In this document: positions 1 through 64,000 of the stretch, in pieces
How the letters are laid out: the number at the start of each line of letters is the position of its first letter
Position numbering within the stretch: the stretch's first letter is position 1
Assembly (NCBI GenBank): GCA_028293125.1
Contig: JAQGPJ010000055.1
Span: forward strand, 62,001 to 126,000
Source: Verrucomicrobiales bacterium
Lineage (GTDB): Bacteria; Verrucomicrobiota; Verrucomicrobiia; Verrucomicrobiales; V1-33
Direction: 5' to 3'
DNA: 64,000 bases
Notes under the pieces: generated by a model
The model's database searches: none
What the model saw: the letters and a program-made list of their open reading frames with translations, nothing else
What the model was told of the DNA's origin: nothing
Program-made: the position numbers and the translations under genes

Positions 1-1357
1 ACTTGCAGTAACGGCTGCCGGTGCAGGCCACCACCCCGCTGGCCACATTCGTCTGCCGCCAGCGCAGGCCCATTTTCTCCACCGCTTTTTTAACGGTCTC
101 CAGCCAGGCGGCGGGAATGTTGGGCAGGATCAGATTCTGCCAGACCGTCAGGCGGATGTCTCCGGAGCCGTAATTCTCCGCCAGCTCGGCCAGACGCATC
201 ATCTGCCGGGGGGTGATCTGGCCGACCGGTATGGAGACGCCCAGCCAGTGCAGTCCCGGCTGTTTCTGTTTATAGGCGCCCACCTGTGGATGCGGCAGTT
301 CCGCTGAAGGCCAGATCATGGGAGTGAACTCCACGGGCACACGGCGCAGGGACCGGCCCAGCTGCTTCTCCGTCTCCTCCACAAACCGGCTGACCGGCCA
401 TGTTTCCAGCAGGTGTTTCAGCCGGCTCTTTTTGCGGTTGGAGCGGTTCCCGTTTTTGATGAACACCCGCAGCATGGCCGTCACCACAGGGACGATCTCC
501 GCGGGAGACACCACCACGCCGGCATCGCTGGCGAACTTCTGATGACCGGTGGCCCCGCCGAGGCCGATGCGGAACAAAACCTCTCCATCCAGCATCACCG
601 CCTTGATGCCGATGTCATTGGTATCCTCCGCGGCGCTGACCAGTCCTCCGCCGTCGAAGGCGATGTTGAACTTGCGGGGCAGATCGTAAAACTCCCGCTG
701 GCTGATGATGATCTGGGCCAGATCGTGGATCATGGGCGTGCAGTCGATCAGCTCCACCGGATCCACGCCGGCGGTGGGGTTGCAGGTCAGGTTGCGGATA
801 TTGTCCGCACCGGATCCCCGGGTGTGCAGCCCCACGGATTGAATGCGCCGCAGCACCTCCGGGGCATCCTTCGGTTTGATGCTGCGGATCTGGAAATTGG
901 CGCGGGTGGTGATCTGCACATAGCCGGTGGTCAGATCCTGGGCCACGCGGGCGATTTCACGCAGTTGGAAGGACTTCAGTTGTCCTCCCGGAATGCGCAG
1001 CCGGGCCATATAGGAATCTTGAACGGGGTTCTGGTAAAAGAGGCCGTTCCACTTGAAGCGGAAGGTGTCCTCCCGGTCCGGCGCGGCATTGCCACGGGCA
1101 TTCTCCAGAATGCGGTGGTAGGCGTCCAGCGGGTGCTCCGCCAGCTTGATGCGCTCCTCCGCCGTCAGCACCGGCGGCTCAGGAGGTTCTTCCGCGGCGG
1201 CTTTGACCGGGGCGGACACCATGGGATCGATGGCGAACAGGTCGGCGAAAACAGCCGCGCGCTGCTGCACCCCGGCGAAGAAGCCGGTGAGGTAGGTTTT
1301 CTGGGCTTCGTCGAAGGGAGCCGGAGCCGTCTGCTCAAGCGTCTGGAGAGTGTTCAT
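1..1357 (-). CDS. NirA-like ferredoxin-nitrite/sulfite reductase, truncated by window edge
   Basis: Minus-strand translation from ATG at 1357: MNTLQTLEQTAPAPFDEAQKTYLTGFFAGVQQR...ENARGNAAPDREDTFRFKWNGLFYQNP...YMARLRIPGGQLKSFQLREIARVAQDLTTGYVQITTRANFQIR...ending GVVACTGSRYCK (siroheme/4Fe-4S Cys motif). Open to base 1, so absent from the ORF track. Confidence 0.88.
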   Translation of the reverse strand, partial: MNTLQTLEQTAPAPFDEAQKTYLTGFFAGVQQRAAVFADLFAIDPMVSAPVKAAAEEPPEPPVLTAEERIKLAEHPLDAYHRILENARGNAAPDREDTFRFKWNGLFYQNPVQDSYMARLRIPGGQLKSFQLREIARVAQDLTTGYVQITTRANFQIRSIKPKDAPEVLRRIQSVGLHTRGSGADNIRNLTCNPTAGVDPVELIDCTPMIHDLAQIIISQREFYDLPRKFNIAFDGGGLVSAAEDTNDIGIKAVMLDGEVLFRIGLGGATGHQKFASDAGVVVSPAEIVPVVTAMLRVFIKNGNRSNRKKSRLKHLLETWPVSRFVEETEKQLGRSLRRVPVEFTPMIWPSAELPHPQVGAYKQKQPGLHWLGVSIPVGQITPRQMMRLAELAENYGSGDIRLTVWQNLILPNIPAAWLETVKKAVEKMGLRWRQTNVASGVVACTGSRYCK

Positions 1358-1394
1358 TGGCGTGGAAATCGGGAATAGGTTTTCTGTTTCTGTT

Positions 1395-3077
1395 TCAGTA
1401 AACATCGCGCAGATAGCGCTTCTCCTTTTTCAAGGCTGTGACCCACTCAGCGGCGGTCTCCGGGCTGCATCCGCCGGCGGCCTGAGCGATTTGATGCAGG
1501 GTGGCGTCCACATCCTTCGCCATGCGGGAGGCATCGCCGCAGACATAGAAGTGCGCGCCTTCGCCGAACCACCGCCACAGCTCCTCCGCCTGCTCCAGCA
1601 TGCGGTGCTGCACATAGATACGCTCTTCCTGGTCGCGGGAGAATGCCAGATCCATCCGGTGCAGGTATCCCCCGCCCGATAAAGCCGCGAGCTGGTCGTC
1701 ATAGAGAAAATCCGTGCGGCGCCTCTGGTCGCCGAAGAACAGCCAGTTTTTCCCCGGCGCCGCCGTGGTTTGGCGCTCCTCCAGAAAGGCCCGGAAGGGC
1801 GCGATGCCGGTGCCGGGCCCCACCATGATGACCGGCACGGAGGGATCCGCCGGCAGGCGGAAGTGCGGCGAGCGGTGGACAAACACCGGCACCCTCGGTT
1901 CGGCTCCGGCCCGCTGCTCAAACTCCGACAGGAACGTGGAGCACACGCCCTTCCGCGGGCGGCCATTCAACTCGTAGCGCACTACGCCCACGGTCAGATG
2001 CACCTCGCCGGGATGGGCTTTGGGACTGGAGGAGATGGAGTAAAGCCGGGGCTGGAGCTTCCGCAGCGGGGCGGTGAGCGCCTCCGCGGACAGTCCCTTC
2101 TCAGGCAGCGATGACAGGAACGGTTTGAGGTCCAGGCTTTCCAGCAGGGCGCTGTGCAGTGTGGACGGGCGGCCATCGGGCAGCATGACAGCCTCATCCC
2201 CGCCCAGGCCGGCGGCGTGCAGGATCTCCTCCACAAAGGCGGGGCAGTTTTTGGGCATCACGCCTAGGGCGTCGCCGGCCTCGTATTCCAGCCCCGAGCC
2301 TTCCAGCACCAACTCCACATGGCGGGTTTCCTTGTTGGATCCCTCCCCGTTCAGACGGCGGCTGGTTTTCAGCCGGGCGGGAAATGGACGGTTTTTGCCG
2401 TAGGCAGGAGCGACTCCGCTTTCTTCAACCGAGGCGGGAGCAGGTGCAGGGGTGGAGCTCAATGGGGATTCCGGACCGGCCCCGCCCCCGCTGATTTTGG
2501 CCAGCAGCCCGCTGAACCAGCCGGCGGCGGTGGTTTCATAGTCGGCATCGCAGTCCACGCGGTCATGCACCCGGCGGGCACCGAGCTCCGCCAGACGGGT
2601 GTCGAATTTTTTGCCGGCCTCACAGAATTTCGCATAGCCGGTGTCGCCCAGCGCCAGCACGCTGAATTCGATATGGCTGAGATCCGGAGCCTGCGGACCG
2701 CTCAGAAAATCCCAGAAGGCCTGCGCGTTGTCCGGCATATCGCCATCCCCGTAGGTGCTGGTGATGAGCGCCAGCCGCGTCTCTTTGGAGAAGTCCAGCT
2801 CCGTGAATGTCTCCATGCCCGAGACCGAAGTTTGGAAGCCCTGCTTTTTGGCGTCTTTGGCGAAGTTCCGGGCCAGTATTTCGCAGCCTCCGGTCTGGGT
2901 GCCGAACAGAAAGCGCAGGGAACCTGCGGAGAGAGCCTGGGAGGATGCCTGCGCACCTGTCGAGCCTGCGCCGGGCCCACCCTGGGCACCGCTGAAAAGC
3001 CCGGCCAGATAACCATTCAGCCACAGCCGCTGGCTTTCGCTGAAGGGGGCGTTTTCGGGAATGACGGGAATATGCAT
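1395..3077 (-). CDS. Diflavin reductase, sulfite reductase flavoprotein (CysJ)-like: flavodoxin + FAD/NADPH-binding domains
   Basis: LRFLFGTQTGGCEILARNFAKDAKKQGF, STYGDGDMPDNAQAFWDFL, RLYSISSSPKAHPGEVHLTVGVVRY, MVGPGTGIAPFRAFLEER, FYVCGDASRMAKDVDATL. Confidence 0.88.
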   Translation of the reverse strand: MHIPVIPENAPFSESQRLWLNGYLAGLFSGAQGGPGAGSTGAQASSQALSAGSLRFLFGTQTGGCEILARNFAKDAKKQGFQTSVSGMETFTELDFSKETRLALITSTYGDGDMPDNAQAFWDFLSGPQAPDLSHIEFSVLALGDTGYAKFCEAGKKFDTRLAELGARRVHDRVDCDADYETTAAGWFSGLLAKISGGGAGPESPLSSTPAPAPASVEESGVAPAYGKNRPFPARLKTSRRLNGEGSNKETRHVELVLEGSGLEYEAGDALGVMPKNCPAFVEEILHAAGLGGDEAVMLPDGRPSTLHSALLESLDLKPFLSSLPEKGLSAEALTAPLRKLQPRLYSISSSPKAHPGEVHLTVGVVRYELNGRPRKGVCSTFLSEFEQRAGAEPRVPVFVHRSPHFRLPADPSVPVIMVGPGTGIAPFRAFLEERQTTAAPGKNWLFFGDQRRRTDFLYDDQLAALSGGGYLHRMDLAFSRDQEERIYVQHRMLEQAEELWRWFGEGAHFYVCGDASRMAKDVDATLHQIAQAAGGCSPETAAEWVTALKKEKRYLRDVY

Positions 3078-3144
3078 AGCGCGGTCGGCGGGAAATGAGG
3101 AGTTGGGAGACGGAATGGAGCGGAAGGAACGGAACGGAAAGAAG

Positions 3145-4263
3145 TCAGGACAGGGACTGCACAGGGAATGGAGACTGTACGGAGACCGGGGAGGGTGAGC
3201 CCGGAATGGCAGATGGAGAGTGCTCCGACTGATTCAGCCAGGCGGCGATGGCCGCCAGACGCTGCGCCGGAGTCAGTTTCCGCAGATGTCCCTCCTCCAG
3301 AGGCTGCAGAGTCCAGACCGCCTGCTCCACCGTGGTGGCGCAGCCATCGCCGGTGGCGAAGCGGTGGAAGGCTGTGGGATCGGTGAAGACACCGGCTCCC
3401 AGATCGCACGGCCCTGTGAGGGCATTGCGCACCACCTCCAGCGGCAGGCAGGGAAAAACCTCCTGCTTCAGCAGAGCCGCCAACTCCGGACGGTTCTCCG
3501 GGGATTCACACCATCCGCAGGCCTCCCGCAGGGCGGCGCGCAGGGCGGCGAAATCCTCTGGGCGGCTGTCCATGCGGGAAGACTGGGCGAAGAGGATTTT
3601 CTCCGGATGCCCCGGAGCCAGATCCCGACTGGTGGCGGCGATCCAGCCTTCGCCCTGCATCACCGCTGCGGAGTTCCAAGGCTCGCCCGCGCAGAACCCG
3701 TCAATCAGCCCTGCCCGCATGTGCTCGCCCACGAGAGGCGGAGGGAGCACAGTGATGCGCACCTGTTTATCCGGATCGATACCCGCCTCCCTGAGCCACA
3801 GCCGCAGCAGGTGGTGGTGGGTTGAGTACCAGGCCACCACGGCGAAAACCGGACACCGGGGTGACTCCACACGGATCACTTTTTTAAGCGATTTGCCGTC
3901 GCGCGCGCCCTTTTCCCACAGCCGCCGGGATAGCGTGATGGCATTCCCCTGACAGCTCAGCAGCATCAGCGCCCGCACCTTCACAGCAGCGGAGTGTGTG
4001 CCTGCCAGCAGGGAGAAAAGGAGGCCGCCGGGAGCATGGGCGGCGTCCAGCTCATTATAGACGATTTTGTCCCGGATGGTGCCCCACCCCAGCTCGCGGG
4101 ACAACTCCACCTGCACTCCGTGCTTCTCAAAAAGCCCCAGCCGCCGCGCGGCGATCAGCGGAGCGGCGTCTGTCAGCGGCACATAGCCAATGCGGAGCGG
4201 GGCATTCCGGGACAGCCAGGAGTGGGAGGTCATGCACTCTCTGTTCAGCACTGCGGGTGCCAT
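3145..4263 (-). CDS. NrtA/CmpA-family nitrate-binding-like protein, no obvious signal peptide
   Basis: LRIGYVPLTDAAPLIAARRLGLFEKHGVQVELSRELGWGTIRDKIVYNELDAAHAPGGLLFSL; GLIDGFCAGEPWNSAAV typical of the NrtA/NasS family. Confidence 0.8.
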   Translation of the reverse strand: MAPAVLNRECMTSHSWLSRNAPLRIGYVPLTDAAPLIAARRLGLFEKHGVQVELSRELGWGTIRDKIVYNELDAAHAPGGLLFSLLAGTHSAAVKVRALMLLSCQGNAITLSRRLWEKGARDGKSLKKVIRVESPRCPVFAVVAWYSTHHHLLRLWLREAGIDPDKQVRITVLPPPLVGEHMRAGLIDGFCAGEPWNSAAVMQGEGWIAATSRDLAPGHPEKILFAQSSRMDSRPEDFAALRAALREACGWCESPENRPELAALLKQEVFPCLPLEVVRNALTGPCDLGAGVFTDPTAFHRFATGDGCATTVEQAVWTLQPLEEGHLRKLTPAQRLAAIAAWLNQSEHSPSAIPGSPSPVSVQSPFPVQSLS

Positions 4264-4296
4264 GGGGGCCGGATGGAATCAGTATTATTGTGATTG

Positions 4297-4310
4297 ATTT
4301 TCGCGAAAAT
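4297..4310. promoter_or_regulatory. 14-bp perfect palindrome ATTTTCGCGAAAAT in the divergent LysR/NrtA-like intergenic region; candidate LysR operator (T-N11-A)
   Basis: Direct reading; 17 bp upstream of the LysR start. Confidence 0.5.
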
Positions 4311-4327
4311 AGTGAATCGTATTCATA

Positions 4328-5323
4328 ATGTCCGAAGACTTTGATATTCGCCAACTCCGGGTCTTCACCGCCTTGGCGCGCACCGGCAGCCACACCGCCA
4401 CCGCCGCGCTGATGCACGTGACCCAGTCCGCAGTGAGTCATGGGATGAAGCGGCTGGAGGAGCAGGCGGGATGCCCGCTGTTTCACAAAAAAGGCAAGAA
4501 AAGCCATCTCACTCCCGAAGGCCGCCTTTTTCTGACCAAGGTGCAGCACGTCTTTGAGTCCCTGAAGGAGGCCTCGGCGGTGTTGGAGGGGGCTCTGACC
4601 GAATCCCGCGGCAAGCTGCACCTCCTGTTCACCTCCTCCATCGCCCACCGCATCCTGGCTCCGGTGCTGCGCGAGTTCCGGGAATGTTATCCCAAAGTGT
4701 CGGTGGTGGTGCGGTTCGAGGACACGCCGCAGTCCATGCTGGAGATCGAACGCGGGCAGGCGGATCTGGCGGTGGTGCTGGAGGATGTGAACTTCCGGGG
4801 GCTCACCTCCCACGCGCTGTTCGAGGACGAACTGCACTTCATCGTTTCCCCCATGCATCCCTGGGCGGGCCGCCAGCGGCTGAATCTTTCCAAAATGTCC
4901 AGTGAGCATTTCCTGCTCTACCGCCGCTCCAGCATGACCTTCCAGCGGGTGGAGGACTACTTCCTGCGGAATGGCGTGCACCTGTCCTCCTATGTGGAGA
5001 TACCGGACTTCGAGATCATGAAGCAACTGGCCCGCCTGGGGCTGGGCGTGGCGGTGATGGCTCCCTGGGCGGCGCGGAAGGAGCTGGATGAGGGCTCGCT
5101 GGTATCCATCCCCCTGCCCCGCCACCCGGTCCGCCGGCGCTGGGTGGTCATCCACCAGAGCGGGCGCTCCCTGCGGCCGCCGGAGCAGACCTTCATTGGC
5201 CTCTGCCGCATGGCCTGCGCCGGGTTCGCCACTGAAGGATTCCCTGAATCCCCCGCCACCGGAATTATAGTGGACCACGGACCCCATCATCATCATCATC
5301 ATCAGGAGGAGGAAGAGGAGTAG
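4328..5323 (+). CDS. LysR-family transcriptional regulator with a His6-Gln-Glu5 C-terminal tail
   Basis: N-terminal HTH DIRQLRVFTALARTGSHTATAALMHVTQSAVSHGMKRLEEQAGCPLFHK; LysR substrate-binding domain; C-terminus DHGPHHHHHHQEEEEE. Confidence 0.93.
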   Translation: MSEDFDIRQLRVFTALARTGSHTATAALMHVTQSAVSHGMKRLEEQAGCPLFHKKGKKSHLTPEGRLFLTKVQHVFESLKEASAVLEGALTESRGKLHLLFTSSIAHRILAPVLREFRECYPKVSVVVRFEDTPQSMLEIERGQADLAVVLEDVNFRGLTSHALFEDELHFIVSPMHPWAGRQRLNLSKMSSEHFLLYRRSSMTFQRVEDYFLRNGVHLSSYVEIPDFEIMKQLARLGLGVAVMAPWAARKELDEGSLVSIPLPRHPVRRRWVVIHQSGRSLRPPEQTFIGLCRMACAGFATEGFPESPATGIIVDHGPHHHHHHQEEEEE

Positions 5324-5637
5324 GACTGACCCCAAGACGGAAGGGAGGCCCCCGCACCTTGGCTCCGGTTTTTATACTGTGACTCAAACCAAACACTTGA
5401 CCTTGAAACCCGGGGAACGGTGCACTCCCGCGTGAGCGGCCGGAAGGACGCCACTGGAATAGCCGTTTTTGTTGGAATTACTCGAAACCGAAATCCGCTT
5501 TTCTCCGTCTCCAGGACAACTGGATCACGATTATCCATATACCGGTTTACCTGCGCATGGCAGCTAACCTTCATGGATAGGTGGTTTTCTTTTTTCACCC
5601 ACGCAAATTTCCCCGCCTGCCAAGCAGGCTTTTTCCT

Positions 5638-8229
5638 ATGAAACAGTTTGGCTTTATTTCCAATGCCACATTTTTTATTTTTTTATGGATCTTTACACCG
5701 GAGCTACTGCGAGCCGGCGCTCCCGCAGTCGCGGCGGGCGTCAATTACAGCCTTTTTCTGAAAGCTGATGGGACCGTTTGGGGCACGGGCGAGAATTACA
5801 ACGGCCAGCTCGGCGATGGCACGGGAACAAGCCGCGCAACCCCGGGGGCCGCCCTGGTTTCCGGCGTGCAGGCTGTCTCAGCGGGCCATCAGCACAGTTT
5901 GTTTCTGAAAGCCGACGGCACTGTTCTCACCTCGGGTGTCAACGATGTGGGCCAGTTGGGCGACGGAACGCTGTCAGTCCGGCACACACCGGTGCCAGTG
6001 ATGGAGGGTACGCAAAGTGTCTCCGCCGGTTATGAGCACAGCCTGTTTCTTAAAACCGACGGCACCGTGTGGGCTGTGGGATACAACGGCAACGGACGGC
6101 TCGGCGACGGAACGACGGTGAACCGCAGCATCCCGGTGCTGGTGATGTCCGGAGTGCGGAACATCTCGGCTGGCGGTGCCCACAACCTGTTTCTCAAAAC
6201 CGATGACACTGTGTGGGCGGCGGGATTTAATTCCTACGGCCAGCTGGGTGACGGCACCAAAACCGACCGCTTCACTCCGGTGCCGGTGATGGAGGGCGTG
6301 CAGGCCATATCCGCAGGCCGGGTACACAGTTTATTTCTGAAAACCGACGGCACCGTGTGGGCGGCGGGATTTAATTATTACGGCCAGTTGGGCGACGGCA
6401 CCAAAACGGACCGGCCGACTCCAGTGCCGGTGGCGTCCGGCATGCGGGCCGCTGTAGCGGGTGACGCTCAAAGCTTTTTTCTTAAAACAGATGGCTCCCT
6501 GCTGGCGGCGGGTGGAAATAGTTGCGGTCAGCTGGGGGATGGAACGCTGACAGACCATACCACTCCTGTGCGCGTAATGTCCGGCGTGCGGACTGTCGCG
6601 GCGGGCGCAGTCCACAGTCTGTTCCTCACCGATGGTGGCACTATCCTGGCCTCAGGTGGCAATTACAGCGGCCAACTCGGGGATGGAGCCCGGAACTTCC
6701 ATACCATCCCGGTGCCTTTGGTATCCGGGGTGCGGGCTGTCTCCGCAGGCGGTGCCCATAGCCTGTTCCTCATAGGTCACGGCACGGTCCAGACCGCGGG
6801 CAGCCATGGTGCCGGCATTTTGGACGGCGGGATCTTTGACTATCAGGTGCCCCCGGCGTTTGTGACCGACGGTACGGAGGCGGTTTCAGCGGGCACTTAC
6901 TTCAGCCTGTTTCTCAAAACCGATGGCACGGCATGGGCCACAGGCAGCAACAGCAGTGGTCAGCTGGGCGATGGAACCTACACCGACCGCACCACTCCAG
7001 TGCCAGTGATATCCGGCGTGCAGGCTGTCTCGGCGGGTGGTCGTTACAGCCTGTTTCTTAAAGCAGATGGAACTGTTATGGCTGCGGGGGAAAATAATTC
7101 CGGCCAGTTGGGTGATGGGACATTGAAAACCACCGCAGCACCGGTGAAAGTAGCGGTGGACGGAGTGCAGGCTGTCTCAGCGGGAAGCGTCCACAGCTTG
7201 TTTCTTAAAACCGATGGCACTGTCAGGGCGGCAGGGTGGAATTCCAACGGCGAACTGGGTGGGAGGACGCAGCAGGACTATAGGAACCCAATTCCGGTCA
7301 CCGTGATGGACGGTCTGCAGGGCACCGTGATGGACAATGTGCAGGCTGTTTCGGCGGGCGGCGGCCACAGCCTGTTCCTCAAAACCGACGGCACGGTGTG
7401 GGCCACAGGCTACAACGGCGCCGGTCAGCTGGGTAACGGAACGCTGGAGAGCAGAAGAAGACCAGTGCCGGTGATGGACAATGTGCAGGCTGTTTCAGCG
7501 GGCGGCGGCCACAGCCTGTTCCTCAAAACCGACGGCACGGTGTGGGCTGCGGGCGGCAACCAAAATGGTCAGCTGGGCGATGGAACAACCACCGACCGCC
7601 CGGTGCCGGCGCCTGTGATGCAGGGAGTACAGGCTATTGCGGCAGGTGGGGAGCACAGCCTGTTTCTTAAAAACGACGGCACGGCATGGGCTGTGGGGTA
7701 TAATTATTTCGGCCAGTTGGGTGTGGGAATGCCAGGACTGCCTGTCGCCAGACCCATCCCGATCATGCTGGCGGGTATGGCCAGCCCTTGGCAACGGGAG
7801 CAGTTTGGCGCGGAGGCGGACAATCCCACTATCGCGGCATGGGAGGCGGACCCGGACCACGATGGGGCACCCAATCTGCTAGAGTACGCCTTCAATCTGT
7901 CCCCTTTGAAAATAGACACTGCAGAGGCCGCGCCTGAAACTGGCACTGCGGGACTGCCCTCTATTAGTTTGATTCGGAAGCCGACGGGACCGGTGCTGTT
8001 AGTGCGCTACCTTCGGCTGAGAACAGCAGCATCACCGGCGCTCATCTACACACCGGAGTGCTCCTCCACACTGGGCACGGGCGGCGGGGAGGTCTGGACC
8101 ACGGTCGCCGGTCCGGAGACCGTGGAGCTTCTGGACGGAGGCTGGGAGCGGGTGATAGTAGAGGAGCAGGCTACGCCCACCGGGGCCGCCTCCCGGTTCG
8201 CACGGGTCAGAGTGACCGCTGTCCCCTGA
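5638..8229 (+). CDS. Secreted RCC1/BNR-type repeat protein (48-aa repeats)
   Basis: Signal-peptide-like MKQFGFISNATFFIFLWIFTPELLRAGA; many repeats of SAGxxHSLFLKTDGTVWAAGxNxxGQLGDGTxTDRxTPVPVMxGVQA; C-terminal DPDHDGAPNLLEYAFNLSP. The upstream GTG at 5581 is less likely as start. Confidence 0.88.
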   Translation: MKQFGFISNATFFIFLWIFTPELLRAGAPAVAAGVNYSLFLKADGTVWGTGENYNGQLGDGTGTSRATPGAALVSGVQAVSAGHQHSLFLKADGTVLTSGVNDVGQLGDGTLSVRHTPVPVMEGTQSVSAGYEHSLFLKTDGTVWAVGYNGNGRLGDGTTVNRSIPVLVMSGVRNISAGGAHNLFLKTDDTVWAAGFNSYGQLGDGTKTDRFTPVPVMEGVQAISAGRVHSLFLKTDGTVWAAGFNYYGQLGDGTKTDRPTPVPVASGMRAAVAGDAQSFFLKTDGSLLAAGGNSCGQLGDGTLTDHTTPVRVMSGVRTVAAGAVHSLFLTDGGTILASGGNYSGQLGDGARNFHTIPVPLVSGVRAVSAGGAHSLFLIGHGTVQTAGSHGAGILDGGIFDYQVPPAFVTDGTEAVSAGTYFSLFLKTDGTAWATGSNSSGQLGDGTYTDRTTPVPVISGVQAVSAGGRYSLFLKADGTVMAAGENNSGQLGDGTLKTTAAPVKVAVDGVQAVSAGSVHSLFLKTDGTVRAAGWNSNGELGGRTQQDYRNPIPVTVMDGLQGTVMDNVQAVSAGGGHSLFLKTDGTVWATGYNGAGQLGNGTLESRRRPVPVMDNVQAVSAGGGHSLFLKTDGTVWAAGGNQNGQLGDGTTTDRPVPAPVMQGVQAIAAGGEHSLFLKNDGTAWAVGYNYFGQLGVGMPGLPVARPIPIMLAGMASPWQREQFGAEADNPTIAAWEADPDHDGAPNLLEYAFNLSPLKIDTAEAAPETGTAGLPSISLIRKPTGPVLLVRYLRLRTAASPALIYTPECSSTLGTGGGEVWTTVAGPETVELLDGGWERVIVEEQATPTGAASRFARVRVTAVP

Positions 8230-8334
8230 TATCAGACCGTGCCCACGGCATGGTGGAATGCGGGCCACCTTCCGGAAATGCCTCTGAAGTTCTGTTTGAC
8301 CGTCTCACAAACCCCGGGCTGGCTCCGGCATTCC

Positions 8335-9402
8335 TCAGCCCGCCTCCTCCTTGTTGTAGTAAACCTTCACGAAGCTCATCTGCTTCTCGTCATCAAACCC
8401 GCGCTCCAGCACGTTTTTGTGGCGGTCGGAGAATTTGGGCCCAAGGCGGATTTCCACGCCAGTGTCGAACTTCATCACGGCTCCGATTTTCTTTTTGGCT
8501 TTGCCGACGTCCTTTTTGGAAATTTCGAATTTCTTCTCCAGAGGCTGGCCTTGGCCGCTTTCAAATTCAGCCACATGCTCGTGGAATTTGGCCACCGCCT
8601 CCGGCGACTTCAGCACCTCGGTCTCGAATTCGCTCATGTCGAAAACGTCCTTCTCCTCGAAATAGGCCAGAGCATCGCTGGCGGCGGAAAGCGCCTCCTC
8701 AGGGGCGGAGGAGGAGGCTGGCTTCTCCTGCTCCAGAAAGGAGGTGGCCAACCCGGTGTAGGCACTGGTGAGATAGGCGGCGTCCGGCACGGCATGCACA
8801 CCCAGAAAATCCCGCACCCAGAACCGCGACTCCCCACCCGTCCGGTCGAAGGTCAGGACGTAGTACCCTTGGTCCGGACAATAGTTCAGGATCAGGCATC
8901 CCTTGTCGATCTTGTCCGGCAGGATGCCTTGCTCCGTGCGCAGCTGCAGGTCGCCGTCCCGCGTGGAGATGCTGAGGAAAGGCACCACGCTCTCGGATTT
9001 CAGAATGCACAGGGCGTTCACAAACTGGTCGTCCACCTCCACATTCGAAACCAAGACAATGCAGAGATCGCCGGATTTGATGTTGGGATGGTTGGACTTG
9101 GCATACAGCCGCTTCGCGATGGCGATGCCTTTGTCCAGCAGGGCATCGGGCGATTCGAAAATGGCGGCGCTGCACTTGTGCATCTCGTGCTGCTCCAGCG
9201 AGGAGGAGTGGTGGCTGAAACGGTGCCCCACCAGATTCCGGAAGGGTTTTAGGAAGATGCCCGTCAGGGTCTCCCGGTCCTCTTCCGCGATCTGGAATAC
9301 GTCACGGGAGGTCTGAAGCGGCTCGTCGCGCTGGGGATTGCCCACCTTGGCGAGAACGGCACCGGTGACGGAGGCGGAATTGAAGCGGATTTTGACAGAC
9401 AT
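8335..9402 (-). CDS. Nucleoid-associated protein, NdpA/YejK family
   Basis: MSVKIRFNSASVTGAVLAKVGNPQRDEPLQTSRDVFQIAEEDRETLTGIFLKPFRNLVGHRFSHHSSLEQHEM; matches the 37-kDa nucleoid-associated protein pattern. Confidence 0.78.
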   Translation of the reverse strand: MSVKIRFNSASVTGAVLAKVGNPQRDEPLQTSRDVFQIAEEDRETLTGIFLKPFRNLVGHRFSHHSSSLEQHEMHKCSAAIFESPDALLDKGIAIAKRLYAKSNHPNIKSGDLCIVLVSNVEVDDQFVNALCILKSESVVPFLSISTRDGDLQLRTEQGILPDKIDKGCLILNYCPDQGYYVLTFDRTGGESRFWVRDFLGVHAVPDAAYLTSAYTGLATSFLEQEKPASSSAPEEALSAASDALAYFEEKDVFDMSEFETEVLKSPEAVAKFHEHVAEFESGQGQPLEKKFEISKKDVGKAKKKIGAVMKFDTGVEIRLGPKFSDRHKNVLERGFDDEKQMSFVKVYYNKEEAG

Positions 9403-9596
9403 GGGGGGTGGACCTTGGGGGGAAATACGCGTTTTGCAACGCTTCAATCCGCCGGACGGCAGGCCACCGTGTCATGCGCCCGGCTCATCCCATCGAAAAC
9501 TTCCACCACACCAAATCATCACGGTCAAAAGCGGGCGGCTGAAAAACCACCTTTGGAATTTGATATAACTACTTCTAAAGGAAAAACCATCTCACT

Positions 9597-9735
9597 GTTC
9601 TAATTCCACTTTGTTACATTTTAAAGTTAGATCGTTGATAATCAACGAGTTACGTGAATTGCGCGGATACTGTTTACTGAAGTCGTAACTCGTTGATGTT
9701 GAATAAGTTACGACTTTAATGCAACAAAGTAGAAC
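9597..9735. repeat. AT-rich nested inverted-repeat element (MITE-like or structured RNA candidate)
   Basis: Imperfect outer arms GTTCTAATTCCACTTTGTTACATTTTAAAGT (9597-9627) / ACTTTAATGCAACAAAGTAGAAC (9713-9735); perfect inner 14-bp pair ATCAACGAGTTACG (9641-9654) / CGTAACTCGTTGAT (9684-9697); further pair GTCGTAACT (9682-9690) / AGTTACGAC (9706-9714); palindrome CGTTGATAATCAACG (9633-9647). Confidence 0.75.
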
Positions 9736-9829
9736 TAAGAAAGGGAGAGCCTTTTGGAACGACCTGCCTTCGGCGGTTCCTTCAACTCCGTGCTTGGCAC
9801 GCTGCCTGTATGAAAAAACGAATCGGCAA

Positions 9830-10078
9830 TTATGAAAGCCGGTTGTTTTCGAGCGGAAGCTCTGAATCAGGGAGAGTCATGGTCTCCGGAGGCATATTCA
9901 GAATTTCATCCAGCAGGCTGTTCAGCATCGCCAGAGAGAAAGTGGCAGGACGACGGCGTTTGTTCTCCCAGCAAATGAGGGTGTTCAGCGGCACTCCCCA
10001 CGCTTTAGCGGCTTCAGCCTGAGTGTATTGGAGTTTTTTTCGAGCTGCTTTCAATCTATTGTCGAGAGGGTGAGTCAT
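9830..10078 (-). CDS. Small XRE-family helix-turn-helix regulator
   Basis: NRLKAARKKLQYTQAEAAKAWGVPLNTLICWENKRRRPATFSLAMLNSLLDE. Confidence 0.8.
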   Translation of the reverse strand: MTHPLDNRLKAARKKLQYTQAEAAKAWGVPLNTLICWENKRRRPATFSLAMLNSLLDEILNMPPETMTLPDSELPLENNRLS

Positions 10079-10162
10079 GGCGTGAATGGATGAATTTGCG
10101 GAAAAATCGGAAATGAATCCTGCTTTATGAACAGGTGAATCAGCTCATGAAAAAGGAAAACT

Positions 10163-10185
10163 GGGGAAATTTGCCGAGTTTCCCC
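10163..10185. promoter_or_regulatory. Inverted repeat GGGGAAA-N9-TTTCCCC upstream of the XRE gene, candidate operator
   Basis: Direct reading; about 85 bp upstream of the XRE start codon. Confidence 0.35.
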
Positions 10186-10325
10186 AAAGTAACAAACCTA
10201 TAATACGAGGCTTTAAAAAAATTCATGATTTTCATGTATCCCACTTTTTGATGCCGGATTTGCCTTTCGCCCATACGCGTTCACGGAATTTTTCCGTCAT
10301 CCTCTAAAGAAGGGGGCTCAGGAGT

Positions 10326-10683
10326 TCAAAATCTGATCCAGTCCAACCTACAACAATGCCCCAGTAGACCACGCTCGCTGTAGCCGGTATCCATGAGCAC
10401 CACTTTCCGGTCGGCCTCCGAAGCGGCCGCGGCGGAGATGTCCAGGAACGGCACGGGCATGAACATGCCGTTTTTCACGATGAAAATCCCCCCCGGCTGA
10501 TCGGTCACAAAGATCCGCCGGCTGGTGTCCGCCACGCTGAGGATATTGGTCGGGGAGTGGAACTGCTGGCGCACGACCGGCTTCAGATATAGTTCGGGAA
10601 AAGCCGCGTAGGCAGTTGCCGCGGGAATCAGGCAGCCCGCGGCCGGCAGCAGGACGGCCAGCATTTTTGGATAAAGTGTCATG
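10326..10683 (-). pseudogene. 5' remnant of a glucose/sorbosone dehydrogenase (PQQ-dependent sugar dehydrogenase-like)
   Basis: Signal peptide then AFPELYLKPVVRQQFHSPTNILSVADTSRRIFVTDQPGGIFIVKNGMFMPVPFLDIS...GYSERGLLGH, then a stop; the catalytic remainder is absent. Confidence 0.65.
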
Positions 10684-10918
10684 GCCGGAAACCGGAGTAT
10701 TGAAAGTGCCCCGGTGGCTCGAGCTGTAACCGTTTCCCAATCAAACCGCAACGGACCGCATTTGCGTATCCGCCTCCTTTCCTGCAGTCCCGGAAAAACC
10801 TGGCGCCCGACAGCACATCGCTGCCGCTGGGAAGGCTCATCAGTTTTCCCCGAAGGTAAATCTGAATCCGGGATGAGAGAAAAGACAAAATTGCCTCTCA
10901 AAAGATTAATATATTGTG

Positions 10919-10935
10919 GAAAATTCAGAATTTTC
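10919..10935. promoter_or_regulatory. Perfect inverted repeat GAAAATTC-A-GAATTTTC in the AT-rich region upstream of the LamG exoprotein
   Basis: Direct reading. Confidence 0.4.
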
Positions 10936-11031
10936 TCTGCAAAAATACCAGACGGCGACCGAAAATTTTTGTTTACATGCGAATTGCATTAAGGGAAAAC
11001 ACATTGTCTCAACTCCAACCCTCTCAAATTC

Positions 11032-14000
11032 ATGAAGTTCTCACTTAAACGAAAAGACGCTGTCTTTTTCATTCCTGCCTTCGCCTGCCTTGCCGCCACA
11101 CTGCACACGGCCTCATCCGCCCAGCTGCTGAAGTACACGTTCGACACCATCACAGACACGGAGGTGCCCAACACGGCTCCCGGGGCAACGATGAACGGCA
11201 CCCTCAGCCACCCCGACCAGACCCAGATTCTCAGCGGTGAGACGGTCACTGTGAACGGCACGGTCTATGTCCTGGGGAAATCCCTGAAATTCACGCCCGG
11301 TGTCTCCGACGGCGTGGGTGCCATCAATGACGGCGCGGACGGGCTCAATGCCCCGAACGTGGACACTGGCCTGGTCATGAGTGAAGTGGGCATCACGCCC
11401 ACCACGGACTACACCGCCATGGCGTGGGTGAATTTCGGCAGTCAGAGCGGGGACAACATGATCTTCGGTTCCAGTGCCGGCACCTTTTTGCACCTCGGCT
11501 CGCGCGGTGTCAATTACCACTCCGGCCACTACGGGGATGACCTGACCATCGGCACAACAGTGGTGGGCCAGTGGCACCATGTGGCTTATGTGAACCAAGG
11601 CCAGACCCAGTCCATCTATGTGGACGGCGCCCTCGTCAGCGCCGCCGGCGCCACGGGGGCGGGCAGCATGGACACATCCTTTAATGTGCTCATCGGCACC
11701 TCCCTGAATGCCGGCTCCTTTGTGGGCGCGCTGGATGAGGTGAAGATCTTCGACTCCGTGCTCACGCCGGCGGAGATCCAAGCGGAGCGCACCGTCGGCC
11801 TGGCGGTGTACTCGCTGGCCACCCGTGAATCCCAGCGCTTGGGCAACAATGGTCTGACCATCACGCTGAAGGACTCCGTGACCAGCCAGGTCAATCCGGC
11901 CACTATCACTCTGAAGTTTGATGACGTCGACGTGACTCCGTCCGCACCGGTTAAAAACGGCGACACCACCACCATCTTCTACGCGGTGGCCACGCCGCAG
12001 GCCTCGCCCCACACTTGGAGCCTGACAGCGAAGGACCAGACCAACGCCACCATCAGCCTGACAGGCTCGGTGACCTCTCCTTTCCTGCCTCCCACCCTGC
12101 CCGGTCCGGCGGGGGCCGTAGGATCCTGGGGCATGCGCGAGCTGCGGCCCGCCACGCCTCTTGGGGCCTCCGGCTTGGTAAGCGCGGTGGAGGTGGCGGT
12201 AGCGGAGGAGGCAGGCACCTTTGTGAATGCCCCGAGCGTGCCGGTGGTGAACCACAGTGATCCCAATGCCTCCGGAGGAAAGGGCAACTTCAACAACGAC
12301 CTGCCCTTCATCGGCGACATTCCGGATGTGGATGATAACCAAGTGGTGCTGGTGGCCAAAACCAAAGTCACTGTCGCCGCGGCAGGCAGCTGGACCTTTG
12401 ATGTTCACAGCGACGATGGTTTCGCCATGCGGGTGAAGGGTGCCCAGTTTGTCTCTTCCAACGGTCCCGGCAGTGTGGACTCCGCCGATCCCGAGTGCCT
12501 CATCCATCCCGCCGACACCGGCGACTCGAATACGCGCGGCGTCTGCGCCTTCCCGGCGGCGGGCACCTACGACATTGAGTTCATCGCTTTTGAAAAAGGA
12601 GGCGGCGCCTTCTGGGAGGTCGCCTGGGCGCAGGGGGCATTCGCCGAGGAGAAGGAAACTTCTTGGACGCTGGTGGGCAATCCCTCCGATCCGGCGGTGA
12701 CCGCCATTCCCTTCACTCCGCGCTGGCTCACGCCGATCCCCGGACCTCAGGGCGGAGACGGCACCACCGGGATGCGGGTTTATTACGGGGATCCCGCGGG
12801 TGCCACACCGGACAACCTGACGCAGACCTTCGACTTCCTGCGGGACACCACCAATACTCCCCAAAACGATCCTGAAAACACCTTTGACCGGCAGGAGGCC
12901 ACCATCAACCACCGCGACTCCGGCAGCAACGGCGGTCAGACGGGCCTCATCGGCAACGAGCTGGAATTCCCACCCAACACCGCGGATGAAAAGCCCCGTA
13001 TCAACCAGGACCGCGTGGTGGTCACCTCCCACGGCCGCCTGCGCGTGACGCAGCCCGGCGACTACACCTTCAACGTCCACGGTGACGACGGCTTCCTGCT
13101 GCGCCTGACCAAGGCGGATGGCACCCGTCCGGTCTTCAAAAGGGTCTCCGGGCTCGGCACCTTCCAGATGTCGAATCCGAACGAGATGTTTTATGAAAGC
13201 GGAACCGGTGACACCTCCACCCGCGGCATCATCAGCCTGGACGCCGGGGATTACGATCTGGAGTATGTGATGTGGGAGGGCGGCGGCGGCTTCTGGACGG
13301 AGGTCAGCTACGCCAAGGGGGCCTTCCCCAATGACGGCGACACCACCGACTGGAGGCCCATCGGCTATCAGCCTCAGGCGGGTGTGGTGGTGACGCCAGG
13401 CGTCTCCGACGCCGGCTGGACCGTGCGCAGCACTCCCCCCGGTGCCGGGGCTACCAACATGCAGACCGCCGAGGAGGCTTTGGCTGCCGACAGCACCACC
13501 TCCACTTGGGATGTGATCAACTTCAACGATCCCCAAGCCGGCAGTGCCAGCAGCATCCCGGGGGATTCCCCGTGGCCGAGGGACACCGCCGCTGATGATA
13601 ACAACTACGCCATGGAAATGACGGCCACGCTGGTAATTCCGGTCGAGTCCGATTACTTCTTCGGCTTCCGCGGGGATGATGGCTGCTCCCTGCAGATCGT
13701 GGGTCAGGAATGGGAGCCGGATCTGGTAGTGAACGCCACCAATGCGGCGCAAATTACCACTACCGGTAACGGCACGGTCAATGACCGCATCCTGCTGGAC
13801 ATCGGCACAGGGGACAGCCGCACCGTGGGCCGCATCCATCTGGCCGCCGGAAACTACACGCTCCGCAGCGTCTTCTACGAGATCGGCGGCGGCTCCTCCT
13901 ATGAAATTGTGGCAGCCCAGGCCCAGACTGTGTTTGATCCCTACACCCCGCTGCCGCTGTTGAAAAAAGGCGGTTCCGGACAGCCGATTGTGAACAATAT

Positions 14001-14283
14001 CGCTGGCCTGCCTTGGGTAAGTGCGGTAGCGGCTCCCGGCAATCTCCAGATCACCGGCCTCACCGTCACAGGCAGCAGTCCGGTGACCTCCGTGCAGGTG
14101 ACCTGGGGTTCGGAGGCCGGCAAGACCTACCTCATCGAGGCCACCAATGATCTGGCCACCGGCCCTTGGACGACCGTGCAGGACAACATCGCCTCCGGCG
14201 GCGCCTCCACCACCTCCACCGTGACCCTGGCCGCTCCGTTCGCCGGCGACAGCCGCGTGTTCTTCCGCGTCAAACTGAAATAA
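11032..14283 (+). CDS. Large secreted protein with LamG-like N-terminus and three PA14-like domains
   Basis: Signal peptide; LLKYTFDTITDTEVPNTAPG..., MAWVNFGSQSGDNMIFGSS..., LDEVKIFDSVLTPAEIQAER (LamG); WTFDVHSDDGFAMRV, YTFNVHGDDGFLLRL, YFFGFRGDDGCSLQIV (PA14-like). Confidence 0.82.
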   Translation: MKFSLKRKDAVFFIPAFACLAATLHTASSAQLLKYTFDTITDTEVPNTAPGATMNGTLSHPDQTQILSGETVTVNGTVYVLGKSLKFTPGVSDGVGAINDGADGLNAPNVDTGLVMSEVGITPTTDYTAMAWVNFGSQSGDNMIFGSSAGTFLHLGSRGVNYHSGHYGDDLTIGTTVVGQWHHVAYVNQGQTQSIYVDGALVSAAGATGAGSMDTSFNVLIGTSLNAGSFVGALDEVKIFDSVLTPAEIQAERTVGLAVYSLATRESQRLGNNGLTITLKDSVTSQVNPATITLKFDDVDVTPSAPVKNGDTTTIFYAVATPQASPHTWSLTAKDQTNATISLTGSVTSPFLPPTLPGPAGAVGSWGMRELRPATPLGASGLVSAVEVAVAEEAGTFVNAPSVPVVNHSDPNASGGKGNFNNDLPFIGDIPDVDDNQVVLVAKTKVTVAAAGSWTFDVHSDDGFAMRVKGAQFVSSNGPGSVDSADPECLIHPADTGDSNTRGVCAFPAAGTYDIEFIAFEKGGGAFWEVAWAQGAFAEEKETSWTLVGNPSDPAVTAIPFTPRWLTPIPGPQGGDGTTGMRVYYGDPAGATPDNLTQTFDFLRDTTNTPQNDPENTFDRQEATINHRDSGSNGGQTGLIGNELEFPPNTADEKPRINQDRVVVTSHGRLRVTQPGDYTFNVHGDDGFLLRLTKADGTRPVFKRVSGLGTFQMSNPNEMFYESGTGDTSTRGIISLDAGDYDLEYVMWEGGGGFWTEVSYAKGAFPNDGDTTDWRPIGYQPQAGVVVTPGVSDAGWTVRSTPPGAGATNMQTAEEALAADSTTSTWDVINFNDPQAGSASSIPGDSPWPRDTAADDNNYAMEMTATLVIPVESDYFFGFRGDDGCSLQIVGQEWEPDLVVNATNAAQITTTGNGTVNDRILLDIGTGDSRTVGRIHLAAGNYTLRSVFYEIGGGSSYEIVAAQAQTVFDPYTPLPLLKKGGSGQPIVNNIAGLPWVSAVAAPGNLQITGLTVTGSSPVTSVQVTWGSEAGKTYLIEATNDLATGPWTTVQDNIASGGASTTSTVTLAAPFAGDSRVFFRVKLK

Positions 14284-14323
14284 GCCAGGACACAAACAGG
14301 CGCTCAGCCTAAAAGCCATTCCA

Positions 14324-14362
14324 GCCGCCGCCGGTGCTTTGCCGGCGGCGGTTTTGTTTTTT
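14324..14362 (+). terminator. Rho-independent terminator after the LamG/PA14-like gene
   Basis: GCCGCCGCCGG-loop-CCGGCGGCGG followed by TTTTGTTTTTT. Confidence 0.85.
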
Positions 14363-14441
14363 ACATCCTTCATCCTTTCGATCCTTCCGTAACAGGCGGA
14401 CGGCCTACCTGTCTCATCCGGTCCGTTCCCGGTTTTCGCCA

Positions 14442-15482
14442 ATGCCCCCCACTCCCCCACCCGCATCCTCCGGTGACAGCACTTTTCTTTCCCGGGCGCT
14501 GGAACTGAATCCTGTGCGCCGCAGCCTGCTGGCGGTGCGCCGGGGTGCGCTCGGAGATTTTATCCTGACTCTGCCGGCCTTGGAGGAGCTGCGGGAATCG
14601 CGGCCCGGTGTGGAGATCCAGCTGCTGACACTTCCGGCCTATGGTGCGCTCGCCACGCACTTTGGATTCGCGGATGGCTGGCGCTCCCTGGAGTCAGCCC
14701 CGGCGGCACTGTTTCAGGACGGCGCGGAAGTGGCGCCGGAATGGCGTAAATGGCTGGCGGGATTCCAGGAAATCGTCTCCTGGCTGCCGGACCGCGATGG
14801 TGCGTTCCGCCGGCAGCTGGCGGCCAACGGCGCGCCGACGGCAGCGTTTCGCCAAGCCCCTTGGCTGGCCACACCACCGGACAGCGGCGAGGAACCGGAG
14901 CCGGCAGCGCGGCAATTTGGAAAAACCGTGGCTCCCGCATGCCGGAATCATGCGCTCCTGCCCTTTGAGAAAGCAGCCGGTCTCCACACGCTTCCGCCAG
15001 CCCCCGTCCATCCCGTCCATCCCTCCCGCACCATCGCTCTGCACTCCGGCAGCGGCAGCCCGCGCAAAAACTGGCCCTTCCCACGCTGGGTGGAGGTCAT
15101 GACCTCCCTTCAGCAAGCCCATCCTGGCCTCCGCTGGCTCCTGATCACAGGAGAAGCGGAAGAGGCCAGCCTGCCCGCCATGTGCGCCGCTCTGAATGCT
15201 GCGGGCCTGCCGTGGGAATCCGTGCACGGACTGGATCTCATTTCCCTGGCCGGGCACCTCCATCAATGCGCCGCTCTGCTGGGCCACGACAGCGGCATCA
15301 GCCACCTCGCCGCCGCCTGTGGAGTGCCCTGCTTTCTGCTTTTCGGTCCCACCGATCCGGCGGTCTGGGCTCCTGCGGCGGACTGGGTGCAGGTGCTGCG
15401 CGCTCCCGGCGGGGACTTGTCAGGCATTTCCGTTCCGGACGCCGCTGCATGGCTGCACGGAAAGCTGCCATACAGCCAGTGA
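14442..15482 (+). CDS. Glycosyltransferase family 9 (heptosyltransferase-like)
   Basis: LLAVRRGALGDFILTLPALEELRESRPGVEIQLLTLP; IALHSGSGSPRKNWPFPRWVEV; ALLGHDSGISHLAAACGVPCFLLFGPTDPAVWAP. Confidence 0.85.
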   Translation: MPPTPPPASSGDSTFLSRALELNPVRRSLLAVRRGALGDFILTLPALEELRESRPGVEIQLLTLPAYGALATHFGFADGWRSLESAPAALFQDGAEVAPEWRKWLAGFQEIVSWLPDRDGAFRRQLAANGAPTAAFRQAPWLATPPDSGEEPEPAARQFGKTVAPACRNHALLPFEKAAGLHTLPPAPVHPVHPSRTIALHSGSGSPRKNWPFPRWVEVMTSLQQAHPGLRWLLITGEAEEASLPAMCAALNAAGLPWESVHGLDLISLAGHLHQCAALLGHDSGISHLAAACGVPCFLLFGPTDPAVWAPAADWVQVLRAPGGDLSGISVPDAAAWLHGKLPYSQ

Positions 15483-15521
15483 CCCGCCTCCCGCGCCGCT
15501 TCATCAACACGCCCAGTCCCA

Positions 15522-16292
15522 TCAGGACAGCGGCAGGTCAATGAGGAGCGAGGGATTGAAATCCAGATTGGGCTCATCCGGATACCCCTGCGGATTGGCC
15601 ACCACCCGCGTGCGTCCAATGAAATAGTCATTGCTGTGGTGGATGTGTCCGTGGACCCACAGCACAGGCTGATGTTTCAGCACCAGCCCGTCCAGATTCG
15701 ATGCGTAGGCGCAGCTGATGGACTGGTTGCGGCGCCGGTCCGGCAGGGACAGCAGCGAGGGCGCATGGTGCGTGACCACGATAGTCCGCGATGGATCATG
15801 GCTTCCGAGGAATTCATCCAGTTTCCGCACACTTTGCAGGTGCAGCAGGCGGGTGTCCGCGGGTGAAAGCTTTCGGTAGTGCCGGCTGGAGTTCCGGATG
15901 CGCTTGTAATCGTTCATGATCTCTCCGGCCAGCGACGCTCCTTCACTCCACTCCTTCAGCAGCGCGAAGTCGGTCCACAGAGTGCAGCCGTAAATATGCC
16001 AGCCGCCCATGGTGAACCAGTCATCCTCCAGCACATGAACGCCGGTGCCTGCAGTGGCCGCCTGCAGCTTTTCCCTCACCCTGGGCAGCCGGTCTCCGTA
16101 GAATTCATGATTCCCGCACACATAGGCCACCGGAGTGTCCCTGCGGAACTCATGGATCCACGGCAGTCCATTCAGCTTTGTCGCGACATCACCGGGCATG
16201 ATGATCACATCCGCCTCCAGGCTCGGGATGGGTGTGGGCCCGAACTCGCGGTGGAGATCGCTCAGAATCCGGATTCTCATAAGTTTTGGCAT
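15522..16292 (-). CDS. Calcineurin-like metallophosphoesterase
   Basis: RIRILSDLHREFG, DVIIMPGDVA, VCGNHEFY, VVTHHAPS, WVHGHIHHSNDY. Confidence 0.88.
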   Translation of the reverse strand: MPKLMRIRILSDLHREFGPTPIPSLEADVIIMPGDVATKLNGLPWIHEFRRDTPVAYVCGNHEFYGDRLPRVREKLQAATAGTGVHVLEDDWFTMGGWHIYGCTLWTDFALLKEWSEGASLAGEIMNDYKRIRNSSRHYRKLSPADTRLLHLQSVRKLDEFLGSHDPSRTIVVTHHAPSLLSLPDRRRNQSISCAYASNLDGLVLKHQPVLWVHGHIHHSNDYFIGRTRVVANPQGYPDEPNLDFNPSLLIDLPLS

Positions 16293-16716
16293 GATAGCAA
16301 AATTTGTCTCCGAATCAAAAATCGAAGATCTCATAGATGGCCCCTTTGATGAATTCGGGGACAGCACCCCGGAGCGGCCCGGTGGGAAAAACGGAGGGAG
16401 GAAGTATACCTTTTATCTTTCCAAGATCTCCCATGACGAGGAATCCGAAGGCGCCGATGATTCGCCGGGGTTCCTACTGCAGGATGATCACGACCATACA
16501 AAAACCATGGGAATGGAATTCAACGATCCCGGCCTGATGAGCCGTGAGGCTGTATCCGGGCTGTCCGCAGTCCTGAACCGAACCGCGCCTGATTTTCAGG
16601 TGGTCATCACCGTTTTCCCGGAGGAGAACATGGAATCAACCATGGAATTTATCATCTTGAAAAAGGATGTTGCTTATATTTCAAAACAGAAAACCATTAA
16701 AAGAATATTCAGCTAA
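16291..16716 (+). CDS. Hypothetical protein
   Basis: ORF MIAKFVSESKIEDLIDGPFDEFGDS...FQVVITVFPEENMESTMEFIILKKDVAYISKQKTIKRIFS; start approximate. Confidence 0.5.
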   Translation: MIAKFVSESKIEDLIDGPFDEFGDSTPERPGGKNGGRKYTFYLSKISHDEESEGADDSPGFLLQDDHDHTKTMGMEFNDPGLMSREAVSGLSAVLNRTAPDFQVVITVFPEENMESTMEFIILKKDVAYISKQKTIKRIFS

Positions 16717-16750
16717 TTCAGTTCCCCACAGCGGCAGCCCGCCGGACAGC

Positions 16751-17782
16751 TTACTGTTTTTCCGCCGTAATCACTCCCCGTCCGCCGGCGATGGCGTGGT
16801 GCTGGATACGGTGGAATCCGGCCTCCTCCAGAAAGGCGCGCATCTCGGTCAGTCCGTAGCATCGGCCTTGGGTGACATGGACGAGGAGTACGGAGTACTC
16901 CGCCATGTGCAGAGGACCGGTTAGGTCCTCGTTCAGCCAGGCATCGTGCAGGATCAGCAGCCCGCCAAGCGGCAGGGCGGAGGCTGAGGCGGCGAGCAGC
17001 TGCTTCACTACGGGGATGTCCCAGTCGTGCAGCACATTGGAGAACAGATGCACGTCATAACCGGCGGGGAGCGGCTGGGCCAGCATGTCGCCGGCCAGGG
17101 TGTCCACCCGGTCACCGCAGCCGCGCCTGTCAATGGCGCGGGCAGCGATGCGGTCCACGGGCGGCTTTTCAAAGACTGTGGCTGTCAACTCCGGCCATTG
17201 GGCGCAGAGGGCACAGGCATAGATGCCGGAGCCGCCGGCGATGTCCAACAGACGGCGGTGGCCCGTAAGGTCGGCAGCCTTGGCGACCGCCTGCCCCAGC
17301 AGCACGCCGCGGCTGTCCATCATGGCGGTGAACTCCTCGGCGAACGCCTCCGTCTTCATGGCGTTGTGCCAGTCCACCTCGTGATCCCGGCTGGCGAACC
17401 GTGCCGGATGGCCGGTGCGCAGGATTTCCAGATAATCGCGGGCAATGGGCCGGTCCTTCATCCGGGGAAAATAGGGCTCCACACACCACGGCGAGTCCTT
17501 GCTCAGGTGCTCGCGGGCCGCCCCCGTGAGATGCAGCACCCCTTTTTCATCCCGCGTCAGATGTCCCTGGGCAATAAACAGCGTGGTCATGGCCAGCACC
17601 GGACGGGCATGAAACCCGAAGTGCGCGCAGATGCCGTCCACCGTCGAGGGCCGTCGTCCGATCCATGTGAAAAAGTCCAGCTTCGTCAGCGCCGCGATGA
17701 ACAGATCCGATGCATAAAGCGCATCCCGCAGCCGGTAGATGTCCGCGGGATCGGTGGAGGGGGAAAGTGTCAGGTCGTGCAT
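16751..17782 (-). CDS. SAM-dependent O-methyltransferase (family with dimerisation domain; acetylserotonin/hydroxyneurosporene OMT-like)
   Basis: HRRLLDIAGGSGIYACALCAQWPELTATVFEKPPV; GDMLAQPLPAGYDVHLFSNVLHDWDIPVVKQLL; GGLLILHDAWLNED. Confidence 0.85.
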   Translation of the reverse strand: MHDLTLSPSTDPADIYRLRDALYASDLFIAALTKLDFFTWIGRRPSTVDGICAHFGFHARPVLAMTTLFIAQGHLTRDEKGVLHLTGAAREHLSKDSPWCVEPYFPRMKDRPIARDYLEILRTGHPARFASRDHEVDWHNAMKTEAFAEEFTAMMDSRGVLLGQAVAKAADLTGHRRLLDIAGGSGIYACALCAQWPELTATVFEKPPVDRIAARAIDRRGCGDRVDTLAGDMLAQPLPAGYDVHLFSNVLHDWDIPVVKQLLAASASALPLGGLLILHDAWLNEDLTGPLHMAEYSVLLVHVTQGRCYGLTEMRAFLEEAGFHRIQHHAIAGGRGVITAEKQ

Positions 17783-17800
17783 TCCTGTTTTTTAGGAAAG

Positions 17801-17905
17801 TTAAGGGGTTCAGGTTTCAGGGTTCAGAAGCCCCGGTTCAGGTCCGCACTCAGGAGCACAGCTTCAGATTTTGAGCCGCCGTAACCTGAAACCTTTAACC
17901 TCTCA
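17801..17905. repeat. Heptad-repeat intergenic element, copy A (GGTTCAG GTTTCAG GGTTCAG ... CCTGAAACCTTTAACC)
   Basis: Direct reading; see dispersed repeat finding. Confidence 0.7.
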
Positions 17906-18370
17906 AGCCGCCGTAACCTGCCAAGTGTGAATAGCCGGATTCACAATGTCCTTCACAAACCGGTCCGCGAGGGCGGGAGTATCCGGATTTCCGGCGGCGG
18001 CGAAGAGGTAGAGCCGGTGGTTGATGCGCAGATTCTGGATTTCGAAGCCGGCGGCGGGGCTGGTGCGGTGCAGGCGCAGGATGGTCTCCTTCTCGTGGTC
18101 CAGCGCCCCGGCCTTCATGCCGTAGTCGAGGAAAAAAGCGTGGCCGGACAGAGCCGGGGCCTCACCGGTGCGCAGCTCATGGCTGACAGGATCCGCCAGC
18201 ACTTTGGCCAGAAACGCTTTCAGCGCATTTTCATCCCCCGTGAAATCCACCAGATAGCGGCGGGTGCCGCGCACGGTGAGGGCTTGGGCGATGGGGGTAT
18301 AGAGCAGGCGGTTGGCGTCCCCCGCGTGCTCAAAGCGGCCAATGACTTCAGCTTGCAAGCGCATGTTCAA
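17903..18370 (-). CDS. Conserved-looking protein co-transcribed with purC; possible divergent PurS-like subunit
   Basis: LVDFTGDENALKAFLAKVLADPVSHELRTGEAPALSGHAFFLDYGMKAGALDHEKETILRLHR; overlaps the 3' end of purC. Confidence 0.5.
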   Translation of the reverse strand: MNMRLQAEVIGRFEHAGDANRLLYTPIAQALTVRGTRRYLVDFTGDENALKAFLAKVLADPVSHELRTGEAPALSGHAFFLDYGMKAGALDHEKETILRLHRTSPAAGFEIQNLRINHRLYLFAAAGNPDTPALADRFVKDIVNPAIHTWQVTAA

Positions 18371-19064
18371 CTCGTTTGAGAACTTCGGTGTATCCCTCGA
18401 TGAAACCGCCCAGGTTCTGGCGGAAGCGGTCCTTGTCCATCTTCTCGCCCGTATCGGAATCCCACAGGCGGCAAGTGTCAGGGCTGATCTCGTCCGCCAG
18501 CACGATGTTGTGGCGGTTCGGGTAAAGGCGGCCGAACTCCAGCTTGAAGTCCACCAGCGTCAGCCGGGCCTTGGCGAAAAAGACGCTCAGGGTGCGGTTG
18601 ATCTTCAAAGCCGCGCGCTTGATCTTCTCCATCTCGTCGCCACGGGCCAGGGCCAGCTCGCGGATGTGTTCGTCGTTGATCATGGGATCGCCCAACTCAT
18701 CGCTCTTGTAGTAGCACTCAATAATCGGCTGGCGCAGCTTGTGGCCCTCCGGCAGGCCCGTGCGCTTGGCCAGGCTGCCGGCGACGATGTTGCGGATCAC
18801 CACCTCGATGGGAATGATTTCCACGCGCTTGACGATGAGGGTGGTCTCCTTGTCGTCGCGGACGAAATGGGTGGCCACGCTGTCCTTCTCCAGCAACTGG
18901 TAGAGGTGCAGGCTGAGCCGTTTGTTCAGAGCCCCCTTGCGGGCGAAACTTTCCTTTTTGACGCCGTTAAAGGCCGTGGCGTCGTCCTTGAACTCCATGA
19001 GAAGCTCATTGGGATCCTCCGTGGTGAAGAGCTTTTTCGCCTTGCCTTCGTAAATCAATGCCAT
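18348..19064 (-). CDS. purC: Phosphoribosylaminoimidazole-succinocarboxamide (SAICAR) synthase
   Basis: MALIYEGKAKKLFTTEDPNELLMEFKDDATAFNG...VEIIPIEVVIRNIVAGSLAKRTGLPEG...LVDFKLEFGR...LADEISPDTCRLWD. Confidence 0.96.
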   Translation of the reverse strand: MALIYEGKAKKLFTTEDPNELLMEFKDDATAFNGVKKESFARKGALNKRLSLHLYQLLEKDSVATHFVRDDKETTLIVKRVEIIPIEVVIRNIVAGSLAKRTGLPEGHKLRQPIIECYYKSDELGDPMINDEHIRELALARGDEMEKIKRAALKINRTLSVFFAKARLTLVDFKLEFGRLYPNRHNIVLADEISPDTCRLWDSDTGEKMDKDRFRQNLGGFIEGYTEVLKRVEHALAS

Positions 19065-19118
19065 GCGTAAATGAGGGTCGGGAGTGGGGAAAGCCTTGTC
19101 ACTAGGCCCCGGCGTGCC

Positions 19119-20270
19119 ATGAGTCAAGGCGAGATGACCACTTCACCGTCCACGACCACCCTCTCCACTCCTCCCGCCCCCGCCCTGCCCCTCCACCGCC
19201 GCGCCGCCCGCTCCTTGCTGGAATCTTCCTGGCCGCTGCTGAAGGCCGGGCTTTTTATGCTGGACGCGGAGACCGCCCACCATCTGACCCTGCGGGGACT
19301 GGGCACTGCCTCCCGGCTGGGAGCTTTGAAATTACTGCCGGAGGTGGCGGAGGCCGCTCCGGTAACCGTGGCAGGCCTGCGTTTCTCCAACCGCGTGGGA
19401 CTGGCGGCAGGTCTGGACAAGGCGGGCACCTGTGTGGACGGCTTCGGAGCCATGGGGTTCGGCTTTGTGGAGATCGGCACCCTGACCCCCCGCCCGCAGC
19501 CGGGGAATCCGCAGCCCCGTCTGTTCCGCATCGTGGAGCGGGAGGCCATCGTGAACCGCATGGGATTCAACAATCCCGGAATCGCCCAAGGCCGGACCAA
19601 CGCGGAGGCCAGCGGACGCCGGCAGTGGAAAGGCGTGCTGGGCGTGAATATCGGGAAGAACTTCGACACCTCCAACACCAGCGCCGCCGATGACTATGTG
19701 CTGGGACTGCACGGGGCGTGGGAATGGGCGGACTACGTGACTGTCAATCTTTCCTCCCCCAATACCAAGGGGCTGCGGGATCTGCAGCAGGACGATTCCT
19801 GCCGCGCGCTGCTGAGGATTTTGCAAGGGGAGCAGAAGGCCTTGGCGCAGCGCCATGGGCGGCATGTGCCAGTCTTTATCAAGATCTCCCCGGACTTGGA
19901 GCCCGCGCACCTGCGCAGTCTGGCGCGGATCTTTGTTGAGGAGAAACTGGAAGGTGTCATCGCCACCAACACCACCCTCAGCCGCACGCACACAGAGGGT
20001 CTGCGCCACAGCGGCGAGGGCGGTGGACTGAGCGGGGCACCGCTGACGGAGCGCGCCACGGCCCTGATCTCGGACCTCGCCCGGGAGTTGGACGGAGCCC
20101 TGCCCATCATCGGGGCCGGCGGCATCATGGACGGTCACGACGCGGTGGAGAAGCTGCGGGCCGGGGCCGTGCTGGTGCAGCTCTACTCCGGCCTGATCTA
20201 TCGCGGCCCGGCGCTGGTGAGGGAGTGCGTGGAAGCCTGTGCAGCGGCGGTGCGGGAGGAAAAGTTGTAA
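19119..20270 (+). CDS. pyrD: Dihydroorotate dehydrogenase (quinone), class 2
   Basis: SNRVGLAAGLDKAGTCVDGFGAMGFGFVEIGTLTPRPQPGNPQPRLFRI; NRMGFNNPG; VNIGKN; YVTVNLSSPNTKGLRDLQ; IIGAGGIMDGHDAVEKLRAGA. Confidence 0.95.
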   Translation: MSQGEMTTSPSTTTLSTPPAPALPLHRRAARSLLESSWPLLKAGLFMLDAETAHHLTLRGLGTASRLGALKLLPEVAEAAPVTVAGLRFSNRVGLAAGLDKAGTCVDGFGAMGFGFVEIGTLTPRPQPGNPQPRLFRIVEREAIVNRMGFNNPGIAQGRTNAEASGRRQWKGVLGVNIGKNFDTSNTSAADDYVLGLHGAWEWADYVTVNLSSPNTKGLRDLQQDDSCRALLRILQGEQKALAQRHGRHVPVFIKISPDLEPAHLRSLARIFVEEKLEGVIATNTTLSRTHTEGLRHSGEGGGLSGAPLTERATALISDLARELDGALPIIGAGGIMDGHDAVEKLRAGAVLVQLYSGLIYRGPALVRECVEACAAAVREEKL

Positions 20271-20561
20271 CATGGTTCCACAGTTCCTGAAGACGGAGGA
20301 GCGAAATCGGACACCACTGCGGGGACATCCGTCTTCCTGTAAAATTACTCCCTTGAAATCCAGTGTAATGGCAACGGGGCAACATTAAACCGCTCACCCC
20401 CTGCTGGAGGTTTCCTGATGTCACAAGCCACAATTCTGCTTATTGGAACAGTAAATGATTTCATAATCCCTCAAATCTTTTACACGCGTTTTTCACATTG
20501 ACGCCCCATGCGTTCTTCAAGCAGGCTGCGGTTTCCGGACATCATTTTCCGGTTCAATCTC

Positions 20562-23555
20562 ATGAAAAAACAGACCCCCTGCCCGCATTCCCGACCCGGG
20601 CGTTTTCCTCTCACAGCCATTCTCCTGACTTTTGCCGCCGGCCCGTTGGCGGCGCAGACCATTCCGAACGCCGGATTTGAAACCGACGCTTTCTCCGTTT
20701 GGCCCGGATATGTTTCGGACAATTCCGCAATCACTGGATGGGAAGGCGGTCCGCCGGAGAGGATCGGCCTCAATCCCGCCGGTGGATCCCCCTTTGCCGA
20801 CAACGGCACCATCCCGGAAGGCACCAATGTGGCTTTCATCCAAAGTCAGGACAGCGGCACCCCCACGGAGCTGAGCACCACCATCAGCGGGCTGACCGCG
20901 AATACTCAATACCGGTTGAGCTTCCGCATCAACGCCCGCGGGGGGCAGGCTCCCAATCTCACGGTCACGGTGGATGGAAACGAACTTCTGAGGAGCAATG
21001 TTCACAACGTTGCCGGGGCTGCTCCCTACCGCACTGTCAATCTGCTCTTCACAGCGGTTGGCACCACGGCCCAGCTGGTGCTGCAGAACCAGCAAACCAC
21101 CGACACCACCGTTGTCGTGGATGATTTCAAGGTGACAGCGGCGCCCACTCCGGCGTGGAGTTTTGAGGCTTGGACTGACTCCTCCACCTCCGGGCTTGAC
21201 CCCCAGTATAACTACACCCACCTTTACAACTTCAACAGCACCGCCACGCCCGGCATCAACGGCCTCTTTTTCCAAGGAATCACCGGCGGCAATCCAATGG
21301 TGGCCGGGAAATTCAGCGTGACGGGCATGGGCGGCACTTTCGCCAACGATGGAAACTCGCTCAGCGACGGGGACAACCGGCTGCTGGCCAATGATTTTAT
21401 TTATGCCGGCGATCCTGGAACCCTGAACCTCGAGGGTCTGAAGCCCAACACCCCGTACGTCCTCAACATCTACTCGGTGGCTTTCGACGCTCAAAACACC
21501 CGCTGGATTAATTTCCAGAATACCGACAGCATGGAGGGCCTGACGGTGGACCAGGACAGTTTCGGGAACGACAGCGGCATCCGCATTATCCACAGCTACA
21601 CTTCCAGTGCCGAGGGCAAGGTATCCGTGACCACCCGCGGCCTGAGTGACGCCAGCTTCCACATGTATGGTTTCAGCAACCGGGAGGTGGTTCCCGCCGG
21701 GAACATCGCGCCGGTGATCGCCGCCCAGCCTGTCAGCACGCGGGTCATCGCCGGGGACACTGTCACCCTTTCCTCCGGTGCCTCAGGGGTTCCGGTGCCG
21801 GCTTATCAGTGGCTGCTGAACGGCAACCCCATCAGTGATGGTGAGGTTTATACCGGGGCCACGACCAATGCGCTGCAGATCAATGGCAAAGGCGGAGCCG
21901 GAGCGGGATACTACACGCTCAGGGCCCAGAACGTGATGGGCTCGGTCACCAGCAATCCGGCCTATGTCGAGGTCTATGTGCCCAAAGCCGGCCCTCTGTT
22001 CTCCACCGGGGTGGACGCGTCAGGAACACCTCTGCCCGAAACGGACGGCAATGGCAGCCCGAGCGAGGATCCTCATTACAAATTGACGGTGAATCCGGAC
22101 GGCGAGCCCAACATTCCCGCCGTCGTGCAGACTGGAATCCCCTCGCCGCCTTGGATCGCAAACAGCTCCCACAGCAACTGGATCGGCTCTTTGCCGAACA
22201 CAGGCAGTGGCGCGGTGGGTCAGTTTACCTACAGCACCACAGTGGATGCCGGGGACAATCCCGCCGCCTTCAATGCCTTGTTGTTCTACGCGGTGGACAA
22301 CCTGACCAATGCCATCCTCGTGAACGGCCAGCCGGCCACCGGCATCGTGCTCAGCCAGGGATTTGACCGCTACACCATCGCCAACCTGAACACCGTCAGC
22401 GCTCCGTCGCTGCACGCCGGGGTCAACACCGTGGATTTTGTGGTGGAGAATCTGGCCCCCCCCGGCCCCACAGGCCTGCGGGTTGCATCGGTTGAGGTGC
22501 CTGCCGGGATTCAGCCGGTGATTGTCCAGCAGCCTCTCACCGCATCGGTGGTGGACGGGTCCAGCGTGACCCTAAGCGCCCGGGCCTACGGCAGCGGCGT
22601 GATCACCTACCAGTGGATGAAGAACGGAGCCAACATCGCGGGCGCGGTCAACAGCACGTTCACCATTGGCAGCTTCTCAGCGGCGGACAACGCCGCCTAC
22701 TCCGTGAAGGCCACCAACGCCCTGGGTTCCGCCACCAGCACTGAAGCCGTGCTGGATGTGCGGTATCCGGTCGGTGGACTGTTCAGCTCCGGCGTGGATG
22801 AGACAGGCACCGTGCTGGAGGACGGGGCGGACGATCCACATTACCAGCTCCTCTTCAGCGCGGACGGAACCAACGAAATCCAAGCGGTGGTGCACGGCTC
22901 CGACATCTTCCCGATCGTGGCCGGTCCATGGGTGGCGAACTCCGCCACCTCCAAGTGGATCAGCCCGCGCCTGAACTCTGCGCAGGCGGGGGCGCTGGCC
23001 AGTGACGGCGGGGCCGGTCCGGGAACCTACGTGTACCGCACCACCTTTGACCTGACGGGGTTTGCCCCAGCCTCGGCCATCATCAGCGGTCAATGGACCT
23101 CGGACAATCAGGGCCTGGCCATCCGGGTGAACGGCAATCCCACCGGCATCACCGGATCGGGGAATTTTGGTGGCTATGAGGCGTTCCGGATCGACGATGT
23201 CCGCGCTGATTTTGCCAGCGGGGTGAACACCTTGGATTTTGTGGTCCAGAATGCCGACGCCACCGCCGGCTACACAGGCCTGCGGGTCGAAGGAATCAGT
23301 GTAATAGCCGCGAAAGGCCAGAACGTCAGTCTGCCGCCCATCAGCATTTCGCTTTCCGCCAATGGCAAGCCGGTGATCAGCTTCCAAGGCACGGCGGGTG
23401 TCACCTACCCCATCCAGCGCTCCATTGACCTGACGCCCTCCAACAGCTGGTCCGTCATCGGTCAGGCGGTGGCTGCCGCCGGGGGCGCGGTGCAGTTTGA
23501 GGATGTGAATGCACCGACCGGGCGCGCCTTCTACCGCGTGGTGTTCCCACAGTGA
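20562..23555 (+). CDS. Secreted protein with two Ig-like domains and repeated ...SGVD... modules
   Basis: Signal peptide; PVIAAQPVSTRVIAGDTVTLSSGASGVPVPAYQWLLNG and PVIVQQPLTASVVDGSSVTLSARAYGSGVITYQWMKNGANIAG. Confidence 0.82.
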   Translation: MKKQTPCPHSRPGRFPLTAILLTFAAGPLAAQTIPNAGFETDAFSVWPGYVSDNSAITGWEGGPPERIGLNPAGGSPFADNGTIPEGTNVAFIQSQDSGTPTELSTTISGLTANTQYRLSFRINARGGQAPNLTVTVDGNELLRSNVHNVAGAAPYRTVNLLFTAVGTTAQLVLQNQQTTDTTVVVDDFKVTAAPTPAWSFEAWTDSSTSGLDPQYNYTHLYNFNSTATPGINGLFFQGITGGNPMVAGKFSVTGMGGTFANDGNSLSDGDNRLLANDFIYAGDPGTLNLEGLKPNTPYVLNIYSVAFDAQNTRWINFQNTDSMEGLTVDQDSFGNDSGIRIIHSYTSSAEGKVSVTTRGLSDASFHMYGFSNREVVPAGNIAPVIAAQPVSTRVIAGDTVTLSSGASGVPVPAYQWLLNGNPISDGEVYTGATTNALQINGKGGAGAGYYTLRAQNVMGSVTSNPAYVEVYVPKAGPLFSTGVDASGTPLPETDGNGSPSEDPHYKLTVNPDGEPNIPAVVQTGIPSPPWIANSSHSNWIGSLPNTGSGAVGQFTYSTTVDAGDNPAAFNALLFYAVDNLTNAILVNGQPATGIVLSQGFDRYTIANLNTVSAPSLHAGVNTVDFVVENLAPPGPTGLRVASVEVPAGIQPVIVQQPLTASVVDGSSVTLSARAYGSGVITYQWMKNGANIAGAVNSTFTIGSFSAADNAAYSVKATNALGSATSTEAVLDVRYPVGGLFSSGVDETGTVLEDGADDPHYQLLFSADGTNEIQAVVHGSDIFPIVAGPWVANSATSKWISPRLNSAQAGALASDGGAGPGTYVYRTTFDLTGFAPASAIISGQWTSDNQGLAIRVNGNPTGITGSGNFGGYEAFRIDDVRADFASGVNTLDFVVQNADATAGYTGLRVEGISVIAAKGQNVSLPPISISLSANGKPVISFQGTAGVTYPIQRSIDLTPSNSWSVIGQAVAAAGGAVQFEDVNAPTGRAFYRVVFPQ

Positions 23556-23628
23556 CCTTAGGCTCTCTGATGACAGGATCCATTCCCTGACCGGGCGCTG
23601 ACAGCAAATCCGCCGGCAAGGGAATCCC

Positions 23629-23664
23629 AGGACAGGACGCGGACACCGCGTCCTGTCCTTTTTT
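23629..23664 (+). terminator. Rho-independent terminator after the Ig-like gene
   Basis: Perfect 14-bp stem AGGACAGGACGCGG-aca-CCGCGTCCTGTCCT then TTTTT. Confidence 0.88.
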
Positions 23665-23759
23665 ATTCCTGCCGCGCGGTTGGCACAGGGCGGGAAAGGA
23701 TGCCGAGCACCCGCACCGTCCGCAGGAATCCCGTTACCCTGGGGACAGACTCCGCGGCT

Positions 23760-24875
23760 TCAGGCAGTGCCGGCGGTGGAATACGCGCGGCCTTTCCACA
23801 CCGCCGGCCTTTTGCGGAGTAAGCGGAAAAATGCGAACCACTGAATGGCCACCAGCACGCAGATGCCCAGCGGATGGAGAAGCACTCCGGCCAGCGGCTG
23901 GCGGAAGCGGTGAACGGCGGCCAGCCGCGGAAGGAGCACCGCCGTGAGAGCGGCGAATGAAAGGGGTGAAGGCGCAGCCAGCACCAGCGCCAAGGGAAGC
24001 ACCTGCCCGCCCAGCAGCAGCAGGGTGGAAGGCAGGATCAGCTGCGGGCTGGCGAGGCCTTCGTGGGCGTTCTTCGCAAATCCCTGCCAGACTTCACGCG
24101 CACTCTGATACATCCGGCAGCGGAAGCCACCGGTGGCGTCGAAAAGATCGGTGTGGAATCCGTGCGTGCGGAGGCTGCGCGCCAGGGCCAGTCCATCGTG
24201 CAGTTGATCAGCGACAGCCCCGTGGCCTCCGCTGCTTTCATAAGCTTCACGGCGGACAGTCAGAATTTGCCCACAGGCGGCGGCAAAACGCGGATCCGTG
24301 CCGCTTCTCATCCGCCCGATGGGCAGGAATCCCAGCAGCACAAAGTGGATCAACGGTATGATCAGCCGCTCCATGAAGGTGTGCGTCTCCTCATACGGCA
24401 CGCCGCTGGCCAGAGCGGCGCGGGACGTGTCCATGAAGCCGGCAAGCCGTGCGAGGGCGTCCGGGTCTGTGACGCGCACGTCGGCATCCATGAAAACCAG
24501 CAGCGGATGGCGCGCCAGTGAGGCCAGACGCGCGCAGGCATGATTTTTTCCGCACCATCCCGGCGGCAGCGGAGGTGCCGCCTCCAGGCGCACACGCATA
24601 TCCCGCGCGGCGAACCTGCGGACAATCTCCGCCGTGCGGTCGGTGGAGCTGTCATCAAGGACGATCACCTCCAGATCAACCCCTCCGCTTTCCAGCACGG
24701 AACGGAGCGCGTCCGCGATATTCGCCTCCTCGTTGCGGGCGGGAATGAGCACGGAGCAGCGGCGGCGTTCCCCGCAGGCGGGCGGGAGGCTGCGGTAGAG
24801 CGGCAGGTTGCGCAGAAACAGGACCGCCGGGATCAGCGCCAAAACAAACGCGGCCATGGTGAGAGCAGTGATCAT
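23760..24875 (-). CDS. Family 2 glycosyltransferase, carotenoid-cluster (CrtQ-like)
   Basis: CSVLIPARNEEANIADALRSVLESGGVDLEVIVLDDSSTDRTAEIVRRF; LVFMDADVRVTDPDALARLA; 4-bp overlap with upstream gene. Confidence 0.82.
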   Translation of the reverse strand: MITALTMAAFVLALIPAVLFLRNLPLYRSLPPACGERRRCSVLIPARNEEANIADALRSVLESGGVDLEVIVLDDSSTDRTAEIVRRFAARDMRVRLEAAPPLPPGWCGKNHACARLASLARHPLLVFMDADVRVTDPDALARLAGFMDTSRAALASGVPYEETHTFMERLIIPLIHFVLLGFLPIGRMRSGTDPRFAAACGQILTVRREAYESSGGHGAVADQLHDGLALARSLRTHGFHTDLFDATGGFRCRMYQSAREVWQGFAKNAHEGLASPQLILPSTLLLLGGQVLPLALVLAAPSPLSFAALTAVLLPRLAAVHRFRQPLAGVLLHPLGICVLVAIQWFAFFRLLRKRPAVWKGRAYSTAGTA

Positions 24876-25678
24876 GGGGCGCTTTGCGGAGAATGCTCAG
24901 CGGTGAATTTTCCGCCGCGCACTCTGGCGCGCAGCCGCCGCCATGTGTCATAGATGGCCCCGACGCCGGTCCGTCCCCGGCTGAGGGTGAGCCAGTCGGC
25001 GGGATCGCGCCGGCAGGAGCACGCGGCCAGCTCATCCTGCGCGGCTTCGAGAGCACCGGTGAACGTGCGCGTCCATTCCGCCGTCGTCCGGGATTCCCGG
25101 GTACTGACCGGCGCGCCGAAGCTGACAAGAATTTCAGGGCGCGGCTCGGTCCAGAAAGCATATTCAATAGCCAACGGCACGAACATGGCGTCCGGCCCGC
25201 GCGCCGCCAGCGCGCCGAGTCCGTCCTCAAACTGCAGCGGACGCTCGCGCGTGTCGGTGAAGCGGCCCTGCGGCGTGAGCCAGAGGGCCTGCGAGGGTGA
25301 GGCGAGGACCGCGTGCGCGGTGCGGAGGAAGGCGCGTGCGCCCCGGGCGGTGCGGGGTTCGACTCCGAAAAAGCCGAGCTTCCGGAAAAAGCCGTAGCGT
25401 GCCAGCATGGCGGAATCGATCGGGGCGAAGGAGGTGCGGTCCGAAAAAAATTCGCGCGCCAGCAGCAGACATACAAGTGGATCCCACCACGCGGCGTGAT
25501 TCACATGGATGACCAGCGGGTGCCCGCAGCCGCGCGGGGGCATGCCGCTTTTCAAAATCCGCAGCGAGTGGAAGTGCTGGCCCACATAGCGGCGCGAATA
25601 GGCCGCAAACATTTTGACGAAGACAGGCGACGCCGGCGGCAGCGTGGTGCCCGTGGGCCAGGAGGCAGGGGTTTTCAT
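24872..25678 (-). CDS. 1-acyl-glycerol-3-phosphate acyltransferase-like (carotenoid acyltransferase candidate)
   Basis: PLVIHVNHAAWWDPLVCLLLAREFF (HxxxxD), LWLTPQGRFTDTRERPLQFEDGL. Confidence 0.78.
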   Translation of the reverse strand: MKTPASWPTGTTLPPASPVFVKMFAAYSRRYVGQHFHSLRILKSGMPPRGCGHPLVIHVNHAAWWDPLVCLLLAREFFSDRTSFAPIDSAMLARYGFFRKLGFFGVEPRTARGARAFLRTAHAVLASPSQALWLTPQGRFTDTRERPLQFEDGLGALAARGPDAMFVPLAIEYAFWTEPRPEILVSFGAPVSTRESRTTAEWTRTFTGALEAAQDELAACSCRRDPADWLTLSRGRTGVGAIYDTWRRLRARVRGGKFTAEHSPQSAP

Positions 25679-27219
25679 GCGGCTGTATCCGCGGTTTTCC
25701 CGGCCGGCCGGGAGGCTGCGGCACTATCACGGTCAAGAGTGTCGGCGGCGATCCAGCCGGACATGAGTACCATGGGCATGCCGGGACCGGGATGCGCCGC
25801 GCCGCCGGCAAGGTAGAGCCCGCGCAGATCGGCGCTGCGGTTGCCGGGTTTGAACGCACCGAGGAATTTGCCGTGGCTCGCGAGACCGTAAATGGCCCCG
25901 TTCAGCACGTGGTAGCGCTCGTGAATATCCTGCGGCGTGAGAGTGCTCTCATAGACGATGCGCTCTTCGATGTCCGGCATCCGGCCGGTGCGCTTCAGTT
26001 TTTCCAGGATCACGCGCCGGTATTCCGGCAGCATTTTTTTCCAATCATGATGCGGGCGCAGATACGGCGTGTGCACAAGCACATAAAGCGCTTCACCTCC
26101 GGCCGGCGCAGTGCCGGGCTCGGTGCAGGTGGTGGCGGCCAGATAACAGGTGGGATCGGGTGCGGGCTCCCCCTTTTTGTAGATCCACTCGAACTCCTCG
26201 TGCGGGTCGCGGCTGAAAACGAAGCCGTGATGCGCCAGATGGTCATAACGTTTGGACAGCCCGAGGTACAGCACCACACCCGAGCAGGCGGGCTCATAGC
26301 GGCGGCGGCGCTCGAAGCGGCCACCCGCCTCATCACTGACCAGTTCCCGGTGGGTGCGCACGGAATCACAGTTCGACACCACCGCGCTGAGGGCCACCTC
26401 CTCACCGGCATCAGTGCGCACTCCGGTGACTGTCCCTGCGTGCGACAGGATTTTTTCGATTTTCACCCCGGTGCGGAATTCGACGCCCAGTCCGCGCGCC
26501 AGCTTTTCGAGCGCGAGCGGCACCGCGCGCGTGCCGCCGATGGGATACCACACGCCCTCATCGGTCTGCATGTGGGCAATGCCGCACAGCACCGCCGGCG
26601 AGCCTTGGGGTGATGAGCCGACATACTGCGTGAAGTGGTCCATCATCTGCGCCACCCGCGCATCGGGAGTGAAGGCGCGCACTGTGCCAGCGACCGAGCG
26701 CCCCATGCGCATCGCCAGCACATCGCCCAGCATCCCCGGATCAAACGACGAGCGCCAGTCGAACATGTCACGCAACCCGCCGATCGGCTTGTAAAAAAAG
26801 TGCCTCTGGGAAATGCGGTCGAGGCGCGCGCTGTAGTCGATAAATTCTTGGTAGCGCGCACCGGATGCGGTGCCGGGCGCGAACTCATCCAGCGTGCGGG
26901 CCATCGCAGCAGTGTCCTGCGCGAGATCAAGGACTGAGCCGTCCTCAAAAAAGCAGCGCCACTGGGGGTCCAGCCGCACCAACTGCAAATAATCCTCCAT
27001 GCGTGCGCCGGCCTCATTGAAAATGCGGCGGAGCACCGAGGGAATGGTCACGATGGTCGGCCCCATGTCAAAGCGGAAGCCACCGCCGGTGAGCTGTGCG
27101 GCCTTGCCGCCGAGCCAGTCGTTGCGCTCAAAGAGAATGACCCGGTGGCCGCGCGCGGCCAGCACGCAGGCTGCGGAAAGGCCCCCCAGACCGCCGCCGA
27201 TAATGCCGATCGGTTTCAT
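25675..27219 (-). CDS. CrtN/CrtP-family carotenoid desaturase/oxygenase
   Basis: IGIIGGGLGGLSAACVLAARGHRVILFERNDWLGGKAAQLTGGGFRFDMGPTIVTIPSVLRRIF; LRGLYLAGGAAHPGPGMPMVLMSGWIAADTL. Confidence 0.9.
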   Translation of the reverse strand: MKPIGIIGGGLGGLSAACVLAARGHRVILFERNDWLGGKAAQLTGGGFRFDMGPTIVTIPSVLRRIFNEAGARMEDYLQLVRLDPQWRCFFEDGSVLDLAQDTAAMARTLDEFAPGTASGARYQEFIDYSARLDRISQRHFFYKPIGGLRDMFDWRSSFDPGMLGDVLAMRMGRSVAGTVRAFTPDARVAQMMDHFTQYVGSSPQGSPAVLCGIAHMQTDEGVWYPIGGTRAVPLALEKLARGLGVEFRTGVKIEKILSHAGTVTGVRTDAGEEVALSAVVSNCDSVRTHRELVSDEAGGRFERRRRYEPACSGVVLYLGLSKRYDHLAHHGFVFSRDPHEEFEWIYKKGEPAPDPTCYLAATTCTEPGTAPAGGEALYVLVHTPYLRPHHDWKKMLPEYRRVILEKLKRTGRMPDIEERIVYESTLTPQDIHERYHVLNGAIYGLASHGKFLGAFKPGNRSADLRGLYLAGGAAHPGPGMPMVLMSGWIAADTLDRDSAAASRPAGKTADTAA

Positions 27220-28532
27220 GATTTTGACTTTGTGGTTTTGATTTTGGTGAGGATCGCCCGGAAAAGACCGGGAAGCGCCCGGAGCCGGTTGCGGCCATGG
27301 GCGGCACGCAGCCAGGCGGAGAAAAACGCCGCGTCGTCCACGGACGGCTCATCGAAATGCGGGTGCATGCCTCCGCGGCGCACCGCGACGACGTGCGGAA
27401 AGGTCATTTCGAGCAGCCCCTCCGCACCCCGCGTGATGCCGAATCCGCTCGCCTTCACCCCGCCGAACGGCATCCGTGGATCGGCGGTGGGAACGATCAG
27501 ATCGTTGATGGTGACAAATCCGGTCCTCAGACGGGACGCAAGCCGGTGCGCACTGGCAGGGTCGCCGGAGAAAATGGCGGCCCCAAGCGCGAAATCGGCG
27601 GCATTGACCAGCGCGGCGGCGGCATCAGCATCCCGGACCGTTTGAACCGGCGGCACGGGCGCTCCATCTGCTCCGGCAAGGCGTCCCGCCAACTCCCCCG
27701 CCATGGATCCGACCGCAAGGATGCGGCGTGGCGCGATGCATGTTCCCCCGGCATTCAGCCGCAGGCCAAAACGCAGGGCGCGCACCGCGAGCTCCAAATC
27801 GGCGTCCTCCAGGACGATAACGGTGTCCATGCCCGAGAGCTCCATCACCGACGGTGTATTGGTGTCCGCAAGCCGGGCGAGGACGGATCGGCCATTTTCC
27901 GAGGAGCCGGTGAAGATGACCTTGTCGGCTCCATAGGCGACCGCCTCGCGCGATTCAGCCCCGGTGTCACCGAGAATTTCGAGTAATGGGAAAGGAAGAC
28001 CGGCTGCAAAAGCAAGGCGGGCCACGGCAAGCGCAACGTGGCGCGTGCCCGGAGCAGGTTTAAGGCGGACCGCGTTTCCCGCGACGAGAGCGTGCAGCGT
28101 GTGCACGGCGGGGAGAAAAAGCGGGTAATTGCCGGGACCAATGACAAGCACCGTGCCAAAGGGCCGGCGCTGCACTTCAAAGTCCATACCATGCAGCCAA
28201 AGCGGGCGGCCTTTCCTGCCATGAAACCGTGGTGCCAGCACCTTCGGGGCGTTGCGCTCAAGCCATTGGCAGGCATCCGCCAGCGGCAGCACCTCGGAGA
28301 CAAGCTTCTCCGCCAATGGCCGGTCCCGCACCGATGCCGCCTCCGCCGCCAGGGATTCGGCGTTCTCGGCGATCAGATGGCGGAGTCTGCGGATAAACGC
28401 CAGCCGGTCGCGCACCGGCGTTTCCTCCCAGCGCAGCTGAGCTGTGCGGACGCCGTCCTGCACGGGGCCAGGATTCCGTCCGCCAGGCGGCGGCTCCTGT
28501 CGTGACCGTGCGGTATTGGCAGGCGCATTCAT
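27216..28532 (-). CDS. Aldehyde dehydrogenase (apo-carotenal/diapolycopenal dehydrogenase candidate)
   Basis: GTVLVIGPGNYPLFLPAVHTLHALVAGNAVRLKPAPGT; VIFTGSSENGRSVLARLA; PRMPFGGVKASGFGITRGAEGLLEMTFPHVVAVRR. Confidence 0.82.
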   Translation of the reverse strand: MNAPANTARSRQEPPPGGRNPGPVQDGVRTAQLRWEETPVRDRLAFIRRLRHLIAENAESLAAEAASVRDRPLAEKLVSEVLPLADACQWLERNAPKVLAPRFHGRKGRPLWLHGMDFEVQRRPFGTVLVIGPGNYPLFLPAVHTLHALVAGNAVRLKPAPGTRHVALAVARLAFAAGLPFPLLEILGDTGAESREAVAYGADKVIFTGSSENGRSVLARLADTNTPSVMELSGMDTVIVLEDADLELAVRALRFGLRLNAGGTCIAPRRILAVGSMAGELAGRLAGADGAPVPPVQTVRDADAAAALVNAADFALGAAIFSGDPASAHRLASRLRTGFVTINDLIVPTADPRMPFGGVKASGFGITRGAEGLLEMTFPHVVAVRRGGMHPHFDEPSVDDAAFFSAWLRAAHGRNRLRALPGLFRAILTKIKTTKSKS

Positions 28533-30103
28533 GGGAGGGAGCGTGCGGCTTCCAGAATTGATTCGGGAGCGTTGAGCATCGGGGCGGACACGATGCCTGA
28601 TCCACTGGATGGAAAGTGAACCGGCTTCACTCCCAGGTCGGCGAGCAGCAGCCGGGTGCTGATGCGCGCGCTTTCAAAAATGACCGGCAGACCACTGCCC
28701 GGATGGGTGCCGCCGCCCACCAGGTAAATACCGTCCACATCCTCAAAGCGGTTCCGGGGCCTCAGGTGCAGCATCTGATCGAGGCTGTGGGCCAAGTTGA
28801 AGGTGGCCCCGAGGTGGATGTCATACTGGGTGTCCCAATCAGCGGGGGTGACGATGCGTTCGAAGCGGATGCGGCGCTCAATATCGGTGAAGCCGGCCTT
28901 CTCGATCTGTTTCAGCATTTTGGCGCGGAAGCGCTCCCGCTCCCGGGGCCAATCCACATTGGGGTGCTGATGCGTGACCGGTGCGAGAACGTAAAGGGTG
29001 CTGCACCCGGCAGGAGCCATCGATGGATCGGTGACGCAGGCATTCTGCACATAGAACGAGGGATCGTCCGAAAGCACATGCCGCCGTTCGATCTCATCGA
29101 GATTGCGCGCGTAGTCAGCAGCGATGTGGATGCTGTGATGCGGCAGGTCGAAGGCGCCCTCCACGCCCAAGTACATCATGAAGGTGGAGCAGGAGAATTT
29201 CTTACTGGCAATTTTGCGGTCACTCCAGCGGCGGCGCAGACCGTCAGGCACGAGGCGGTGCATCGACCGCGCGAAGTCGGCATTCATCACAATGGCGCGC
29301 GCTTTCTCCACTCCCGCCGCCGTCCGCACTCCGACCGCGCGCCGGCCTTCGAAAAGCACTTCCTCCACTGGCGAATCGAGGACGATTTCAACCCCCAGCC
29401 GCTGCGCCGTCCGCGCCATCGCCGCCGTGACCGCCGCGCATCCTCCCAGCGGATGGAAGACGCCGTATTCATATTCAAGAAAGGAAAGGATTGAAAAAAG
29501 ACTCGGACAGCGGAACGGCGACATGCCGAGATACTTTGATTGGAAGGAGAACGCCAGCCGGATGCGCGGATCCCGGAAAAAGCGCCCGAGATAGGTGTCC
29601 ATCGACTGATGGGGCCGGAGCATCGGCAGCATTTTCAGGAGGCGTGTCTGCGCAAGGTCCTGCCAGCCCAGAAATGGCAGCCCAAGGCACGGCTCCATGC
29701 AGGCAAGTTTCTGCCGGTTCTCCTTAAGAAACCGCCGGAAGCCTGGAGCATCCGCCGGCGCGATGGCCGCGATCTCCCGCTCCATGCGTTCTATATCCGG
29801 TGTGGCGTCAATCTTTCCGCCACTGCCGAAAAGGATGCGGTACTGCGGGTCGAGCCGCACCATGGGCACCTCTTCGGCAAGCGATGTCCCGGCGGCTTGA
29901 AAAATTTCATCCAGCACACGGGGATAGAGGAAAAACGTGGGTCCCAGATCAAACCTGAAGCCATCCGCCTCAATCGCCGAAGTGCGCCCGCCGACGGTCG
30001 GCAGCCGCTCGATGATTTTTACCTTCAGCCCTTGGGCGGCAAGCAGGATCGCGGAGGCAAGCCCGCCGGGGCCGGCACCGATGATGATGGCGTCGTGTTT
30101 CAC
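28529..30103 (-). CDS. crtN: CrtN-family carotenoid (dehydrosqualene/phytoene) desaturase
   Basis: AIIIGAGPGGLASAILLAAQGLKVKIIERLPTVGGRTSAIEADGFRFDLGPTFFLYPRVLDEIF; VDGIYLVGGGTHPGSGLPVIFESARISTRLLL. Confidence 0.85.
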   Translation of the reverse strand: MKHDAIIIGAGPGGLASAILLAAQGLKVKIIERLPTVGGRTSAIEADGFRFDLGPTFFLYPRVLDEIFQAAGTSLAEEVPMVRLDPQYRILFGSGGKIDATPDIERMEREIAAIAPADAPGFRRFLKENRQKLACMEPCLGLPFLGWQDLAQTRLLKMLPMLRPHQSMDTYLGRFFRDPRIRLAFSFQSKYLGMSPFRCPSLFSILSFLEYEYGVFHPLGGCAAVTAAMARTAQRLGVEIVLDSPVEEVLFEGRRAVGVRTAAGVEKARAIVMNADFARSMHRLVPDGLRRRWSDRKIASKKFSCSTFMMYLGVEGAFDLPHHSIHIAADYARNLDEIERRHVLSDDPSFYVQNACVTDPSMAPAGCSTLYVLAPVTHQHPNVDWPRERERFRAKMLKQIEKAGFTDIERRIRFERIVTPADWDTQYDIHLGATFNLAHSLDQMLHLRPRNRFEDVDGIYLVGGGTHPGSGLPVIFESARISTRLLLADLGVKPVHFPSSGSGIVSAPMLNAPESILEAARSLP

Positions 30104-30115
30104 AGGGCAGCAGGG

Positions 30116-30322
30116 TCAGAATTTTGTCTTTACTCCGCAGGCCCGGAGTGCGCACCAGCCACGCGCCGCCTCGAAGGCCACAAAGGCTGCCGAGACACCG
30201 AGCACAAAGGCGGCGGCACGGGAATGGGGCCATGCGCAGACAGCGCCTACAACCAGACCAAGAGCGCCGGCGGCGCGGATAAGGCGGCCTTTCGGGCCTA
30301 TATTCGGACTGAGAAAAGACAT
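30116..30322 (-). CDS. Small membrane protein, DUF2892/YgaP-like, first gene of the carotenoid operon
   Basis: NIGPKGRLIRAAGALGLVVGAVCAWPHSRAAAFVLGVSAAFVAFEAARGWCALRACGVKTKF; N-terminal NxG..R.IR and C-terminal GWC.L...G..T pattern. Confidence 0.65.
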   Translation of the reverse strand: MSFLSPNIGPKGRLIRAAGALGLVVGAVCAWPHSRAAAFVLGVSAAFVAFEAARGWCALRACGVKTKF

Positions 30323-30349
30323 GGCGCAGTGCTTGGAAAGCTGCGCCAG

Positions 30350-30371
30350 TGTCTAAGTCTTGTCTAAGTAT
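30350..30371. promoter_or_regulatory. Two contiguous 11-bp direct repeats TGTCTAAGTCT/TGTCTAAGTAT, candidate CarH operator for the crt operon
   Basis: Direct reading; lies between a minus-strand TTGACA (-35-like) and the DUF2892 start. Confidence 0.65.
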
Positions 30372-30424
30372 GTCAACCTAAACTTGGACAATATTTCGGT
30401 GACACGCCGATTTTGATTGGCTGC

Positions 30425-30446
30425 TGTCTAGTTTGTGTCTAGTTGT
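30425..30446. promoter_or_regulatory. Two contiguous 11-bp direct repeats TGTCTAGTTTG/TGTCTAGTTGT, candidate autoregulatory CarH operator
   Basis: Direct reading; immediately upstream of the likely GTG start at 30456. Confidence 0.65.
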
Positions 30447-30455
30447 GCCCGATCC

Positions 30456-31397
30456 GTGTCCACCTCCTACTCCATTCAAGCCGCCGCCGACCGCACCGGC
30501 CTCACGCCCCATGTGATCCGTGCGTGGGAACGGCGTTACAAAGCCATTGAGCCTGAGCGTTCCTTGGGGAGACACCGGCTGTATTCCGAAGACGAGATTC
30601 AGCGGCTGTCCATGCTGCGCCGTGCTGTCGAAGCCGGACACAGCATCGGGCGGATTGCACGTCTGAGCGCGGGTGAGCTGGGAGCGCTCATCGCGGATTG
30701 TCCATCGGCCGAGCCTTTCAGCGCGTCGGCATCCGCCACCGATTCCGCTGCGCCTTTCCGTGCCCGGGCAATGGCTGCGGTCGAACTTTTCGACACTGCG
30801 GCGCTTGAAACCGCGCTCCGGAACTCACTCCTCGAACTCAGCCACAACGGGCTTCTGCAGATGGTGGTGGCACCGCTCGCGGAGGAAATCGGGGAACGCT
30901 GGCGCAGCGGTCAAATCACGGCGGCCCACGAGCATTTTTTCACTTCGGGAGTGAAGGTGTTTCTGGGCCAGCTGACGCGGCAGTTCGCGTTGCCGGCCAC
31001 CGCGCCGCGGATTATCGTCAGCACGCCGGCGGGGCAGCTGCACGAGCTTGGGGCGGTCATGGCCGCCGCCGCCGCCGCCAACCTCGGCTGGCACCCGGTT
31101 TATCTCGGTGTCAGCCTGCCCGCGCATGAAATCGCAGGTGCCGCGCTCCGCAGTGATGCCGTCGCCGTCGCGCTCAGCATTGTTTATCCTGAGGATGATC
31201 CGGGGCTCGCTGGCGAACTGACCGAACTGGCCCGGTTGCTCCCTGCCAGCATCCGGATCATGGCGGGCGGCCGCGCCGCGCGCGGATACTTCGAAACGCT
31301 GGCCCGCATCGGCGCGCTGTACGCCGACAGCATCGGGGAATTCGGCACCCAGCTTGACTCACTGCGCCGCGGCTCCGCCAAACACGGCCTTGTCTGA
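30456..31397 (+). CDS. MerR-family HTH + cobalamin-binding domain regulator, CarH/LitR-like photoreceptor
   Basis: YSIQAAADRTGLTPHVIRAWERRYKAIEPERSLGRHRLYSEDEIQRLSMLRRAVEAGHSIGRIA; W-RSGQITAAH-EH (W-x9-EH) then TPAGQLHELGAVMAAAAAANLGWHPVYLG (B12-binding). Track start is GTG 30435; GTG 30456 preferred because the repeats cover the upstream one. Confidence 0.88.
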   Translation: MSTSYSIQAAADRTGLTPHVIRAWERRYKAIEPERSLGRHRLYSEDEIQRLSMLRRAVEAGHSIGRIARLSAGELGALIADCPSAEPFSASASATDSAAPFRARAMAAVELFDTAALETALRNSLLELSHNGLLQMVVAPLAEEIGERWRSGQITAAHEHFFTSGVKVFLGQLTRQFALPATAPRIIVSTPAGQLHELGAVMAAAAAANLGWHPVYLGVSLPAHEIAGAALRSDAVAVALSIVYPEDDPGLAGELTELARLLPASIRIMAGGRAARGYFETLARIGALYADSIGEFGTQLDSLRRGSAKHGLV

Positions 31398-31540
31398 CGG
31401 ACGCTGGCAATCGGGGAAGCCGAAGCTTTGAGGCGTGGCTTCAAACACTGTACCCTGCCAGGACAGCAGCGGGAACCAGAATGCGGCCACAGCCATGCAT
31501 TTTTAGAAAACGTCTTGGATGCCAAGTGCCTGGATTCGGC

Positions 31541-32521
31541 TCACTTGGAAAGCTGCGGGGGAGGAAGCAGCGGAGTTTCCGTGCCAAGGGTGGTATTGGC
31601 GGGGCTGGCACCGGCGCTGATGCCATTTCCATTGCCGTTGTTTTCATTTGTGCCCACGCTCTTTCCCAAAGGATTAGGAGTCGCCCTCCGGCGTTTGTTC
31701 TCCATGTCCTGCAGAATCTCCGCCGCTTGGGCGGCCACTTCGGGCGGCAGTTCAGCGTCGGGTTTCTGCGCTTTGACGTAGGGGAAAATCTTTACCAGCA
31801 GGAAAGTGCCGGTGGGAGTGCGGTCCTTGTCCGGCTCCGGGCCGGAGTTGTACATGTCCAGCAGCAGAGGCCAGACCTCCAGTTCCCGGCCCGGGATGCG
31901 GGCAATGCAGTAGACATGGAACCGCCAGAGGAAGCGGCGTCTGGGAGAAGCCTCATATGCCCGCTTGTACCAATAGGCGGCCTCTTCATTGCTGGCGCGC
32001 TTGTTGCGACGGTCCTCGGAGATATAGCCCAGCTTCCACATCAGGCGGGCCTCATCCGGCAGATAGCGCAGGGCCTCTTTCCTCACCGCCATGGCGCGGT
32101 CCACAAACTTCTGGCGCACCCAGGAATCGACATCCGTCCGCAGCCGGTCGCGGTAGAGCATATCTTCATAGGCCTCGGGAAAACTGGCCTCGGCCTGGAA
32201 GTCCCAATAGTGAAACTCCCGCGGCTGCAGTTGGGCGCAAAGCTTGTAGGCGGCCTCCACCTTGGCCCAGTTGCCCTGCTGCCAAGCGGTCAGATTCTCC
32301 AGTTCGATCGCACTGGCCATCAGCGACCGAAAGCCACCCAGCACCGCGATGAACACACTCTGCCCCAACTCCTCGCGCAGCGTGAGGTTCAGCGGCTCCT
32401 CGGCAAGGTGTTTGGCGCGCATCCCAGTCGAAAAAGCCCTCTCCAAAGGCAGCCGCAGGGCGCCTCCTGCCGTGAGAATGATGGCGGCCAGCAGCACTTT
32501 GACAGGACGGACGCTGAGCAT
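31541..32521 (-). CDS. Hypothetical membrane-anchored protein, possible TPR-like
   Basis: N-terminal TM segment VKVLLAAIILTAGGAL; helical body; low-complexity C-terminus NENNGNGNGISAG; follows ABC permease. Confidence 0.6.
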   Translation of the reverse strand: MLSVRPVKVLLAAIILTAGGALRLPLERAFSTGMRAKHLAEEPLNLTLREELGQSVFIAVLGGFRSLMASAIELENLTAWQQGNWAKVEAAYKLCAQLQPREFHYWDFQAEASFPEAYEDMLYRDRLRTDVDSWVRQKFVDRAMAVRKEALRYLPDEARLMWKLGYISEDRRNKRASNEEAAYWYKRAYEASPRRRFLWRFHVYCIARIPGRELEVWPLLLDMYNSGPEPDKDRTPTGTFLLVKIFPYVKAQKPDAELPPEVAAQAAEILQDMENKRRRATPNPLGKSVGTNENNGNGNGISAGASPANTTLGTETPLLPPPQLSK

Positions 32522-32594
32522 GGGGAGGAAAAGAGATGAAATGAAAGGATGGGATGAATGAAACACCCGGCTGCGGGCTGATCCGAAAGGGACA

Positions 32595-33578
32595 TCAGAT
32601 TTCCTTGTCCGAGAACATGACGTAGGCCGCCAGGAGGTGGATCACCATGTAAACCAGCGTCAGGCCTGTCATTTTCAGCATGATCAGTCCCTCCACAACG
32701 GTGCCGCTAACCACCGCATCCACGATGTCAAAACCTTTGAAATCCGGAAAAACCAGCGACACGGCACCGGCAATGATACGCGGCACCGTGCTGGCGTCCT
32801 GCCCCAGAAAAACATCGCGCGCCAGCGACTGCGCCTGGCCGATGATCATGACCGCCAGCGAGGACATGATGGTGAAGATCGTGGAGCTGGCGAAGGTGGA
32901 CAGCAGCAGGGTGGTCCCCGTCAGCACCACGGCCTTTAGAAACACCGCCAGCACACCGAACTGAAGATTCCACGTCATCCCCTGCTTGAGAATGGTCTCC
33001 TGCACTTGGGAGATGCTGGCATCCCGCGCATCCGGGCTGGGGAACTTCATGGCGCTGAGCACCTCCATCTGGGTGGAAATAATGGACTGCGTCTTCAGAT
33101 GGAGCACAACGCAGAACAGCGTGTCCATCAGCAGCAGGGAGATCAGGATCAGCCACACCACCCCCAGCATTTTGCCCAGCAGATACTCCAGACGCGGCAC
33201 CGGCTTGCAGAGAATGGTGTAGATAGTGCGGTCCTCGATGTCCCGCGGCAGCAGCAGCGCGGTGCCGGCGATGGCGAAAAGCATGCTGAACAGGGACATG
33301 GCCGCCAGGGAGACGTCTTTCAGCAGCTTCAGCTGCCCCTCCGTCTCCAGATCCGCGAAGGCGAAACTGGAGGCGATGACGGCCACGGCGAAAATGGCCA
33401 TGAAGTAAAACACCTTCATGCGCACCAGCTGGGTGAAGGTGCCGCCAGCAATGGTGATCACGCGGCCCGGGGAGAAAATACGGTGCCGGGTGGGTGCGGG
33501 TGCCCCCTGAGGGACAGCGACCGGGACGGTGGTGGAGGAAAGGAGGGAGTCGGTGGCCATGATCCTGTTATTTGACAT
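32595..33578 (-). CDS. ABC-2 type transporter permease
   Basis: Multiple TM segments; IFSPGRVITIAGGTFTQLVRMKVFYFMAIFAVAVIASSF, LLPRDIEDRTIYTILCKPVPRLEYLLGKMLGVVWLIL. Confidence 0.85.
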   Translation of the reverse strand: MSNNRIMATDSLLSSTTVPVAVPQGAPAPTRHRIFSPGRVITIAGGTFTQLVRMKVFYFMAIFAVAVIASSFAFADLETEGQLKLLKDVSLAAMSLFSMLFAIAGTALLLPRDIEDRTIYTILCKPVPRLEYLLGKMLGVVWLILISLLLMDTLFCVVLHLKTQSIISTQMEVLSAMKFPSPDARDASISQVQETILKQGMTWNLQFGVLAVFLKAVVLTGTTLLLSTFASSTIFTIMSSLAVMIIGQAQSLARDVFLGQDASTVPRIIAGAVSLVFPDFKGFDIVDAVVSGTVVEGLIMLKMTGLTLVYMVIHLLAAYVMFSDKEI

Positions 33579-34449
33579 ATTCCCGGGTCTCCACCGCCGA
33601 GCCGTCAGTGACTTCGAGGAAAAGCCGCTCCAGGGTGGTGCGGGGGTGGCCCATAGTCAGGAGATCGGTGACGGGATGGGAGGAGATCAGCGCCCGGACC
33701 GCCTTCAGAACCTCCGGGGTGGCATTGCGCAGGAGGATTTCCGTCTGGTCCTCCACGCTCATGAGCTCGGACAGCGCTCCCTCCTTCACCAGTTTGCCTT
33801 TGTAAATAATTCCCACGCGGTCACAGACCTCCTGCACCTGCTCCAGAAGGTGGGAGGACAGGATGACGGTTATGCCCTGCTCCCGCAGCGCCAGGATAAG
33901 GTCCCGGATCTTCCGCGATCCGCCGGGGTCCACCCCCGCCGTAGGCTCATCCAGCACCACCAGCCGGGGCCGGTGGATGATGGCCTGAGCCAGGCCGATG
34001 CGCTGCAGCATGCCTTTGGAATACCCCGCCAGACGGCGGTCGGCGGCGTGCTCCAAGTCCACCAGCGCCAGCAGTTCCCCGATGCGGTCCTTCAGCGCCG
34101 ACCCGGTGATGCCGCAGAGTTTGCCGTAAAAAACCAAGGTCTCGCGCCCGGTCAAATGGCGGTAAAAGTAAGGATTCTCAGGCAGAAAACCCACGTCCTC
34201 CCGGCTGTCCACGCGGGCGCTGTCGCGGCCGAAGATCGAGCACTTTCCCTCCGTGGCCCGCAGCAGGCCCAGCAGGACCTTCATGGTGGTGCTTTTCCCG
34301 GAGCCATTGGGGCCGATAAGGCCGTAAATCTGGCCGGCGGCGATATCGAACGACACATCCTGAACGGCTGTCACCGTCTGCCGGCGCAGCGTGGGCAGCC
34401 GGAAGATCCGGGTGAGATGCTGAATGGAGACGGCGGGAACTTCGGACAT
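33568..34449 (-). CDS. ABC transporter ATP-binding protein
   Basis: GLIGPNGSGKSTTMKVLLGLL; YSKGMLQRIGLAQAIIHRPRLVVLDEPTAGVDPGG. Confidence 0.95.
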   Translation of the reverse strand: MSEVPAVSIQHLTRIFRLPTLRRQTVTAVQDVSFDIAAGQIYGLIGPNGSGKSTTMKVLLGLLRATEGKCSIFGRDSARVDSREDVGFLPENPYFYRHLTGRETLVFYGKLCGITGSALKDRIGELLALVDLEHAADRRLAGYSKGMLQRIGLAQAIIHRPRLVVLDEPTAGVDPGGSRKIRDLILALREQGITVILSSHLLEQVQEVCDRVGIIYKGKLVKEGALSELMSVEDQTEILLRNATPEVLKAVRALISSHPVTDLLTMGHPRTTLERLFLEVTDGSAVETREYVK

Positions 34450-34577
34450 GAGGGGGGGATTGCAGCCGCGAGGTTAGCAATTTCCCCGCACGCGGCAAGT
34501 CTGATCATGCCGGTGGCCTAAATTCCTGTCAGCGTCTTTCCAATGATCCCTTCACCTTTCCCCTGCCCCGCCGGCCC

Positions 34578-35993
34578 TCACCACGGCAGAGAGAAGGTTT
34601 TCACGGTGGTCATGAAGCGCATGGCCTCAATAACGCCCTCCTTGATGCCGAGCCCGCTGTCCCTGATGCCGCCGAACGGACTGAGCTCCAGCCGGTAGCC
34701 GGGGATTTCGTTGACATTGACCGTGCCGGCGCGGATGCCCTTCACGGCTTTGATGGCGGACTCCATGGAGCGCGTGACGATGCCGCTGGAAAGTCCGTAG
34801 GACGTGGCATTGGAAAGGGCGATGGCGTCATCCAAGTCCTTCACCGCATAAATCGGGGCCAAGGGACCAAAGCATTCACAGGTGGCCAGATGCGCGGTCC
34901 GCGGGACATTGGCCAGAACGGTGGGCGGCATGAGAGCACCCTGACAACGGCCGCCCAGCAGGATTTCCGCCCCCACGGACTCCGCTTGGCGCACCGCCGC
35001 CTCCAGAGACTGCGCGGCTTTTTCGTCAATGACGGTGCCAACCCGCGTGGCCTCATCAGTAGGATCACCGGAGGTGTAAGTGCGGGCGAGGGCAAGGAAG
35101 CGCTCCGTGAAGGCGGCGAGCACCCGCTCCTGCACCAGGAGGCGGCGCACGGCGGTGCAGCGCTGGCCGCTGTTGCGGAAGCAGCCCTCGCAGGCCAGCA
35201 GGGCGGCAAGATCGAGATCCGCATCCTCCAGCACGATGAGCGGGGAATGCCCGCCAAGTTCCAGACAGGTCTTTTTGTAGCCGGCGGTCCCCGCGATTTC
35301 CTTGCCCACGGCGGCGCTTCCCGTGAAAGTGACCAGATCCACCCGTTCATCCCGGATCAGAGGGCGGGTGATTTCATCCAGCGGACCGTGGACGCAGCTC
35401 AGCAGATGGCCAGGGAGTCCGGCCTCGTAAAGCAGCTCTGTCAGGCGGATGGCAGTGAGCGGCGTTTTCTCCGAGGGCTTCAGGATCACGGGCGCGCCCA
35501 CGGCAATGGCGGGGGCCAGCTTGTGGGCGACCTGATTGAGCGGATGGTTGAAGGGGGTGATGGCCGCGATGAGTCCCAGCGGCTCGCGCAGGGTGAAGAT
35601 TTTTCGCGCCTTGCCGGTCTGGGAAATATCGCAGGAGAAGATCTGGCCGTCATCGCGCAGCGCCTCCATGGCCGCGAAGGTGAAAACATCGCAGGCACGC
35701 CCGACCTCGTAGCGGGTCTCGCGCAGGCACAGGCCGGACTCGGCGGTGATAAGCCGGGCGAACTCCTCCCGCCGGACCTCCAGCAGGCCGCCGGTTCTGG
35801 CCAGGATATGGCTGCGCTCATAGCGGGTCAAAGGCTCATGCGGGTCCAAGTGGGCTGTGATGGCCTGCTCCAGCTGGGCGCGGGTGATGGCCGCGGCGCG
35901 CCCGGCGGGTTCACGGTTCCAAGGATTGAGGACCTCAATCCAGGAGCCGCTCTCAACGGCGGTGCCGGCGATGTAACTGGGAAGGGAGAGCAT
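34578..35993 (-). CDS. NAD-dependent aldehyde dehydrogenase, probable phosphonoacetaldehyde dehydrogenase (PhnY-like)
   Basis: REPLGLIAAITPFNHPLNQVAHKLAPAIAVGAPVILKPSEKTPLTAIRLTELLYEAGLPGHLL; GCFRNSGQRCTAVRRLLV; adjacent to phosphonoacetate hydrolase. Confidence 0.75.
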   Translation of the reverse strand: MLSLPSYIAGTAVESGSWIEVLNPWNREPAGRAAAITRAQLEQAITAHLDPHEPLTRYERSHILARTGGLLEVRREEFARLITAESGLCLRETRYEVGRACDVFTFAAMEALRDDGQIFSCDISQTGKARKIFTLREPLGLIAAITPFNHPLNQVAHKLAPAIAVGAPVILKPSEKTPLTAIRLTELLYEAGLPGHLLSCVHGPLDEITRPLIRDERVDLVTFTGSAAVGKEIAGTAGYKKTCLELGGHSPLIVLEDADLDLAALLACEGCFRNSGQRCTAVRRLLVQERVLAAFTERFLALARTYTSGDPTDEATRVGTVIDEKAAQSLEAAVRQAESVGAEILLGGRCQGALMPPTVLANVPRTAHLATCECFGPLAPIYAVKDLDDAIALSNATSYGLSSGIVTRSMESAIKAVKGIRAGTVNVNEIPGYRLELSPFGGIRDSGLGIKEGVIEAMRFMTTVKTFSLPW

Positions 35994-36070
35994 GACGGAT
36001 GATTTCAGAGACGGATGGCCGCGCGCTGCCACTGCCGGACATGCGCTTGGAGATGTCCGGCCGCGCAGGG

Positions 36071-37312
36071 TCAGCGGCTGCCATTGCAGGTGAACTCAAA
36101 GATGTCGAAGTTCCTGACATCACCGGCGGCGCGGGCTATATAGGCTTCATTCAGGGGCTCGCTGAAAATCAGCGGCACCATCTCCTCATACCGTCCGCCA
36201 TGGCTGCGCAGGGCTCCGGCCAGGGCTTTCAGATCATGATAGTGCGGCGTGCGGCCCAACACGGTGTCGCGGGCGCTGCACACCACCAAATCGCCCATGC
36301 GGTCCTCCGGCAGCTCCATCAACCGGGCGGCCACCGCCCGCTCATGGCATTCAGTGACGCCCCCGCGCCGCAGCAGCCAGTTGCGCACTTTTGCGGCCTC
36401 CATGCCCGGGGGCAGATGCACCTGAGCGAAGGATCCCAGCGCCCCGTGGTGGGCCACATAGGGATCTGTAATGGGCAGGATGACGCGGAAGCCATCGCCA
36501 AACGCCTCCGTCAGCTCCGTCTCCAGGTAGATCACCCTCGGCGTGCCGTCCGGGTGCTGCTTGGCGTTCATCCCATGGTCGGCGGTCACGCCGAGGATGG
36601 CTCCCAATTCCAGCAGCCGGCCCAGTTCGGCATCCACCGCTGCATAGAAGTCCAGCGCCTCCGGGTCCTCCGGGGCGTATTTGTGCTGCATGTAATCCGT
36701 GGTGCTCAGATACAGGAAGTCCGCCCGTCCCGCCGCCAGCAGCGCCACTCCGGCCTTGAGGACATAGAGGCTGGCGTCCCCGCTGTAGATCTCCGGAGTG
36801 GGGCCGGCGAGTGACTCCACATCGCCGATACCGTGGATTTCCACCACCGCATGTTTGGCCTTCTCCGAGGAGAAGGCGATGCCGCCCTCGGAGATCAGAC
36901 CGCTCGCGAAGATATCCCGCAGCTTCTCCTTGGCGGTCACCACCGCCACCTTCCGGCCCGCCCGCTGGGCATGGGGGAAAATAGTCTCCGCCCGGAGGAA
37001 TTTTGAGGAGTTCATCATCACCTCGCTGCCGGAGGCGGTGTCGAAAAAGAAATTTCCGCCGATGCCGTGCACCGCCGGCGGCACCCCGGTGACGATGCTG
37101 GTGTTGTTGACATTGGTGAAGGTGGGCATGGCGGCCCGCGCCATGCCCCGCCAGCCGGTGACGCTCATTTTGGCGAGGTTGGGCATGCGGCCCCGCGCGA
37201 GGGCACAGTCCAGATATTCATCCGCCGAGCCATCGAGACAGATGACGGCGACGGGCCGGGATGGGAGCAGATAGGTGCGCTGGTTGACGGTAAAGCTGGA
37301 CATGAGTGGCAT
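36071..37312 (-). CDS. phnA: Phosphonoacetate hydrolase (alkaline phosphatase superfamily)
   Basis: VAVICLDGSADEYLDCALARGRMPNLAKM...AAMPTFTNVNNTSIVTGVPPAVHGIGGNFFFDTASGSEVMMNS...LGVTADHGMNAKQHPDGTPRVIYLETELTEAFGDGFRVILPITDPYVAHHGALGSFAQVHL; MPLMSSF start at 37312 or 37303. Confidence 0.85.
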   Translation of the reverse strand: MPLMSSFTVNQRTYLLPSRPVAVICLDGSADEYLDCALARGRMPNLAKMSVTGWRGMARAAMPTFTNVNNTSIVTGVPPAVHGIGGNFFFDTASGSEVMMNSSKFLRAETIFPHAQRAGRKVAVVTAKEKLRDIFASGLISEGGIAFSSEKAKHAVVEIHGIGDVESLAGPTPEIYSGDASLYVLKAGVALLAAGRADFLYLSTTDYMQHKYAPEDPEALDFYAAVDAELGRLLELGAILGVTADHGMNAKQHPDGTPRVIYLETELTEAFGDGFRVILPITDPYVAHHGALGSFAQVHLPPGMEAAKVRNWLLRRGGVTECHERAVAARLMELPEDRMGDLVVCSARDTVLGRTPHYHDLKALAGALRSHGGRYEEMVPLIFSEPLNEAYIARAAGDVRNFDIFEFTCNGSR

Positions 37313-37503
37313 CAGGCTTTGGGCTGGAGATTGGCGGCGGTCAAACGGCAGCTGAAGACCTGCTCTCCGTTTTTGTTCGCAAGGGCGGCGTGGAGCCTGG
37401 TGGGCGTGACGGTGCGGCCGGCCTCCAAGGGTAGGAATACGTGCGGCTCCACGACGCTGCGCACAAGGCTGGCGTTGTAAACATTCAGTAACAGAATCAT
37501 CAT
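37312..37503 (-). CDS. Small ORF (63 aa) translationally coupled to phnA
   Basis: MMILLLNVYNASLVRSVVEPHVFLPLEAGRTVTPTRLHAALANKNGEQVFSCRLTAANLQPKA; SD-like AAAGGA 8 nt upstream; stop TGA shares its A with the phnA ATG (TGATG). Confidence 0.55.
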   Translation of the reverse strand: MMILLLNVYNASLVRSVVEPHVFLPLEAGRTVTPTRLHAALANKNGEQVFSCRLTAANLQPKA

Positions 37504-37509
37504 CGGCAC

Positions 37510-37533
37510 TTTCCTTTGATTCCTCAAAGGAAA
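37510..37533. promoter_or_regulatory. Perfect 10-bp inverted repeat TTTCCTTTGA-ttcc-TCAAAGGAAA covering the SD of the small ORF
   Basis: Direct reading. Confidence 0.6.
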
Positions 37534-37714
37534 CAGGATTGTCACCGCTGCTCCTACTTGAAAACAACGGGTCTGCCATCTCAAAACAAAACAAAACAGC
37601 CAGCCGGCACAGCCCGGGCCTGGCGTGCGGGAATGGATTTTCCGGGATGCGGTCCGGCATCCCGTGAACCACAGCTTCACCGCGCCAGTCCTTTCCGCCC
37701 TCCATCCCAGACCA

Positions 37715-38485
37715 ATGCCCGCTGCTCCGCCTCAATTTCTCTACTTCGACTGCGCGGGCACGCTGATGCACCCAGCGGAACCCATCGGCCGGGTGTATGC
37801 CCGCACGGCAGCAGCGTTCGGGATTCACAGCGATCCGAAGGAGATCCAGACACGGTTCCGCAAGGCGTGGAAAAAAGCGCTCCGTCCTGTCTATCCTCAT
37901 GGTCCGGATGAGAACGTGGATCTGACCTGGTGGCGGAAAATCGTGCGGGAGTCCCTTCTCCCTGCCCCGCTCGTGGAAAACTCCCGTGCCATCAATGATC
38001 CAACGCTGAAATCCGGGAGTCACGGCAGCAGCAACGATGACCACACTGGCAGCGGCACCGGCCTTGGCATCTTCGAAACCGATGCCTTTGAGGACTGCTT
38101 TCAAACCTTGTTCCGACACTATGCCCGGCCTGACGCCTGGCGGCTTTATCCGGAGGTGCGGCCTCTGCTTGAAGCCCTGCGCGGCAAAGTCAGGATGGGG
38201 GTGCTGTCCAACTTCGACGCCCGGCTTTACCCGCTGCTGGATGGCCACGGCCTGACGCCGTTTTTTGAAACCATCGTCATCTCCAGCGAGTCCGCCGCCT
38301 GCAAGCCGGACCCCGCCATCTTCACCCGTGCCGCCGCCATGGCCGGCAACCTGCCGCCGGAAGTCATCCTGCTGGCCGGGGATGATAAAGTCAATGACTG
38401 GCAGGGCGGAGCCGCCGCCGGATGGCGGATTTTCCCATTGCGCCGTCCTGACAATACCTTGGCGGATCTGCTGACGGTGCCATAA
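37715..38485 (+). CDS. HAD-superfamily hydrolase
   Basis: FLYFDCAGTLMHPAEPIGRVYARTAAAFGI; GVLSNFDARLYPLLDGHGL; CKPDPAIFTRAAAMAG; LLAGDDKVNDWQGGAAAGW. Confidence 0.87.
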   Translation: MPAAPPQFLYFDCAGTLMHPAEPIGRVYARTAAAFGIHSDPKEIQTRFRKAWKKALRPVYPHGPDENVDLTWWRKIVRESLLPAPLVENSRAINDPTLKSGSHGSSNDDHTGSGTGLGIFETDAFEDCFQTLFRHYARPDAWRLYPEVRPLLEALRGKVRMGVLSNFDARLYPLLDGHGLTPFFETIVISSESAACKPDPAIFTRAAAMAGNLPPEVILLAGDDKVNDWQGGAAAGWRIFPLRRPDNTLADLLTVP

Positions 38486-38520
38486 GGAACGCCCGCCTCC
38501 GGAGGGAGAGCGGGCGTTCC
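38486..38520. terminator. Stem-loop between convergent HAD and DEAD-box genes, possible bidirectional terminator
   Basis: GGAACGCCCGC-loop-GCGGGCGTTCC perfect 11-bp stem; no strong T-tract. Confidence 0.55.
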
Positions 38521-38567
38521 AGTATCTGACTCAAAGGCTGCCCTTCCGGGACAGCGCGGCCTTCAGT

Positions 38568-40865
38568 CTACCGCTTCTTCCACGGAGGCTTGCCATTGCC
38601 CGGACGCGGGGCGGCAGGGGGGCCGTCACTGTGGCGGAAACCGGGCTTGCCGGGTCCTTTGCCGCCGAAGCGGGGCGGACGGCTTTCGCGGTCTTCGCCT
38701 TCGGCAGCAGGCTTACGGGTGGCGAAGGTAACCTTCAGCGGGCGGCCCTCGTGCTCAGCCCCCTCCATGTCAGCCACCAGCGTGCGCGCATGGGTGCTGT
38801 GGATCTGGCAGAAGGTCTGGTCGTCCATGAGTTTGATCTGGCCCACGGCCTGGGGCGGGAAATTGAACGCGCCATCGGCCAGCAGGTCCACGATTTCACG
38901 GGGACCGAATCCTTGGGATTTGCCAACCCCCAAGCGCACCCATTGGAAGCCGCGGGCCGCCGCCGGCAGGGCCACCATTTCATGCGGCCCTTTACTGAAG
39001 GATTTGCCGGTGGCCGTCAACGATGGCTCAGGACGGCGCGGCTCCCGCACAGGAGAGAAATCATCGCTGGTGTCGAAACGGATTTCATCGTGCGTGTCGT
39101 CCTCCAGCGGCTTGGCTGCGGGCTTGGGAGTGGCTTTGGCGGGTTTCAGCGCCTTGGGAGCGGGCTCGGCGGCAGCGGCAGCAGCCGGATCGCTGACCGG
39201 AGCAATTTCACTTTGGACCGCATTTTCAGCCATAGCAGCCGGCGCCGCCTGGGCTGGCTGGCCTCCCCCGGACACATCGGAGGCAGGATTGCCGACAGTC
39301 GTGACCGGCGCGGTGGACTCTGTTCCTGCGGGTGCCTCCGGTCCTTCAGAAGGGGAGAAGGGAACCCCGGCCGGCTCCGCTGCCGGAGCTGCAGCGGCGG
39401 TGACGGTGGCTTTGGACTTGACCGGGGCGGGCTTTTCCTCCGGAGCGGGAGCAGACGGCGCAGCAGCCTTTTTGGGAGCCGGCTCAGGCTTGCGGGCAAC
39501 AGCCGGGGGAGCGGCGGCGGCGGCGGCGGAACGAGTGGGAACACCGGCGGAAATCGCCAGATCAGGCTCAAATCCGCTGGCGGCCAGCAGTTCGTGAAAA
39601 AGAGCGCTGGCCACGTCGGTGGACGAGTAGCCCTCCACCAGCAGCTGCTCCACCAGACCGTCCTGCGGCTTGAAGCGGCCCGTGGTCAGGCGGTCACGGA
39701 CTTTGTCCAGCACATTGCCGGCGCGCTTCTGCTCCACCTCGTCCAGCGTCGGCACATGACCACGGTGGATGCGGCTGCGGGTGAAGCGCTCAATGGCCTG
39801 CAGCTTGTAAATCTCCCGTCCGCTGACGAGGGTGAAGGCGGTGCCCTTCCGCCCCGCGCGGCCGGTGCGGCCGATGCGGTGGACGTAGTCCTCCGGATCC
39901 CAGGGCAGGTCGAAATTCACCACCAGATCCACCTCCTCCACGTCCAGTCCGCGCCCGGCGACATCTGTAGCCACGAGAAGATCGAAGCCGCTCTTGCGGA
40001 ATTTCTCAATCGTGCGGCTGCGCATGGTTTGGGTGATGCCGCCGTGCAGGCGGTCGGCGGAGTAGCCGCGGCTTTGAAGGAGATCCGTCAGTTCATCCAC
40101 CATGCGCTGGGTGTTGCAGAAAATGATGCCCAGACGCACATTCTGCATATCGATCAGGCGGGTCAGGGCATCCGGCTTGTTGCGGATGGGCACCTCGAAG
40201 AAGGCCTGCTCCACCGTGGGCGCAGTCACATCCTTGGAGGCGATGCGGATGTGCTGCACGTCGCGGGAATAGCGCCCGATCAGCTCGCGGATGGCCGCCG
40301 GCATGGTGGCGCTGAAGAACACGGTCTGGCGCTCCGCCGGGGCGGCGCCGAGGATCTTCTCCATGTCATCGCGGAAGCCCATGTCCAGCATCCGGTCGCA
40401 CTCATCGAGGACCACCATTTTGATACGGCTCAGATTCAGCGCTCCCCGGTCCATCATATCCATCACCCGGCCCGGGGTGCCGATCACCACCTGCGGCCCG
40501 CGCTTCAGTTCGTAGAACTGGCGCTCATAGGACGCGCCGCCATAAATCGGCACTGCATGGATCTTCGGCATGAAGGCCGCCAGCTTATGCACTTCCTCCG
40601 CCACCTGCATGGCCAGTTCGCGGGCCGGACACAAAATCAAAAGCTGGGGAAACTTGCCATCCTGATCGATCTGATCCAGCGCCGGCAGCACAAAAGCCGC
40701 GGTTTTGCCCGAACCCGTCTGCGACTGGCCGACCAGATCCTTCCCTTGCAGGAGGACGGGGATGGAGGCGGTCTGAATCGGCGACGCCTCCTCATAGCCT
40801 AACTTTTCCACCGCTTTGAGCGCGGCGGGGGACAAACCTAAATCAATGAACGGGCGTTTTTCCAT
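38568..40865 (-). CDS. DEAD-box ATP-dependent RNA helicase with Ala/Pro-rich linker and DbpA-like C-terminal RNA-binding domain
   Basis: GQSQTGSGKTAAFVLPAL, VVLDECDRMLDMGF, FFSATMP, HRIGRTGRAGRKGTAF; C-terminal WVRLGVGKSQGFGPREIVDLLADGAFNFPPQAVGQIKLMDDQTFCQI. Confidence 0.95.
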   Translation of the reverse strand: MEKRPFIDLGLSPAALKAVEKLGYEEASPIQTASIPVLLQGKDLVGQSQTGSGKTAAFVLPALDQIDQDGKFPQLLILCPARELAMQVAEEVHKLAAFMPKIHAVPIYGGASYERQFYELKRGPQVVIGTPGRVMDMMDRGALNLSRIKMVVLDECDRMLDMGFRDDMEKILGAAPAERQTVFFSATMPAAIRELIGRYSRDVQHIRIASKDVTAPTVEQAFFEVPIRNKPDALTRLIDMQNVRLGIIFCNTQRMVDELTDLLQSRGYSADRLHGGITQTMRSRTIEKFRKSGFDLLVATDVAGRGLDVEEVDLVVNFDLPWDPEDYVHRIGRTGRAGRKGTAFTLVSGREIYKLQAIERFTRSRIHRGHVPTLDEVEQKRAGNVLDKVRDRLTTGRFKPQDGLVEQLLVEGYSSTDVASALFHELLAASGFEPDLAISAGVPTRSAAAAAAPPAVARKPEPAPKKAAAPSAPAPEEKPAPVKSKATVTAAAAPAAEPAGVPFSPSEGPEAPAGTESTAPVTTVGNPASDVSGGGQPAQAAPAAMAENAVQSEIAPVSDPAAAAAAEPAPKALKPAKATPKPAAKPLEDDTHDEIRFDTSDDFSPVREPRRPEPSLTATGKSFSKGPHEMVALPAAARGFQWVRLGVGKSQGFGPREIVDLLADGAFNFPPQAVGQIKLMDDQTFCQIHSTHARTLVADMEGAEHEGRPLKVTFATRKPAAEGEDRESRPPRFGGKGPGKPGFRHSDGPPAAPRPGNGKPPWKKR

Positions 40866-41010
40866 AAAAAGTTGGACCTATACCTGGAATTTCGGTTCTG
40901 TCGCCTGGTTTCCGCAGTTTCCTTCAGGAAACCCGTGCTTTCCCGGCGCGTGTCCGGGATTCATTTTTGAAGGTTACGTCAACGGAAAGCCGGGTGGATT
41001 CCGCAAAAAA

Positions 41011-42219
41011 TCACGCGGATTTTCCCGCAACCCGGGTGAGCCAATGATCCCATGGCCGGATGCCCAGGCCGTGGAAAAGCACCAGCAGGCCGGTCACGGC
41101 GCAGGCCAGGGACAACAGTTGCCGGACAGCCCGGAGTCCGCCGGGAGAGAGGGATTTTCCCAGCCGCAGCATCACCGCCGCCGTCAGCACAAACACCACG
41201 GCGGCCGGCAGGGCGAAGGACACGACCGCGGAGGAGATGCCGGTCCCGGTGCCGGCCTGAACCGCCTGCGCCCAAACTCCCGCCCCCACGCCTGCGGACA
41301 GGGAAAACAGCCCTGTGAGAATAAAACGCCGGACATCCGCCGGGGCACCGGGACGGTGGATGCCGTCCACCGCCGTCAGCATCACGCCGGCTCCCGCCAG
41401 AGCCGCCAGAACAAAAGCCGGCGCCTGGATTCCTCCCTGCACCGATCCGGTGCAGCCCATGGCAAACGCCACCACCGCCAGGCCGGACAGCCGCAGGGCG
41501 TCACGGCGGCTGGCGGCATTCAGGCCCAGGGCGGCCCACAGCGCCATCAGCCCCGCCTGCGCGGGCGGCAGGCTGTCCTCCTTTCCCGCGCCCGCCACGG
41601 CCGCGTCGGCCATGGATCCATCGGGCAGAAAGGAAATGCTGGTGTCGCGCGGCAGCACTCCCCAATTTTTCATCGGGTTTCCCGGCGTGCCGCAGCGGAA
41701 GGCGTAACTTAAATCCCAGGGCACGCCCGGTGAAGAGGGGAACTCCTTCACCATGGTGTGCGACAGCGTGAACCGGGCCGGCGGCGGGGACGGCAGGGAG
41801 TATTCCAGCCGGTAGGTGAAATGCGAATTGTCCGATCCCTCGCCGCCCTGTTTGATCACCGGCGGGGGATCGATGCCCAGCACTTTGCCGGTTAAAGGAT
41901 TGCCGTCCGCGCGCAGGTCAAAGTGGTCCAGCAGATAGGGGGAATGCCGGGGCGCGGCATCCTCCGCCTGCGCCTCGTCCACGGTGCCGTCCAGGGTAAT
42001 GGGCACCCCCTGCACCACGCAGAGCTCCCGGACGGACACCTGCAGTTTTATGGTGAGATGCCGCGGGGTGATTTCAATCCACAGCGGATTCTGCAGCATG
42101 GGATGCGCCCGCGCCGCGCCCCCCGCCAGCAGCAGCCAGGCCAGCACCGCCGCCGCCATGGCCGGCAGCCACGGCACGCGGCCGGCGCGGCGGATCCGCG
42201 GCGCGACGGGATTTATCAT
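41011..42219 (-). CDS. Hypothetical membrane protein with N-terminal signal and extracellular domain
   Basis: Signal-like WLPAMAAAVLAWLLLAGGAARA; several C-terminal TM segments; ATGA overlap with UDG gene. Confidence 0.65.
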   Translation of the reverse strand: MINPVAPRIRRAGRVPWLPAMAAAVLAWLLLAGGAARAHPMLQNPLWIEITPRHLTIKLQVSVRELCVVQGVPITLDGTVDEAQAEDAAPRHSPYLLDHFDLRADGNPLTGKVLGIDPPPVIKQGGEGSDNSHFTYRLEYSLPSPPPARFTLSHTMVKEFPSSPGVPWDLSYAFRCGTPGNPMKNWGVLPRDTSISFLPDGSMADAAVAGAGKEDSLPPAQAGLMALWAALGLNAASRRDALRLSGLAVVAFAMGCTGSVQGGIQAPAFVLAALAGAGVMLTAVDGIHRPGAPADVRRFILTGLFSLSAGVGAGVWAQAVQAGTGTGISSAVVSFALPAAVVFVLTAAVMLRLGKSLSPGGLRAVRQLLSLACAVTGLLVLFHGLGIRPWDHWLTRVAGKSA

Positions 42220-43301
42220 TTGGGAAGGAAGAAGCGGCGCTGTTTTTCTGAAACCGGCATTCCGGCCCGCTCCATGACCTGCATCATGTCCTCCCACACC
42301 TTGCGCTTCTCGGCGTTGGCGGCCTCCGGGCCTCCCTGCTCACAGCGGAGCAGGTAGGAGGGGTGCAGCGTGACCATGGCCGGAATGCCCTCAAAATCGT
42401 AGAATTTTCCCCGCGCGCTCATCACACCGGTTTTGATGCCCAGCAGGCCCGCCGAGGCGGTGGCTCCCAGAGCCACGATCACCTTTGGCCGGATGATGCG
42501 GATCTCTTCCCGCACAAAGTCGAGGCAGGACGCCATTTCCTTCACGGTGGGCTGGCGGTTGCGGCTGCCCTGGCTTTCCATGGCCGGGCGGTATTTGCAG
42601 ATGTTGGTGATGTAAACCTGGCTGCGCTCCAGTCCCATGACCTTCAGAATGCGGGTCAGCAGCTGGCCGGCAGGGCCGACAAAGGGCTCGCGCTGCTTTT
42701 CTTCCTCGGAGCCGGGGGCCTCGCCCACCAGCACGATCTCCGCGGCGGGGGTGCCCACGGCAAACACCATGCGGTCCCGCAGGGTTCCCAGAGCCCGCGC
42801 CGCCTGTCCCTCCTCAGCCCGCTCCCGGACCTTGGCCAAGGCGGTCTCCTTCTCCTCCAGGGTCAGCTCCGACTGCGGGGAAGCCGCAGTGCTGTCAGGG
42901 CCGGGGATGGAATCATCGGAATCCGAATCAAAGCTTAAACCGGGGGTGCTGTCGGTATTCATGGCTGAATTCAGGAACGAAGCCGGTTCGGCCATGGGCT
43001 CCGGAATCGTCTCCTGCTCCCTCTCCGGCGGGGCCGGAGCCACGGCAGGAACGGAAACGGCCACAGCAGGAGGGGTGACCACGTTTTGCTCCGGAACTGG
43101 AACCGGAACCGGGGATTCATCCATGGCCGCGGGAGCCGTCACCCGGTCAGCGGGCCACGGGCGGGGCTTGAGCCGCACGATCTCCTTCAGCGCCTGGCGG
43201 GCCTCCCCGGTCAGCCACAGCCGCCTCTGTCCATTGGCGGCCAGGGACTCCAGATGGGACCGGAGCAGGCACAGAACCGGATAGGGATCAGCGGCGGGCA
43301 T
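42216..43301 (-). CDS. Family 4-like uracil-DNA glycosylase with long N-terminal Pro/Glu-rich linker
   Basis: EIVLVGEAPGSEEEKQREPFVGPAGQLLTRILKVMGLERSQVYITNICKYRPA...IRPKVIVALGATASAGLLG...VTLHPSYLLR. Confidence 0.88.
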   Translation of the reverse strand: MPAADPYPVLCLLRSHLESLAANGQRRLWLTGEARQALKEIVRLKPRPWPADRVTAPAAMDESPVPVPVPEQNVVTPPAVAVSVPAVAPAPPEREQETIPEPMAEPASFLNSAMNTDSTPGLSFDSDSDDSIPGPDSTAASPQSELTLEEKETALAKVRERAEEGQAARALGTLRDRMVFAVGTPAAEIVLVGEAPGSEEEKQREPFVGPAGQLLTRILKVMGLERSQVYITNICKYRPAMESQGSRNRQPTVKEMASCLDFVREEIRIIRPKVIVALGATASAGLLGIKTGVMSARGKFYDFEGIPAMVTLHPSYLLRCEQGGPEAANAEKRKVWEDMMQVMERAGMPVSEKQRRFFLPK

Positions 43302-43408
43302 GGAAAGGAAAGGCGCGGAGTGGAAAAGGAAATCACTTGTTGACGGAGCCGCACGGCTTTTAGTGGCCGCGGATCATCCGTCCGTCAACTCACACCCGCA
43401 CCCCCTCT

Positions 43409-44161
43409 ATGTTCAAGCGTATCGGCAATCTTTTCAGAGGTTTCTTCGGACTGTTCATCGGCGGTCTGGAAAGAAAAAATCCGGAAGCCCTTCTGGATGT
43501 GGAGAAGGAGAATCTGCGCGAGCAGATCGGCAAGTACAACAGAGGTTTGGCCGGCCACGCCGCCCTCTGCGAGCGCCTCATCAGCCAGACCCGCGCCTTG
43601 GACAGCGAGGAGAAAGAGCTTTTCGCCAAGACCACTGCCCACCTGCGCGCCGGCAACAAGGAGCTGGCCGGCCAGTACGCCTTGCGCTACCAGCAGACCA
43701 AGAAGGAGCACGAGACGGTCCGCCAGCAGATGGAGGAGGCCGAAAAGACCTACAAGGAACTGCTGCAAGCCCGCGATGTCAGCGTGAAGGCCGCACGTGA
43801 CAAAATCGAAAGCCTGAAGCGCGGCATCAATGAGGCGAAAATCACCAAGGCCACCGCCGAGCTCAACGAGATGGCGTCCGGCATGATCAATGAGATCGGC
43901 AGCGCCGGCGACACTCTGAACCGGCTGGAGGAGATCGTACGCGAGGACAAGGAGAAAGCCGCCGGCCGCGCCCGCGTGGCCCGCGACAGCATCGACATGT
44001 CCGGTATCAGCGCCAAGGCCAACGAGCAGTCCGCCTTGGAGGACATGGCCCTCGCCGATTTCGCCGCCGCCGCCGGCATCGCGCTGGACAAGCCCGCCGC
44101 CCCCCCCGCGCAGAATACTTCGGATCCCACCAAAACAATGGGACCCGCCCAGAGTGAGTGA
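43409..44161 (+). CDS. PspA/IM30 (Vipp1) family protein
   Basis: MFKRIGNLFRGFFGLFIGGLERKNPEALLDVEKENLREQIGKYNRGLAGHAALCERLISQ; long coiled-coil. Confidence 0.8.
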   Translation: MFKRIGNLFRGFFGLFIGGLERKNPEALLDVEKENLREQIGKYNRGLAGHAALCERLISQTRALDSEEKELFAKTTAHLRAGNKELAGQYALRYQQTKKEHETVRQQMEEAEKTYKELLQARDVSVKAARDKIESLKRGINEAKITKATAELNEMASGMINEIGSAGDTLNRLEEIVREDKEKAAGRARVARDSIDMSGISAKANEQSALEDMALADFAAAAGIALDKPAAPPAQNTSDPTKTMGPAQSE

Positions 44162-44231
44162 GCATTTACCCTGTCAGGCAGCCCACCAGCATTTGACTGC
44201 GGTCTGGCATCATTAACGCTGCCTCCCCCTT

Positions 44232-44606
44232 ATGAAGGAAAATTTTTGGAACACCTACCCTGTCATTGCGGCCATGACTCTTGGCGCGGCCGGCGCGGCT
44301 CTGCTGTTGAACGGGTTTTATCTGTTGCAGGGGGTGGCCGAGACCTCTGATGAATTATTCAAGTATCAACTCCGCATCGGCGCGGCGCTGGCTCTCTGGG
44401 TGGCGGGCTGCGGCATGACCTCCCGCACCCGGCACGGCTCGTGGACCCGCGGCCTGCTTTGCGGGCTGCTTTTCATTCCCGGACTGGTGATCCTGCTGTT
44501 GACCACCGGCCGCAAGACCCGCCAGGAAATCTGGGAGGAGGCCAACCCCGGTCTTGTCGGAAGAGCGCACCGGCGCCAGTATCGCGACGTAAAGCCGCTT
44601 TACTGA
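44232..44606 (+). CDS. Small membrane protein between pspA-like and AAA+ genes
   Basis: About 3 TM segments: YPVIAAMTLGAAGAALLLNGFYLL, IGAALALWVAGC, GLLCGLLFIPGLVILLL. Confidence 0.7.
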   Translation: MKENFWNTYPVIAAMTLGAAGAALLLNGFYLLQGVAETSDELFKYQLRIGAALALWVAGCGMTSRTRHGSWTRGLLCGLLFIPGLVILLLTTGRKTRQEIWEEANPGLVGRAHRRQYRDVKPLY

Positions 44607-44619
44607 ATCTTTTGTCCCC

Positions 44620-46305
44620 TTGAGCACTCCCGCCGCCGCCGCTCCTCTGCCCCCTTGGGCAGCGGAAATCGCCTCGCTCTACGCCAGCCACGCCGCGAGC
44701 CAGTTCATCCTGCACGGCAACGTCCAGGATTGTCTGCCGCTTCCCGGCCCGTCCAGTGATCTTTCGCGCCTGGGGAAGCTGGAGGACTATATTCTGGAGG
44801 TGTTGATTCCGCAGTTCGCGGTGGTGCTGACCTACGATCTCGGCGGCGGGCTGCGGGTCGTCCGGGGGCAGCAGCATTTCAATGCCTGGCCCAGCGCCCC
44901 GGCGGCGGGCAGCCCCATGCCGCGGGCACCCCGGGAGGCCATCGATGTGCTGACCCACTATGCGCGCTATATCTCCAATGTGCGCCGGGCCGGAGGCTCC
45001 GCTATTAAAGCCGCCTTCGTGCTCCGGGATGCCCACTTGGCCATTCCCTCACTGCCCGGCGGGCTGAACTACGATCTCAACGCCATGGCCCTGCAGGTCA
45101 AGACGTGGGCCAGCGAGCCACTGCTCACCGAGCACCCCTTCGCGGCCTTTCTGTTTACGGAGAACCTCAACGACCTGCATCCCCTGATTGCCCGCGACCC
45201 CCGGTCCTCGAATATCCGTGTTCCCCTGCCCCCGCCCGCCATGCTGGCGGACACCTTCCGGCGCCTGGCACCCGTCTATCCGGTTTCCCTGGGTCCCTGG
45301 CAGGACCGCTGGCACATTCCCTCGGCGCAGCTGGCGGGGGCGACTCTGGTGTCCATCGAGAGCCTCCTGAAAATCAAGGAATACCGGCGCGAGCCCATCA
45401 GCGAGGGCGACCTTTCCAAACTCAAAAAGGAGTTGGTGGAGAAGGACTGCCAGGATCTCATCGAATTCATCGACCCTGTCCGCACCCTGGACGACCTGCA
45501 CGGACAGGAGGCTGTGAAGGAATGGCTGCGGCAGGATCTGGCTCTCTGGCGGCAGAATGACACCGCCGCCATGCCCATGGGCTATCTCTTCTGCGGCCCC
45601 GTGGGCACGGGCAAGACGTGGATGGTGGAATGCCTGGCCGGGGAGGCAGGCGTGCCGGTGGTGAAGCTAAAGAACTTCCGCGACCGCTGGGTGGGCAGCA
45701 CCGAGGGGAATCTGGAGAAAATCTTCCGTCTGCTTCAGGCTCTGGGAAAATGTTTTGTCTTCATCGACGAGGCCGACCAGGCGCTCGGCAAACGGGGCAC
45801 GGGAACCGATGGCGACAGCGGTGTCGGCGGCCGGGTTTACTCCATGATGGCCAAGGAGATGAGCAACACTGCCAACCGCGGGCGTATCATCTGGATTCTC
45901 GCTTCCAGCCGTCCGGACCTGATCGAGGTGGATCTGAAGCGCCCGGGCCGGGTGGATGTCAAAATCCCCATCTTCCCCACCCTGACGCCGGAGGAGGGAT
46001 TCGCCCTCCTGCGCGCCCTCTGCCAAAAGCGCCAGGTCCCATTGGAGGAGAGCGCTTTTGAAAGCCTGAAGCCCCACATTCCCAACTGGCTTACCCCCGG
46101 CGCGGCGGAGGCGCTGGCCATGAAAATCTACCGCTTGGTGAAAACTAAAGGTCTTTCCCCTGCCGAATCCGCCCTCGCCTGCCTGACCGATTACCAGCCC
46201 GCCGTCTCCCCGGAAATCATGCAGTTCCAGATCGACCTCGCCGTCTCCGAAGCCACCGACCTCAGTTTTGTGCCTCCTGCCCTGCGTCCGGCCGGGAAGG
46301 TGTAG
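44620..46305 (+). CDS. AAA+ ATPase (Cdc48/Vps4/Ycf46-like core) with N-terminal domain; TTG start
   Basis: Walker A GPVGTGKTWMVE; Walker B KCFVFIDEADQAL; SRPDLIEVDLKRPGRVDVKI; N-terminal SQFILHGNVQDCLP. Confidence 0.87.
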   Translation: MSTPAAAAPLPPWAAEIASLYASHAASQFILHGNVQDCLPLPGPSSDLSRLGKLEDYILEVLIPQFAVVLTYDLGGGLRVVRGQQHFNAWPSAPAAGSPMPRAPREAIDVLTHYARYISNVRRAGGSAIKAAFVLRDAHLAIPSLPGGLNYDLNAMALQVKTWASEPLLTEHPFAAFLFTENLNDLHPLIARDPRSSNIRVPLPPPAMLADTFRRLAPVYPVSLGPWQDRWHIPSAQLAGATLVSIESLLKIKEYRREPISEGDLSKLKKELVEKDCQDLIEFIDPVRTLDDLHGQEAVKEWLRQDLALWRQNDTAAMPMGYLFCGPVGTGKTWMVECLAGEAGVPVVKLKNFRDRWVGSTEGNLEKIFRLLQALGKCFVFIDEADQALGKRGTGTDGDSGVGGRVYSMMAKEMSNTANRGRIIWILASSRPDLIEVDLKRPGRVDVKIPIFPTLTPEEGFALLRALCQKRQVPLEESAFESLKPHIPNWLTPGAAEALAMKIYRLVKTKGLSPAESALACLTDYQPAVSPEIMQFQIDLAVSEATDLSFVPPALRPAGKV

Positions 46306-46453
46306 GATACTTTTCCTTCTCAGGAATTTCGCCCACCAAGTAAACTCACAAACGCTCCGCACTCGGCGGAGTGCGGGTCATCTTCCTCATCAGGAAGCCG
46401 CCCTGATTTCAGATTGGAAATTGTTCCTATTTTACGCCTCATCGGGAAACAGG

Positions 46454-47050
46454 ATGAATCAGGCGTTCACCGGAGCGATCGGAATCAGCGTGAGAACCAC
46501 CGGCATGACCGCCCTGCTGGAGCGCCGGGCGGACACCGACCCGGAGGCGGTGGCGGCCTTTCTGAAGCTGGAGGGCGCGGGTGCAGGTGCAGGTGCGGGT
46601 GCGGGTGCTGCTGCGACTGCGACTGCGGCGGAGGCCGGCAGGCCGTTCACCAACGTCCTGGCCCATCAGCTCGGCTAGGCTCTGGTCAGCCGGTCCGGTC
46701 CACAGGCCGCGCTGGAATGGATGGGGAAACTCCCGCCAGAGCTCCAGGACAGCGCCGTGTCCGGCCTCGTGGAGCGGTGGGGCGCGCAGGATGCGGAGAG
46801 CGCCTCCCGCTGGCTCAGCGGCCGGCCGGAGGGACCGGCGCGCGATGCAGGCGTGAAAGCCCTGATCGGATCCATCTCGGACACCAATCCGGCGGAGGCT
46901 TGGAAATGGGCGCTGTCGGTTTCCGATTCCAAGGCACGCGGGGACGCGCTGAAGGCGGTGTTCCGGCAATGGCAGGGAAAGGACGGCAGCGCGGCCATGG
47001 CCGCCCTCCAGGCACTGGACCCGCCGCTGCCCGGCCTGAGCCTGCGGTAG
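46454..47050 (+). pseudogene. Remnant of a DPxAAxxWL-type helical-repeat protein interrupted by an in-frame TAG
   Basis: MNQAFTGAIGISVRTTGMTALLERRADTDPEAVAAFLKLEGAGAGAGAGAGAAATATAAEAGRPFTNVLAHQLG*ALVSRSGPQAALEWMGKLPPELQDSAVSGLVERWGAQDAESASRWLSGRPEGPARDAGVKALIGSISDTNPAEAWKWALSVSDSKARGDALKAVFRQW; both halves in the same frame. Confidence 0.6.
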
Positions 47051-47275
47051 CGGTGGCGGTGGCGACCCTCATCCTTCCCTCCTGCCCCGCCTTGGGGGCA
47101 ACGGTTTCAAGGCTCCCTGCCGGTTTGTCCAAAGGCGGTCTCTGGCATCGTCCCGGGCCGCGTCGCCGCATGGGGCCATGCGCCCGCCCCGCCATTCCGC
47201 ACAGCCCCGCAGGAATGGATTTACTTCATGATCAAAAGGTTGTAGTTTCAAAAGATCAATCTATCGGATACCCGC

Positions 47276-48181
47276 ATGAAAAAAATATTAAGCATCGTCG
47301 GGCATCAGGAATGGCTGCATTTCGGGGTCAGGGACCGGATTATCCGAATGTTCCACACCTCTGGCTCCTCCGGCGATGTGCCCTTTGAACGACCGTTTTT
47401 CGGGCGGAGGTACAAGGGGAACCTCAATACCTTTATTGACTGGAGTGTCTATTATTACGGCGCCTACACCAAGGAGGAGCTGCTCTGCATGCGGGATTTC
47501 CTGGAGGTGATGGACCACCCGGTGGTCGTGGATGTGGGGGCCAACATCGGGCACCACTCCCTTTTCGCCTCCACCATCGCCGCCCGCGTCCATTCCTTCG
47601 AACCCTTTCCGGCGGTGATCCGGAAGCTGGAGGAGAAGCTGGAGCTGAATGCGGTCAAAAATGTGACGGTTCACAAGGCGGGTCTGGGGGACACCACCGA
47701 AACCCTTTCCTTCTTCCCGCCGAACACCAGCAACACGGGAACGGGATCTTTCTGCAACAGCGAGGGCAAAGGAGAGGCCATTGAGCTCGAGGTGCGGCGG
47801 GCGGATGATTATTTTGAGTCGGCGGGAATCACCCGGATCGACTACCTGAAGATGGATATCGAGGGCTTCGAAGTGAAAGCCCTCCAAGGCATGCGGGAGA
47901 CCCTGACCAAACACCGTCCGGTGTGTTTTGTGGAATGGACTCAGGGAAAACAAGGCGGTGCCCTGCGGAGCGGCGCGGCGCTGTTTCCGGAGAAGTATCA
48001 GTTTTTCAAACTGGCAGTCAACGAGCCGTTCCTCGTTTTCTTCCGTAAAAAGGACTATCGCCTGGTCCCCGTCGGCGAAGCCTGGCCCGACGCCAATCTG
48101 GTGGCGGTGCCCCGGGAATATATCGACCGCGTCCGCGCCATGAATCCGCCGCCGAGGATCGCGGCGCGGTTGGAGAAATAG
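47276..48181 (+). CDS. FkbM-family methyltransferase
   Basis: PVVVDVGANIGHHSLFASTIAARVHSFEPFPAVIRKLEEKLELNAVKNVTVHKAGLGD; IDYLKMDIEGFEVKALQGMRETL. Confidence 0.88.
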   Translation: MKKILSIVGHQEWLHFGVRDRIIRMFHTSGSSGDVPFERPFFGRRYKGNLNTFIDWSVYYYGAYTKEELLCMRDFLEVMDHPVVVDVGANIGHHSLFASTIAARVHSFEPFPAVIRKLEEKLELNAVKNVTVHKAGLGDTTETLSFFPPNTSNTGTGSFCNSEGKGEAIELEVRRADDYFESAGITRIDYLKMDIEGFEVKALQGMRETLTKHRPVCFVEWTQGKQGGALRSGAALFPEKYQFFKLAVNEPFLVFFRKKDYRLVPVGEAWPDANLVAVPREYIDRVRAMNPPPRIAARLEK

Positions 48182-48189
48182 CAAAAAAG

Positions 48190-48418
48190 TTTTCAGTTTT
48201 CAGTTTTCAGTTTTCAGAGGGGCCGCAGGGGATGGACTGAGTGGACGAGGTGGACCATGCGGGAGCTGATCGACAGACCTGAGCGCCGCGGGAGGTTTCA
48301 GGTTTCAGAAAGCTGGAACAAAGTCTTTCCATTCAATCGGAAGGTTAGTGTCCACTCAGTCCACTTCGTCCATCCTGTCCATCCTCTGCAGCTTTTTCCT
48401 GAACCCTGAACCCTTTAG
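48190..48418. repeat. Heptad-repeat intergenic element, copy B: (TTTTCAG)x4 ... GGATGGAC motifs ... inverted GTCCATCC / CCTGAACCCTGAACCC
   Basis: Direct reading. Confidence 0.75.
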
Positions 48419-48444
48419 CGTCAGGAATCGACACCCTCACAGCC

Positions 48445-50796
48445 TCACAGCCTGGCGGGGCGGAAGAGCATCAGTTCCGTGTCCAAGCCGCAGGCGGTCT
48501 CCACGAGCGCCGCGTCCGGCAGCAGGCCGCGCGCGGCGGCGGCCGCCGCCATCCAGTGCGCGAACCCCGTGCAGAGGGCAAACCCGTGGCGGTGCTCCAG
48601 ATAAAAGGAATCCGGCAGCCGCCACGCCGCCTCCTCCAGGGCGTTGAAGGTGGAGAATGTTTCCGACGGGGGGCCGAAAAGCAGATCCGCCAGCAAATCC
48701 AGCCGGCCGGTCTCCACTTGGAACCTGACCAGGCGGGGGAGGTCCAACACCACGACGGCGCTCACCGGTCGCCGTAGCGGAGCGTCCGGATTTTCAAGGG
48801 AATCCGACGGGGCCGCCGCCGGGGAGGCTGCCGCCGCCGCCGCCGTATCCAGCACTTTTCTCACGGCATACGGCAGCGCGCCGCGGCGCCACCGGCGCAC
48901 ATCCATGGCGAACACACGGCCTCCGGCCTCATCCTTCGGAACCGCTCGGACACGCCGGTCGATCTCCTCCAAGGTGAGCTCCCGCCAATACTGCCCGTCC
49001 AGAATGGATTCCGGACTGAACGTGATGGCCGGCCACGCCGAAGCATCCTCCTTTCCAAAGCCCGGCCAGTCAGGAGCTCCGCGCGCCTGCGCGCCATTCT
49101 CCTCCCCCTCCTCCAGCCCCGCCCCCCGCGCCACGGCCCGCTGCATGGCGGCAGCTTGGATGGGATCACCGGTGATTCCGATGGCCCGCATGACTTCACA
49201 GCGGCGCGGGCGGCCGCTGACCGGATCCCTCATCATCCGGACCAGGCTTTCCACATCCCCGCACCGCGCGGCGGCACCGGCCCATTCCTCCACGGTATCC
49301 TCCCTTGCCTCCTCCGGCAGTTCCGCGAACACGGCAAAGGCGGCCTCGAAACCCTCCATTTGATAGAGACGGATCAGGGCACCGTGCAGCAGAGCGGCGG
49401 GATGTCCCCACTCGCCTCCCTTCACGCAGGCCGGCACGAGCACATCCAGCTTTTTCAAGGCTCCGCAGAGATCCAGAATCATCACATCCACATCCAATTG
49501 GGCGTCTTGGGTTCCGGTTGTGGTTTCATCCTCCTTCCCGGCTCCGTCCAGCTCCTCATCGTGGTCACGCAGTTTGTTGAGCAGCCAAGCTCCCCGCCGC
49601 GCGGCGCCGGACAGCAAATCACTGAGGGCCAGACGCGCCAGCACTTCCCGCCCGCCTTTCCGCCGCGTGGCCAGACGCCAGCGCGCCCCGTTGGGCAGCA
49701 GTTTCATGGCGGGCGCCGCCAGTTCCCTGACGCCGCGGATGCAGGAAAGGGCCAGCCGGGCTCTGAGGGGGCGGGCTGTTTCCTCCGGAGCCAGAGCCAG
49801 AAATTCCTCCGCCAAGTCCACCTCACCGGTGATCACGGCACGGGTCACGATCTCCTCAAAAAACAGGCTGACCTCCCTCCAGTCCTCCGCCGTCCTTTTT
49901 TGGACAAACGGCCACACGGTGGCCAAATCGGTCGCCCAAGCCATGGTTTCAGCCACTGCGGCCCACTGTATCAGGCCTCCACAGTCATCGGGGGCGGACT
50001 CCAGCACCAGGCGCATGGCTTCGGGGACCTTCGTCCAGCGCGCCGCGTGGGAGAAGGGGACCAGAGGCCGCGCATCGTGTTTCCGGCAGAGATCCAGCGC
50101 CTCCCGGATCCGGCCGCGCTTCAGCAGCATCCGGCAGACACAGCTCAGCAGCCAGCCCCCGATCTCCTCGGCGGATTGACCGTATTCCCATGTTTCCCCG
50201 GGATGATCCCTGATGGGTATATCCAAGCAAAGCAGGAGCGCTGGCAGCCTGTCCCGCCGCCACATGGCGGTGATGAGCATGCCAGCCAGCCCGCGCTCCC
50301 GACCGCTCTCCGCGGCTTCCAGCATGCGGGCCAGCGCCCCGTCCTCCAGCCCCTGCCCGAGCCACTCTATCGTCCGCTCAACCACATCCCCGGTCATCCG
50401 CCGGCGCCAGACGCCCAGCAGATCCGGCTGATCGGCCAGAATCACCGCCCACGCCGGACTTTGAGCGGCGGTGGGCTCCAGAGGCCAGGGCTCCGGCTCG
50501 AACACCGTCTCCACGATTTGACGGCCCGCAGCGGTTTTACCCTCCGTCAGCAGCCGCGCGGCCAGAAGTACCCGCAGGGTCAGGCGCTCGCGGCGGGGCA
50601 GTTCCCCGGTGAGCCGAAGCATAACGTCCGGAGACTCCCGCAACGCAGCCTCCATCCAGTCCATATCCATCAGGTCCGACCGGTGCCGGGCCAAAGCCAG
50701 CGCGGCCTCCGCCGCCGCCCCGAAAGCCAGTGCGGAGTCCAGTTCAGCCGTCAGCGCCGCCGAGCGGGACAACCAGAGAGGGAGATTCATAGCCAT
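48445..50796 (-). CDS. Large hypothetical protein (783 aa)
   Basis: Long intact ORF, no recognised domain; helical, Ala/Leu/Arg rich. Confidence 0.65.
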   Translation of the reverse strand: MAMNLPLWLSRSAALTAELDSALAFGAAAEAALALARHRSDLMDMDWMEAALRESPDVMLRLTGELPRRERLTLRVLLAARLLTEGKTAAGRQIVETVFEPEPWPLEPTAAQSPAWAVILADQPDLLGVWRRRMTGDVVERTIEWLGQGLEDGALARMLEAAESGRERGLAGMLITAMWRRDRLPALLLCLDIPIRDHPGETWEYGQSAEEIGGWLLSCVCRMLLKRGRIREALDLCRKHDARPLVPFSHAARWTKVPEAMRLVLESAPDDCGGLIQWAAVAETMAWATDLATVWPFVQKRTAEDWREVSLFFEEIVTRAVITGEVDLAEEFLALAPEETARPLRARLALSCIRGVRELAAPAMKLLPNGARWRLATRRKGGREVLARLALSDLLSGAARRGAWLLNKLRDHDEELDGAGKEDETTTGTQDAQLDVDVMILDLCGALKKLDVLVPACVKGGEWGHPAALLHGALIRLYQMEGFEAAFAVFAELPEEAREDTVEEWAGAAARCGDVESLVRMMRDPVSGRPRRCEVMRAIGITGDPIQAAAMQRAVARGAGLEEGEENGAQARGAPDWPGFGKEDASAWPAITFSPESILDGQYWRELTLEEIDRRVRAVPKDEAGGRVFAMDVRRWRRGALPYAVRKVLDTAAAAAASPAAAPSDSLENPDAPLRRPVSAVVVLDLPRLVRFQVETGRLDLLADLLFGPPSETFSTFNALEEAAWRLPDSFYLEHRHGFALCTGFAHWMAAAAAARGLLPDAALVETACGLDTELMLFRPARL

Positions 50797-50949
50797 GATG
50801 ATGATTTATTTATAACCTTATAACCGGCGCGCCATTGCCCGGCATCCCGCTCCTGTCAATGGCGGCGGAAGACGGGGTTTCCCTGTCAGGACTTGGCGCG
50901 GCTGGAAGGGACCGCCCGGAGACTCCGGCGGCGGCTGTGTCCACAGATC

Positions 50950-51048
50950 AGAAACCTGAAACAAAACCTTTCCATTCCGGCAAAAAGCAGTGCCCTCTCA
51001 GTCCATACCGCAGCCTTTTCTCCTGAAACCTGAAAACTGAACCCTCTC
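50950..51048. repeat. Heptad-repeat intergenic element, copy C (same orientation as the right half of copy B)
   Basis: AGAAACCTGAAACAAAACCTTTCCATTC...CTCAGTCCATACCGCAGCCTTTTCTCCTGAAACCTGAAAACTGAACCC. Confidence 0.7.
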
Positions 51049-51133
51049 ACCTTCCTCCCTGCGTCCGATTCCCCCTGGCAAAAACTAAAACTTCATTCAA
51101 TGTGGGTTTAACTTTTTAAGTTCCCCCCCTTGT

Positions 51134-54100
51134 ATGATCAATATCCGTTTTCCTGTCTTGGTGCTTGGAGTGGTTCTCAGCGGGCCGGCGGCGTGGGGGC
51201 AGACCCTAAGTGATGCTTTGGACACGCCGGACCGGACGTGGACGCCGGCGGGGGCGGTGACGGCTTTGAATGATCCCGCGCTGGCGCATGACGGCGTGGA
51301 CGCGGTGCGGCTGGAGGTGTTCCGCTCGCCGGAGACGGGGGTGTTTGAGTCCTCCATTTCCACGGAGCTGGCGGTGCCCTCGGTGGTGGAGTTCTGGCAC
51401 CGGTCGCGGGATCTGGACGCGGTGACGGTGCTGGGGATCAACAATATCCCCTCCGGAAACTCCAGTGTGTGGAAACTGCACCAAACCGTGGCCCCGGCGG
51501 GAAAACTGGAGATTTCCAACAAGGGGGAGCCGGGGGCCGGGCCGCTGTATCTGGACAGTGTGAGGGTGCGGCCAGCGGCGCTGGTCAGCCTGGCGGAGGC
51601 CCTGGACTGGACGGCTCCGGTGGAGCAGGGAGTATCCAACAACCCGGGCACGGTTTTTGGCGTGAATGAGGGGTGGCTGGCTCCGGACGGGGCGGACGCG
51701 GTTTATTTCAACCAGACCGATACTTATATCCAGACCACCGTGACCGGTCCGGCCCTGCTTTCCTACCGGTCCCGGGACGCCAGGGAAAACGCCGGCACTG
51801 AGGCGTTGGCCTCAATCAGCCCCGAACGCGCCCCTTTTCCGGAATTCACGGTTGGGGACCGGACGTGGTTCCAAGCACCCGCCGCCGGGGTGATGTATTT
51901 CAAAACCCGTTACGGCGCCACCGCTCCGGTCGTCATGGACGCGCTGGAGACCGTGCCGCCGGTGCCCGCGGGGGAGGCGCTGGACACGGCCGTCGCGGGC
52001 GTGACGCTCTCAGGATACGCCGCCGGCACCTCGCGGGTGCCCGCCGGGGCCTCTGACGGGGATGCGGTCCTGTGCTTGGAGGACCGGGCTCCGGGCGACC
52101 CCGTGGCGGGTCCCAACAGCGGCCAGGTGTCCGTGACCGTGGCCGGCCCGGCGCTGGTGCGGTTTGAGTATCTGGGGGCGGGATCCTGCACCTCCGATGG
52201 CATATGGATGCTGCCCCTCGACTCCGCCCTCCAGCCCCAGTCCATGAACTCCACCGCCTGGCGGACGGTGGAGATACCGGTTTACCAGGCTTCGCAGGTC
52301 GTCGGCTGGACGGGCAATCTCTGGATCAACGCCGTCAGCGCGCATCCCCTGCCCCCCGGCCTCAGCCCAGGCACCCTGCTGGATGCCCCGGACGTGGTGC
52401 CGGAGTTTCCCATCCCGGCGCGGGTGATGCCCCAGTTCAGCCCCGTGGCGAAGAACGGGCAGGAGCAGGGCTTGGTGGTCGCGCCCGTCCCCACGCCGGC
52501 CGGGACCGTCCCGGTCATCCGGCTGCCTTTCCAAGGACCCTCCGTGGTGTCGCTGTGGGTGTCGTCGAACAGTTCTCTGGCCCGCCTGCGGATTGACGGC
52601 GGTCCCTGGCAGGCGAAGCCGCCTGTCATCTGGTACCTTAACGATCCTTTCATGGCGGTGGTGCCCACCGCGGGAGCGCATTTTCTGGAGGTGAGCGGAC
52701 CGGCGTTTATGGACCAGTTCCGGGTGGTCCCCTTGGAGGAGCTGCCCTTGGCGGAGGCTCTGGGCGCGCCGGAGCTGGTCTTCACCACCTCCCCCGGCAC
52801 TCCCTGGAAAGGATACAAAGTGCCTGAAGGCTTGGACAAGCGGGACAACCGCGCGGCCACCGGCGGCCAGCACACGGTGGAGGCCGATCCCTGGATTGAG
52901 ACCACCGTGAACGGCCCCGGCGTGCTGGGCTTCAAAATCAGGTGGCATTCCGTGGTCAGCGCTGGTTTTCCGGGAGGCACCGGTGATTTTCCTCCCCGGA
53001 TGAGCATCGACGGCGCCACCGCCGAAGCGGTGACCGGCGGGCCGGGAGGAGCCCCCAGCGAATTTTTCGTAGGTGCGGGACCGCATACCGTGCGCTGGAT
53101 TCAAAAAGGCAGCCGGGCCGGAGAGCCCCCGTCCACCATGGTCTGGATGGATGGGGTCTCCTTCAAACCCGGCACCATCCCCGCATCCGAGGCTCTGGAC
53201 ACTCCGGGCCGGAGCTGGACCCTCGGCGGATCGGGCGGCGAGGCGTTGCCCCTGGCCATGGCCACAGGATCGCCGGACGGGGTGGACTCCGTCCGCATGC
53301 AGTCCACCAGCGCCGGAGGCAGCGGCTGGGTGGAGACCGTGGTAAACCTGCCGGCCTACATCAGCTTCTCAGGCAGCAATCTGGTGATCACCAATGGGGC
53401 GGGGGAGGTGATTTTCAATCAGGGCACGGCGGCGGCCTCCTCCTTCCAGCGGGAAATCAAAGGCGTAGGCCCGGCGCAGCTGCGGTTCAGCCACACGCCC
53501 GGCCAGCCGGGGGTGCTGGACAAAGTGATGATTTTTGAATCCGCGGGCCGGATCGCGTCCACCGCGGTGCTGAGCCCCTCGGGCTCCGTATGGAAACGCC
53601 TTGACGAAAAACCGTGGTCAGTGCTGGAGAACCCCTGGACCGGAGAGGCTGTCTTCCAAGCAGGCAATCCGTTTTGGATCGAAGGCACGGTGATGGGGCC
53701 CTGCATGCTGGGCATCGGTCAGGAAATGACCCTGCCGGACCATGGAAACCGCAAGGTGTTCAATGGCCTGATTTCCTACGCCGGCCCGCAGCGCGTGCTG
53801 ATGGCGCGGAGGAACGGAAATCCCGCGTCCGCGCAGTTCCTGGTGACCGACGGCTACAGACCGGCCCTTGACATGACGGAGGCCATGGGCGCCTCCGGCA
53901 TCACCTGGACCACCGGCGGTGATGCCGTCTGGATATGCGTCGGCAACCGCCTGGCCTACAGCCCGACGCTGTGGCCAGGGGAAACCTCGTGGATGGAGGC
54001 CGCGGTGACCGGTCCCGGCGTGCTCAGCTGGAGACTGCCGCCGGCGGGCAGCTTCAGCCTCACGATGAAAACCGATGTCCTGTGCGATGGCGTGGCGCTT

Positions 54101-56218
54101 CCCGATGCCGCTGTTTCCTGGCTGCACCTAACCGCCGGCCCGCACCGTGTGCGCTGGCAGGTGTCCATGCCGGTGTATGCCACCCGGAATCTGGAGGAGT
54201 TCCGGCAGCTGCGCGAGGTGGATTTCCGGCCCATGGCCACCGGTTCGGTGCCGGAACTGCTGGGCTCCAATCTGAATTTTCATGAGGAGGCTCCGGTCGG
54301 CCCGATATCCTCCGACCCGGTGGAGCCTTGGCCCGCAGCCACGGGCTGGCGTGCCGGGAGCGATCCCGCCACCGGCGTCCCGACGCTGGAGGCGGACTAC
54401 GGCGCAGGAACTCTGACCGCCCTGCCGCCGGTGCCGGGCACGGTGACCTCGCAGCTGAAAATGGAGCGGAACGGCCCCTTGGGATTCACCGTCATCAACA
54501 CCCTCCCGGCGGCGGCGGCCCCTTTTCCCTGGACCGCGTGGACCACCTCGCGCCCGCCCGTCTGGCCACTGGCGGAGGGCTGCCGCACTTCGGCGGCGGC
54601 AGTGGTGTTCACTCCGTTCACCCCGGTTTCCGTGGCGGAGGCTCTGGACCAGCCCGGCTTGGAATGGACTGCGGAAAGCAACCCGCCCGGACTTTGGAAA
54701 GCTCTGACAGGTGTTCCCCTGTCCGAAAACACCGATCCCGACGGGCTTTATCTTTATGGCATGGCCATGGGGGACACCGCCTGGCTGGAGACCACCGTGA
54801 CCGGCCCGCTGGAGGTGTCCACCCAGTTTGGCACATCAGGCAGGGTGGAGCCCGGCCTCCGCATTCTGCTGGATGGCGTGCACGCGGCGGATGCAACCCG
54901 TGCCGGCTCCGTGCTGCGCGTTCCCGCCGGCTCCCACCGCGTGCGCTGGGAGGTGGCGCCGGCCACTCCCATACTGGGGGGAAGTTATGCGGTGATACGC
55001 AGCATCACCACCGCGCCCGGCGCTGTGCTGCCGGATTTCAATGCGCTGCTGGATGCTCCGAATTTGAAATGGAGCCTCACCGGAACGATCCCCGCCCCGG
55101 TGGCCGGAACCGATGCCCACGACGGCTTGGACGCCCTCTCCCTTGGCTCCGGCACCGGTTACACCGTGCTGACCGCGGGCATGGAGGGACCGGGCATTCT
55201 TTCCTTCTGGATGAAGGGGTCCCCCAGCCTTGGCGAGCCGATTCTGGCCGGCCAGACGGTTCCGTTCCCCAGGACCACTCCTCCCACTCCCCTCACCGCC
55301 TGGAGAAAAATCACCCTGCCCGTCCCCGTCGGAATGCAAACCTGCCATTTCAGAGGACCGGGGATTCTGGATGAGTTCACTTGGCAGCCCCTGCCGGCCC
55401 TGACACCGGAGGAGGCGCTGGACACCCCGCCGGGAGTGACGGTGACAATGCCCAACCCCAACCTTTACGGGGCCGCGGCGTGGCCGGAATTCAGCGACGA
55501 CGGCGCCGACTCCCTGATGATGATGCCCGGTCAGGCCCGCCGTCTGGAGGTCAAAGTGCCGCCTCTCAGCTCCCTTTCCCTGCGGGTGCGCGCGGTCTTT
55601 GGGACCGGGACCTTCGGCTTTCAGGATCTGGACTCCCAGCCAACCTCCACCACTTGGACGACCCGGACTTTCTCCACCCAGGCCGATGCCGGCATCACCA
55701 CGGTGTATCTGCGCGCCAGCCTCGCACCGGTCCTGATTGACCGGCTGACGGTCACCACGCCCCCTGGCACCGGTGTGGGTTATTTCCCATGGGCGGACGG
55801 CCATGGTCTGGCCACCGCGCGGAACCAGCCGCTGGACGATCCCGACGGCGATGGCTGGAGCAACCTTCTGGAGTATTCCCTCGGTGGGAACCCTGCATTA
55901 GGCGGTGATGTCAAACCCGGCACCGAAACCGTCCCGGGCGCTCCTGAAACGGTCTTCTGGACCGATCCCCTCAGCGGTCTGGTTTATTTGGAGGTCCGCT
56001 ACTGGAAGCGCACCAGCCAGACAGCCACCGTTGAAACCGCGCAAAACCCGGACAGCGCCCGCCTCCTGGGCGATGCCGCCGGCTGGAGCTCCAGCCCCTT
56101 GCCCGGCACCGTGACCACACCGGGTCCCGAGGGCTGGAGCCGGGTGGTGTGGCGCTCCCCGGAGCCGGCGACGGCGGGTGGGCGGATTTTTGTGAGGGTG
56201 CGGTATTCGGCTTTGTGA
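51134..56218 (+). CDS. Giant secreted repeat protein (1694 aa) of EALDxPGxxWT-type beta modules, paralogue 1
   Basis: Signal peptide MINIRFPVLVLGVVLSGPAAWGQ; repeated (A/S)EALDxPG...DGxDxxx...WxETTVTGPGxLSF modules; C-terminal DPDGDGWSNLLEYSLG. Confidence 0.85.
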   Translation: MINIRFPVLVLGVVLSGPAAWGQTLSDALDTPDRTWTPAGAVTALNDPALAHDGVDAVRLEVFRSPETGVFESSISTELAVPSVVEFWHRSRDLDAVTVLGINNIPSGNSSVWKLHQTVAPAGKLEISNKGEPGAGPLYLDSVRVRPAALVSLAEALDWTAPVEQGVSNNPGTVFGVNEGWLAPDGADAVYFNQTDTYIQTTVTGPALLSYRSRDARENAGTEALASISPERAPFPEFTVGDRTWFQAPAAGVMYFKTRYGATAPVVMDALETVPPVPAGEALDTAVAGVTLSGYAAGTSRVPAGASDGDAVLCLEDRAPGDPVAGPNSGQVSVTVAGPALVRFEYLGAGSCTSDGIWMLPLDSALQPQSMNSTAWRTVEIPVYQASQVVGWTGNLWINAVSAHPLPPGLSPGTLLDAPDVVPEFPIPARVMPQFSPVAKNGQEQGLVVAPVPTPAGTVPVIRLPFQGPSVVSLWVSSNSSLARLRIDGGPWQAKPPVIWYLNDPFMAVVPTAGAHFLEVSGPAFMDQFRVVPLEELPLAEALGAPELVFTTSPGTPWKGYKVPEGLDKRDNRAATGGQHTVEADPWIETTVNGPGVLGFKIRWHSVVSAGFPGGTGDFPPRMSIDGATAEAVTGGPGGAPSEFFVGAGPHTVRWIQKGSRAGEPPSTMVWMDGVSFKPGTIPASEALDTPGRSWTLGGSGGEALPLAMATGSPDGVDSVRMQSTSAGGSGWVETVVNLPAYISFSGSNLVITNGAGEVIFNQGTAAASSFQREIKGVGPAQLRFSHTPGQPGVLDKVMIFESAGRIASTAVLSPSGSVWKRLDEKPWSVLENPWTGEAVFQAGNPFWIEGTVMGPCMLGIGQEMTLPDHGNRKVFNGLISYAGPQRVLMARRNGNPASAQFLVTDGYRPALDMTEAMGASGITWTTGGDAVWICVGNRLAYSPTLWPGETSWMEAAVTGPGVLSWRLPPAGSFSLTMKTDVLCDGVALPDAAVSWLHLTAGPHRVRWQVSMPVYATRNLEEFRQLREVDFRPMATGSVPELLGSNLNFHEEAPVGPISSDPVEPWPAATGWRAGSDPATGVPTLEADYGAGTLTALPPVPGTVTSQLKMERNGPLGFTVINTLPAAAAPFPWTAWTTSRPPVWPLAEGCRTSAAAVVFTPFTPVSVAEALDQPGLEWTAESNPPGLWKALTGVPLSENTDPDGLYLYGMAMGDTAWLETTVTGPLEVSTQFGTSGRVEPGLRILLDGVHAADATRAGSVLRVPAGSHRVRWEVAPATPILGGSYAVIRSITTAPGAVLPDFNALLDAPNLKWSLTGTIPAPVAGTDAHDGLDALSLGSGTGYTVLTAGMEGPGILSFWMKGSPSLGEPILAGQTVPFPRTTPPTPLTAWRKITLPVPVGMQTCHFRGPGILDEFTWQPLPALTPEEALDTPPGVTVTMPNPNLYGAAAWPEFSDDGADSLMMMPGQARRLEVKVPPLSSLSLRVRAVFGTGTFGFQDLDSQPTSTTWTTRTFSTQADAGITTVYLRASLAPVLIDRLTVTTPPGTGVGYFPWADGHGLATARNQPLDDPDGDGWSNLLEYSLGGNPALGGDVKPGTETVPGAPETVFWTDPLSGLVYLEVRYWKRTSQTATVETAQNPDSARLLGDAAGWSSSPLPGTVTTPGPEGWSRVVWRSPEPATAGGRIFVRVRYSAL

Positions 56219-56227
56219 GGGGGAGGA

Positions 56228-56404
56228 AGTTTTCAGGATGCAGTGGGGTGAGTGGACGGGATGGACAAAATGAAAGCGGTCCGGAGCGGGAAGTGCGCCG
56301 CTCCGGGCTTCCGGGTTCCTTGAACCCGCCGGCCCGCCGCCCAATAACCAATAACCGTTAACCAATTACCCATCCCCCTTCACCTGAATCCTGAACTCTT
56401 TAAA
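56228..56404. repeat. Heptad-repeat intergenic element, copy D, incl. CCAATAA CCAATAA CCGTTAA CCAATTA
   Basis: Direct reading. Confidence 0.65.
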
Positions 56405-56501
56405 CTCCCTTTGTATAAAATGGAAAGTCAGGCAGGGCGCGGTTGAACGTTTCGGTTTTGCTTTGTTTTGTTTTGTTTTTGGCGTGCCCGCCCCTTTGAC
56501 A

Positions 56502-59500
56502 ATGAATATCTGTTTTTCTGTTTTAGTGCTTGGAGCAATGCTCGGGGTTGGCGGTCCAGCCGCGCGGGCACAGTACCTGAGCGATGCCCTGGACACGCCG
56601 GGCCGGACTTGGGCATCGCAGGGAGGGGCGACCGTTCTGAACGATCCTGCCTTGGCGCATGACGGATGCGGTGAGTCTGCATATCCATACCCCACCGTTT
56701 CAAGGAATTGAACGCCCCACCCTCTCCACGCAACTGGAGATCCCTTCGGTGGTGGAGTTCTGGCACCGGTCGCAGGATCTGGACGGGGTGACCACTCTGG
56801 GGGTCAACCGCGTGAATTCCGGGACCTCCAGCGTATGGCGCCGGCACCGGATGGTGGCTCCGGCGGGAAGACTGGAAATTTCCAACCTGGCAAACACGGT
56901 GAGCTTTCTGTATCTGGACAGTGTGGATATCCGGCCGGCAGCGTTGACAAGCCTGGCGGAGGCCTTGGACTGGCCCTTCCTGGTGATAGCGGAGAGTTCC
57001 GGCAACTCCTTCCCCCCTGGCGACCCCGGCACGGTCCTTGGGGTCACGGAGAGCTGGCTGGCGCTGGACGGGGTGGATTCCATCCTTGTCAGCCAGCACA
57101 GCACTTCCATCAGAGCCGCCGTGTCCGGCCCGGCTCTGGTTTCCTACCGCTCCCGGGATGCCGAGGAAAACTCCGGGCTGCAGCCGCAAAGTGGTTTCAG
57201 GGATGGCTCCCCGCTTCCGGAATTCACCTCCGGTGACCGGACATGGTTCTGGATGGCGGGCAACGGGTTTGTGAACTTCGCGGTGCGCTCTGTATCGGTG
57301 CCGGTGCTGATGGACGGGCTTGAGAAGCCGGCGGAGGTGCCGGTGCGGAAGGCGCTGGACGCGCCCGGGCTGGAACTGGAGCTTTCGGGCATGGCCGCCG
57401 GCACGCCGCAGGTTCCCCCTGGGGCTTCAGACGGCGACGCGGTGCTATGCCTGGCGGATCCGGCGTTTGAAGGATCCGGTGGCGGGCGGATTTCCCTGAA
57501 GGTGAACAGTCCGCGAGTGGTGCGGTTTGAGTATCTGGGCCTCGGGGCTTTGAAATGCGACGGACGTACGGTCCGGGCATTGAACTCCAGCACATGGCAG
57601 ACCCAGGAGCTGATGGTTTACGACGCCCCACGGACACTCACCTGGGAGGGCAGCCTCTGGGTCAACGCGGTCAGTGCCGGACCTCCGCCCCCTGGCCGGA
57701 GTGCCGGGGAACTGCTCAATGCCCCGGGCTTGGTGCCGGAGTTTCCCTATCCGGTCTACGCGGAGGTGATGCCGGGCAGTGTGGAGGGCGACGAGGGGCT
57801 CTACCTTGCCCCCAATTCCCCGCAGGATGAAATGACGCCAGTCATCCACCTGCCGTTCCAAGGACCCTCCGTGGTTTCCATATGGGTATCGATGTCCGGC
57901 AACTTCCACTTTCTGAGGACGGACGGCGGGCCGTGGCAGGCGGCATCGTGGGCGGGCACCGAACCGGGCCGGACCTTCACCGCAGTGGTGCCGGGGGAGG
58001 GAGCCCACTTTCTGGAGGTGGGCGGGGTGGGATTGCTGGACCGATTCCAGACAGTGCCTCTGGAGGAGATGCCCTTGGCGGAGGCTCTGGACGCGCCGGG
58101 GATGGTCTTCACCACCTCCCCTGTCACTCCGTGGAAAGGATATCGGGTGCCGGAGGGCATGGGCCTGCTGGGCAGCCATGGAGCCACTGGCGGCCGGCAT
58201 GCTGCGGCTGGGGATCCCTGGATCGAAACCCGGGTGGAGGGTCCGGGAGTCCTCGAATTCAGAATCAGGCCGTATTCCCTAGGCACCGGCTACCCACCCT
58301 ACAATGATCGGAGCCTCCTGTCGGGGGTCAGCGTGGACGGCGGAAGCCCGCAGCCGGTGAGCAGCGGCCTGGATGGCACGCCCGCCGGGATCCCCTTGGG
58401 GGCCGGTCCACACACCGTGCGCTGGATCCAGAAGGGAAGCCAGGCGCTGGATCCCCTGGCCACCAGCGTCTGGATGGACCGGGTTTCGTTCACCGCGGGA
58501 ACCATCCCCCTGTCGGAGGCGCTGGACACGCCGGGCCGGGGCTGGACGGCCCACGGCGCCGCCGGGGAGGTGCTTCCCGTAGTGTGGGCCGGGGGATCGC
58601 CGGACGGGGTGGACTCCGTGCAGCTGCGTTCCGCCGGCACCCGGGTGGAGACGGTGGTGAATCTCCCCGCCCGGATCAGCTTCACCGGCAGCAATCTGTT
58701 GATGACCGGCGGCACGGGGGAAGCGATTATCAATCAGCAGCGGGCGGGCACCGCCACTTTTCAGCTGTCCCTCAATGGAACGGGGCCGGCGCGGCTGCGT
58801 TTCAGTCCGGCGGAGAGCGGTCCCGCGGTTCTGGACCAAGTGGTGATTTTTGAAACCACGGACCGCATCGCTCCAGCGGCGGTCTCCCAGGCCTCCGGCA
58901 TCGGATGGAGGAGAGTGGATGGAAAACCGTGGTCCATCCTCAGCAATCCCGTGACCGGGGAGACGCGTTACGGAGCCGGAAATCCAGCATGGATGGAGGC
59001 GGTGGTGCCGGGGCCGTGCGTAATCATGGCCAGCCGGGAAATGACCCTGCCGGATCACGGGAACCGCATCGTGTTCGGCGGAAAAATCCATTATCCCGGT
59101 CCGCAGCGGGTGCTGATGGCATGGAGGGATGAATTCGGCGCTCCCCTGAATCTTTTCATCACCGACAATTACCGGCCGGCGCTGGATCCGGTGGAGGCCA
59201 TGAAGGTGTCCGGCCTGACTTGGACCACGGGGGGTGAGGCTCCGTGGATGTGCGTCGCCGCGGGCGCGTCTGTCAGCGCTCCGGTGCTGCCGGGGGAGGT
59301 GTCGTGGATCGAGGCGGAGTTGACCGGTCCCGGCGTGCTCCGCTGGAGCCTGAACCCGCTGCCGTCGGACTCCTCCGGCAGGATCGGGGATGTGACCTGC
59401 GACGGCGTGGCTCTGCCCTCCGCCGGTCTGTCCTATCTGCATCTGACCCCGGGACCGCACCGGGTGCGGTGGCAGGCCGCGTGGCCGGTGGGGGGTTTTG

Positions 59501-61536
59501 TGGACAATGGATCCTATGTGCGGCTGGAGGATGTGGGTTTTCAGCCGCAGCCCACCGGCTCGGTGACAGCGGTCCTCGGCTCCCCGGTGAATATTCATGA
59601 GGAGCTCCCGGTCGGATCCCGGTATGTCAGCCCCTCCGTCGTGCCTTGGCCCGCAGCCCACGGCTGGCGGCCCGGAAGCGATGCGGTCACCGGTGCCCCG
59701 GTGCTGGAGGCGGACTACGGCGCGGGTGCCCTGACCGCCCTGCTGCCGGTGCCGGGCACCATGACCTCGCAGCTGAAAATGGAACGGAGTGGCCCCTTGG
59801 GGATTGCCGCGGCCACCACCCTGCCGGCGGCGGCGGCCCCGTTCCCTTGGACCCCATGGACCACCCGGACTCCTGTCTGGCCTTTGGCGCAGGGCTACCG
59901 CACCTCGGTGGCTGGGGTTGCCTTTGTTTCCTATGCGCCGGTCTCCGTGGGGGAGGCCCTGGACAAGCCTGGGCTGGACTGGACCACGGGCAGCAACCCG
60001 CCCGGACTTTGGAAAGCCCTGACAGGAATCACCCAGCCGGAGAGCAGCGATCCGGATGCCCTGTATCTCTCCGGCATGGCCATGGGGGACACCGCCTGGC
60101 TGGAGACCACCGTGGAGGGGCCGCTGGGTGTGTCCGTCTATTTTGAAAGCCTGCCATCCCGGCTCGCGCCGACTTTCAGGACTCTGCTGGATGGAAGACC
60201 AGTGACAACGTTTTCGCCGCTGCGGGTTCCGCTAGGTTCCCATCGTCTGCGCTGGGAGGTGACGGCACGCGCCCCTATACCGGCAGGGGAATATGTGGTT
60301 TTACGCAGGGCCGCCACCGTATCCAGCGCCCCGCCACCGGATGTGAATGCCCTGATCGATGCGCCGGGCCTGGAGTGGAGCCTGGCTGGATCCTCCCCCA
60401 CGGCGGTGACCGCCGCTGAATCCCATGATGGCGTGGATGCTCTTTCCTTCAGCGGCGGCTCCGGGGTTTTTTCGGTGTCCCTGCAGGGGCCGGGCGTTTT
60501 GTCCTTCTGGAAAAACCAGAGTTCCGCAATTGAGGACCCACTGGTGCTGGATGAACTGAGTCTGCTGACCGGTGCCCCACGCCACCCAGGCTGGCGGCAA
60601 TTCATCCTGCCCATCCCCGCCGGCCCCCACATCTGCCAGATCCGCAAACGCTCCAGCACCACGGTTCTGGATGAATTCGACTGGCAGCCACTGCCGGCCA
60701 TCACCCCTGAGGAAGCTCTGGATGCTCCTGCGGGAGTGACGGTGACGGTTCCGGATCCCCATCAGGCTGGAGCCGCCCCCTGGGGCAGTCTCAGCGATGA
60801 CGACACCGATTCCCTGCTGCTGATGCCGGACCAGCCACACCGGCTGGAAATCAAAGTGCCCCCTCAAAGCACCGTCTCCCTGCGGGCACGCTCCGCATAC
60901 AGCACTTCGACGCTTAATTTCACCGGCTATCTCGGCATTCAGAATATACCGCGCCCGGTGCCGGTCACCACAGCCTGGACCACCTATACGTTCTCCACCG
61001 GGGACGACTTTGGCACCGGCACCGTTTACTTGGCTGCCTACACGGCACCGGTCCTGATCGACCGGCTGACCGTCACCACGCCCCCCACTGGTGCGGGTTA
61101 TTTCCCATGGGCGGACGGCCACGGTCTGGCCACGGCCCGGAACCAGCCGCTGGACGATCCGGATAGCGACGGGTGGAGCAATCTGCTGGAGTATTCCCTC
61201 GGTCTGGACCCCACCACCGCCGACAGCGCCAAAGCCGGCACCGACACCGTGCCCGGCACCCCGGAAACGGCTGTCTGGACCGATCCCGGAACCGGCCTGA
61301 CCTATCCGGAGATCCGCTACTGGCGGCGCAACGGCCAGACCGCCACCGTCGAAACCGCGCAGGATCCGGAAGCCAGCGCGTGGATGGGCGACCCCGCCGG
61401 CTGGACGCCCAGCCCCCTGCCCGGCACTGTGACCACTCCCAGCCCGGAGGGCTGGAGCCGGGTGGTGTGGCGGTCTTCAGAGCCGGTGGCGGCGGGCGGG
61501 CGGGTTTTTATGAGGGTGCGTTATTCGTCTTTGTGA
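56502..61536 (+). pseudogene. Giant secreted repeat protein, paralogue 2, with frameshift near 56663-56675 separating signal peptide from body (body ORF 56659..61536)
   Basis: MNICFSVLVLGAMLGVGGPAARAQYLSDALDTPGRTWASQGGATVLNDPALAHDG then frame change to DAVSLHIHTPPFQGIERPTLSTQLEIPSVVEFWHRSQDLDGVTTLG; collinear with paralogue 1. Confidence 0.8.
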
Positions 61537-61541
61537 GAGGA

Positions 61542-61583
61542 GGTTAAAGGGTTCAGGGTTCAGGGGAAAAAGCTGCTGGATGG
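61542..61583. repeat. Heptad-repeat intergenic element, copy E: GGTTAAAGGGTTCAGGGTTCAGGGGAAAAAGCTGCTGGATGG
   Basis: Near-identical to the reverse complement of the right end of copy B (TAAAGGGTTCAGGGTTCAGGAAAAAGCTGCAGAGGATGG). Confidence 0.75.
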
Positions 61584-61684
61584 CGGGACTTTGAAGGCCT
61601 GTCCGTTTTCCTCCGGAGCCACGGGGTGATGACTGGCAGGCCAAAAATCCGCCTGACATTTTTTTGGGATCAGTTAAATTCCGT

Positions 61685-63895
61685 ATGGGTATTTCCTTGT
61701 CTCACTTTTCCATGGCGGCCCGGAGCGGCGGCTGGGCGGCGGCTGTTTTGCTGACCATGCTGGGATTTTGCCGCGTGGAGCGGGCGGCGGCGGTCGATTT
61801 CCTGGGCTGGGGCGCGGGGCCTCCTGTCTCCTGGCCGGATGCCGGCAGGGGGGATATCCGCAGGATTGCCGCCGGGACGGCATACACGGCGGCCCTGAGG
61901 GCGGATGGAACGGTGATTGCCTGGGGGGACAACACCCTGGGTCAGTGCAGCGTGCCCATTGGGCTGTCGGGTGTCACGGCCATCGCGGCCGGGGAGCGCC
62001 ATCTGGTGGCTCTTCTGGCCAACGGATCCGCCGTGGCCTGGGGGGACAACTCCAAAGGGCAGTGCTCGGTTCCCGCCGGACTGCCGCCGATCGCCGCGGT
62101 CTCCGCCGGCAGTGCCCACACGGTGGTGCTGCTGGCCGATGGCGGCGTGCGCGCCTGGGGGGACAACTCCAAAGGGCAATGCACAGTTCCCGCCGGACTC
62201 AAAGACGTCACCGCGGTTTCCGCCGGCTGGCTGCACACCCTAGCGCTGCGGAATGACGGGACGGTGACCGCCTGGGGGGACAATGCCCAGGGCCAGCGTG
62301 TGGTCCCGGCGGGCTTGGCAGGGGTCCGCGCCATCAGCGCCGGAGGGAAACACTCCGTGGTCCTGAAACAGGACGGCACCGTGCAGGCATGGGGTGCCGG
62401 CAATGGCGGGCAGACAACGGTTCCCGCCGGTCTGACGGGCGTCGCCTCCATCTCCGCCGGATGGGAGCACACCGTCGCGGTGAAGGAGGATGGGACCGTG
62501 GCCGCCTGGGGCAACAGGCTTTATAACCGGACGGCGGTCCCCAACGGCCTGAACGGAGCGACGGCGGCCGCCGCCGGGGATGAGCACACCGCCGTCCTGA
62601 AAAACGACGGCACCCTGGTGCTTTTTGGTTACAACGCCTACGGCCAGTCCACAGTGCCCGGCGGCGTGAGCCGGCCGCGGGCGATCGCGGCGGGCTCCCG
62701 CATGACTCTGGCTCTGCGCACCGACGGCTCGGTGTTCGCCTGGGGCGCGACCGGACTCCGGGGTGGCATCGGGGACATTGCCGGACCCGGCGCCGCGGTG
62801 CAGATTGACGCGGAGGATGGCATATGGGCCATGTTGAAAAGTGACGGCACGGTGTCGGGTCGCGATGCCAATGTTCCTGTGGGCCTGGCCGGCGTGCAGG
62901 CGATGGTGGTCGGAGGATCGGGACACGGGGCCGCGCTGAAAAAGAATGGAACCGTCACCGCGTGGGGCTATACGCTGGACGGTCCGGTCACCGCTCCGGC
63001 CGGACTGGACCATGTCACGGCCCTGGCGGCGGGCGGGCAGCACGCCGCCGCGCTGAGGGATGATGGCACGGTGGTGACCTGGGGCTCCAATGAGTATGGC
63101 CAGTGCACGGTGCCTCCTGGCCTCACGGGGGTCAGGGGTTTGGCTGCGGGAACGCGGCATACCGCCGCCGTGAAAGCCGACGGCACCGTGGTGGTCTGGG
63201 GCGACAACTTGGCAGGCCAGAGGGAGATGCCTCCGGGCCTGACGGGAGTCACGGCTTTGGCCGCGGGCGCGATGCACACCGTGGCTCTGAAGGAGGACGG
63301 CACGGTGGTGGCGTGGGGCGGCAATCAGTTTGGCCAGTGCACGGTGCCGGCGGGGTTGAAGCCCGTCATTGGCATCGCTGCGGGGGGGAACGCCACCTTT
63401 GTTCTGTTCCGGAGCGTAGGCGAGCCGGCGGAGGGATATTACGCCGCGTGGGCGGCCACCCAGTTCTCCGCAGAGCAGATGGCGGATCCGCTGATCAGCG
63501 GCAGCGAAGCCGATCCCGACGGGGACGGCTGGTCCAACGCGTTTGAGTATCTGCTCCACCGCACCCCCCTGACGCCGGACGGGGCACCGGAGATGACCGT
63601 CTCCGGAGAGTGGCCGCATAATCTGACCCTGGGGTTCATCCGCCGGGGAGAACTGCCGGAGGGGGCGGTGCTCCTGATCGAGGAAAGCCAATACCTCACG
63701 GAGTGGAAATCCATTGCCATGAAAATCGGATCCGGCGGCTGGATGCCCAATCCTTACGGCAGCACCTACAGCAAAGTGACCGAGGAGCCGGTAGCCGGCG
63801 GCGGTGGCGACCTCCGGGTGACGGCCCTTTCCTCGTATCCCCACGGCGGAGTGGCCACCCTGAGATTCCTGAGGCTGAAGGGCTGGCTGCCCTGA
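61685..63895 (+). CDS. Secreted RCC1/BNR-type repeat protein, 39-aa repeats
   Basis: Signal-like AAAVLLTMLGFCRVERAAA; repeats VxAIAAGxxHTVALKxDGTVxAWGDNxxGQCxVPAGL; C-terminal DPDGDGWSNAFEYLL. Track start is TTG 61664; ATG 61685 preferred. Confidence 0.85.
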   Translation: MGISLSHFSMAARSGGWAAAVLLTMLGFCRVERAAAVDFLGWGAGPPVSWPDAGRGDIRRIAAGTAYTAALRADGTVIAWGDNTLGQCSVPIGLSGVTAIAAGERHLVALLANGSAVAWGDNSKGQCSVPAGLPPIAAVSAGSAHTVVLLADGGVRAWGDNSKGQCTVPAGLKDVTAVSAGWLHTLALRNDGTVTAWGDNAQGQRVVPAGLAGVRAISAGGKHSVVLKQDGTVQAWGAGNGGQTTVPAGLTGVASISAGWEHTVAVKEDGTVAAWGNRLYNRTAVPNGLNGATAAAAGDEHTAVLKNDGTLVLFGYNAYGQSTVPGGVSRPRAIAAGSRMTLALRTDGSVFAWGATGLRGGIGDIAGPGAAVQIDAEDGIWAMLKSDGTVSGRDANVPVGLAGVQAMVVGGSGHGAALKKNGTVTAWGYTLDGPVTAPAGLDHVTALAAGGQHAAALRDDGTVVTWGSNEYGQCTVPPGLTGVRGLAAGTRHTAAVKADGTVVVWGDNLAGQREMPPGLTGVTALAAGAMHTVALKEDGTVVAWGGNQFGQCTVPAGLKPVIGIAAGGNATFVLFRSVGEPAEGYYAAWAATQFSAEQMADPLISGSEADPDGDGWSNAFEYLLHRTPLTPDGAPEMTVSGEWPHNLTLGFIRRGELPEGAVLLIEESQYLTEWKSIAMKIGSGGWMPNPYGSTYSKVTEEPVAGGGGDLRVTALSSYPHGGVATLRFLRLKGWLP

Positions 63896-64000
63896 GAGCC
63901 CCGCCCGGCGGCGGTGTCCTGGCCATGCCCTCCCATCATTGAACCCGGACAGCCTCCGGCAGCACCACGGGCATGGTGGAAAAAGCCTGGAGATGGCCCA

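Follow-up and report, generated by a model that had tools for sequence, protein, structure and literature searches.

Among the known systems closest to the present locus, CarH of Thermus thermophilus (PDB 5C8D, 5C8E) combines a MerR-type with a cobalamin-binding domain, carries a Wx9EH motif and a lower-axial His, and acts on an operator of 11-bp direct TnnACA repeats, one of which holds the -35 element. The published CarH repeat is 11 bp long, stands in tandem and follows nAnnTnnACAn (PMC8156234), written as nnnnTnnACAn elsewhere (PMC9304148). A -35 embedded in a repeat is likewise found in the Myxococcus operators, while in the Sorangiineae, operators that combine a small number of full repeats with degenerate ones serve the two promoters of a divergent crtI-carH pair (PMC9304148). 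In addition, the available portion of PMC11796333 describes CtMerR (8JBS, 8JBT), whose photoreceptor domain resembles that of CarH and carries Arg at the position of Thermus His132; it binds AdoCbl and passes from tetramer to monomer in light; a DNA site of CtMerR was not found in that portion.

The locus described here lies within a stretch of 64,000 nucleotides from a Verrucomicrobiales bacterium (the window, to which all coordinates refer unless a locus is named) and shares with Thermus CarH the two domains, Wx9EH, the lower-axial His and direct TnnACA repeats, one of which holds a putative -35. With the Sorangiineae it has in common the divergent crt and carH genes and operators of full and degenerate repeats that would serve two promoters, and with CtMerR the CarH-like photoreceptor domain with its Arg. 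In contrast to Thermus, the window CarH has Arg for His132 and a low overall identity, a second operator is present beside carH, and one of the steps between repeats measures 10 bp. The Sorangiineae loci (PMC9304148) differ from it in phylum and in the make-up of the crt cluster, and TAGACA is the prevailing core in the window. Both predicted operators, O-crt (30349-30380, three repeats) and O-car (30424-30445, two repeats), are accommodated in the gap of about 134-135 bp between the crt operon and carH, and their direct repeats share one orientation:

30349-30359, minus strand: direct repeat 3 of O-crt, GACTTAGACAC, with core TAGACA, full nAnnTnnACAn match
30360-30370, minus strand: direct repeat 2 of O-crt, TACTTAGACAA, with core TAGACA, full match, one 11-bp step from repeat 3
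30370-30380, minus strand: crt operator, direct repeat 1, TAGGTTGACAT, holding the putative crt -35 TTGACA, full match
30381-30391, plus strand: single TnnACA repeat facing the other way, AACTTGGACAA, its spacing to the -35 repeat constant
30424-30434, minus strand: carH operator, direct repeat 2, AAACTAGACAG, full nAnnTnnACAn match
30435-30445, minus strand: carH operator, direct repeat 1, CAACTAGACAC, full match, with about 10 bp between its end and the likely start codon of carH

An earlier, sequence-only reading of this DNA had reported two pairs of 11-bp repeats in the gap, which were recovered as exact matches to TGTCTA-N5-TGTCTA at 30350-30366 and 30425-30441 and were the only two sites returned by a scan of the 64-kb window with up to two mismatches. 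It had also regarded their core as unlike known ones. However, on the minus strand, along which the crt operon is read, TGTCTA becomes TAGACA, and in this sense all five window repeats fit nAnnTnnACAn at every specified position; TGTCTA as a new operator type was therefore rejected, being the known CarH consensus seen from the other strand. Thus, only half of that reading fell, whereas its other half, that these are CarH operators with dual control, was strengthened by the form of the repeats, their 11-bp spacing, the embedded -35 and the adjacent CarH gene as well as by relatives in which repeats persist on the crt side and on the carH side of the gap. On these grounds, the repeats are very probably best read as CarH operators. 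The minus-strand TTGACA that had been noted beside the crt-side pair is indeed present (TGTCAA, 30371-30376) and is itself the third member of the left array, 10 bp from its neighbour. The tandem steps in the window accordingly comprise two of exactly 11 bp and one of 10 bp (crt repeat 1 to repeat 2), the latter possibly due to the loss of a single base or to an error in the sequence. Apart from the -35-like TTGACA inside crt repeat 1, a consensus scan gave no convincing -10 for either the crt or the carH promoter.

The three closest relatives (loci L001, L002, and L003), whose CarH proteins are 68-69% identical to that of the window, show how far this layout is conserved. On the crt side, all of them keep TGTCAAC and, two registers off and at the place of crt repeat 3, TAGACA, with an in-register or degenerate copy in between; their counterpart of crt repeat 2 is degenerate yet in register. 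Repeats 1 and 3 are 21 bp apart in the window as compared to 22 bp (two 11-bp registers) in these relatives. A 20-bp frame, TGTCAAC-N6-TT(C/G)GACA (30371-30390 in the window), recurs with the same distance in all three. On the carH side, the position of carH repeat 2 is occupied by TGAACA in L001 and L002 and by a degenerate copy in L003, and a further TAGACA lies 33 bp away in each. Given this variation at the carH end (TGAACA, degenerate copies, an empty register) and an O-car with just two full repeats and no clear carH promoter, one could suppose that the crt-side array alone functions as an operator and that the carH-side pair is weak or auxiliary, or anchors cooperative binding or looping. 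We regard this as unlikely, as the TAGACA next to the carH start codon (carH repeat 1) is common to L001, L002, and L003, and both O-car repeats of the window match the consensus perfectly.

The regulator of the model that we favour, with control of both promoters by CarH, is encoded directly beside O-car:

30456-31397, plus strand: carH, with MerR_1, B12-binding_2 and B12-binding domains (Pfam), start GTG 30456 by alignment

In the alignment, the relatives' ATG starts fall on GTG 30456 and not on GTG 30435, giving a protein of 313 aa and fitting the earlier claim that the second pair lies just upstream of the regulator; with a start at GTG 30435, the pair would overlap the coding sequence. 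The protein matches Thermus CarH in the PDB (5c8d, E 4.4e-26) and has the N-terminal MerR-type DNA-binding domain, the C-terminal cobalamin-binding domain, the Wx9EH motif that caps the adenosyl group (WRSGQITAAHEH), and the lower-ligand His. The B12 motif D/ExHx2G/P-x41-SxT/V-x22-27-GG appears as QLHELG-x41-SIV-x27-GG, with His, spacing, and GG retained and with Gln for the first Asp/Glu, as in most relatives compared. As it scores 121 bits against the 400-bit cut-off of the NCBIfam CarH equivalog NF052513, the sequence places it in the same family as CarH and not among the curated equivalogs.

At the position of Thermus His132, the upper ligand of cobalt in the light state, the window CarH has Arg, and no relative with a recognised Wx9EH motif has His there. 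Since the H132A variant of Thermus CarH is reported to remain mostly a tetramer under light (PMC10442372), the regulator might bind the repeats without a Thermus-like release by light and respond chiefly to the supply of cobalamin or to redox state instead. The tetramer-to-monomer transition reported for CtMerR, which has the same residue, argues against this, and we consider it rather improbable. The example of CtMerR shows that His132 does not define the wider CarH group. Light release of the window CarH is thus likely, although its route may differ from that in Thermus.

The sequence-only reading had named phylogenetic footprinting as a check, and for this purpose 50 oriented carH loci were used, comparing 250 bp upstream of carH (12.7 kb in total) with the other 276 kb. 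The repeats proved to be conserved on the crt as well as the carH side in L001, L002, and L003, and they also recurred across this set: 25 TnnACA pairs at spacing 11 were counted upstream of carH (in 17 loci) versus 4 elsewhere. Other spacings from 6 to 23 gave 0-5 upstream pairs, except for spacing 22 (10 pairs), which is twice the period. Among 51 collected repeats (window included), TAGACA (27) and TTGACA (10) stood out as cores, and A was favoured at position 2. An exact spacing-11 pair was absent upstream in 33 of the 50 loci, many of them from one same-order family (L025-L028, L030, L032-L035, L037-L046) that showed no excess of other 11-bp repeats either; nor did other cores at spacing 11 exceed expectation upstream of carH genes without TnnACA pairs in general. 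In that family, the operators of the CarH homologues may be different or located elsewhere. Tandem repeats of the TAGACA type also occur about 1.1 kb upstream of crtI in L071 and L072, where the neighbouring MerR-type gene matches the window CarH over the DNA-binding domain only.

A second CarH-like gene of the genome (L047, 6914-7918; G000 C88) encodes a protein that is 42% identical to the window CarH and contains the same motifs, including Wx9EH. Because MerR-type recognition helices are similar, this paralogue or another MerR-type protein could be the main binder of the repeats in place of the adjacent CarH. However, TnnACA pairs at spacing 10 or 11 were not found near the paralogue, and across loci the repeats sit upstream of the adjoining carH, which makes such a binder a distinctly improbable candidate. 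The adjacent CarH accordingly stays the preferred one.

Finally, short repeats may arise by chance or from composition and lack function, but we give this practically no credence in view of the 50-locus count, which in practice refutes it, of a shuffling test in which the 134-bp intergenic stretch was randomised 20,000 times with its dinucleotides preserved (two TAGACA pairs with 11-bp spacing never arose, two TnnACA pairs arose in 2 shuffles), and of a search of the whole 6.48-Mb genome, in which TGTCTA-N5-TGTCTA with at most one mismatch occurs in the carH/crt gap only. The doubled fuller consensus TGTnnAnnTnn is found in three places genome-wide, two of which are the pairs of the gap. Genome scans with three and with two repeats for a wider regulon each returned one extra, chance-like match.

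The genes on the other side of the gap are all transcribed away from carH:

30116-30322, minus strand: first crt-side gene, 68-aa YgaP-like transmembrane protein, PF11127 (E 1.5e-6)
28529-30103, minus strand: CrtI-family carotenoid desaturase, TIGR02734, 533 bits (above cut-off)
27216-28532, minus strand: aldehyde dehydrogenase, PF00171, syntenic in L003 and L004
25675-27219, minus strand: second CrtI-family enzyme, TIGR02734, 412 bits, 86% identical in L003
24872-25678, minus strand: acyltransferase, PF01553, syntenic in L003
23760-24875, minus strand: family 2 glycosyltransferase, PF00535, syntenic in L003

The YgaP-like protein is 72-74% identical in L001 and L003, and the gene order is retained in L003 and, up to the end of the contig, in L004. 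Presumably, this gene set resembles a pathway of the staphyloxanthin type. Two genes of the squalene/phytoene synthase type (G000 C71:20116-20907 and C41:72446-73342; one is HpnD-like, below cut-off) may feed the pathway. With the cut-off chosen, a search of four same-genus genomes (68-89% complete) yielded no close match to crtI, while some genomes of other genera and families have one; the distribution of the crt-carH cluster seems patchy.

Taken together, we consider it highly likely that in the dark AdoCbl-bound CarH represses its own gene together with the divergently transcribed crt operon, and that light lifts this repression. The analysis itself shows the repeats, their fit to the consensus, their conservation and a sensor of the CarH type, from which we infer DNA binding, repression in the dark, release by light and autoregulation. 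In the dark, oligomers of AdoCbl-bound CarH would place their MerR-type domains on successive repeats along one face of the DNA; on O-crt they would stand in the way of RNA polymerase at the crt promoter, whose genes would stay off, and on O-car they would lower carH transcription. Upon illumination, the Co-C bond of AdoCbl would break and the CarH oligomer would fall apart and leave the DNA, so that the carotenoid genes and carH would be induced. Against this model we count the 10-bp step, the lack of a clear -10, and the mere two full repeats of O-car, and furthermore the Arg for His132, the 121 of 400 bits for NF052513, and the 33 of 50 loci without a pair.

The locus is therefore a new, well-supported example of the known CarH switch, ordinary in kind, and does not represent a new operator type. 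Tentatively, and as less likely than not, one may envisage that Verrucomicrobiota and Acidobacteriota have a CarH lineage without the His132 light ligand, which combines standard TAGACA-type repeats at both divergent promoters with a light release that does not depend on bis-His ligation and with a conserved inverted repeat, resulting in a mixed direct and inverted layout. A literature search found no report of CarH in Verrucomicrobiota or Acidobacteriota, and a query for CarH in Verrucomicrobia gave unrelated matches. The present locus would extend to these two phyla the regulation of carotenoid genes by CarH through operators of an unchanged grammar; the repeat rule provides a simple finder of CarH targets there, and the regulator-operator pair of the window offers a way to probe the missing His132.

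Follow-up and report, generated by a model that had tools for sequence, protein, structure and literature searches.

The window, a 64,000-nucleotide stretch of a Verrucomicrobiales contig, carries at positions 30456 to 31397 of the forward strand (+) a gene for a CarH-like protein of 313 amino acids, which has a GTG start codon and a further in-frame GTG at 30435. Divergent from it, on the reverse strand (−), lie the six genes of a carotenoid (crt) operon. The first encodes a small membrane protein of 68 amino acids (30116 to 30322; YgaP-like_TM, PF11127, 28.7 bits against a cut-off of 25.3) and is followed by genes for a CrtI/CrtN-family desaturase, here desaturase 1 (28529 to 30103; TIGR02734, 533 bits), an aldehyde dehydrogenase predicted to be the AldH of the C30 pathway (27216 to 28532; PF00171, 229 bits), a second desaturase/oxidase of the CrtI/CrtP family (25675 to 27219; TIGR02734, 412 bits), an acyltransferase (24872 to 25678; PF01553) and a family-2 glycosyltransferase with HpnB/CruG-like profile matches (23760 to 24875). 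The last five genes overlap by 4 bp each. The six-gene carotenoid cluster from which an earlier note on this DNA had described the regulator as diverging was recovered as five enzymes and a YgaP-like membrane protein. At the gene for the latter, the DNA of two related loci (L037 and L039) resembles that of the window.

Judging from the gene content, the product of the operon is probably a C30 glycosyl-acyl pigment made from squalene. Two SQS_PSY proteins are encoded elsewhere in the genome, one of them closest to HpnD and scoring below the HpnD cut-off. The prediction was guided by the C30 carotenoid genes of Methylobacterium extorquens (PMC10448405) and by the verrucomicrobial Rubritalea squalenifaciens, whose C30 pigments are diapolycopenedioic acid xylosyl esters (PMC3967232). 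Both resemble the present case in combining desaturase/oxidase enzymes with glycosyl- and acyltransferase tailoring and in encoding synthases for squalene-type precursors at other places in the genome, and by this analogy the operon likely yields a glycosylated and acylated diapolycopenedioic acid. Unlike in these two organisms, the window genes form one operon beside a CarH-type gene, and their product is a prediction.

Three Pfam domains were assigned to the CarH-like protein, all exceeding the curated cut-offs: a MerR helix-turn-helix at residues 5-71 (MerR_1, PF13411, 4.3e-16), a four-helix B12-binding_2 domain at residues 107-172 (3.9e-6) and a Rossmann B12-binding domain at residues 185-287 (8.7e-10). 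The RxWERRY motif of the MerR domain is present as RAWERRY at residues 22-28. In a sequence search of the PDB, the best relatives were structures of Thermus thermophilus CarH (TtCarH; 3whp and 5c8d, E about 4e-26), to which the identity is about 30%, while the nearest named relatives belong to Verrucomicrobiota MAGs. The full-length AlphaFold model (pLDDT 85.7, with 9 natural homologues as alignment input) gave full-length TtCarH as its first structural match, and the B12 domain alone, consisting of the four-helix and Rossmann parts of the CarH fold, matched TtCarH with a TM score of 0.85-0.87 and an rmsd of 2.5 Å (5c8a). The profile and structure searches proposed in the earlier note thus found the MerR domain, both B12-binding parts and the TtCarH fold, and its assignment of a MerR/B12 regulator of the CarH type is in agreement with the domains, the fold and the AdoCbl-contact residues. 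The score of 121.2 bits against the NCBIfam CarH equivalog NF052513 falls short of its 400-bit cut-off; membership of that equivalog is not claimed, and the protein is assigned to the CarH kind through its architecture, residues, operators and synteny rather than through the NCBI threshold.

Alignment to TtCarH placed W149, E159, H160 and H196 at the positions of the dark-state AdoCbl residues W131, E141, H142 and H177. These are kept in 40/41, 40/41, 40/41 and 41/41 homologues, respectively, in a set drawn from Verrucomicrobiota, Acidobacteriota and others. The Wx9EH hallmark (W-RSGQITAAH-EH, residues 149-160), pointed out earlier, is complete; its codons, W149-R150-...-H158-E159-H160, lie at 30900 to 30935 (+), and an Arg directly follows the Trp where TtCarH has His132. 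The segment GQLHELG (residues 193-199), previously read as the cobalamin-ligand segment, contains His196 (codon at 31041 to 31043, +), the predicted lower axial cobalt ligand. The Trp, His and axial His, the loss of which had been named as refuting, are all kept in the alignment. The B12 motif D/ExHx2G/P-x41-SxT/V-x22-27-GG was matched at all positions but one (H196, G199, S241-x-V243 and G271-G272, with gaps of x41 and x27), the D/E two residues before the axial His being Gln. The light-response signature described in the literature (PMC11796333) is present with each of its four elements, GxxW, EH, GxxH and GxxxP. The Trp also bears on whether the protein could be a B12-independent repressor like CarA, antagonised by another protein. 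CarA is without the Trp of Wx9EH and its flanking residues, and among the myxobacteria only a single suborder has the CarA pathway (PMC9304148), whereas the Trp is present both here and in 40/41 homologues; a repressor of the CarA type was therefore deemed highly improbable. For a protein that uses the cofactor, a supply of AdoCbl is plausible because the genome encodes a PduO-type adenosyltransferase (PF01923) and carries one cobalamin riboswitch.

His132 of TtCarH is the upper cobalt ligand of the light state, and with Arg150 in its place the textbook bis-His light state is, on this alignment, unavailable to the window CarH. Among the 41 homologues this position is Arg in 15, Gln in 12 and His in 1. 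The ligand is known to be present in many CarH proteins, not all (PMC9304148), and TtCarH H132A stays mostly tetrameric even after illumination (PMC10442372). Together, the Arg and the other residues in 40/41 homologues could point to a protein that binds AdoCbl and DNA but has no useful light switch, and that would instead sense the AdoCbl level and tie carotenoids to B12 status. This was considered unlikely since the pigment under control would be photoprotective and neither the Trp nor the EH that surround the adenosyl group has been lost. AdoCbl is, furthermore, inherently photolabile. A further argument comes from CtMerR, in which this position is likewise Arg and which passes from a tetramer in the dark to a monomer in the light (PMC11796333). 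By this example His132 is not required for a light response, and light control of the carotenoid genes by the window CarH stays likely because a protein with the same Arg monomerises in the light. Such switching would probably proceed without bis-His ligation, and given Arg150 the light state is probably an aquo/hydroxo-cobalamin, as in CtMerR.

The likeness to CtMerR (8JBS, 8JBT; PMC11796333) extends to the Arg that follows the signature Trp and to GERWR...EH, GxLHE and GxxxP, and when a profile built from the window CarH and its relatives was aligned to CtMerR, both showed the W-R...EH stretch. CtMerR is light-responsive, and it differs from the window CarH in that its DNA-binding domain is unlike that of CarH, with 25% identity to the TtCarH domain (PMC11796333). 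The R176-D201 dimer salt bridge of TtCarH is Leu/Ser in the window CarH and Gly160 is Ala; G192 is kept. Since both the salt bridge and Gly160 are replaced, the oligomeric state is not readable from sequence; with His132 replaced as well, the step triggered by light, like the oligomeric state, may differ from that of Thermus and be nearer to CtMerR.

Two predicted CarH-type operators, absent from the earlier note, were found by pattern search between carH and the crt operon. The CarH operators that have been mapped by experiment consist of 11-bp repeats in tandem, of the form nnnnTnnACAn (PMC9304148), and the predicted ones match this repeat and its 11-bp period. Operator A, at the crt promoter (30350 to 30376, − strand), consists on that strand of TTGACA, TAGACA and TAGACA, separated by TACT and AGACT. 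The array TGTCTAAGTCTTGTCTA occupies 30350-30366 and is followed by TGTCAA, which is TTGACA on the opposite strand. Operator A thereby comprises two 11-bp repeats and one more at a distance of 10 bp, which is 11 bp in the orthologues. It is adjoined by a TGGACA (TnnACA) half-site in the opposite orientation at 30385 to 30390 (+). Operator B, TGTCTAGTTTGTGTCTA (TGTCTA-N5-TGTCTA), lies at 30425 to 30441 (+), just upstream of the carH start, and makes autoregulation of carH probable. Operators A and B and the half-site are all conserved in the orthologues L037-L039, in which the third repeat of operator A is in exact 11-bp register. The TTGACA of operator A could serve as a −35 element. A sigma-70 scan of 30000-30600 gave no promoter at threshold and no convincing −10 box, so no promoter is claimed beyond this −35-like hexamer.

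With at most one mismatch, TGTCTA-N5-TGTCTA occurs 2 times in the 6.48-Mb genome, both between carH and the crt operon, while the reversed pattern, used as a control, gave 10 occurrences. Upstream of 42 genes (those of the 41 homologues plus T. thermophilus carH), same-orientation TGTnnA pairs at spacing 11 were found 18 times against 0.23 expected and a shuffle maximum of 3; spacing 22, the double period, gave 12 and other spacings 0-4. The scan also recovered the repeats upstream of T. thermophilus carH. Elsewhere in the window a single TGTnnA pair was observed, a chance match at 9006. In six other genomes (G007, G016, G044, G055, G025 and G056) there is no 11-bp repeat before the crt desaturase, and G055 and G025 gave no CarH match. 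In G132, a TnnACA 11-bp repeat lies at the crt operon (L116:6827-6843) although the carH homologue is on a different contig, an arrangement suggestive of control in trans.

The genomic arrangement is kept in related loci. In L039 the whole divergent carH/crt arrangement is conserved and in L037 the desaturase adjoining carH, while in L054 a more distant CarH homologue is found directly upstream of a crt operon like that of the window. The window CarH clusters with the three MAG proteins L037-L039 with support of 100/100, in a tree whose deeper branching order is left open and in which the long TtCarH branch cannot be placed. A long stem leads to these four proteins and separates them from the CarH homologues found in other genomes of the window's own genus. 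The regulator may have travelled together with the crt cluster. A paralogue in the same genome (G000:C88:36922-37812, equal to L050:9914-10918, −) is 42% identical and has all the AdoCbl residues, including W-R and HEH, so that it might mainly control the crt operon, or both proteins might do so in the manner of the CarA/CarH pair. However, carotenoid genes are missing from its surroundings and 11-bp repeats from its upstream DNA, whereas the window gene adjoins the operators and keeps its synteny in other genomes, and control through the paralogue was judged very unlikely.

Compared with known systems, the locus resembles that of T. thermophilus CarH (5C8D, 5C8E, 5C8F) in domain order, in the W/E/H/H AdoCbl site, in a tandem 11-bp operator and in a regulatory gene divergent from carotenoid genes. 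The carotenoid genes themselves differ, being phytoene synthase, P450 and cyclase in Thermus as against C30 desaturases, AldH, acyltransferase and glycosyltransferase here. The earlier prediction of light control "as established for Thermus" consequently stands for the AdoCbl residues, operators and synteny but not for the Thermus residues His132, R176-D201 and Gly160. With Myxococcus xanthus CarH/CarA (PMC9304148) the locus shares the MerR plus B12 domain, the control of carotenogenesis, the 11-bp direct repeats and a paralogue in the genome; it differs in phylum and in its carotenoid operon, and the M. xanthus CarA is without the Trp.

That the divergent carotenoid operon is regulated by a CarH-like MerR/B12 protein is a well-supported prediction because the domains, the fold, the AdoCbl-contact residues, the conserved synteny and the CarH-type operators at both promoters all point to it. 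We consider it quite probable that it acts as a repressor of the CarH type. In the dark, AdoCbl would have His196 as its lower ligand and Trp149, Glu159 and His160 packed on its adenosyl group and, bound in this way, would make the protein oligomerise. The MerR domains of this oligomer would bind the tandem 11-bp repeats at the crt promoter and at its own promoter, blocking both. Light would break the Co-C bond, the adenosyl group would be lost and the oligomer would come apart, releasing the DNA and allowing expression of the C30 carotenoid genes. Weighing against this reading are the Arg for His132, the Leu/Ser at the dimer salt bridge, the Ala for Gly160, the 121 of 400 bits, the Gln in the B12 motif, the paralogue and the lack of a convincing −10 box.

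In sister genomes, MerR regulators beside carotenoid genes have a DNA-binding domain like that of CarH but carry an undescribed Cys/His-rich C-terminal domain in place of the B12 domain (L104:9701-10672, L109:809-1807 and L110:5397-6398 on the − strand; L105:6205-7185, L106:8283-9257, L107:8588-9589 and L108:9128-10126 on the + strand). In G011 and G031 the gene is directly upstream of the same crt operon and its MerR domain is 45-49% identical to that of the window; in G023, G067, G089, G107 and G127 a gene of this kind diverges from one for a desaturase with about 43% identity to desaturase 1. The C-terminal part contains no B12 domain and had no match in Pfam or NCBIfam, and a PDB sequence search clearly matched only the DNA-binding domain. 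It has the invariant pattern C261-x-C263-P-x-H266 ... C284-E-x-R ... H295 in the numbering of the L104 protein (CECPxHL...CExR...H), and is perhaps a redox, metal or singlet-oxygen sensor. Upstream of these regulators, 15 pairs at 11-bp spacing were found against 0.09 expected, of the same repeat kind as at carH. Among 142 genomes of the order, the Cys/His-rich type occurs in 34, the B12 type in about 50 and both only in G054; the window's genome (G000) has no regulator of the Cys/His-rich type. The two types split by family, and shared ancestry therefore explains part of the split. We tentatively hypothesized, at somewhat less than even confidence, that in this order the sensor module has been exchanged on a conserved operator-reading MerR domain, with AdoCbl acting without bis-His ligation, by another photochemical route, in one type and the Cys/His-rich domain serving in the other.

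A full-text literature search combining "Verrucomicrobia" and "CarH" found no paper, and a search on the distribution of LitR/CarH gave no result. At the genome level, and with predicted operators included, the present data make a case that carotenoid synthesis in Verrucomicrobiota is under B12-based control by light. With His132 nearly absent from the 41 homologues, it can be tested whether the switch needs bis-His ligation in general or whether such ligation is a refinement of the Thermus kind. In the sister genomes, two sensor domains paired with one type of operator lend themselves to a natural comparison.
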